A stretch of DNA of 37,601 nt, from assembly GCA_015493745.1 (NCBI GenBank), contig WGCN01000158.1, positions 1 to 37,601 on the forward strand, written 5' to 3'. The stretch's first letter is position 1, and every line of letters begins with the position of its first letter. Below the pieces are notes generated by a model. The model was not told the DNA's origin. It did no database searches and saw nothing but the letters and a program-made list of their open reading frames with translations. The translations under genes were made by a program, and so were the position numbers. Source of the DNA: Calditrichales bacterium. Lineage in GTDB: Bacteria; Calditrichota; Calditrichia; Calditrichales; J004. Below, in pieces: positions 1-37,601 of the stretch.

Positions 1-1
1 G

Positions 2-3000
2 TTGAGCGGCCGTGACACGGTCTTTATTTTATTTAGCGCCACCGATGTTAACAGCGGTTTGGATTTATTAAAACGGGACACGCTCACCTTTCTGTTGCAG
101 GAACGTTCACGCCTGCGCGTGTTAAGCGCCATCAGCGCGCCCCGGGGCGCGACGGACGGCTTTGTTTCCACCGGTCAAAAATTCGTACTGAAAACGGAAG
201 TGCGCAACGAAGGTGAAGCGGCCATTGACGGCAGCGGCACCCTGCGACTGGAAGCTTCCGGCGGATTACTGTTTGCCGCCACGGGTACGACCCGGCTTGA
301 GCATAACAGCATACGCGCCGCCGTATATCTTGATACGGTCATTGCGCCTGTCTCCGGAACAACCGGATGGCTGAGGGCGCGCATTGCCGCCGGTGAAACC
401 CCGTTGGATATGAACAGTCTGGATACGGCCCTGGTTGTCGGCGCCACGGACAGCAACAGTGTTATCCTGCAAAAGCGGGCCGATCTGTCGCTGCGTTTTA
501 TCATGCCCGACGCGGTGAAAGACAGTCTGATCCGGGCTACCGACCAATCCTTTGAGCTGCACGCCCTGGTCAGCAACAGCGGCGAAGCGGCCGTGGATAC
601 CAGCGGCGGCCGTCATCAGGTTAGGCTGGATATTTCGGGGACGGGCATGACCTTTGTCAATGGCGACCGGGCGGATAAATTTTTCAGCCTGAACGATACC
701 ATCCGCTGGCAGGTGCAAACCTCCTCTTCGGAGTTGAACGCCCCCTTTAGCGTGGCGGTGATTTCCGCGCCGCTGGACGTCAATGAGGAGGTCAATGCCT
801 TCCGTACGGTTGCTTCCGGGGTGGATTCGCTTATCTTAAGCGCGCGGCAGATCAATGATATTAACCTGACCACCTCCTTTGAAAACAACGTGCCCCTGGA
901 AGGGGATACATTGATCGTCTCCACCGATCAGGATTCCATTCTGGTACAGGCGAATGTGATTTTTGACCGGCAGTTGGATAAAAATAAAAAGGTGGTGCTG
1001 ACCCTCCCGGCCGGATACACATCCCAGGATGGTAACCTGACCCGCTTTGTCTCCGATGATTCCAGTCAGGTACAGGTGAAATGGTATATCAAGTCCAAGA
1101 GCCTGGCCGGAAACGCTCCGGATACGTTGCACATCCTGGCCAGCGGCGTCAGCACGGAAAACGGCAATCTGCTGCTGCAGGTGGCGGAAGAAAGGTATAT
1201 CCGCACCGTGCCCAAGGCCACCCTTTCCCTGAGCGTGCGCGTGGACGCCCCCCTGGGCGCCCTGGACAGCACCGTCTCCCTGGGGCAGGCTTTCCGTCTG
1301 CGTGGGGTGGTGCAGAACCTGGAGGGCGCTTCGCCTGTTTCCGGAAGCGGCGTGGCCGAGCTGAATTTTGACAACACCTATTTCAGTCTGATCGATTCAT
1401 CGGAAGTCGGCCTGGATAACAATCCTCAACGTACTTTTACCGTGGGGCAGCCCTTCTTCTGGTGGATACGTGCCGAGCAGACCACGCCGGGCGTTAACAG
1501 CATTGTGGAGCTGACCGCGCTGGTTCAAAAGGCCCTGCGTCAACAACGCCGGCGGGAGGTGCGCGATGTGGAGATGGTGGACGCCAAAGGCAATCCTGTT
1601 CCGTCCACAGCCGCCGGGAACAAGGAACAGCCGCCCGGAACGGTCGCGGAAAAACCGACCGCCACGGCGGTGGGCAGCGATCTGGTTGTGCGGCTAACGG
1701 AAGTACCCCTGGATGCCAACAGCGGTCAGGAAGCGGCGGTATCCAATACCAGCGATCTGCAAACCATGCGCGTGGAAAATCCGGCCACCATCGCCATTGG
1801 CGATATTGAAAGCCCGGCCACGGTCAGCACGGGGCAGACCTTTAGCGTAACGGTGCATGCCGGGGCCATGAGCGCCAACCTGGAAAACCCGCAGGCCATC
1901 GTGTTGCTGCCGGAAAGTTTTGAGCCATCCAGCTTTGTGCTGCCGGTGAACGCCACCACGCAAACGGCGGTGTTTGCCATCAATGTGCCGGCGGATTATA
2001 ACGGCCCGGAAACCGACAGTCTGCGTTTTGTGCTGGTGGGCATCGATAACAACACCAATGAGGTAACGGCGCGCAGCGAGGAGAAAAAGGTAGGGCTCAC
2101 CTTCCAGCGTCGCCCCAATCTGGTTATTAAATCCAGCATTGTCGCTCCGCAATCGGCGGCCCAGGGTATTTTATCCTTCGGCCAAAAAATCGAGTTGCGG
2201 GTCTGGGTGGAAAACAGCGCCAACGAGGGCGCCCTTTCCTACGCGGATATTACCGGAGAAGGCGTGATTGCCGTGGATTCCGCGTTGATAGCCGCGGATG
2301 GCTTTACGCTTGCGGAGGGCAGCGCCGCCGAACAGACCTTCAGCGGATTGGGTGAGGCCGAAGCCTTGCGCTGGGTGTTGCGCGCCCCGCAGGTTGAAAA
2401 AACCTATAATATTCAGTTTGCCATTAAAAGCCGTCCCAATGATGTGAACAGTCTGACGCCGGTCGACGTGAATGTCTCACAGACATCGCATCCGGTGCGG
2501 GTGAAGCAGAAGGAGATCACCGTCACCATGATCGACAGTCTGGTCGGTGGCGGCGGACTGATCCGGGGACAAACCAATCTGCCCATGCTGGCCTTTAATG
2601 TTTCCAACGAGGGTTATGGCGACAGCTTGTTCGTCAACGGGCTGACCATGGGGATATACGGTTCAAACGGAGTTATCTCCGATGAAAACCTTTTGAGCCC
2701 GGAAAGCCTGGTTAAGCTGTTTAATCGTTTCCGTATCGTAAACTATAAGCGCTTCCTTGAACTACAAAAAACAACGGGCGGCGAGCCGCAAACCCTGGCC
2801 GAAGTAACGGTGGACGCTTCCATGGGCAATCCGCTGGAACTGCTTTTTAATCAGGTGGAAAAACTCAGCATAGACCCCGACACCTCCGAAACGCTGGTGG
2901 TGCTGGCCGACCTGCAAAGCGACGCGCGCAGCCTCAGTTTCCGTGCCGTGCTCAACCAGCTCAACGCCTACGATGTGTCCGATACCATCGCCCTGGCCCT

Positions 3001-3385
3001 GCTGGATAAAAACGGCAATGACTTTGATCCCGGCAACCAGGAAGAGGCGGCGGTGTTGACGGTAATCCCGGATAATCCGGAAGAGGCCTTCAGCACCTAT
3101 CCCAACCCCTTTGGCCGCCGGCAGGCCTATGCCCGGATAAATTTTTACCTGACGGAAAACGCCGATGTGGACATACGCATCTTTACCCTGTTGGGTGAAC
3201 TGGTCTGGCACCGTCAGGAAAGCAACCTGCCGGGCAACCGTAACTACAATCATATTACATGGAACGGTAAAAACGACAAGGGACAAACCGTGCTGAACGG
3301 CGTGTATATCTGTACGATCCAAATTTCGCCGACCGGCGGCGGCCCGGCCAAGCGTTATATTACCAAAGTGGCCTATATAAAATAG
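2..3385 (+). CDS. Large secreted repeat protein with T9SS-type C-terminal sorting/FlgD-Ig-like domain (5'-truncated by the window edge)
   Basis: Long ORF open at the window start. Recurrent motif 'AP.(G/A)A.D...STGQ.F.L...V.N.G.A...GSG' roughly every 200-300 aa. C-terminus 'FSTYPNPFGRRQAYARINFYLTENADVDIRIFTLLGELVW...WNGKNDKGQTVLNGVYICTIQ...' is typical of a T9SS type A sorting domain. Confidence 0.85.
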   Translation: MSGRDTVFILFSATDVNSGLDLLKRDTLTFLLQERSRLRVLSAISAPRGATDGFVSTGQKFVLKTEVRNEGEAAIDGSGTLRLEASGGLLFAATGTTRLEHNSIRAAVYLDTVIAPVSGTTGWLRARIAAGETPLDMNSLDTALVVGATDSNSVILQKRADLSLRFIMPDAVKDSLIRATDQSFELHALVSNSGEAAVDTSGGRHQVRLDISGTGMTFVNGDRADKFFSLNDTIRWQVQTSSSELNAPFSVAVISAPLDVNEEVNAFRTVASGVDSLILSARQINDINLTTSFENNVPLEGDTLIVSTDQDSILVQANVIFDRQLDKNKKVVLTLPAGYTSQDGNLTRFVSDDSSQVQVKWYIKSKSLAGNAPDTLHILASGVSTENGNLLLQVAEERYIRTVPKATLSLSVRVDAPLGALDSTVSLGQAFRLRGVVQNLEGASPVSGSGVAELNFDNTYFSLIDSSEVGLDNNPQRTFTVGQPFFWWIRAEQTTPGVNSIVELTALVQKALRQQRRREVRDVEMVDAKGNPVPSTAAGNKEQPPGTVAEKPTATAVGSDLVVRLTEVPLDANSGQEAAVSNTSDLQTMRVENPATIAIGDIESPATVSTGQTFSVTVHAGAMSANLENPQAIVLLPESFEPSSFVLPVNATTQTAVFAINVPADYNGPETDSLRFVLVGIDNNTNEVTARSEEKKVGLTFQRRPNLVIKSSIVAPQSAAQGILSFGQKIELRVWVENSANEGALSYADITGEGVIAVDSALIAADGFTLAEGSAAEQTFSGLGEAEALRWVLRAPQVEKTYNIQFAIKSRPNDVNSLTPVDVNVSQTSHPVRVKQKEITVTMIDSLVGGGGLIRGQTNLPMLAFNVSNEGYGDSLFVNGLTMGIYGSNGVISDENLLSPESLVKLFNRFRIVNYKRFLELQKTTGGEPQTLAEVTVDASMGNPLELLFNQVEKLSIDPDTSETLVVLADLQSDARSLSFRAVLNQLNAYDVSDTIALALLDKNGNDFDPGNQEEAAVLTVIPDNPEEAFSTYPNPFGRRQAYARINFYLTENADVDIRIFTLLGELVWHRQESNLPGNRNYNHITWNGKNDKGQTVLNGVYICTIQISPTGGGPAKRYITKVAYIK

Positions 3386-3394
3386 GGTGAGACG

Positions 3395-5302
3395 ATGAAT
3401 AAAATGTTGAAAAACTTACTGATAATAATGTTGGCGTACGGAATGTTTGGCGCCGTTATGGCCCAGGAGGGCGAAGGTGGCACGGAGAGTGTGTTTAAGC
3501 TGGGTTTTGGGGCCCGGGCCCTGGGACTGGGGCAGGCCTATACGGCCATGGCTAACGATCCCACGGCGGTTTTCTGGAATCCGGCCGGGCTGGAGGGCAT
3601 CAACCGGCAAAGCGCTACTTTTTTTCACACGACACTTTTTACCTCCACCCAGTATGATTTTTTGGGCTATGCCTATCCCACGCTGGACTTGGGAACCTTC
3701 GGCTTTGGCATTGCCCGGCTGGGCATTTCGGATATCCAGGAACGGGATATCAACAATGTACCGCTGGGTAAGTTCTCCCATGATCAATACCGGGTTTATT
3801 TTTCCTATGCCAAGACCCTGTTCTGGAATCTGACGCCGGGTATTTCGGTACGATGGATACGCAACGGGTGGAACAACCTGGAAGAGGGCGATTTGACGGC
3901 CACCGGTATCGCCGCTGATTTCGGCCTGATGTACCGGCCCGACTGGATCGGCAACGCCTTTATACAGGACTGGTCCTTTGGCCTGAACGTGAAAAATGTG
4001 TTTGCCCCGCAACTGCGCGCAGGTAACTTGCTGGATGAGTATCCCCTAAACGCCCGGCTGGGTATCATGAAGAAAGTACGCTTCAGCGGGGGAACGGCCA
4101 TCAATATCCTGATGGATATCGACTATTCACAAAAAAGATCGCTCTTGTTTCATGCCGGTACAGAGTATAACTTCCAAAATCTCGGCAAAGTGCGCGTCGG
4201 TTATGACGGTCAGGCCCTCTCATTTGGCGCCGGGGTAGAGTACAGCAATTTCCAGATCGACTATGGTTACAGCGGCAGCGCCTACAATGATGTTTTTACG
4301 CCCACCCACCGTTTGTCGGTTTCCGTTAATTTCGGCATTACCCGTGACGATATGTTCCGTCTGGCCGAACTAAAGCGCATTGAGGAAGAAAACCGCATCA
4401 AGAAGGAAATACGGGAAGCGGACAAACGCGATTTTGTGGCCAGGCACTTGAAACAGGCCGATGAATATTTTGGCGAAGGGAAATACCTGGACGCCATCGT
4501 GGAGTATCAGCAAGTGATCAGCATGGATCCGTTTCACAAACGGGCCGGGGTGATGCTGGATTCATCCAATGCCCTGTTGGCGCGTGACTTTAACAAGCGG
4601 CAGTCGCTGGCGGTAAAAGAGGCACTGGATAAAGACCGGGCCGCCAACGACAGCATGTTCGTTCAGGAGCATTTTGAAAAGGGCCGCCTGCTGCTGGATA
4701 AAAAGCAGTTTGTGGAGGCGATGATCGAGTTTAATATCGCTTTGGAACGGGATCCTGAAAATCAAATCCTTAAAAACTCGATTGCCACGACGAAACGCCG
4801 AATAAGTGAAGAGGTCGGCAGCCTGGTGGCCAAAAGCCGGGAGCAGTTTAAAAACCAGAACTATGCCGAAGCCCTGCGTTTACTGGGAGATGCCCGTTTG
4901 CTGGGGGCGGATAACAGTCAGTTGCAAAACGAGATCGAAACCCTGGCCACGCGCATTCGGGTACAGGAGAACATCCAAAAGGGCCTGATGTTGTATGATG
5001 CCGGAGAATATCAACAGTCGCTCGATATTCTTTCCAAGGCGTTGGAATTGGATCCGCAAAACGAGCTGATTCGCCAGTATTATGAAAAATCAAAGCTGGA
5101 AACCATCAGCGGTCAGGATGAGATGGATCCGGAAACCGAGAAGAAATATCTGCGCGGCGTGGAAAGCTTCCTGAATGGTAACTACCGGGAAGCCATTCAG
5201 ATTTGGGAAGAGATACTGAAAGATCATCCCTATAACAAACGGGTGCTCAAGGGGATCAGCAACGCGCGTGAGCGTATGAAAAATACCAAGGCGTCAAAAT
5301 AA
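3395..5302 (+). CDS. PorV/UPF0164-like outer-membrane beta-barrel protein fused to C-terminal TPR repeats
   Basis: Signal peptide, then 'FKLGFGARALGLGQAYTAMANDPTAVFWNPAGLEGI' (PorV/UPF0164 hallmark), barrel region, then TPR-like repeats ('AIVEYQQVISMDPFHKRA', 'AMIEFNIALERDPENQ', 'SLDILSKALELDPQNELI', 'AIQIWEEILKDHPYNKRVL'). Confidence 0.85.
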   Translation: MNKMLKNLLIIMLAYGMFGAVMAQEGEGGTESVFKLGFGARALGLGQAYTAMANDPTAVFWNPAGLEGINRQSATFFHTTLFTSTQYDFLGYAYPTLDLGTFGFGIARLGISDIQERDINNVPLGKFSHDQYRVYFSYAKTLFWNLTPGISVRWIRNGWNNLEEGDLTATGIAADFGLMYRPDWIGNAFIQDWSFGLNVKNVFAPQLRAGNLLDEYPLNARLGIMKKVRFSGGTAINILMDIDYSQKRSLLFHAGTEYNFQNLGKVRVGYDGQALSFGAGVEYSNFQIDYGYSGSAYNDVFTPTHRLSVSVNFGITRDDMFRLAELKRIEEENRIKKEIREADKRDFVARHLKQADEYFGEGKYLDAIVEYQQVISMDPFHKRAGVMLDSSNALLARDFNKRQSLAVKEALDKDRAANDSMFVQEHFEKGRLLLDKKQFVEAMIEFNIALERDPENQILKNSIATTKRRISEEVGSLVAKSREQFKNQNYAEALRLLGDARLLGADNSQLQNEIETLATRIRVQENIQKGLMLYDAGEYQQSLDILSKALELDPQNELIRQYYEKSKLETISGQDEMDPETEKKYLRGVESFLNGNYREAIQIWEEILKDHPYNKRVLKGISNARERMKNTKASK

Positions 5303-5314
5303 ACGGATTTTGTC

Positions 5315-8300
5315 ATGTTTAAAAATGTCAAAAAAGAAGAGATAACCATACCGGCTCAAATGAGCTATCTGATACAGATACGTGAATTCATTGAGCATAT
5401 AGGTAAACGTTATCGCTTCTCCGACAAGGTCATCAACTCCTTTAAGCTGGTGGTGGATGAAGCCTGTACCAATGTGATCCGTCATGGTTACCGCGATATC
5501 AAGAACGGTGAAATTCAACTGAAGGCCATCATCCGGCGTATGAGCCTGACCATCGTTATTATCGACCAGGGCATCAGTTACGATCCGCGCCAGGCCAACA
5601 CACCCGATCTGGCCAAATATGTGGATATCGGTAAAAAAGGTGGTCTGGGTATTTTGATGATGCGCAAGCTGATGGATGATATCCATTATGCGGTCACCGA
5701 GCGGGGTAATGAATTCCGGCTCACGAAATATCGCGAGCAGTCCTCGGGAAGCAAAGTCAATCAACTATGGCACACGCTGACCATGCGTGCCAAGTACTCG
5801 CTGGTTTCGGCCCTGTTGATTACGGGTATCATTTCCGCCATATTCAGTGTTTTTTTGTTTAACCTGTCCGATGATGTACGTGACGAGGCGCTGGTTACGG
5901 CGGCCAGTAATGCTAAAACACTGGCGGACAATTCCATCGATGATTTTATCAGAGACCAATATATTCCGCTTTTTGAAAAAACACGTTCTCTTAAACAAAA
6001 TCACCCCGACTTGATAAACGAAGCCTTTATTGTGGATGTCAATGGCCGGGTCATCGCCCGCAGTACCCTGGTCAAGGATACGCCTTTGAAGCGCATCTAT
6101 ACCCTGCCCGACAGCGGAGTGGTCGTCGATACGGTGAATAACAGCGTGGTGTTGCATTATGCCCTGAACGATACCATGATGATCTACGATGTGTACAGTG
6201 AAATCCGCGAAAGTATTTCGGGTCGGGGCGCTTTGCTGGGGGTGGCGCACATCTGGGTACGGGATAGCACCATTGAAAAGATTATTCACCAGCGGCGCAT
6301 GATATTACTGATCGTTCTGCTTATTTTGCTCATTGTGGGCTATGTGGGTTCCTTTTTATTGGTTACCCAGGTGCTTAAATCCTTTCATAGCCTGGCAGAT
6401 TGGGTGCGCCAGGTGGTGCGCGGCAAGGTGGATCAGGACGAGATTGATATCGACGCCTCCGATGAGATAGGTGAAATCGCCCAGGCCTTTAATGAAATGA
6501 CCCAGAAGTTCCATGCCGCCCAGGTAAACCTGATGGAGCAGCAAAAACTGCAAAAGGAACTCCAGGTGGCGCAGGAAATCCAGCAAATGTTGTTGCCCAG
6601 CGATTTCCCCAGCGTGGAAGGCTTTGATATCGGCTCTTATTATGAAGCGGCCAAGGAAGTGGGCGGCGATCTTTTTGACTTTGTGGAGGTGGATGAGGAG
6701 TCCGTGGGCATCATCGTGGCCGACGTGTCGGGTAAGGGGGTTCCCGGATCGCTGATTATGACCATGATCCGTACTGCCTTGCGTCTGGAGTCCCGGGGCA
6801 ATAAAAACCCGGCCGATGTGCTGGCCAAGGTTAACCGTTTTGTTACCGACGACATGAGACGCGGCATGTTTGTGACCATGTTTTATGTGATTCTCGATTC
6901 CCGTAACCGGGTGATCCATTACGCCAGCGCCGGGCACAATCCGATGATTTTATTCCGTTCGTCGGCGAAGCAGACATACTATCTTAACCCCTCGGGATTT
7001 CCGGTGGGTATACAACTCCCCGATTTAAAACTTTTTGACAATAAAATACAAACCGATTCCATACGGTTGCGCGAAGACGATATCCTGGTGCTCTACACGG
7101 ACGGTATTACCGAGGCCATGAACCATCAGCGGGAGTTATACCGGGAAGAGCGCTTTCTGGAATCGATTCGTAACAACGGCCATCTGGATGTTTCCGAATT
7201 TGTGAAAAGCATCAAGGATGATCTGAAAAACTTTACCGGTGGCGCGCAGCAAAACGATGATATCACCTTTGTGGCCATCAAGGAAAAAATGATGTCCGGT
7301 GAGGTGATCTATAAAACCCACAAACAGATGGTGGAGCTTATCGAGCAGGGCTACCGGGTAAAGGATGCCTGTGAGAAGCTGAATATTTCGCAATACCAGT
7401 ATTACAAATATAAAAATATCGTGGATGAAGGCGGCCTGGAAGCCTTAAGGTCTTTTCTGGACGGGCAGGACTACATCGAGAAGAAACATCTCTCCATCGA
7501 GATGAAGGCCAAGATATTCGATATTATTCGCGAGAACCCCAAGCTGGGGCCGAAAAGCATCGCCAAACTGCTCAATACCGAGAAGTACGGCTTTGTGAAA
7601 ATAGAAGAGCGGCGTATCTATAACGAATTGATCAAGCTCAGGCTTAATACCTATGCCTTGAGAAAACGCTTCCTGGAAAAAGGCAAGAATAAACGTCTCA
7701 AGCAACCGGGAACACCTCTGCTGACACTGGACGGTAAGGTCATTCTCGATTTTGAATCCTCCGAAGGGGAAATCGAAAAGCGCACGGGAGCAACCGCCAA
7801 GCCGCCAATGCCGTCACACAACCTGCCGCGGGAAGAAGAGAAAAAAACTTTTGTGCGCATAATTAAGAGCGCGCCCGCAGAGGGGACGAAAAAGGACACG
7901 CCGAAAGCGGTTGCTGTTGCTCCGGCTGAAAAGGCGGAAGGCACGGAAACAAAAACCGTTGCCGCGGAGGAAACTGCGGTTGCCGTTAAGGCGGAACAGA
8001 CGCCAACCCCGCAAGAATTGAGTACCCGGGTGGCGGAGAAAAGTGATGCCGGGCTGATAGAGATGTTCTATAATGCCTGCCGTGATGACTTTGAGGCCCT
8101 GAAAAAACACAATGGGGAATTAATAGAAAATACCAATAATACCGACACTTTAAGAAAAATGAATTTAATCCTGAAAATTGTGACAAAAAATCCGATATTG
8201 AAAAAAATGCCGGAGCTTTCACAGTTGATGCAACAGGGACAACAAGCTATCGAATTTTTACAGTCACACTCCTCCTCGATGGATAACAAAGCATTGAGGC

Positions 8301-8530
8301 AGCGCACAGAAAGCGTGTTGAAATTCTTGGAAAAAGAAAATATATTAAAAGCTGGCCATAGTATACTGGAACAGGTAAATTCTCTGGCCCTGTTACATAA
8401 AAAATGGGAATTGAATCCGGCTCAAACGGCAAAAGCCACTTCACTGGCGGATGTTCGTAAAAAAATCGCGCGTAAAAATATTGTAAAAAATAAAGCGCTA
8501 CTTAAAGAAAAGCCGAAGAAGGACAAATAA
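5315..8530 (+). CDS. Multidomain regulator: RsbW-like HATPase - TM sensor - HAMP - SpoIIE/PP2C phosphatase - tandem HTH - charged tail
   Basis: N-term 'VVDEACTNVIRHGYR...GKKGGLGILMMRKLMDD' (anti-sigma HATPase); two TM segments flanking an extracytoplasmic domain; HAMP; 'QEIQQMLLPSDFPSVEGFDIGSYYEAAKEVGGDLFDF...ADVSGKGVPGSL...YTDGITEAMN...QNDDITFVAIK' (SpoIIE); then HTH 'VKDACEKLNISQYQYYKYKNIVDEGGLEALRSF' and wHTH 'IIRENPKLGPKSIAKLLNTEKYGF'. Confidence 0.9.
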   Translation: MFKNVKKEEITIPAQMSYLIQIREFIEHIGKRYRFSDKVINSFKLVVDEACTNVIRHGYRDIKNGEIQLKAIIRRMSLTIVIIDQGISYDPRQANTPDLAKYVDIGKKGGLGILMMRKLMDDIHYAVTERGNEFRLTKYREQSSGSKVNQLWHTLTMRAKYSLVSALLITGIISAIFSVFLFNLSDDVRDEALVTAASNAKTLADNSIDDFIRDQYIPLFEKTRSLKQNHPDLINEAFIVDVNGRVIARSTLVKDTPLKRIYTLPDSGVVVDTVNNSVVLHYALNDTMMIYDVYSEIRESISGRGALLGVAHIWVRDSTIEKIIHQRRMILLIVLLILLIVGYVGSFLLVTQVLKSFHSLADWVRQVVRGKVDQDEIDIDASDEIGEIAQAFNEMTQKFHAAQVNLMEQQKLQKELQVAQEIQQMLLPSDFPSVEGFDIGSYYEAAKEVGGDLFDFVEVDEESVGIIVADVSGKGVPGSLIMTMIRTALRLESRGNKNPADVLAKVNRFVTDDMRRGMFVTMFYVILDSRNRVIHYASAGHNPMILFRSSAKQTYYLNPSGFPVGIQLPDLKLFDNKIQTDSIRLREDDILVLYTDGITEAMNHQRELYREERFLESIRNNGHLDVSEFVKSIKDDLKNFTGGAQQNDDITFVAIKEKMMSGEVIYKTHKQMVELIEQGYRVKDACEKLNISQYQYYKYKNIVDEGGLEALRSFLDGQDYIEKKHLSIEMKAKIFDIIRENPKLGPKSIAKLLNTEKYGFVKIEERRIYNELIKLRLNTYALRKRFLEKGKNKRLKQPGTPLLTLDGKVILDFESSEGEIEKRTGATAKPPMPSHNLPREEEKKTFVRIIKSAPAEGTKKDTPKAVAVAPAEKAEGTETKTVAAEETAVAVKAEQTPTPQELSTRVAEKSDAGLIEMFYNACRDDFEALKKHNGELIENTNNTDTLRKMNLILKIVTKNPILKKMPELSQLMQQGQQAIEFLQSHSSSMDNKALRQRTESVLKFLEKENILKAGHSILEQVNSLALLHKKWELNPAQTAKATSLADVRKKIARKNIVKNKALLKEKPKKDK

Positions 8531-8555
8531 CGCTCTTTCCCTTAAGGAGGATTGA

Positions 8556-9251
8556 ATGGAAGGCATTCAGGTTTCAACTGAAGTCAGTGGTGGAAGAAAT
8601 CACATCTCGATTATAAAAGTTGGGGGGTATATTGATACAACAACGTCATCCGAGCTGGAGCGTGCCCTCAATTCTCTGCTGAAACAGGGACGGTTTTTTA
8701 TCATAGTGGATTTGGGTAATGTGGACTATATCAGCTCCGCCGGCTGGGGGATTTTTATCAGTGAAATAAAGTCGATTCGTGAAAACGGCGGCGATCTGAA
8801 GCTGGTGCGCATGGTGCCCGATGTGTATGAGATTTTTGAACTGCTGGAATTTCATCATATCCTCGATGTTTATGACAAGGTGGAAGACGCGGTAAATAAG
8901 TTTGAAAGTTCCGAAGCGGCCGGAGAACCGGTGGCCAAGGAGATATCCCTGCCCAAGGCCGATGAGCCGGTGGAGGAAGTGGTCGCCGCTCCCCGCCCCG
9001 CTACCGAGCCGGTAACCAGCGATGTGGTGGAAACAACCCAGCAGATCAGCTTAAATGACATGACCCTGCAGGATAAAATAAAAAATATCGTAAAAGAAAA
9101 TCCAGAGTTCGGCAGCCTGAAAATTAAACGTGAATTAAATACGGCACGATACGGATTTACACGTATCGGTTGGTTTGCCGTTCGCTCGGAACTGGCCAAG
9201 TTAAAACTGAACAAGCGTAATAAGCGCTATGAGTTTGCCACATCCGCATAA
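8556..9251 (+). CDS. STAS-domain (anti-sigma factor antagonist-like) protein with C-terminal winged-HTH-like domain
   Basis: 'IIKVGGYIDTTTSSELERALNSLL...FIIVDLGNVDYISSAGWGIFISEIKSIRENGGDLKLVRM' is STAS. C-term 'LQDKIKNIVKENPEFGSLKIKRELNTARYGFTRIG' resembles the wHTH of the preceding CDS. Strong RBS AAGGAGG at 8544-8550. Confidence 0.9.
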   Translation: MEGIQVSTEVSGGRNHISIIKVGGYIDTTTSSELERALNSLLKQGRFFIIVDLGNVDYISSAGWGIFISEIKSIRENGGDLKLVRMVPDVYEIFELLEFHHILDVYDKVEDAVNKFESSEAAGEPVAKEISLPKADEPVEEVVAAPRPATEPVTSDVVETTQQISLNDMTLQDKIKNIVKENPEFGSLKIKRELNTARYGFTRIGWFAVRSELAKLKLNKRNKRYEFATSA

Positions 9252-9282
9252 ATTTATTTGAACTGTTTCCCTGTTTTAATGT

Positions 9283-9310
9283 AAAATCCCGTTATTACAA
9301 CGGGATTTTT
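9283..9310 (+). terminator. Intrinsic terminator / hairpin directly abutting the next start codon
   Basis: AAAATCCCGTT (9283-9293), loop ATTAC, AACGGGATTTTT (9299-9310): perfect 11-bp stem plus T-tract. ATG of the next gene is at 9311. Confidence 0.8.
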
Positions 9311-9958
9311 ATGTTTAGAAAAACACTTGTCACCGCATTCTTCCTTATTGTCAGCCTTCAGGCCCAGCCTGTGGCCCCCGTACGCATACATTATCAGGGC
9401 GGAGGGGATTGGTATGGAAATAAAACCACATGGAAAAACATACTCAACGAAGGGCGGCATCTACTCAATTTACCGACAGCCCCGAAGGAAACGGCGGCTA
9501 AAATAAAAGACCCGGAATTTTCACAATCGCCGTTTGCTTATCTTGCCGGGCATGGCAACGTGGTCTTCGATGATCAGGAGGCGGCCATATTGCGCCGCTA
9601 TTTAATCCGCGGCGGCTTTTTGTTCGCCGATGATGATTACGGTATGGATCCATCTTTCCGTAAGGCCATGAAAAAGGTTTTTCCCGAGCTGGATTTTGTC
9701 CCGCTGCCCTTCAGCCATCCCATTTATCATACGGTCTATGATTTTAACAACGGTTTACCCAAGGTTCATGAACACGCCGGTGGCCCGCCACAGGGGTTGG
9801 GGTTGATTTATAAGGGGCGTCTGGTTTGTTTTTATTCATTTAATACGGATATTTCGGACGGTTGCGAGGATGCTCAAATTCATAAAGATCCGGAGAATGT
9901 GCGCAGGCAGGCTTTGAAAATGGCCTTAAACATACTTGTTTACGCGCTTACCTATTAA
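9311..9958 (+). CDS. DUF4159 domain-containing protein
   Basis: Signal peptide 'MFRKTLVTAFFLIVSLQAQP', then 'RIHYQGGGDWYGNKTTWKNILNEG...FAYLAGHGNVVFDDQEAAILRRYLIRGGFLFADDDYGMDPSFRKAMKKVFPE', typical of DUF4159. Confidence 0.8.
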   Translation: MFRKTLVTAFFLIVSLQAQPVAPVRIHYQGGGDWYGNKTTWKNILNEGRHLLNLPTAPKETAAKIKDPEFSQSPFAYLAGHGNVVFDDQEAAILRRYLIRGGFLFADDDYGMDPSFRKAMKKVFPELDFVPLPFSHPIYHTVYDFNNGLPKVHEHAGGPPQGLGLIYKGRLVCFYSFNTDISDGCEDAQIHKDPENVRRQALKMALNILVYALTY

Positions 9959-9962
9959 AATC

Positions 9963-12900
9963 ATGACACATACGCAGTTTATTCAAAAACTATACAACCT
10001 GGCCGGGCGACACTACCGCTTGCATTTGCTGGGGCGTATTGTATCCTGGCTGCTGATATTTCTTTTCTCCGGGCTGGGGATGTCCCTGCTGGACAGCATG
10101 GTGCATTTTTCAAGGATCAGCCGTTGGGGATTTTTTACCTTGCAGGTACTGTTGATGGCCTTTCTGTTTATTGAAATGATCTGGCCCGCGGTACGTAAAA
10201 ATTATCGGTTCAGAAAATCAGGCGAATTATCCGCCTTTGCCCGCTTGTCGGACCGTCTTACGGAGAATAAGGATATTTGGGTCAATACCGCCGAATTGAT
10301 CGAACAGTATCAGGCCGGTGGTGACAACAACCCTTTTCAGGAAGCGGCCATAAACCGCCTGATTCCCCAATGTGACTTTTCCGCCTTGAAAAGGGCACTG
10401 CCCTTGAAAAAATACCTGCCCGCCTATTCCCTGCCGGTGGTCCTGTTGTTGAGCAGCCTGTTTCTTTATGGTCTGATCGGCCCCTCTCTGGGGATATCCG
10501 TGCTTAGAATGGTGATGCCCTGGGGTATGTTCGCCGCTGTACCCGCCTACAGTTTTGAGGTGGCTCCCGGTTCGGTAACCGCTTATACGGGGGATGATCT
10601 GAAGATAACGGCCGGCTATCGGGGCCCGCGCGCCGGAGGCATGTTGCTTTGGAAGGAAGAGGGCGCCCGGCGCATGTCTTATCCCCTTGTCAGGGCCGGT
10701 GTGGCAAGTTATACGCTGACGCTGAAGAACATTAAAAAAGATTTCCGCTATTGGCTCAGCGCCACGGAGATGGAAACCGGGGACTATAAAGGACACATTG
10801 TTTCCGATACCTTCCGGGTGGTTGTGCTGGACCCTCCCATGGTAAAGACGGCACAAATCAAGGCTTTTCCTCCGGCTTATAGCGGTCTGCCCGGCTCATC
10901 GTTTGACCTGAGCGATACGCGCTATAGCCTCTTGCCCGGAACGGAGATCCAATTCAAGCTCACTGCCAATAAGGCTTTGCGTGCCGCCGCCCTGCAATTT
11001 TCCGATTCCACGATATTGAATTTAGATGTACACAATTTTACCGCCGAGGGCCGTGCTGTGTTTACCCGTTCCCGGCAATACCGCTTTAATCTTTTATCCA
11101 TGGATTCACTCACCAACCGGCAAGCCGTTCTTTTTCATGTTGATATGCTGGAAGACCGCCCCCCCTATGTGGAAATTGTGCTCCCCGGTACGGATGTGGA
11201 AGCTCAGCCGGAAGATATACTGGCCCTTGAGGCTGCTGCCGGTGATGACTTTGGCGTTTCGGCTCTTACCCTGCGCTACCGGCATCTGGCCGCCGGAGAT
11301 ACCGGCGTGTGGCGAAAGCGGCCTTTTCAACTGCTCCGTGAAAACGGTGAGACCCGTGGGCGCTTACTGTTCGATTTTTCGGATTTAGCCATCGCTTTTG
11401 GAGATGAAATAGAATATTATGCCGTGGCCCGGGACGGAAATGTTATCACCGGACCGGGCAAGGCGGAAAGTGCCCGTTATAAAGTGATATTTCCCTCATT
11501 GGATGATCTGTTCCGGGATTTTACCGAAAAGACACGGGATCAAAATGAAAAGATGGAAGACATCTCCGGACAGTCCGAGGAGTTGAAGAAGACTCTGGAG
11601 GAGATACAGCGTGACCTGAAACGGTCGCAAAAAATGGACTGGGAAACGAAGAAGCGTATCGAGCAGACGCTGGAGGAACAAAAAAAGCTCCGGGAAAAGG
11701 TGCAAAAAATCGAGCAGGAATTACAGGAGATGGTAGAGCGGCTGGAAAATAAGGATATGATAAGCGAAGAGTTGATGCAAAAATATCAGCAGCTGCAGGA
11801 GATGTTTCGCCAGATCGCACCGCCGGAGTTGATGGAAGCCATGCGCAAGTTACAACAGGCCATGGAAAAGTCGGACCCGGCGGAAGTGCAAAAAGCCCTG
11901 CAATCCTTTAAGGAGAATCAGGAGAACTTTAAGCAAAATCTGGAACGAACCCTGGAGCTGTTTAAGCAAATCCAGATGGAGCAGCAGTTGCAACGTTTGG
12001 CGGATCAGGCGCGGGAGCTGCTTGAAAAACAAAAACAGATTACGGAAGAGCTGAATAAGAACAGCGATGATGCCGGCCGGATGCAGGAACAACAAACCGG
12101 GCAATTGAAGCGGCTGGAAGCTTCCCTGAAGGAGATGATGGATAACCCGCGTATGCAATCCTTTAAGGAAGCCATGCGTCAAATGGAAGAGGCCCGGAAA
12201 AATATGTCCCGGAATCAGTTGGCCCGCCAAAGCGAGGAAATCCGCCAAAAGATTGAACAGGGACAGCAGGAACAGGCCGGGGAACAATCGCAGGCCCTGC
12301 AAAAGGATATGGCCGCCATGCAAAGTCAGCTGCAAAGCAGCCTCAACAGCATGCAGCAACGCCATAAACAAAAAGTAGAATCCAGGATGCTGGCCATAAC
12401 CGGGGATCTGCTAAAACTGTCGTTCGAGCAGGAAAGGCTTCAGCGGCGCAGCCGCAGTGCCTCGCAGGTGGATGATGAGTTGCGCGATATCGCCCGTAAG
12501 CAGGCCCGGGTTCAGCAAAATTTACAAAAGACCATCGGCGAAATGATAGAACTGTCCAAGCAGACCTTTTTTATGGAACAGAGCCTGAACCGCAACATGG
12601 CCATGGCACAAAGTCAAATGCGCAAGAGTCTGGACGATTTGAGCGAGCGCCGGGCCATGCCGGCCGCTCAGAGCCAGCGCAAGGCGATGGAGGCTTTAAA
12701 CCGCAGCGTTCAGGGCATGCAGCGCTCATTGTCCCGTATGGAAAAATCTTCCAGCGGTACGGGATTTGAACAATTGATGGAGCAATTGAAACAAATGGCC
12801 GGCATGCAGGGAGGGCTTAATGGTGAAACCATGGGGCTGTTCAACGCCCAACAAGGGAACCGGGGACGGTTGACGCCGGATCAGCAGGGCAGGCAGCGGC

Positions 12901-13349
12901 GTCTGGCCGCGCAACAACAGGCCCTGAAACAGGCCATGGAGGAACTGGCCGGTGAGATGGGTAACCGGGGCGATGTGCTGGGCCGTTTGGGGGAACTCAG
13001 TGAAGAGATGGATAAGGTGGTGCAGGATCTGCTGAAAAAGGGCGTTTCCCGTAAAACCGTTGAACGGCAGCAGCGCATTCTTTCCCGTATGCTGGATGCG
13101 CAGAAATCGGCCCGGGAGCGGGAATACTCTAAAAAACGGCGGGCCGAGCGGGCCAAAAAATATCAGGCGGTCGATCCGCGCAGGCTGACCCCCGCTGAAA
13201 ATGCCTATTTAAAGCAGCTACAGGAGGCTCTGCAAAAATCATATAACGAAGGGTACGCACCGGAATATCAGCAGATGATTGAAGCGTATATCCATAAGTT
13301 GATCAACGAAAAACAACAACGGCGGGCTGGCGATGGCAGGACTCGTTAA
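9963..13349 (+). CDS. DUF4175-like membrane protein with very long Gln/Met/Glu-rich coiled-coil region
   Basis: ORF listed from 9936; ATG at 9963 (MTHTQFIQKL) follows the DUF4159 stop. N-terminal TM helices, Ig-like middle, then ~600 aa of coiled coil. Position after DUF4159 fits. Confidence 0.7.
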   Translation: MTHTQFIQKLYNLAGRHYRLHLLGRIVSWLLIFLFSGLGMSLLDSMVHFSRISRWGFFTLQVLLMAFLFIEMIWPAVRKNYRFRKSGELSAFARLSDRLTENKDIWVNTAELIEQYQAGGDNNPFQEAAINRLIPQCDFSALKRALPLKKYLPAYSLPVVLLLSSLFLYGLIGPSLGISVLRMVMPWGMFAAVPAYSFEVAPGSVTAYTGDDLKITAGYRGPRAGGMLLWKEEGARRMSYPLVRAGVASYTLTLKNIKKDFRYWLSATEMETGDYKGHIVSDTFRVVVLDPPMVKTAQIKAFPPAYSGLPGSSFDLSDTRYSLLPGTEIQFKLTANKALRAAALQFSDSTILNLDVHNFTAEGRAVFTRSRQYRFNLLSMDSLTNRQAVLFHVDMLEDRPPYVEIVLPGTDVEAQPEDILALEAAAGDDFGVSALTLRYRHLAAGDTGVWRKRPFQLLRENGETRGRLLFDFSDLAIAFGDEIEYYAVARDGNVITGPGKAESARYKVIFPSLDDLFRDFTEKTRDQNEKMEDISGQSEELKKTLEEIQRDLKRSQKMDWETKKRIEQTLEEQKKLREKVQKIEQELQEMVERLENKDMISEELMQKYQQLQEMFRQIAPPELMEAMRKLQQAMEKSDPAEVQKALQSFKENQENFKQNLERTLELFKQIQMEQQLQRLADQARELLEKQKQITEELNKNSDDAGRMQEQQTGQLKRLEASLKEMMDNPRMQSFKEAMRQMEEARKNMSRNQLARQSEEIRQKIEQGQQEQAGEQSQALQKDMAAMQSQLQSSLNSMQQRHKQKVESRMLAITGDLLKLSFEQERLQRRSRSASQVDDELRDIARKQARVQQNLQKTIGEMIELSKQTFFMEQSLNRNMAMAQSQMRKSLDDLSERRAMPAAQSQRKAMEALNRSVQGMQRSLSRMEKSSSGTGFEQLMEQLKQMAGMQGGLNGETMGLFNAQQGNRGRLTPDQQGRQRRLAAQQQALKQAMEELAGEMGNRGDVLGRLGELSEEMDKVVQDLLKKGVSRKTVERQQRILSRMLDAQKSAREREYSKKRRAERAKKYQAVDPRRLTPAENAYLKQLQEALQKSYNEGYAPEYQQMIEAYIHKLINEKQQRRAGDGRTR

Positions 13350-15942
13350 TTTTCCGGGCCGGACAACGAGCGTAATGCGCTCTGTTTACGGATTGCTGCT
13401 CCTGTTCAGCATGGCGGTCATGGCACAGGAAGTTTTTGTCAAGGAGGCGCGTTTCCAAAACGGGCATATTGAGGTGATCTCCTCGGATAATTTTTTGCCG
13501 GCGCCAAGGATTGCCCTGGTGCTTAGCGGAGGTGGTTCCCGGGGAATCAGTCATATTGGCGTTCTGAAAGTATTGGAAAAAGCCGGTATTCGCCCCGATC
13601 TGATAGTCGGCACCAGTATCGGCGGGGTGGTGGGTGGTCTGTATGCGGCGGGCTATTCCGCCGGGGAAATAGAAACCTTTTTCCATACCATCGACTGGGG
13701 CGATATGTTCCGCGATACCGCCTCCCGCTCCAACCTGTTTCTGGAACAGAAGAATGAACAGGATCGCTATATTGCCTCCATCCGCCTGGAAAACTGGCAG
13801 CCCTATATCCCCAATGCCGTAACACCGGGACAAAAGGTGCTCAATGTCCTCTCCGATCTGTTCATGCTGGCGCCTTATCAGGTAAAGAACAGCTTTGATG
13901 ATCTAAAGATACCCTTTCGCGCCGTGGCTACCGATATTGTCCATGGCCGTAAGATTGTATTGGATCGCGGAAATATTGCCGCCGCGTTAAACGGCTCGCT
14001 GGCGGTGCCCCTGCTTTTTTCTCCCGTGAGCTGGGATACGCTTTTACTGGTGGATGGCGGGGTTAAGGCCAACTTGCCCGCCGGGGTGGCCCGGGAGTGG
14101 GGAGCGGATATTGTCATTGCCGCCGATGTGAGTGCCGAACTGCGTTCCCGGGATGAACTCAGCGCCCCCTGGGAGGTGGCCGATCAGGTTACAACCATTA
14201 TGACCGACCGGAATAACGTTAAGGAATATGGCGATGTGGATATACTGCTTACGCCCGTTTTGCCGCGGTCAACCAATACGGATTTCAGCAAGGTGGATGC
14301 CCTGATCCGCGCCGGTGAAGAGGAAGCGCAAATCAAGCTGGAAGAGATTCATAAGCAACTCAAGTCGTTTGAAAAGCAAAGCGCCCGTTTTTTGACGCGC
14401 GAACTGATCAATGGCCATAAGATTGACAGTCTGTCCGTGTTGACCCTCTCCCGCCGCATGGAGCGCTGGGTACTGGACGGCGGTTTTTCAAAGGTGACGG
14501 CGCGCTACTCGGCCAAAAGGCGGGAACTGCACTACTTTTTTGAATCCTACTCTGCCATTGATACCATACTTTTTCAGGGTAATGTTTATGTCAGCCATCA
14601 TGAATTGTTGGACTCCATGCGCACCAAAGTGGGGCAGGTACCCATAACACGTATATTGAATGATGATTTCGACCGTTTGCGAAAAATCTATCATGGTCGT
14701 GGCTATTCCCTGATGGAAATCGAGGATGTCACATTTATAAACGGTGTGCTGTCCATCCGTATCAACGAGGGGCAGGTTGGCCGCATCATGGTATCGGGGA
14801 ATAAAAAAACGCGGGACTATGTGATCAGCCGCGAGTTTCAGATCCCCCGGGGGGCCATCTTCAACTGGCTGGATATCAAGAAACGGCTGGCCAACCTGTA
14901 CGGCACGCAATTGTTTAAACGGGTTACGGCGGATGTACGCCGTCATGGTCAGGCCGCCGACGTGGAAATTCATGTTGATGAAAAACCCTCCGTACGCGTG
15001 CAGTTTGGCGGTAAAGGCGATAATGACCGTCTCTTTCAGGCTTATCTGGAGCTTTCCGATGAAAACCTGTTGGGGCGCGGCGTTAAGGCCAAAGCCCAGG
15101 CCCGGGTGGGTAACCGCGATGGCTGGCTGGGGTTGCGCTTTCGCTCGGAAAGGATATTCACCTCTCTGTTCACTTTTCGTGGCATTTTGTTTTACTCCTG
15201 GGAGGTAAACCCCCGTTTTTGGCATACACCGTATCAGGGGCGCTACCGGGAAGAACGGGCCGGTATTCGGCTTTTGCTGGGCCGACAGGTGGAACGCTTC
15301 GGTCTGGTCTCCGCCGAAATTAAGGCACAACGCGTTCGCAATACGGTTGAGGAGGGTCTGTTTTCGCAGGAACGTACCCTGCAGCTACGATCCTTTGCCC
15401 TGCGCTCGGTAACCGATAAACGCGACCGTATCGATTTTCCGACCAAGGGTGAATACAATTATTGGGAATGGGAAAGCGGAAATACGGTGCTGCTGCAAAG
15501 CCAGCAGGGCTACAGCAAAATCCGTTTACATCTGGAAACCTATTCACATTTGTTCAATGCCAACCATGTTTTACACCTGAGATTTGATGGCGGGCTGGCC
15601 GATATCTCCACACCCTTTTCGGAATATTTTCGTATCGGTGGTTTTCGCCAGTTTTACGGATTGCTGGAAAATGAGCGTTACGGCAGACAAATGCTTATCG
15701 TCAGTGCTGGCTACCGCTGGCGGCTGCCTTTCAAGATTCTGACGCCGGTTTATCTTGGCGTGCGGTATGATCTGGGGAATGTCTGGCAGCAACCGGTATT
15801 ATCCTTAAGAACCTCGGAGCTGCTGGCTGCCAGTGGTGTCTCCCTGGGCTGGGAGACTTTTCTGGGCCCTTTGAATATCGCCTGGGGGCAAAATGCCTTT
15901 GGCCGTAAACAGTTCTATGTCTCCTGGGGATTTAATTACTGA
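13333..15942 (+). CDS. Patatin-like phospholipase fused to POTRA and BamA-type beta-barrel
   Basis: 'RIALVLSGGGSRGISHIGVLKVLEKAGIRPDLIVGTSIGGVVGGLYAAGYS' (GxSxG lipase), 'VDGGVKANLP' (DG dyad), POTRA-like 'GNVYVSHHELLDSMRTKVG', C-terminal surface-antigen barrel. True start may be the ATG at 13375. Confidence 0.88.
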   Translation: MAGLVNFPGRTTSVMRSVYGLLLLFSMAVMAQEVFVKEARFQNGHIEVISSDNFLPAPRIALVLSGGGSRGISHIGVLKVLEKAGIRPDLIVGTSIGGVVGGLYAAGYSAGEIETFFHTIDWGDMFRDTASRSNLFLEQKNEQDRYIASIRLENWQPYIPNAVTPGQKVLNVLSDLFMLAPYQVKNSFDDLKIPFRAVATDIVHGRKIVLDRGNIAAALNGSLAVPLLFSPVSWDTLLLVDGGVKANLPAGVAREWGADIVIAADVSAELRSRDELSAPWEVADQVTTIMTDRNNVKEYGDVDILLTPVLPRSTNTDFSKVDALIRAGEEEAQIKLEEIHKQLKSFEKQSARFLTRELINGHKIDSLSVLTLSRRMERWVLDGGFSKVTARYSAKRRELHYFFESYSAIDTILFQGNVYVSHHELLDSMRTKVGQVPITRILNDDFDRLRKIYHGRGYSLMEIEDVTFINGVLSIRINEGQVGRIMVSGNKKTRDYVISREFQIPRGAIFNWLDIKKRLANLYGTQLFKRVTADVRRHGQAADVEIHVDEKPSVRVQFGGKGDNDRLFQAYLELSDENLLGRGVKAKAQARVGNRDGWLGLRFRSERIFTSLFTFRGILFYSWEVNPRFWHTPYQGRYREERAGIRLLLGRQVERFGLVSAEIKAQRVRNTVEEGLFSQERTLQLRSFALRSVTDKRDRIDFPTKGEYNYWEWESGNTVLLQSQQGYSKIRLHLETYSHLFNANHVLHLRFDGGLADISTPFSEYFRIGGFRQFYGLLENERYGRQMLIVSAGYRWRLPFKILTPVYLGVRYDLGNVWQQPVLSLRTSELLAASGVSLGWETFLGPLNIAWGQNAFGRKQFYVSWGFNY

Positions 15943-16044
15943 TATCGTTTCGCCTTTCCCGCTTTACACGGCTGGATTTTTTTACCTGTAGTACCGTATC
16001 TTAGAATACTTTGTCACCGGTTCCATCATTGTGGGGTTAGTGCC

Positions 16045-16596
16045 ATGCCTCAAACTTTTCATACCCGCGGGAATATTGAACTTTTAAGCCAGAACTTTGT
16101 GGCGGTGTACGGTTCGCGTCAGGCCTCTGAGGCTCTGAAAGACGATGCCGCCCTGCTGGCCCGTACGATGGCCCGGGCCGGGATGACCGTGGCCGGAGGG
16201 TGGCAATCGTCCCTGGAAAAACATTTTTTGCAAACCTTTATGGATTCCGGCAGAGGATATGTTATCAGCTACGCGGCACGGATGCTGGAGGATGCCCCTC
16301 TCAGGTCCGGGCTGGATGTGATGATGGACAGCGGGCGTCTGTTGCAGGTGGCCCCGGATGTTGCCCAAAGCCGGGCCACCTTAAAAACGGTAGCCCGGCG
16401 CGACGCCCTGATGCTGGAACAGTGTCACGCCGTTCTTTTTTTGTTCATAGCGCCGGAAGGGCGGTTAGCGGAACTTTTCGGTTACCTGATCGAACACCGC
16501 TTTCCGCTGTTTGTACTGCATCATCCCCTGAACGGCCGATGGCTGCGGCAAGGGGCCTTGCCCGTGGCCGCGGATGATATCGGCGTCTTTTTCTGA
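16045..16596 (+). CDS. DprA/SMF-like Rossmann protein (short, stand-alone)
   Basis: 'FVAVYGSRQASEALKDDAALLARTMARAGMTVAGGWQSSLEKHFLQTFM' resembles the DprA/SMF nucleotide-binding fold; no additional DprA domains in the ORF. Confidence 0.5.
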   Translation: MPQTFHTRGNIELLSQNFVAVYGSRQASEALKDDAALLARTMARAGMTVAGGWQSSLEKHFLQTFMDSGRGYVISYAARMLEDAPLRSGLDVMMDSGRLLQVAPDVAQSRATLKTVARRDALMLEQCHAVLFLFIAPEGRLAELFGYLIEHRFPLFVLHHPLNGRWLRQGALPVAADDIGVFF

Positions 16597-16609
16597 CAAA
16601 CCCTGCGCC

Positions 16610-18517
16610 TCAGGCAACCTTTTCCGTTGACTTTTTGCCGGCAAAACGAACGATTAAAAACAAAGCTCCCGCGCTTAAAACAATTTCCACGCCGCTGGTT
16701 AAACCAAAACCGGCCGGAATAAATCCGAACAGGACAGCCACGGTGGCCACGACCAGGGCATAGGGCATTTGCGTGCGAACATGGTCTATATGATCCGAGC
16801 CGGAAGCCATGGATGACATGATGGTGGTATCCGATATGGGCGAACAGTGATCACCGAATACCGAACCGGCCAACACCGCGGCGATGGAACTCAACATAAT
16901 GATCTGCTGGTGGGCGGCCGTGATGGTGGCATCGGCATGGGGAAGCTGGTGGGCGATAGGGATGACGATGGGGGTCAGGATGGCCATGGTGGCCCAGGAA
17001 CTGCCCGTGGAGAAGGCGATGACCCCGGCAATGATAAAGGTGATCGTGGGAACCCAGCGCGCCGAGAGCAGGGATTGTGTACTGTTTATGACCCAGTTGG
17101 CGGTTTGCACATCATTGCACACATTGCCGATACTCCAGGCCATAACCAGAATCAGCGCCGCCAGAACCAGGGATTTTACTCCGGCCACCCAGGCGTTTAA
17201 AGCCTCGTGAAGGCTCAGAATCTTTTGGCTGAGGATCATGATCATGGCCACAAAGGTGCCGAAAAAGGCACTCCACAGCAATACCTTGAAAGAGTCTCCG
17301 GCGCCAAACACCGTGCTGATGTAATGCAATAGCGAATCATCGACGGCGCGTGGCCCTGTTTTGTTGTATCCGGTAATCCACAGGCCGACGATGGTGGTCA
17401 GGATCACCGTGATTATGGGCAGCAGGGCATTATACCAGCGCAGGGGGGTGCCGGGCTCGGCCAACAGTTCCTTGGCGTTAACATCGGCCAGGGGGATGGC
17501 CTTGTCACTTAAAACCTTGTTCTGGTGTTGGGCGCGCCGTTCCGCCGCCAGCATGGGGCCGAAATCCCGTCCCAGAATGGCTATAAAAAAAGCAAACACC
17601 AGGGCCATTATGGGGTAAAAGGAGTAAGGGATGGTTTGCAGAAAGACGAGATAAGCGTTATCGCTTAGCCCCAACTGACCGTAGGCCTGGCCGATGAGGC
17701 TGATTTGATAGCCGATCCAGGTGGAGATAAGGGCTATGGTGGTAATCGGGGCGGCGGTGGAATCCACCAGATAGGCCAGTTTTTCCCGGCTGATCTTTAA
17801 CTTATCGGTAAAAGGACGCATGGTATTGCCGACGATCAAAGTGTTGGCGTAATCATCAAAGAAAATGAGGATACCCATGGCCCAGGTGGCCAATTGTCCG
17901 CGCCGGTAGCCGGAGGCATAGCGGGACAGGGTTTCCACAATGCCCTGGGTGCCGCCCGCACGGGAAATCACCCCTACCATCCCCCCCAGGGTGAGACTGA
18001 AAACCAGGATGGCGAAGTTGTCGGGATTGGCGGCCGAAACACCGATATAGTCACTCACGCCCAAAAAGAAGCCGCTGACGGGGTCGTAGCCATGAATGAT
18101 CATGGCCCCGGTAAAGACGCCGGCGAAAAGGGCCAACAGCACCTGGCGGAAAATCAGGGCCAGTAAAATGGCGATCAGGGGCGGTAAAATACTCAGCCAG
18201 CCGGGAATGACCCAAAGCTCGGCAATGGGACCGTTCGCGCCGCTTAGCTGCCAGCTTCCCGCCTGTTCAAAGGTGCTTTTCGTACTCTGCCATAAACCGG
18301 AAACACTGTCATAGCTAAAAGAAAGGGACAAACGCCTGTCCTCGTGGGTTAGGAACAAAGAGCCTGAAAAATCATCCCGGGCCGCTTTGATTTTGAAGGT
18401 GTAGGAACTTTCGGTGATGTAAACCTTGCTTTGATCCACCAGCTTCGGGGTAGCGCCGGTGGAGAACAGGGGGAAAAGCAATAAAGCAATCAGGAAAAGA
18501 TAAACACGGTGCAACAT
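16610..18517 (-). CDS. NhaC-family Na+/H+ antiporter with N-terminal signal peptide and extracytoplasmic domain
   Basis: Polytopic protein with 'FFDDYANTLIVGNTMRPFTDKLKISREKLAYLVDSTAAPI', 'STGSSWATMAILTPIVIPIAH' and 'VFGDHCSPISDTTIMSSMASGSDHIDHVRTQMPYA', typical of the NhaC superfamily. Confidence 0.88.
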   Translation of the reverse strand: MLHRVYLFLIALLLFPLFSTGATPKLVDQSKVYITESSYTFKIKAARDDFSGSLFLTHEDRRLSLSFSYDSVSGLWQSTKSTFEQAGSWQLSGANGPIAELWVIPGWLSILPPLIAILLALIFRQVLLALFAGVFTGAMIIHGYDPVSGFFLGVSDYIGVSAANPDNFAILVFSLTLGGMVGVISRAGGTQGIVETLSRYASGYRRGQLATWAMGILIFFDDYANTLIVGNTMRPFTDKLKISREKLAYLVDSTAAPITTIALISTWIGYQISLIGQAYGQLGLSDNAYLVFLQTIPYSFYPIMALVFAFFIAILGRDFGPMLAAERRAQHQNKVLSDKAIPLADVNAKELLAEPGTPLRWYNALLPIITVILTTIVGLWITGYNKTGPRAVDDSLLHYISTVFGAGDSFKVLLWSAFFGTFVAMIMILSQKILSLHEALNAWVAGVKSLVLAALILVMAWSIGNVCNDVQTANWVINSTQSLLSARWVPTITFIIAGVIAFSTGSSWATMAILTPIVIPIAHQLPHADATITAAHQQIIMLSSIAAVLAGSVFGDHCSPISDTTIMSSMASGSDHIDHVRTQMPYALVVATVAVLFGFIPAGFGLTSGVEIVLSAGALFLIVRFAGKKSTEKVA

Positions 18518-18663
18518 GGGCTTGGCCTCATAAAATGAATATGGTTCGTCGAAGGTGGCTAAAGATAGGCAAAACAGGGGATATGGCGCAATCCGCAGTC
18601 CGGTTAGACTTACCTTGCTTTAAAAGAGGCGGAGAAGTAAATTCTTATCTTTTTGGAGATGGG

Positions 18664-19974
18664 ATGCGAGTACTCATTATTTTATTGACCATACTGATCA
18701 ATTTGCAGGCGCAGCCGAGTGAACCGCCCCTTCAAAAGGATCTGATCGATGTACCCTCCCGGTATCATTTTCCGGTAAAACGTAAAGCGCCCGTACAGTT
18801 TAATTTTTTTATTGATCGTGACCCCGGTTGGCGGCCGCTTTTTCGCCTGGCCGTGGCTGTGCAAAATGATTTTTTACAATTTACGCGCACGGACTCCGCT
18901 TTTCTGGCCTCTTATGAAGTGACCGCCTCTTTGAGAATCCGGGATACGCTTATCGCCGGTTATACCTGGCGGGAAAAGGTAAGCATTCCGGACTTTAAAA
19001 CCACCAACTCGCAGTGGATTTATCAAACACATGAATATCTTTTGCCTTTAACAAATAGCGTTGCCCGGGATTCCCTGAAAAGCGCCAACTACAATGTGTT
19101 GCTGGAAGTGCGCGATCTTTCCAGCAGTGTCAAGTACAAGGCGGTATTGCCTTATAACCATAAAAGGGAAGGTGGCACACGGCCGCTTTCCACGGATGTG
19201 GCCTTTTTTGAACATGATTCCGTCGACAACCGTCCGGCTTATACCCTCAGTCCGATGCACAGAGTGCTGGAGTTTAACCGCCCCTATCACGCCTTTATCC
19301 GTCTGAGAACGGAAGTGGGGGACAGTGTCCGCATTGAAATTCGCCTGAATCAACAGTTAAAGGATCAAAAAAAACTGGTACAGCGGCAATTTGTAAATGG
19401 CGTTTCCACAAAAACGGAAATGGCCATTCGCTATATCCTGCCCATGAAAAGCCTGGTGGAAGGGCATTACAGCCTGCGCTTTAACGTTGTTATCAATAAA
19501 AAAAACCTGACGCCGGAAAAAGAGTTTGATTTGGTATGGATTAAAAAGCCGGTGTATCTCTATCATCCCGACCTGGCCATACGTCCCATGAAATATTTGC
19601 TGACGGATGAACAGCGCGCCGAAGTAAAAGGCATGAATTACCGCAAGCTTGGTCAATGGATAGAAAAATTCTGGGAAGAAAGGGACCCCACCCCCGATAC
19701 CCGCTATAATGAATTACTGGAGGTCTATTTTAAACGGGTCAGTGAAACGGTACGCCTGTTTTCCAACCGTCATAAAGAGGGTTGGCAAACCGATCGCGGC
19801 CGTATCTATTTGCTCTACGGCCCTCCGGAAAAGATCGAAAACAGACGCTATGATACGCGAACGCCTCATATAACCTGGCTTTACCCGTCGCGTAATTTAT
19901 CGTTCACCTTTGTGGATCGTGACCGGGATAAGGAATTTGAACTATTGGGAGATGAAGATACAGAAGATGAGTAA
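18664..19974 (+). CDS. GWxTD domain-containing protein
   Basis: ORF listed from 18535; ATG at 18664 preceded by GGAG and encoding a signal peptide (MRVLIILLTILINLQAQ) is the likely start. C-term 'YFKRVSETVRLFSNRHKEGWQTDRGRIYLLYGPPEKIE' is the GWxTD motif. Confidence 0.85.
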   Translation: MRVLIILLTILINLQAQPSEPPLQKDLIDVPSRYHFPVKRKAPVQFNFFIDRDPGWRPLFRLAVAVQNDFLQFTRTDSAFLASYEVTASLRIRDTLIAGYTWREKVSIPDFKTTNSQWIYQTHEYLLPLTNSVARDSLKSANYNVLLEVRDLSSSVKYKAVLPYNHKREGGTRPLSTDVAFFEHDSVDNRPAYTLSPMHRVLEFNRPYHAFIRLRTEVGDSVRIEIRLNQQLKDQKKLVQRQFVNGVSTKTEMAIRYILPMKSLVEGHYSLRFNVVINKKNLTPEKEFDLVWIKKPVYLYHPDLAIRPMKYLLTDEQRAEVKGMNYRKLGQWIEKFWEERDPTPDTRYNELLEVYFKRVSETVRLFSNRHKEGWQTDRGRIYLLYGPPEKIENRRYDTRTPHITWLYPSRNLSFTFVDRDRDKEFELLGDEDTEDE

Positions 19975-20980
19975 TGTAAAAGTAGGCGTTATCGGTGTCG
20001 GTCATCTGGGAAAGCTGCACACAAAGCTTTACGCCGATGTAAAGCAGGCCACCCTCATGGGTATATACGATACGGATTATAAACAGGCCGGTCTGGTGGG
20101 GCAGGAACTGGGATGCGAGGTATACCGGGAAATAGACGCTCTGCTGGCGGACGTGCAGGCCGTAAATATCGTTACCCCCACCACCAGTCATCACGCGGTT
20201 GCTATGCAGGCCTTGCGGGCGGGGAAACATGTTTTCCTGGAAAAGCCGCTGACGGCCACGGAGAAGGAAGCGGAAGAGCTTATCGCTCTTAGCCGTGAAA
20301 AGAATCTTAAAATCCAGGTGGGGCATATCGAACGCTTTAACGGCGCGATGCAATCCATGGCCGGGGTTAATCTGCAGCCGGTGTTTATCGAGGCCCATCG
20401 TCTGGCGCAGTTTAATCCGCGCGGTACCGATGTGGCGGTTATTCTGGATCTGATGATCCACGATCTTGACCTGATACTGCACCTGGTTAACAGCGAGCCG
20501 GTCAAAGTGGCCGCCAGCGGTGTGAGCGTGGTTTCTCCCAGTGTGGATATTGCCAATGCCCGTATCGAATTTGCCAACGGTTGTGTGGCCAATGTGACGG
20601 CCAGCAGAATTTCTGCAAAAAAAATGCGTAAAATGCGGGTATTTCAAAAAAACGCCTATATCTCTTTTGATTTCAGCGACGGGGAAGCCGAGGCGTTTTA
20701 TATCCCGGATAGCGATACCGGTAACGATAAAGCGGAACTGGCCATTCATCTGGGGCAGCTGGACGCCGCGTCCCTGAAAAAAAATATTAAGTATACCCGG
20801 CGTTCTAAAAAAGAGGTTAACCCGTTGCGGGATGAACTTCAGGCTTTTGTTGATGCCATCCGCGAGGATAAAACACCACCGGTTACGGCGGAAGACGGTC
20901 TGCGTGCCCTGCGTCTGGCCAACCGGGTAATGCGGGAGGTGGAAAAACATCAAAAGAGGCTGGGAACCCGCCCGGAATGA
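19967..20980 (+). CDS. Gfo/Idh/MocA-family NAD(P)-dependent oxidoreductase
   Basis: 'KVGVIGVGHLGKLHTKLYADV...AVNIVTPTTSHHAVAMQALRAGKHVFLEKPLTATEKEAEELI' dinucleotide fold and EKP motif. ATG at 19967 overlaps the upstream stop. Confidence 0.92.
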   Translation: MSNVKVGVIGVGHLGKLHTKLYADVKQATLMGIYDTDYKQAGLVGQELGCEVYREIDALLADVQAVNIVTPTTSHHAVAMQALRAGKHVFLEKPLTATEKEAEELIALSREKNLKIQVGHIERFNGAMQSMAGVNLQPVFIEAHRLAQFNPRGTDVAVILDLMIHDLDLILHLVNSEPVKVAASGVSVVSPSVDIANARIEFANGCVANVTASRISAKKMRKMRVFQKNAYISFDFSDGEAEAFYIPDSDTGNDKAELAIHLGQLDAASLKKNIKYTRRSKKEVNPLRDELQAFVDAIREDKTPPVTAEDGLRALRLANRVMREVEKHQKRLGTRPE

Positions 20981-21112
20981 GAACGGGTTGAAAACAGAAC
21001 CCAACGGATAGTGTTTTACCGGCGATTCTCAAAAAGTACCGGTAATGATCCGCCGGGGCGGCTTCAATGTGTGAACAGGCGACAGCGGAATTTGATGCAG
21101 ACAGAGGGGAAC

Positions 21113-21787
21113 ATGGCCAATACGGTTGCGGTGATTATCGCCGATATAAAAGATTCGAAGAAGATGAAGGAACGGGAACGCTACGAGTGGCAGTTGTTCC
21201 TGAAGTCGGCCATCGTCCAGGTAAACGAAAACTGGGCGGCGGATATCGAAGCGCCTTTTATGATAACCAAGGGCGATGAGTTTCAGGGGGTGGTCGCCAA
21301 TGTGCCCCGGGTACACTCGATCATGATTGAATTCGAACGTCTGCTGCACCCTCTGGGATTACGTTATGGAATCGGTCTTGGCGCCATTCAGCGCATGGGG
21401 GCCAATATCCCTATCGAAATGGACGGCCCGGCCTTTCATCGCGCCAACGCCGCCTTGAATTATGCCAAAAAAAACCGTTTGCGGGTCAACTTCCGCTCCA
21501 CGGATCAACAACTGGATCTGTATATCAATACGGTTTACACCCTGATGTATGCCATAAAAAAACGCTGGAGTACCATCACCTTTAAGCGCTATTGGCGTTA
21601 CAAGGAATTGGGAACCTACCATAAAGTTGCCGACCTGGAAGGGGTGAGTCCCCAGGCTGTTTGGGACAGCCTGCGCAATGCCCATGCCACCGATGTTATC
21701 GCCGCCGAGGAAGCGGTGATGAATTTCCTGGCTACAAAGATGGTGGCGTTGGGCGCGGACGAGGCAGACGACCAATCCCCCGGATAG
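21113..21787 (+). CDS. SatD family protein
   Basis: 'VAVIIADIKDSKKMKERERYEWQLFLKSAIVQVNENWA...FMITKGDEFQGVV' is SatD-like; C-terminal HTH-like 'VADLEGVSPQAVWDSLRNA'. ORF listed from 21011; ATG at 21113 has upstream GAGGGGA. Confidence 0.75.
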   Translation: MANTVAVIIADIKDSKKMKERERYEWQLFLKSAIVQVNENWAADIEAPFMITKGDEFQGVVANVPRVHSIMIEFERLLHPLGLRYGIGLGAIQRMGANIPIEMDGPAFHRANAALNYAKKNRLRVNFRSTDQQLDLYINTVYTLMYAIKKRWSTITFKRYWRYKELGTYHKVADLEGVSPQAVWDSLRNAHATDVIAAEEAVMNFLATKMVALGADEADDQSPG

Positions 21788-22556
21788 AATAATAGAGCAT
21801 GGCCACGGCTATGACAAGAATCCACGGCGAGACATGCCCGTTAAAGGAATAATAGGGAATATCGGCATCTATCTCAAAATTGATCACCAGCAGGGCCAAA
21901 AGATTGTTCATGGCATGAATCAGGATGGCCGGACGAATGGAGTTGACCTGCTGGGCGATGTAACCCAGAAAAATACCCATGAAAAAGATTTGAATGGCCC
22001 AATAGGGGTTCATGTGTATGATGGTCCAGCTTACGGAGGTCAGTACCACCGCTCGCGTTACATCACCCTTTTTTTCCAGGGAAACCTGTAAAAAACCGCG
22101 AAACAGGGCTTCCTCGGCCACGGAGGCGATAACAACACTCCCCGTCAATACAATCAGCCATTCCGTAAAACCGCTTACATACAGGGGTTTCATCATATCC
22201 GCCAGGTTGTCCGGCATGGGCATGAAAATGGCAATCAGCCGCTCCATTTCATCCGTCAGAACAATCAGGGACAAACCCATGACAAAGGCGTAATAATAGA
22301 CCTGTCGGGATGCGGGACCCAAGCGGAACAGGGCGACGGTGTCGAAACCGCGCTTGCGGGCATATATCCAGGGGATAATCAGAAAGAGGCTTTCCAGAAA
22401 GAATAGCAGCAGCTCCAGGTTGCGATCCAGGTTGCTGCTTAAGTCAAGGGCCCTGGCAACCACGCCTATGGTAATGGTGAGCAGCAGGATGCCGCTGAAG
22501 ATAACCAGTACCAGCAACAGGGCTTCCAGGGGTTCCGGAAATTTGTTTTTATTCAT
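21732..22556 (-). CDS. CPBP family intramembrane metalloprotease
   Basis: Polytopic; 'SVAEEALFRGFLQVSLEK' (EExxxR motif), 'SVSWTIIHMNPYWAIQIFFMGIFLGYIAQ', 'AILIHAMNNLLALL'. Confidence 0.9.
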   Translation of the reverse strand: MNKNKFPEPLEALLLVLVIFSGILLLTITIGVVARALDLSSNLDRNLELLLFFLESLFLIIPWIYARKRGFDTVALFRLGPASRQVYYYAFVMGLSLIVLTDEMERLIAIFMPMPDNLADMMKPLYVSGFTEWLIVLTGSVVIASVAEEALFRGFLQVSLEKKGDVTRAVVLTSVSWTIIHMNPYWAIQIFFMGIFLGYIAQQVNSIRPAILIHAMNNLLALLVINFEIDADIPYYSFNGHVSPWILVIAVAMLYYSIRGIGRLPRPRPTPPSL

Positions 22557-22579
22557 AAACGCTGTTTTCCTTTTCAGGG

Positions 22580-23347
22580 TTAAGAGCCTGTTTCTTCTTT
22601 CCGGCTGAAATGGTGCATAATAATACCGGCGGCCATGGCCATATTCAGGGATTCTCCATGTCCCTGACGTTTGATATATAGCCGGGAATCCGCTAGAGCC
22701 CCGGCCTGCCCGGTAAGGCCGTGGGCCTCGGAACCCAACATGACGAGGTGGCGTCCCCGCGGGTTGATGCTTTTCAAATCCTTACCGCCGTTCACATCGG
22801 TGCCCCAAAGGGTATAGCCTTTTTCTTTCAGGACCTGCAACGTGCTTGTCCGGCAATCGCTGATGATATCGACATAACCGATCATTCCCGCCGTGGCCCG
22901 CACGGTTTTGGGCTGATAAGGGTCGGTGGAATCATGGCTGAGCAAAAGATGTTTCCAGCCGAACCAGGCGGCGGTGCGGATGATGGTGCCCAGGTTGCCC
23001 GGGTCGTTGATCCGCTCCAAATAAAGCAGATGCCCTTCCGGTCTTGTTTCATCGAAAAGCGTTTGCGGTATCCTGACGATGGCCGCCACTTCCTGCGGTG
23101 TTTGCACATCGCTGATGGTTTTGAGCTCCTGTGTGGAAACACTGTACATGGGCCCGTCGTACCCGCGATAATGTCCGGGGTGACCCCGGGCATCGACCAA
23201 CAGATTCTCCACCTCCAGGGGCGAAGCCATGATTTCATCCACGGCACGCCGGCCGCTGACGATAAAAAGACCTTCCTGCCGGCGGTACTTTTTTTGATGC
23301 AGTTTGCGGTAGTAGCGTACCTTGGCGGCTGAAAGTGGGCGGATCAT
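22580..23347 (-). CDS. TrmH/SpoU-family RNA 2'-O-methyltransferase
   Basis: 'RINDPGNLGTIIRTAAWFGWKHLLLS', 'VMLGSEAHGL', 'IKRQGHGESLNMAMAAGIIMHHF': SPOUT motifs 1-3. Confidence 0.9.
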   Translation of the reverse strand: MIRPLSAAKVRYYRKLHQKKYRRQEGLFIVSGRRAVDEIMASPLEVENLLVDARGHPGHYRGYDGPMYSVSTQELKTISDVQTPQEVAAIVRIPQTLFDETRPEGHLLYLERINDPGNLGTIIRTAAWFGWKHLLLSHDSTDPYQPKTVRATAGMIGYVDIISDCRTSTLQVLKEKGYTLWGTDVNGGKDLKSINPRGRHLVMLGSEAHGLTGQAGALADSRLYIKRQGHGESLNMAMAAGIIMHHFSRKEETGS

Positions 23348-23377
23348 CGCCGGTTCCCCCGCCGGTATGGCTTCATA

Positions 23378-24646
23378 TCAGTCCTTCCTTTTCTGCAGAA
23401 GATAGCCGGTGAGTTCCCCGAAGGGTACATTTTCCTGGGTGCTGTTTTTCATATCCTTAACGGAAAAGAATTTCTGCTCCAGTTCATCCTCTCCCAGAAT
23501 CAGGCTAAAGCGGGCGCCACTGCGATTGGCCTCGCGGAACTGGGCTTTCACGCTGCGTCCCAGAAAGTCGGCATCGGCGGAAAGACCCGCGCGGCGCAGC
23601 CTGGCCAGCCAGGGCGTCATTTCTTCGCGGGCAGCCTGGCCCATGGTGATCATAAAAATATCGGGCGCTTCAGGTTCGGCCAGTTGTATGCCCTGAGCTT
23701 CCAGGGCCATCAGTATGCGTTCCATGCCGGCGGCAAAGCCCACGGCGGGGAAATCCTTGTCGCCCAGTTCCCGGGCCAGCAGATCGTAACGTCCGCCGCC
23801 GCACAGGGCATTTTGCGCCCCGAGGGCGTCACTGGTCACTTCAAAAACCGTATGGGTATAATAATCCAGGCCGCGTACCAGGGTGGGGTCTTCCCTGAAG
23901 CCCACACCGGCTTTGGAAAGTTGTGCTTTAACGGAGTGATAGTGGGCGGCAGCGGATTCCTTGAGATGGTCGATCAGCTTGGGCGCCTGTTGAATCACTT
24001 CTTGCAGATTCTCATCCTTGGAGTCCAGCACGCGCAGGGGATTGTTGGCGATACGTTCGGCCACAACCGGTTCCGGATCGGGGATGTTTTGGGAAAGGTA
24101 GTCCCGCAACAGTGCTTTATAGGGTTCGCGGCTTTCGGGATCACCCACGCTGTTGATGCGCAGTTCCATGTTTTTCAACCCCAGTCCTTCAAAAATGTGC
24201 AAAGCCAGCAATATGGTTTCCACATCCGCCTCAGGCGCCGGGCTGCCGATAAATTCGGCTCCGTATTGATGAAACTGACGTAAACGTCCGGCTTGCGGAT
24301 TCTCCTGACGGAACAAGGGCGCCAGGTAGTACAGTTTGTGTACCGGGGTGCGGGCATAAAGGGTGTTCTCGATAAAGGCCCGCATCACCGGGGCGGTCAT
24401 TTCCGGTTTCAGGGTCAGGCTCTTTCTTGAACGGTCCTGAAAAGTATACATCTCCTTGGAGACGATATCGGTAAACTGACCGATACCGCGGGCAAAGACC
24501 TCGGTCATTTCAAAAACCGGGGTGCGGATTTCACGGAAATTGAACAGAGCCATTTCCCGGCGGATGTGCCGCTCCAGGGCCTGCCATTGCGGTGATTTTT
24601 CCGGCAGGATATCCTGCGTTCCTTTTATCCGTTTAAGCTGTTTCAA
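23378..24646 (-). CDS. hisS: Histidyl-tRNA synthetase (TTG start)
   Basis: 'IKGTQDILPEKS', 'EIRTPVFEMTEVFARGIGQFTDIVSKEMYTFQDRSRKSLTLKPEMTAPVMRAF', 'LVRGLDYYTHTVFEV', 'CGGGRYDLL'. Start codon TTG with GAGG upstream. Confidence 0.96.
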   Translation of the reverse strand: MKQLKRIKGTQDILPEKSPQWQALERHIRREMALFNFREIRTPVFEMTEVFARGIGQFTDIVSKEMYTFQDRSRKSLTLKPEMTAPVMRAFIENTLYARTPVHKLYYLAPLFRQENPQAGRLRQFHQYGAEFIGSPAPEADVETILLALHIFEGLGLKNMELRINSVGDPESREPYKALLRDYLSQNIPDPEPVVAERIANNPLRVLDSKDENLQEVIQQAPKLIDHLKESAAAHYHSVKAQLSKAGVGFREDPTLVRGLDYYTHTVFEVTSDALGAQNALCGGGRYDLLARELGDKDFPAVGFAAGMERILMALEAQGIQLAEPEAPDIFMITMGQAAREEMTPWLARLRRAGLSADADFLGRSVKAQFREANRSGARFSLILGEDELEQKFFSVKDMKNSTQENVPFGELTGYLLQKRKD

Positions 24647-24776
24647 TACATTGCCTCATAATTTTAAAAAACAAAAAATTTACACAAATCCATGTCAAAA
24701 TGAAAAAGATAATCATTATGGAACTTATGCTCCGCTAATATCATGCTGCCCGGTGAAATAACCCCGTCATTCTTCC

Positions 24777-24796
24777 ATCCGTTTCAACGGATTTTT
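24777..24796 (+). terminator. Candidate weak rho-independent terminator (+ strand)
   Basis: ATCCGT TTCA ACGGAT followed by TTTT, in the hisS-mutY intergenic region. Confidence 0.35.
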
Positions 24797-24927
24797 CCTG
24801 CCAAAGTGGGCGTGCCGGTTGTCCGCGGGTTTCCACTTGCCGGCGGGATATCAATTCGTGCCGCTCCGCAAGCTGTTGCCGGTCCGGTAAGCCCCTTCAC
24901 CCGTTAATAACTTAGCGCTCCTTTTAC

Positions 24928-24950
24928 CAACCCCGGTTCCGCCGGGGTTG
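24928..24950. other. Perfect 9-bp GC-rich inverted repeat
   Basis: CAACCCCGG (24928-24936), loop TTCCG, CCGGGGTTG (24942-24950); no T-tract. Confidence 0.7.
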
Positions 24951-25074
24951 TGTTGCCGGGGAACAGCCGTTAACCTGTCCATCGATAACGCCGTTAAAGG
25001 CTGGGATCATCGGCGATGTGATTTTATAGATGGTTATGTCTTTTTCCCCAGGCCATAACATAGTTTTTGGGTGG

Positions 25075-25104
25075 CTGACACGGGAAAATATTCCTTGATA
25101 TAAA
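25075..25104 (+). promoter_or_regulatory. Candidate sigma70-like promoter
   Basis: CTGACA (25075-25080), 18-nt spacer, TATAAA (25099-25104), upstream of a terminator-ended non-coding stretch. Confidence 0.35.
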
Positions 25105-25110
25105 CATATT

Positions 25111-25296
25111 TCACTTCGGAAAATTGGAGTTTTGTTTAAAACCCGGATTTATAAAAAAATAATGAACAGTTTTAAGGCGTTTACCATTCTCTTCTGTATT
25201 GTTGGTGGCAATCGCCGAAGGTAAGAAGCTCAGGAAGGAACCTGGTTTTAAGCATGGATGCTTTTAAAAACTGCCGCGCGCCGGCAGTTTTTTTTT
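25111..25296 (+). ncRNA. Candidate small non-coding RNA between hisS and mutY
   Basis: Promoter-like boxes upstream, hairpins GGTG/CGCC (25204-25216), CAGG/CCTG (25231-25244), AAGCAT/ATGCTT (25250-25263), then a strong terminator. No convincing ORF. Confidence 0.3.
25266..25296 (+). terminator. Strong intrinsic terminator, probably bidirectional (also mutY 3' end)
   Basis: AAAAACTGCCG CGCGC CGGCAGTTTTTTTTT: 11-bp stem (25266-25276 / 25282-25292) and 9-T tract. The minus strand has a shorter T-run. Confidence 0.8.
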
Positions 25297-25350
25297 GTCC
25301 GTAACCCTGTCCCCATTGCCCGTGCCTTTGCTCATTCATGGAAAACGGCC

Positions 25351-26442
25351 TCAGTCCGCTTCCTTCATCTGTTGATCCAGCCAGTGCAGCGCCTTCAGGT
25401 GTGCTTTGTGAATGGGGTAATGCTCCAGCTCATGCCGCGCCAGCCAAAGGTTTTTTTTGTCGTCGTCCCGGTTTTCCGGCCTCTCCTCCAGCCAAACCAC
25501 GCGGTACTTCAGATCGATATGGGAATAAACATGCCGCATCGGCGGTGAAATCTTTTTGGTGTGCAATCCGTCGGGAGCCATTTGTTCAATTTTTCCTGGC
25601 TGCTCCAGTTCTTTTCCGGAAACCACCCTGACCGGAAAGCCCCACATACCGGCCAGTAGTCCGTGGTCGTTCCCTTGCCGCAACAATATTCGATTCTCCC
25701 GTTCGCGGATCATGACCAGATGATACTGCCGGCGCTTGGGTACGGCCGGGGATTTATAGGGGATCTGCGCTGCTTTTCCCAAATCGCGGGCCCGGCAATA
25801 GCGGCTGACGGGGCAACTTGCGCACAGGGGAGCGCGGGGTGTGCACACCAGCGCCCCCAACTCCATCATCGCCTCATTAAAGTCGCCGGGATATTTCCGG
25901 CTGATCAGCAGACCGGCAACATGCTGTATTCTTTTTTGGGTGTCTGCCCGGCGTATATCATCTTCCAGGGCCAGTAGGCGGGTAATGACGCGGCTGACGT
26001 TGCCATCCACCACGGCATGCACGCGGTTGAAAGCCTGGGAGAGAATGGCCGCTGCCGTATAGGGCCCAATGCCCGGCAGTGCCAGTGCCTGCTTGTAGTC
26101 CTGCGGGAAACAGCCGCCATACCGATCCGTCAAAATCCCGGCCGCTTTGTGCATATTGCGGGCACGAGCGTAATAACCCAGGCCTTGCCACAGTTTGAGC
26201 ACCTCCTGCAAATCCGCCGCCGCCAGGGCGCTTACATGGGGGAAACGGCGGATAAAGGCCCGGTAATAGGGCAAACCCTGTTCCACGGTAGTTTGTTGTA
26301 AAATGATCTCGGCCAGGTAGACGGGATACCAGTCCTTCTGTTTCCGCCAGGGCAGGTCACGCTTGTTGGCCCGGAACCACTCCAACAATTTGCGGCGGAA
26401 ACGTGTCGTTTGCGAAGGGCTCAGCATGGGATGGGCGCTCAT
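25351..26442 (-). CDS. mutY: A/G-specific adenine glycosylase
   Basis: 'PWRKQKDWYPVYLAEIILQQTTVEQGLPYY', HhH 'ALPGIGPYTAAAILSQAFNRVHAVVDGNVSRVITRLL', FeS loop 'CTPRAPLCASCPVSRYC', C-terminal NUDIX-like domain. Confidence 0.95.
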   Translation of the reverse strand: MSAHPMLSPSQTTRFRRKLLEWFRANKRDLPWRKQKDWYPVYLAEIILQQTTVEQGLPYYRAFIRRFPHVSALAAADLQEVLKLWQGLGYYARARNMHKAAGILTDRYGGCFPQDYKQALALPGIGPYTAAAILSQAFNRVHAVVDGNVSRVITRLLALEDDIRRADTQKRIQHVAGLLISRKYPGDFNEAMMELGALVCTPRAPLCASCPVSRYCRARDLGKAAQIPYKSPAVPKRRQYHLVMIRERENRILLRQGNDHGLLAGMWGFPVRVVSGKELEQPGKIEQMAPDGLHTKKISPPMRHVYSHIDLKYRVVWLEERPENRDDDKKNLWLARHELEHYPIHKAHLKALHWLDQQMKEAD

Positions 26443-27861
26443 CTACAGTCGACTCAGGGTGTTGTCGAACCATTTGCTGGTATGGGAACGCACCATTTGC
26501 ACCAGACAGATACGGGCGATAAAGGATTCTGGGTTTTGCAGGGAGTTTTCATACAGGTTGATCAGCCCGTTGCTATATTTATCCAGATAGATGCTGTCTA
26601 TTTGTGTGGGGTCGCCCAGAACGATCAGCTTGGTGTTTTCCCCGAGGCGGGTGCCCAGGGTGCGCATCTGAAAGGGGTTGGCGTTTTGCGCTTCATCAAA
26701 GATAACAAAGGAGTTGGCCAGGTCGGCCCCGCGCACATCGGCCAGGTTGATCAGCTCGATCACTCCGGAATCCAAAAGCTTCTTATAACTCTCCTCGGAG
26801 TCGATTTCGTTGGTAAACTGGCGCAGCTTTTCGATAAAGGGCCGCATACGGGGGATCAGTTTGCGCTTAACCGATCCCGGTAAAAATCCGATATCCTCAC
26901 CCAGCCGGCTTTTGGTAACGATCGGTTTAATCAGCTTGATGGAGTCATACTTTCTTTCCTGAAAGACCTTTTCCAGGGCGGCGGCCATGGCAATGTGTGT
27001 CTTTCCCGTTCCGGCGCGCCCGATAATGATCTGGATGCGGATATCGTCATCCATGGCCTGGTTCATACAGACGGCCTGTTCAAAGTTGTATTGCCAGGTC
27101 TCCTCATCCAGCACCTTGGGATAGGTATCCATCACCTTGGTGGAAAAATAGTCAAAATAACGTATTTTATCCTTCTTGCGCAGCCCCATGCCAAAAAGCT
27201 GGCCGGAAGGATCGAACAGGGCCACGCCTTCGTTTTCGGCCAGTTGCCAGCGGCGGCGGTAATTAAAACTCCAGTTGGAGGAGTGCTTGCCCTTGAAGAT
27301 GGTATTGATATCCTCTTCTTCCAGCTGGATTTGTTTGATGGGCTGGAAAAAGCTGGAAAGATATTCCTCGGAAATTTTATCATGCCGGTAGTCTTCGGCG
27401 GCCAGGCCCAGGGCGCGGCATTTTATGCGCAGATTGCGATCCTTGCTGACCATGACAAACTTAATGTGTTTAAACCGTTCCTGAAGACCCAACACCTGGG
27501 CAATCATGGCATTGTCCTTGTAGTTCAGCGCCAGTTCCCGGGGAAAGGAGGCGGAAAGGTTGCCCGACAGAAAGGCCAGATATCCGTCCTTGCCGTTGGG
27601 GATATGCAGGGCGCCGGTCTCTTCCGCGGCGCGATCCAGCAGTTGTTCCAGCTTCTGGCTGATATCCCGGGCATTATAGCCGATACCGGGGTCGCTTTTT
27701 TTGTTATCAATCTCTTCCAGGGCCAGCAGCGAGATCAGTACGATGTGCTCATCAAACCGGAAGATACTGGCCGGGTCATGCAACAGGACATTGGTATCCA
27801 ATACATAACCGATGCGGTCATTGAAGTTTTGCAAAAAGGAAAGGTCGCCGGAAGGTGTCAT
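26443..27861 (-). CDS. PhoH family protein with N-terminal PIN domain
   Basis: PIN start 'GYVLDTNVLLHDPASIFRFDEH'; PhoH ATPase 'IIGRAGTGKTHIAMAAALEKVF', 'SFVIFDEAQNANPFQMRTLGTRLGENTKLIVLGDPTQID'. Confidence 0.93.
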   Translation of the reverse strand: MTPSGDLSFLQNFNDRIGYVLDTNVLLHDPASIFRFDEHIVLISLLALEEIDNKKSDPGIGYNARDISQKLEQLLDRAAEETGALHIPNGKDGYLAFLSGNLSASFPRELALNYKDNAMIAQVLGLQERFKHIKFVMVSKDRNLRIKCRALGLAAEDYRHDKISEEYLSSFFQPIKQIQLEEEDINTIFKGKHSSNWSFNYRRRWQLAENEGVALFDPSGQLFGMGLRKKDKIRYFDYFSTKVMDTYPKVLDEETWQYNFEQAVCMNQAMDDDIRIQIIIGRAGTGKTHIAMAAALEKVFQERKYDSIKLIKPIVTKSRLGEDIGFLPGSVKRKLIPRMRPFIEKLRQFTNEIDSEESYKKLLDSGVIELINLADVRGADLANSFVIFDEAQNANPFQMRTLGTRLGENTKLIVLGDPTQIDSIYLDKYSNGLINLYENSLQNPESFIARICLVQMVRSHTSKWFDNTLSRL

Positions 27862-27885
27862 TTTTCTTATGCTCCGTCATTTTTC

Positions 27886-27914
27886 TTGTAATATAATGGG
27901 CGTTCTGTTATAAT
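27886..27914 (+). promoter_or_regulatory. Sigma70-like promoter
   Basis: TTGTAA (27886-27891), 17-nt spacer, TATAAT (27909-27914), ~90 bp upstream of the CDS at 28004. Confidence 0.5.
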
Positions 27915-28003
27915 GCAGTTCAAAGTGCCGGTGCAAAGGGCATTATCTGCAACAATACGTTTCATGGTACGTAGTGTAAGCAGAAATAAGCGAGGAACGG
28001 GCC

Positions 28004-28639
28004 ATGAAAAAGATATACCTATTTGGATTTGTTTTTATTTTTGGTTTCATCACGGCCGTCCGGGCCGATGACGGTATCAAACAGCAAATTAAGAAAATTC
28101 AAATGAATATCAATGCCGACAATTATCTGTTGTTTGAGGAGGGAAACCTGATTATCTGCTCCCGGGAAAACGACAGCTATCTCATGGAAGTGGATGAGGA
28201 CGGTCAATTGTATGTCAATGCCAAAAAGATAACCTTGTCTCCGGATGAGCGGGAGATATTGGTACGGTACTATGAAAAAATGTATGATATCTTTGATCTG
28301 CGAAACAACATGGGCAGCAAAGGGGTGCGCGTGGGGATTGCCGGCGCCCGTCTGGCAGTAAAGGCCGTGGGGCATGCCATGGAATATGTCTTTTCCGGCT
28401 TTGACGAAGAGGTGGAAAAAAAGATGGAATGTGAACTGGAGCAGGAGGCCGAAAAGCTGGAGAAGTCGGCAAACGGCCTTGAGGGACAGGGGGATCATCT
28501 GCTGGAACAGGTTGCCGCTATAAACCGCTTTATAGAGAAGGAACTTGTACCCAATGTTCCCGCCGTCCGGGAAATTGATCTGGAAGTGGATATGGACAAT
28601 ATGCCCAAGATCAATGTCTCCTCCGGCAAGGAAGAATAA
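28004..28639 (+). CDS. Secreted YggN/DUF2884-like protein
   Basis: Signal peptide 'MKKIYLFGFVFIFGFITAVRA'; overall pattern (short N-terminal beta region, 'YYEKMYDI', Glu-rich helices, 'LEQVAAINRFIEKELVPNVPAV') resembles DUF2884/YggN, by eye only. Confidence 0.45.
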   Translation: MKKIYLFGFVFIFGFITAVRADDGIKQQIKKIQMNINADNYLLFEEGNLIICSRENDSYLMEVDEDGQLYVNAKKITLSPDEREILVRYYEKMYDIFDLRNNMGSKGVRVGIAGARLAVKAVGHAMEYVFSGFDEEVEKKMECELEQEAEKLEKSANGLEGQGDHLLEQVAAINRFIEKELVPNVPAVREIDLEVDMDNMPKINVSSGKEE

Positions 28640-28742
28640 CGGGCATAAAATCCGTTGTCCTTCTTCTGTTTTTTCAACACATCCTAACTTCAGGGAATAG
28701 CGCCTGTAAAGGCTGACCGGAGCCTCAAACTAAATCATACAC

Positions 28743-29822
28743 ATGGAAAATTATAGTAAATATATGGCCCGGGCCCTGCGCCTGGCACGCAAGGGCAGGG
28801 GACGGGTGAGCCCCAATCCACTGGTGGGAGCTGTTATTGTAAAAGAGGGGCAGATTGTCGGCGAGGGCTGGCATGCCTATTTTGGCGGACCTCATGCCGA
28901 GCCCAACGCCCTGGACCGGGCCGGAGAAATGGCCCGCGGCGCGGTGATGTACGTAACCCTGGAGCCCTGCTCTTTTTATGGCAAAACCCCGGCATGCGCT
29001 CCGCGGATTGTGAGCGCCGGCCTGCGGGAGGTCTTTGTCGGTATGCGGGATCCCAATCCCCGGGTGGCCGGTTCCGGCATAGCCATGCTGAAAGAAAGCG
29101 GCATCCGCGTTCATACGGGGCTTATGGAAAAACAGTGCCGGCAGTTGAACCAGCCCTTTATAAAGGCCATGGTCGGCGGGCTGCCCTATCTGATGTTGAA
29201 AAGCGCACAAACCCTGGATGGCTTTGTGGCCAGGGATGACGGCGCCAGCCGCTGGATAACCGGAGAAAGCGCGCGTAAGCGGGTACACCGTTTGCGGTCG
29301 CACTATGATGCCGTAATGGTGGGTATCGGCACGGTACTGGCCGACAACCCCCGTTTGGATGTACGCCTGGTAAAGGGCCGCTCTCCGGCGCGTATTATCG
29401 TGGACAGCGGCTCTAATTTGCATAACGCCCTGTATCTGGTTCAATCGGCCCTAAAACGGCCTACCTATTATTTAAGTCCGCCCGCAAGCCTGAGCCTGCA
29501 GGATGAGCTTATCCGGCAGTACAGGCTGATTGCCGTAGAGTGGGAAAATTCAAAAAAGGGCTGGGAAAAGGCTTTGCGCTATCTTTTAGGGCAGGGCGTG
29601 CAAAGCATTATGGTGGAAGGCGGCCCCTCCCTGCAAGGTAAATTGATTGAATTTGGCCTGGCCGACAGGCTGGAATTGTTTTACGCGGCCAAAACCCTTG
29701 GAACGGGACGCAAGATGTTAACGCTGCCGGCGGCCGGCTTGAAAGCATCTCCCTTTGTTTCTTTTAAATGGACAAAACAGGGCGATGATATGTTGTTTAG
29801 CGGTGTCATAAAGGAATATTGA
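28743..29822 (+). CDS. ribD: Bifunctional diaminohydroxyphosphoribosylaminopyrimidine deaminase / 5-amino-6-(5-phosphoribosylamino)uracil reductase
   Basis: 'VSPNPLVGAVIVKEGQIVGEGWHAYFGGPHAEPNAL', 'VTLEPCSFYGKTPACAPRIV', reductase 'LKSAQTLDGFVA', 'SIMVEGGPSLQGKLIEFGLADRLELF'. Confidence 0.96.
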   Translation: MENYSKYMARALRLARKGRGRVSPNPLVGAVIVKEGQIVGEGWHAYFGGPHAEPNALDRAGEMARGAVMYVTLEPCSFYGKTPACAPRIVSAGLREVFVGMRDPNPRVAGSGIAMLKESGIRVHTGLMEKQCRQLNQPFIKAMVGGLPYLMLKSAQTLDGFVARDDGASRWITGESARKRVHRLRSHYDAVMVGIGTVLADNPRLDVRLVKGRSPARIIVDSGSNLHNALYLVQSALKRPTYYLSPPASLSLQDELIRQYRLIAVEWENSKKGWEKALRYLLGQGVQSIMVEGGPSLQGKLIEFGLADRLELFYAAKTLGTGRKMLTLPAAGLKASPFVSFKWTKQGDDMLFSGVIKEY

Positions 29823-29823
29823 T

Positions 29824-30471
29824 ATGTTTACAGGCTTGGTGGAGGAAACCGGCAGGATAGCCGCTGTCCGTTCGCATGACGGGTATCACCGCCTGACCAT
29901 AGAGGCGGATACGGTTTTACAGGGAACCCGGGTTGATGATTCCATCGCCGTGGACGGTGTGTGCCTGACGGTGGTAAAGCTGGAGAAAGGTCGTTTTTAC
30001 GCGGATGTGGTACGGGAAACCTGGCAAAAAACGACGGTTTCGGGCTGGCGTTCCGGCCGGCGGGTTAATCTGGAACGGGCCCTGCGCATGGGGGACCGGC
30101 TGGGCGGGCATGTGATGCAGGGTCACGTGGATGGAACCGGAGATATCCGGTCGATTGAAAAATTAGGTTCCAACCATATTATCTTTGTAAATTTGTCGCG
30201 GCCCTTGTTGAAGTACATGGCGGCAAAAGGCAGTGTGGGGATAAACGGCGTCAGTCTGACCATTGCCGAAAAAACAGGCACGGGCATAGCCGTTTCACTG
30301 ATCCCCCACACCCTGGAGCAAACCACCTTGTCATCCCTGCACGTGGGCGATGCGGTAAATGTCGAAATCGATATAATGGCCAAACAAATAGTGACCTATC
30401 TGGAATCCTTTTTGGAGCAGGATGGTTTAAACGCGGAAAAAATTAAGAAACTGGGTTTTGACAATGTCTGA
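29824..30471 (+). CDS. ribE: Riboflavin synthase (alpha subunit)
   Basis: 'MFTGLVEETGRI', 'DSIAVDGVCLTVVKLEKGRFYADVVRETWQKTTV', 'RLGGHVMQGHVDGTG', duplicated lumazine-binding domains. Confidence 0.96.
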   Translation: MFTGLVEETGRIAAVRSHDGYHRLTIEADTVLQGTRVDDSIAVDGVCLTVVKLEKGRFYADVVRETWQKTTVSGWRSGRRVNLERALRMGDRLGGHVMQGHVDGTGDIRSIEKLGSNHIIFVNLSRPLLKYMAAKGSVGINGVSLTIAEKTGTGIAVSLIPHTLEQTTLSSLHVGDAVNVEIDIMAKQIVTYLESFLEQDGLNAEKIKKLGFDNV

Positions 30472-31696
30472 TCACATCCATACCATCGAAGAGGCCGTCG
30501 AGGATATCCGCAAGGGGGGCATGGTGGTCGTTGTCGATGATCCCCATCGTGAGAATGAGGGCGATATCATCCAGGCGGCGGAAAGCGTTACACCGGAGTC
30601 GGTTAACTTTATGGCCCGTCATGCCCGGGGGCTGATGTGCGCGGCCATCAGCGGGGATGTGGCCAAACGTCTGAACCTGGAACCCATGGTACATGATCAT
30701 ACCAATACTTCCCTGCATAAAACCAATTTTACGGTAAGCGTGGACGCGGCAAAAAACACCACCACGGGTATCTCGGCGGCAGACAGGGCCTATACCCTGC
30801 AAACCCTGGCCAATCCCGACGCGCGCCCCGAAGACCTCTCCCGTCCCGGCCATATTTTTCCCATCACCGCCAGGGAAGGGGGCGTTTTGCGGCGTACCGG
30901 ACATACCGAGGCGGGTGTGGATTTATGCCGGCTGGCCGGAATGAAGCCGGTGGCGGTTATGTGTGAGATCATGGATGATGACGGTACCATGGCCCGCCTG
31001 CCGCGTCTGCAGGACTTTGCCCGTGAACATGGCCTGAAAATCGTCACCATCGCCGATCTTATCGCCTATCGCCGTGCTCATGAGAAATACATGAAATGTG
31101 TGGCCCGGGCCAAGATGCCCACCGCTTTCGGCGCCTTTGACTTTTATCTGTATGAAGATGAAATCAGCGGGGAAACCCATGTGGCCCTGGTTATGGGAGA
31201 TGTTACCGACGGCCGGCCGGTGTTGGTGCGCGTGCACAGCAAATGCCTGACCGGCGATGTTTTTCACTCCAGCCGTTGTGATTGCGGAGATCAAAAGGAT
31301 TTTGCCCTGAAGAAAATTGCCGAAGAGGGACGCGGGGTGTTTGTATATCTCAATCAGGAAGGGCGCGGCATTGGCATAAAGCATAAAATTCTGGCATATG
31401 AACTTCAGGAAAAAGGTTTAGATACGGTGGAGGCCAATGAGCGGCTCGGGTTTAAGGCCGATCTGCGGGACTATGGCGCGGGGGCACAGATTTTATGCGA
31501 TCTGGGGGTACAAAAAATCAATTTGATAACCAATAATCCAAAAAAACTTATCGGATTAAAAGGGTTCAACCTGGAAGTTACCGGGCGGGTACCGGTGGAG
31601 ATACCCCCCAAAAAGCAGAACCGTTTTTATCTGGAAACCAAGCGTGACAAAATGGGCCATCTTTTGACCCTGGGAGAAGAAAATGAAACAACTTGA
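30464..31696 (+). CDS. ribBA: Bifunctional 3,4-dihydroxy-2-butanone-4-phosphate synthase / GTP cyclohydrolase II
   Basis: '[42 protein letters not shown]', '[17 protein letters not shown]', '[23 protein letters not shown]', '[15 protein letters not shown]'. ATG at 30464 overlaps the ribE stop. Confidence 0.96.
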
Positions 31697-32147
31697 AGGA
31701 CAATTGTCGGCAAAAGGGCTAAAAGTCGCCGTGGTTGTCAGCCGTTTTAACAGCTTTATTACCAAAGAGCTGCTCAACGGGGCGCTGGACTGCTGGCGCC
31801 GCCATGAAGGGGATGAGGATGATTTTACCGCCGTTTGGGTACCCGGCGCCTTCGAACTGGCCCCCACGGCCCAAAAAGCAGCGGCCAGTGGCCGCTATGA
31901 TGCCGTCGTCTGCCTGGGAGCGGTTATCCGGGGTGCCACCAGCCATTTCGATTTCGTGGCCGGGCAGGCCGCCAAGGGAATCGCCCAGGTGGCCATGGAC
32001 AGTACTATCCCGGTCATTTTTGGGGTGTTGACCACCGACTCCATCGAACAAGCCATGGAGCGCGCCGGTACCAAGGCCGGGAACAAAGGCTGGGACGCCA
32101 TGTTAAGTGCGGTAGAGATGAGCCGTGTTTACGACCAGTTAACATAA
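31683..32147 (+). CDS. ribH: 6,7-dimethyl-8-ribityllumazine synthase
   Basis: '[29 protein letters not shown]', '[15 protein letters not shown]', '[25 protein letters not shown]', '[26 protein letters not shown]'. Confidence 0.96.
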
Positions 32148-32163
32148 GTAAATCAAAAAGAAG

Positions 32164-33213
32164 ATGATGAACACCATGACGCCCACTAATGAAGAGTATT
32201 GCCTGGGGATGCTGCCGAGAGTATCCCGCACCTTTGCACCGACGATCCGCATGCTGCCGGCCGCGCTGGAACTGCCGGTTACGGTGGCCTATCTGATGTG
32301 CCGTATCGCCGATACCATTGAGGACAGCGAACATATCCCTCTTAAGGAGAAGCAAGAGATTCTGGATATCTATGTACGCCTGGTGCGCGGCGAGCGGGAA
32401 GCGCGGAAACACTTTTTACGGCGCATTCACATTCTGCCGGTAAACAGCGCCGATGATGAACTGACCCACAATGTGGAGCGTGTAATGCAGGTTTTTAGCG
32501 GATTTTCATCCGTTTTGCAAAAGCATATCACCTTTTGGGTGGTGGAGATGTCCATGGGTATGCAGAAGTATGCTCAGGATAAAAAGACGCGGGCCTTTAC
32601 CTTTTTGCGTTCGATGAAGGAACTGGACGAATATATGTATTATGTGGCCGGAACGGTCGGCTATCTGCTCACCGCTCTTTTTTCCTTTTACTCCAAAAAG
32701 ATCACCCCGGCCATACGTCAAAAGCTGGAACCGCTGGCGGAGTCCTTTGGCAAGGGGCTGCAAATGGTCAACATCATCCGCGATATGGCCACCGATTTAC
32801 GCCGGGGGCAATCCTACATCCCGGACGAACTTTTGGAAAAATACAAGCTGAACAGAAAAACGATTTTTGACGCGGAAAATGCCGACAGGGCCGAACAGCT
32901 TTTCAATGAGCTGATTCAGAAGGCGGTTAATCACCTGGACATGGCCCTGGATTATATCCTGCTGATCCCCAAGGAAGAAAAAAAGATCCGGCTGTTCTGC
33001 ATGTTGCCGGTTTTCTGGGCCATGCGCACCCTGCAAAAAATACAGGAAAACACCCTGGCCCTGCTGGGGCATGAAAAGGTTAAGATTCCACGCAAGATGA
33101 TTCGCCGGGAATACTTTATGGCTATGCTTAACGCCTATTCCAACCGTTTGACGCGGCGCCACTATATGAATATAAAAAGGCAGATTCTGCCCGCTCTGGC
33201 GGCAGAGGCTTAA
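32164..33213 (+). CDS. Squalene/phytoene synthase family protein
   Basis: 'LPRVSRTFAPTIRMLPAALELPVTVAYLMCRIADTIEDSEH' and 'GLQMVNIIRDMATDLRRGQSYIPDELLEKY': both Asp-rich prenyl-diphosphate motifs. Confidence 0.9.
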   Translation: MMNTMTPTNEEYCLGMLPRVSRTFAPTIRMLPAALELPVTVAYLMCRIADTIEDSEHIPLKEKQEILDIYVRLVRGEREARKHFLRRIHILPVNSADDELTHNVERVMQVFSGFSSVLQKHITFWVVEMSMGMQKYAQDKKTRAFTFLRSMKELDEYMYYVAGTVGYLLTALFSFYSKKITPAIRQKLEPLAESFGKGLQMVNIIRDMATDLRRGQSYIPDELLEKYKLNRKTIFDAENADRAEQLFNELIQKAVNHLDMALDYILLIPKEEKKIRLFCMLPVFWAMRTLQKIQENTLALLGHEKVKIPRKMIRREYFMAMLNAYSNRLTRRHYMNIKRQILPALAAEA

Positions 33214-33455
33214 TCCTTTAGCTCTTTATGGCTGCCGTCGCAAAAGGGAGCGTTGCCGGTTTGTTTGCAACCGCAAAGCCAAACCGTGCCGCTTTTCTCA
33301 TATTTCCCGGTGATGGGCTTGAAGGCCGTTCCTTTGTGGCTTCCATCGCAAAAGGGTTGTTTGACGGAAAGTCCGCAGGAACACCAGGCATACTTTTGGC
33401 CCTCCTGCGCCTCTATGGCGAAGGGGGCTTTTTGAGCGATATATGCTTTTCCCAA
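33210..33455 (-). CDS. Tandem CDGSH iron-sulfur domain protein
   Basis: 'CSCGLSVKQPFCDGSHKG' and 'CGCKQTGNAPFCDGSHKE': two CxC-x-FCDGSH motifs. Confidence 0.92.
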   Translation of the reverse strand: MGKAYIAQKAPFAIEAQEGQKYAWCSCGLSVKQPFCDGSHKGTAFKPITGKYEKSGTVWLCGCKQTGNAPFCDGSHKELKD

Positions 33456-33486
33456 TTTTTACTCCTTACCAAACCAATAAAATCCT

Positions 33487-34875
33487 ATGATTGAAAATAA
33501 GGCTCTGATTTCATATCTGCAAACCCTGGAAAATCTTGATGCGGCTTCCTTTCTGGCCGCCCCCGCCGAACCGCGTACCATTCGTCTCAACCGCCTGCGT
33601 TTAAACGAGCCGAAAGAGTTGCTGGCCCGTTATCGTGAACAGGGCTTTCGTTTCAAAGCCCTGCCTTTTACCGGGGAGGGTTTCCTGCTGCACCAGGCTC
33701 CCTACTCCCTGGGCCGTACCATGGATTTCTTTAGCGGCAAGCTTACTTTTCAGGGGGCCTCTTCGCAATTGCCGGCACTGGCTTTGGACCCCGGACCCGG
33801 GGAACGTGTCCTGGATATGGCCGCATCGCCCGGCTCCAAGTCCACCCAGATGGCCGCGCTGATGGAAAACCGCGGGCAACTGGTTATCAATGATGTCAAC
33901 CGTGACCGTCTGCAGGCCCTGAACGCCAATGTTTTGCGTCAGGGAGTGATGAACGCCGCCGTCTATAATTTGCCAGGTGAGCGTCTTGGCCGGCTGATGC
34001 CGGAATATTTTGACGCTGTTTTGTTGGATACGCCCTGCAGCGGTTTGGGTACGCTTTCCAGCCATCCCGAGATTTGGAGCTGGTGGCGGCCGGAACGCTT
34101 GCAAAAGCTGACCTATGTGCAACGGCAGTTGATGGTTTCGGCCGTAAAAACCCTGAAACAGGGCGGACGGCTGGTCTATTCCACCTGCTCCGTGGCTCCG
34201 GAAGAAAACGAGGCTATCATCGACTGGGCCCTGAAGCATTATCCCCTGGAACTGGAAGGCATAGAGCATGTGGGTATGGAGATGTTTGATCCGGGCTGGC
34301 GCCTGGAGGGGCAAGCCGTTTTGGAGCGTTGCAAGCGGGTTTGGCCCCATAAGCACAACATGGAGGGTTTTTTCGTGGCCCGCCTGAGGAAGACGGACCG
34401 TTATTATAATCACCATGACGCCCCTCCGCAATACAATCTATCCTTTGTTCCCCATAATGATCCGCGGGTGGTGGATGTGCTGGCCGCTATCAGCGAGGCC
34501 TGGGGTATCGACCCGCTCTTTTGGCGTGATAAGCGGTTCCGGCGTACCAGCAAGCGTCTGTGGGTGAGCAGCGCCGGGGAGAGTTATCTGCCGGAGGAAC
34601 GTTTTATGAGCGGCGGTCTTTTTTTTGGTGTGGAACGCCGCCCCGTCTGGAAGCTGACCCATCATGCCATTCAGACATTGGGCCACCGAATAACCCGACG
34701 CCGTATCCGTCTGAGCGACAATGATTTCAAAACTCTGACAAAGGAAGGACGGGTGGATGAAAAAAGCCTGCCCCGGGGTTACTATGCCCTGGAGTTTAAG
34801 GGGGAGCCGGTGATGGCCGTGTTTAAGGAAGAGGGCTATCTGCGTGTGCGCCTGCCGCAGGAACTGGATGTGTAA
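33487..34875 (+). CDS. RsmB/RsmF (NOL1/NOP2/Sun)-family RNA m5C methyltransferase with C-terminal RsmF-like/PUA-like region
   Basis: 'VLDMAASPGSKSTQMAALMENRGQLVINDVNRDRLQAL', 'LLDTPCSGLGTLSSHPEIWSWW', 'GGRLVYSTCSVAPEENEAII'. Confidence 0.92.
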   Translation: MIENKALISYLQTLENLDAASFLAAPAEPRTIRLNRLRLNEPKELLARYREQGFRFKALPFTGEGFLLHQAPYSLGRTMDFFSGKLTFQGASSQLPALALDPGPGERVLDMAASPGSKSTQMAALMENRGQLVINDVNRDRLQALNANVLRQGVMNAAVYNLPGERLGRLMPEYFDAVLLDTPCSGLGTLSSHPEIWSWWRPERLQKLTYVQRQLMVSAVKTLKQGGRLVYSTCSVAPEENEAIIDWALKHYPLELEGIEHVGMEMFDPGWRLEGQAVLERCKRVWPHKHNMEGFFVARLRKTDRYYNHHDAPPQYNLSFVPHNDPRVVDVLAAISEAWGIDPLFWRDKRFRRTSKRLWVSSAGESYLPEERFMSGGLFFGVERRPVWKLTHHAIQTLGHRITRRRIRLSDNDFKTLTKEGRVDEKSLPRGYYALEFKGEPVMAVFKEEGYLRVRLPQELDV

Positions 34876-34905
34876 GGCCTGCAATTTAAAAATTAGGGGG
34901 GACGA

Positions 34906-35505
34906 TTGAATAAGAAGAATCTGTTTTATTTTATGACACTTGGGGTGATGATATTTTTTTACGGCTGCCTGGCCCGGCCGGTGATAAAAAAAACGGATGA
35001 CGCCCTTCACCGTTTGCAGAACGAGGAGATCAAACAACAGGTTGTGCAAAAGGCCCAAACGGGCGACTGGCTGGTTATACGCGGCTATCACGGCGTGGAT
35101 AACCTGGTGGCCAACGCCACGGGCATTCCCCTGAGCCATGTGGCTATTTACAATGCCGACAGTTTGGAAGTGATCGAAGCGGAAGGCAAGGGTGTTCATC
35201 GGGCCTCTCTGGAAGATTTTGTCGATAAGGCCTATCGTCTGTTGATTATCCGTCCCCGCTGGCGGAGCGCGGAAAATGGCGTTTCCGCCTGGGAACAAGC
35301 CCGCAGACTGGTGGGGCGGGATTATGATTTTCTGGGAACCGTGGGTTTTAACTATCCCAGCCGTTACTATTGCAGCGAACTGGCCGTTTCCATTTACCGG
35401 CCCTGGTACAGGGGCAATGAAAAGTTTCCAACCGTGATAAAACCGGGCGAGCTGTTTCTCTATGGCCGGATTATTTATGATTCGCTGCCCCGGGATGAAA
35501 AGTAG
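34906..35505 (+). CDS. YiiX/YebB-like NlpC/P60-type cysteine hydrolase, probable lipoprotein (TTG start)
   Basis: Lipobox-like 'MIFFYGCLA'; 'GDWLVIRGYHGVDNLVANATGIPLSHVAIYNAD...VIEAEGKGVHRASLEDFVDKA...RYYCSELAVSIYR', a permuted papain-like fold with His and Cys motifs. Confidence 0.75.
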   Translation: MNKKNLFYFMTLGVMIFFYGCLARPVIKKTDDALHRLQNEEIKQQVVQKAQTGDWLVIRGYHGVDNLVANATGIPLSHVAIYNADSLEVIEAEGKGVHRASLEDFVDKAYRLLIIRPRWRSAENGVSAWEQARRLVGRDYDFLGTVGFNYPSRYYCSELAVSIYRPWYRGNEKFPTVIKPGELFLYGRIIYDSLPRDEK

Positions 35506-35726
35506 TTCCCTTGTGACTTTGGCGCGCTTCCCGAAAAGACTCAGGGAACGGCCAACCCCGAATAGAGGTGAGTCGGATATGGTCAGTCATCCCCCGGATG
35601 ATGGCAGGGCAGACAACACTTTTTCCTTGACAAAACCATACGCTTGCTTGATAGGCAAAACAGATTGAGAATATATAGAAATCCTCTTATATTTTTAAAA
35701 CGATATGTTTTTACCCGGGCATATGG

Positions 35727-35745
35727 ATAGTTAAAAATAGTTAAA
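35727..35745. repeat. Short direct repeat ATAGTTAAA x2 at 10-bp spacing
   Basis: ATAGTTAAA at 35727-35735 and 35737-35745. Confidence 0.6.
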
Positions 35746-35769
35746 TCCGTCCCATAACAAACGACGGAT
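35745..35769. promoter_or_regulatory. Perfect 7-bp inverted repeat (candidate operator/hairpin)
   Basis: ATCCGTC (35745-35751), 11-nt spacer, GACGGAT (35763-35769), upstream of the CDS at 35908. Confidence 0.4.
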
Positions 35770-35907
35770 ATGTACTACTGGCATCGTGACAATAACTTGT
35801 AATGTATGAGTGTCTGCCAACAAGAAACAGCTACTTTGTCTGGCTTAAACCATTGTGCCCAGATTGTTTACAGTTACAGGATAAGTTATTTTTTTGCGGT
35901 AAAGTCA

Positions 35908-36543
35908 ATGAAAAATCTTCTCTTTTTAACCGTGCTATTTCTTCCGTTTTTATGCTTTCCGCAAAGTCGTTTTCTCGATCAGAATATGAGCGGCTTTTCA
36001 CTGTTTGCCGATTATTACGCATTCCATTCGGAAAATTCACTTGGAACGTCTCTGGGCTATTCGCTGGAGGGCCGGTATGATTTTGGTTTATCCGTATCCA
36101 GGATATCCCGGGAAAATTTTTTGTCGAATAAAAATGAATTTATGCCGTATGTTGGCTTTCATTTTCTTCGTGATCGCCCGGTTTCCATGGCGATTACGGT
36201 TGCTTACATCCAGGCAACCTTTGATGGAAGTTCGTCCCGATACAGTGAAACATCTGAAAAGGGATTTCGGCTTACAGGGAAAATTTATGGGGACTTTACA
36301 CTATTTGAAGGCGTTATGCTTTTACCCATGATTAATTATTCATTTGGCAGCTCTACGGTAAAATATAACGAATCAGGTCCTTTGTCCCCAAGGGATACCG
36401 AGCTGGCAACTGTTGGTCTGGATTTATCTGTAATTTTCCTTCTTAAATCAAATTCAAAGATCATATTTACGCCCAGGATGATTTATAAAAAAGAAGATAC
36501 AGCCTTTGGTTTAAACATTGGTTACGTTATACCTGCGCTGTAA
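35908..36543 (+). CDS. Predicted outer-membrane beta-barrel protein of unknown family
   Basis: ORF listed from 35806; ATG at 35908 gives signal peptide 'MKNLLFLTVLFLPFLCFPQS', followed by alternating amphipathic strands ('GFSLFADYYAFHSENSLGTSLGYSLEGRYDFGLSVSRIS'). Confidence 0.6.
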   Translation: MKNLLFLTVLFLPFLCFPQSRFLDQNMSGFSLFADYYAFHSENSLGTSLGYSLEGRYDFGLSVSRISRENFLSNKNEFMPYVGFHFLRDRPVSMAITVAYIQATFDGSSSRYSETSEKGFRLTGKIYGDFTLFEGVMLLPMINYSFGSSTVKYNESGPLSPRDTELATVGLDLSVIFLLKSNSKIIFTPRMIYKKEDTAFGLNIGYVIPAL

Positions 36544-36550
36544 AAAAAAA

Positions 36551-36684
36551 GTTTGAACAATGATTTGTATGATTTTATGACGGACTATGATTGAGACTGG
36601 CGTAATCAAGGAATCGTTTAATCCTTACCATCATGGTTTAAAATAAATAAGAAGTTGGATTGCTGATCATTATTGGCAGCAAAG
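36551..36684 (+). repeat. Array unit 1 (134 bp)
   Basis: gtttgaacaatgatttgtatgattttatgacgg...ccatcatggtttaaaataaataagaagttggattgctgatcattattggcagcaaag; near-identical to units 2 and 3. Confidence 0.95.
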
Positions 36685-36818
36685 GTTTTAACAATGATTT
36701 GTGTGATTTTATGATGGACTATGATTGAGGCTGGCGTAATCAAGGAATCGTTTAATCCTTACCATCATGGTTTAAAATAAAAAAGAAGTTGGATTGCTGA
36801 TCATTATTGGCAGCAAAG
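36685..36818 (+). repeat. Array unit 2 (134 bp)
   Basis: gttttaacaatgatttgtgtgattttatgatgg...ggcagcaaag; differs from unit 1 at only a few positions. Confidence 0.95.
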
Positions 36819-36952
36819 GTTTTAACAATGATTTGTATGATTTTATGATGGACTATGATTGAGACTGGCGTAATCAAGGAATCATTTAATCCTTACCATC
36901 ATGGTTTAAAATAAAAAAGAAGTTGGATTTTCGATCATTATTGTCAGCAAAA
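36819..36952 (+). repeat. Array unit 3 (134 bp)
   Basis: gttttaacaatgatttgtatgattttatgatgg...gatcattattgtcagcaaaa; same length and phase. Confidence 0.95.
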
Positions 36953-37428
36953 GTATTAACAATGATTTGTATGATTTTATGATGGACTATGATTGAGACT
37001 GGCGTAATCAAGGAATCGTTTAATCCTTACCATCATGGTTTAAGATGAGCAGCATTAAAGAAGAATACAAATACTCTGCATTGACTTCTAAAATTATTGG
37101 CTGTGCCATGAAAGTACATTCGACCTTAGGTAACGGGTTTCAGGAAGTGATTTATCAGCGGGCTCTATCAATTGAGATGAGAAAACAGGGTCTTGATTTT
37201 GTGCGTGAAATGGAAATGCCCATTTATTACGATGGTCAACAAATTGGTAAGCGACGAGTGGATTTTTTTGTTGAAGATAAAATCATGGTGGAATTGAAGG
37301 CGGTAATAAATTTACAAGACGTTCATTTAGCTCAAGCAATTAATTATTTGGAAGCGTATAAAATGGAAGTTGGCCTGCTGATCAATTTTGGCAGCAAAAG
37401 CTTACAGTTTAAAAGAGTGCACAACAGG
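36953..37428 (+). mobile_element. Array unit 4: full-length unit (repeat leader + GxxExxY ORF)
   Basis: 36953-37044 matches the first 92 bp of the other units. Identity ends at the ORF start codon, and the next unit begins at 37429. Confidence 0.65.
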
Positions 37429-37434
37429 GTTTGA
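37045..37434 (+). CDS. GxxExxY family protein (PD-(D/E)XK nuclease-like)
   Basis: 'IIGCAMKVHSTLGNGFQEVIYQRALSIEMRKQGLDFVREMEMPIYYDGQQIGKRRVDFFVEDKIMVELKAVINLQDVHLAQAINYLEAYKMEVGLLINFGSKSLQFKR': GNGFQEVIY matches GxxExxY, plus D-x(n)-ELK nuclease core. Confidence 0.92.
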   Translation: MSSIKEEYKYSALTSKIIGCAMKVHSTLGNGFQEVIYQRALSIEMRKQGLDFVREMEMPIYYDGQQIGKRRVDFFVEDKIMVELKAVINLQDVHLAQAINYLEAYKMEVGLLINFGSKSLQFKRVHNRV

Positions 37435-37561
37435 ACAATGATTTGTATGATTTTATGATGGACTATGATTGGGAAGGTTATAATCAAGAAATCAATTAGT
37501 CCAAACCATCATGGATTGAAATAAAAAGAAGTTGAGTTCCCGAACATTATTTGCTGCAAAA
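37429..37561 (+). repeat. Array unit 5 (133 bp, diverged)
   Basis: gtttgaacaatgatttgtatgattttatgatggactatgattgggaaggttataatcaag...aaaaagaagttgagttcccgaacattatttgctgcaaaa. Confidence 0.9.
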
Positions 37562-37601
37562 GTATTAACAACGATTTGCATGATTTTATGATGGACTATG
37601 A
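37562..37601 (+). repeat. Array unit 6 (truncated by the window end)
   Basis: gtattaacaacgatttgcatgattttatgatggactatga. Confidence 0.9.

Follow-up and report, generated by a model that had tools for sequence, protein, structure and literature searches.

A partner-switch-like locus of Calditrichota whose phosphatase and STAS proteins share an IS481-type helix-turn-helix domain

The phosphatase and its STAS proteins

The window, a stretch of 37,601 nucleotides of Calditrichales DNA, encodes a large phosphatase and, starting 25 bases after it on the same (+) strand, a protein hereafter called STAS1 (Table 1). Domains, homology, co-distribution, gene neighbourhood and helix-turn-helix (HTH) folds were all computed. 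From its N-terminus the phosphatase comprises an RsbW-type HATPase domain, membrane segments, a HAMP domain, a SpoIIE/PP2C domain, two IS481-type HTH units, the motif PGTPLLTLDG and a variable tail, while STAS1 consists of a STAS domain, an acidic linker and the HTH domain that it shares with the phosphatase. The membrane segments (residues ~160-185 and ~328-352) were read by eye and not computed; with them inserted, the phosphatase would be a membrane protein.

Table 1. Features of the locus
Feature	Position	Strand	Length	Evidence or remark
PorV/PorQ-family protein with TPR	3395..5302	+		directly upstream of phosphatase
Phosphatase	5315..8530	+	1071 aa	ORF list; Pfam/NCBIfam; conservation
HATPase_c_2 domain, RsbW/SpoIIAB-like serine kinase	5348..5728	+		Pfam 2.2e-26; RsbW crystal chain 6m36_A 3.6e-16
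HAMP domain of phosphatase	6359..6508	+		Pfam 4.5e-8
SpoIIE (PP2C-type) phosphatase domain	6695..7282	+		Pfam 6.4e-51; 1 of 11 in genome
First HTH (HTH_23/HTH_28 type), phosphatase only	7325..7450	+		Pfam above cut-off on segment; AlphaFold
Second HTH (shared domain), phosphatase copy	7496..7684	+		alignment; AlphaFold; NCBIfam IS481
PGTPLLTLDG motif after HTH pair	7706..7735	+		near-invariant in Calditrichota and KSB1 phosphatases
STAS1 protein	8556..9251	+	231 aa	ORF list; Pfam; AlphaFold
STAS domain of STAS1, RsbV/SpoIIAA class	8595..8891	+		Pfam 1.2e-19; Foldseek
Ser61 codon of STAS1	8736..8738	+		aligned with SpoIIAA Ser58; invariant in 78/78 STAS proteins
Shared HTH, STAS1 copy	9060..9248	+		alignment; AlphaFold

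The components of a partner switch can be recognized in this pair of genes: the HATPase domain is, by homology only, an RsbW-type kinase, the top Foldseek matches of the STAS fold are RsbV and SpoIIAA, and Ser61 provides the phosphorylatable serine. The catalytic parts of the set look intact. The same genome encodes a second tagged STAS protein, STAS2 (271 aa, L004:7484-8299), which lies in a polysaccharide-export operon. The 910 aa that STAS2 would have at another locus (L092) are spurious, being due to a masked stretch of N. In all, the genome has 11 SpoIIE phosphatases and 12 STAS proteins, of which only the phosphatase described here, STAS1 and STAS2 carry the shared domain, and no further IS481-like copy scores in this genome.

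The sequence upstream of the phosphatase gene (2-5302) also encodes a protein whose C-terminal region is of the T9SS type; genes for DUF4159, DUF4175 and patatin-Omp85 proteins follow STAS1 (9311-15942), and the two DUF genes are almost constant at Calditrichota loci and rare at KSB1 loci. Relatives of the PorV-family TPR protein adjoin the phosphatase in Calditrichota, in KSB1 and in the one member of a third phylum that was checked. A search of the window and of two relatives for Rfam RNA families returned none.

Homology, fold and ancestry of the shared domain

The C-terminal domains of the phosphatase and of STAS1 form a gapless alignment of 57 residues, with a local score of 106 (z = 15) against a mean of 28 for shuffled sequences and a best score of 53 in 3000 shuffles. 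An earlier, sequence-only reading of this DNA had proposed that the two C-termini are homologous, and both peptides that it quoted are indeed present. It spoke of a phosphatase and STAS pair; both proteins do carry the domain, but STAS2 makes the set a trio within the same genome, 14 of about 63 alignment columns being invariant among the three copies.

Structure prediction with AlphaFold gave confident HTH folds in both proteins, as had been anticipated: two HTH units in the phosphatase (pLDDT mostly above 90), with helices 10-26, 31-38 and 42-71 in the first of them, and a STAS fold plus an HTH in STAS1 (pLDDT about 95). The domain had, however, been described as winged, a description that the models do not support: the HTH in them is helical, a further helix is added at its C-terminal end, and a beta wing is missing. 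The additional HTH that had been placed ahead of the shared one in the phosphatase was recovered with Pfam families HTH_23 and HTH_28, both of which pass their cut-offs in a scan of this segment by itself.

The suggested resemblance to transposases of the IS481 type was borne out. The phosphatase segments match the NCBIfam IS481 transposase family NF033577 in 69 of 69 cases (best E 7e-20), and they do so with its N-terminal part only, the match ending at profile position 124 of 284. The phosphatase thus has the bipartite N-terminal HTH of IS481-family transposases, with the same order of units and the LNTR..R motif. It differs from these enzymes in having no DDE catalytic domain, in the replaced start of its recognition helix and in being fused to signalling domains; no transposase catalytic family (DDE/rve) was found among the Pfam and NCBIfam matches of the phosphatase or STAS proteins. 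Searches with the shared domain also retrieve genuine IS481 transposases from an unrelated genome (L190, L191). The G369 matches outside the group are genuine IS481 transposases and were set aside as not belonging to the system.

A sequence search of the PDB with the HTH segment gave nothing significant, and a Foldseek search with the HTH pair gave weak matches only, with TnsB and Pax on top, IstA lower and none at E < 0.05; these matches serve as a hint only. In a tree of 85 shared domains (65 columns, weak split support) the phosphatase copies, together with those of transposases, fall apart from the STAS copies, and any order of HTH capture read from it would be a suggestion. The PGTPLLTLDG motif is absent from those phosphatases of G175 and of the third phylum that were inspected. 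The idea that it is a relic of the start of the transposase catalytic domain was dropped on account of this absence and because its spacing is off by one.

Distribution, gene neighbourhood and the A run

A profile built from the three sequences matched 41 of 41 genomes of the Calditrichota class and 0 of 20 outside it; an improved profile matched 8 of 345 further genomes, one of the eight through real transposases. Another of the eight belongs to the KSB1 phylum, where the domain was found in 81/82 genomes, mostly in three copies; this phylum includes KSB1 records, G386 and the named KSB1 contig L135 agreeing in match coordinates and frame length. In the third phylum a STAS-type or linked copy is present in 100/119 genomes, the phosphatase copy of the HTH being sometimes reduced or lost. 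At least three phyla have retained the HTH-tagged arrangement. A survey of related genomes, which the sequence-only reading had called for, therefore shows that the C-termini are related beyond the initial pair and that the fusion persists in relatives. Of the 80 best loci, 73 pair the tagged phosphatase with an adjacent STAS gene (median gap 81 bases); the named loci come from Calditrichota and candidate division KSB1. In a small separate phylum (G175), a STAS protein of 379 aa bears the shared HTH twice, and its gene adjoins a Wzc-type gene (L183:8680-9816).

The position of the genes points to polysaccharide export. STAS2 adjoins Wza-type (Poly_export) and Wzc-type genes, usually together with a sugar transferase (Bac_transf), in ~25 of 27 loci. 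In most third-phylum loci a diguanylate cyclase gene comes right after the STAS gene, and in one typed locus (L207) the STAS gene is followed by Wza-type and chain-length (Wzz-type) genes. From this placement of STAS2 beside Wza/Wzc and from the third-phylum loci, I infer that the output of the module is the control of exopolysaccharide.

In two third-phylum families, the junction between the STAS and HTH parts is a run of A9-A11 in 45 of 45 loci (L206:6552, L207:6843, L216:657, L217:1960, L218 and L221-L260), these loci being related by descent, so that the counts are not independent. Ten of them read through the run from STAS into HTH without a change of frame. At the other 35 the STAS frame reaches a stop after the run, and a different frame encodes the HTH (-1 in 32, +1 in 3); this HTH frame is open in 35/35 split genes, with 0 stops over a mean of 36 codons, and the other two frames meet a stop in 70/70 cases. 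As a background, 31 runs of the A9-A11 type occur in 1.48 Mb. A run of A9 is a known signal of transcriptional slippage in dnaX of Thermus thermophilus (PMC1088944), and what is found here has the same makeup: a run of A9 or more, at a fixed place, followed by a conserved domain into which an alternative frame stays open. Gene fission as an explanation of the standalone third-phylum HTH genes was given up, the conserved A run and frame favouring slippage. As in dnaX, long and short products are predicted, the optional part being the transposase HTH: programmed slippage would yield bare and tagged STAS protein from one gene, so that the HTH module would be optional and dosed. Unlike dnaX, the STAS1 gene of the window has no such run, its longest being A6.

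What the shared domain may do

The STAS proteins of a partner switch are usually bare and work through an exchange of protein partners. The present set resembles the RsbU/RsbW/RsbV and SpoIIE/SpoIIAB/SpoIIAA switches of Bacillus in its PP2C phosphatase, its RsbW-like ATPase and its STAS proteins with a phospho-acceptor serine. It departs from them in the fusion of kinase and phosphatase in one membrane-type protein, in the transposase HTH on phosphatase and STAS, in having two likely STAS substrates, one of them in an exopolysaccharide operon, and in the apparent lack of a linked sigma factor. A search of an open-access library turned up no account of a partner switch with HTH tags.

The reading I prefer, tentatively and without going so far as to call it probable, is that of a partner switch for exopolysaccharide or surface functions in which the IS481-derived HTH has become a private protein assembly or docking module. 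A single membrane sensor, with its kinase-like ATPase and its opposing PP2C phosphatase, would set the phosphorylation of two STAS targets, STAS1 next door and STAS2 from the operon with the sugar-transferase, Wza and Wzc genes. The DNA-binding half of an IS481-type transposase would have been taken up by an ancestral phosphatase, the second HTH of the captured pair being also joined to the STAS substrates. The main role of the HTH would be to bring the right STAS proteins, of the 12 in the cell, to a common partner, and the phospho-serine would decide between release and engagement. This scheme is favoured by the confinement of the domain to one of 11 SpoIIE and two of 12 STAS proteins, with no other IS481-like copy in the genome, by its conservation in the three phyla and the adjacency of phosphatase and STAS1 genes, by the linkage of STAS2 to Wza/Wzc homologues and of the third-phylum genes to diguanylate cyclase and Wza/Wzz-type genes, by the intact kinase and phospho-serine signatures, and by the predicted ability of some lineages to make STAS proteins with and without the HTH. 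A point against the scheme is that its exopolysaccharide output is drawn solely from gene neighbourhood.

The residues of the HTH itself bear on its ligand. The start of the recognition helix, Thr-Ser-Ser-Ala in the transposases, is acidic or variable in the phosphatase, Gly-Trp-Phe in STAS1 (Gly-Trp-Trp in the third phylum) and Gly-Ile-Phe-Lys in STAS2. Such a conserved hydrophobic head in the STAS copies suggests a protein partner, and protein rather than DNA would then be the main ligand. Yet the aromatic residues are compatible with DNA contact, and the mean net charge of the domain, +3.4 in the phosphatase, rises to +8.3 in STAS1 and +9.8 in STAS2, a strongly basic character like that of DNA binders, which allows a DNA ligand. 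Since the STAS HTH persists where the phosphatase HTH has been lost, the phosphatase HTH cannot be its only ligand; this persistence also weighs on the docking scheme.

In a rival reading, the HTH still binds DNA, the STAS proteins are phosphorylation-gated transcription factors and the HTH pair of the phosphatase keeps the enzyme near the same DNA; STAS2 would then regulate the exopolysaccharide operon in which it sits. I regard this as a serious possibility, albeit a somewhat doubtful one. It accords with descent from the DNA-binding half of a transposase, with TnsB transposase and Pax paired domains as the best, weak, fold matches, with the basic STAS domains and with the retention of the STAS HTH where the phosphatase copy is gone. 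It fits poorly with the DNA-reading helix positions, where STAS proteins of different phyla have conserved hydrophobic residues and the phosphatase has acidic or variable ones, with the lower charge of the phosphatase copy and with a phosphatase that is a HAMP-type membrane protein. A fuller version, in which STAS regulators built from a domesticated IS481 domain bind DNA under phosphorylation control and act on exopolysaccharide operons without a sigma factor, some lineages adjusting through A9-A11 slippage how much of their STAS binds DNA and how much is bare, seems to me possible but unlikely. That the domain is a homotypic dimerization tag only, coupling phosphatase to STAS substrates, is improbable: such a tag would be expected on the enzyme and exactly its likely substrates, as is seen, every other STAS and SpoIIE protein of the genome being without the domain, but the surfaces of the phosphatase and STAS copies have diverged, and the STAS HTH is still fused at a third-phylum locus whose phosphatase has none (L205) and still encoded beside HTH-less enzymes in the slippage-lineage locus pairs examined. 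The sequence-only reading had left the choice between a switch acting on DNA and a dimerization tag; homology, IS481 origin, HTH fold and persistence agree with it, whereas a plain tag fails for the lineages with an HTH-less phosphatase. Finally, the fusion might be a neutral, functionless relic of a transposon insertion, as its clear transposase ancestry would permit, but almost all genomes of the three phyla have retained it, with an uninterrupted reading frame and with invariant residues particular to each subfamily, which effectively refutes this idea.

In this locus a sensor enzyme and its likely substrates have a common transposase-derived module, which several phyla, most of them represented chiefly by uncultured genomes, have retained. 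It offers a case of transposase domestication inside signalling and a testable case of the insulation of one switch where 11 phosphatases and 12 STAS proteins coexist; in some relatives, slippage would decide whether the module is attached to STAS.

The closest analogues are SypE/SypA and SiaABCD. SypE of Vibrio fischeri is a bifunctional serine kinase/phosphatase acting on the STAS protein SypA in biofilm control (PMC4517449, PMC8256260), and the likeness lies in the single bifunctional enzyme and in the polysaccharide locus that harbours the STAS gene. SypE belongs to the response regulators, however, and the STAS protein SypA is bare, with no HTH tag, whereas Pfam finds no receiver domain in the phosphatase, which has HAMP and membrane segments mid-protein instead. 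SiaABCD of Pseudomonas aeruginosa includes a HAMP and PP2C sensor phosphatase in a partner switch for biofilm (PMC7647112, PMC8457831). It shares with the present set this type of sensor phosphatase and, in the third phylum, the linkage to a diguanylate cyclase; it differs in its separate kinase SiaB, its cyclase SiaD and the lack of a transposase HTH, and, unlike it, the Calditrichota and KSB1 loci have no adjacent diguanylate cyclase. At third-phylum loci such as L196-L199, L202, L209, L214 and L215 there is a conserved gene order of phosphatase, a MinD/BcsQ-like ATPase where present, STAS with HTH, and diguanylate cyclase.
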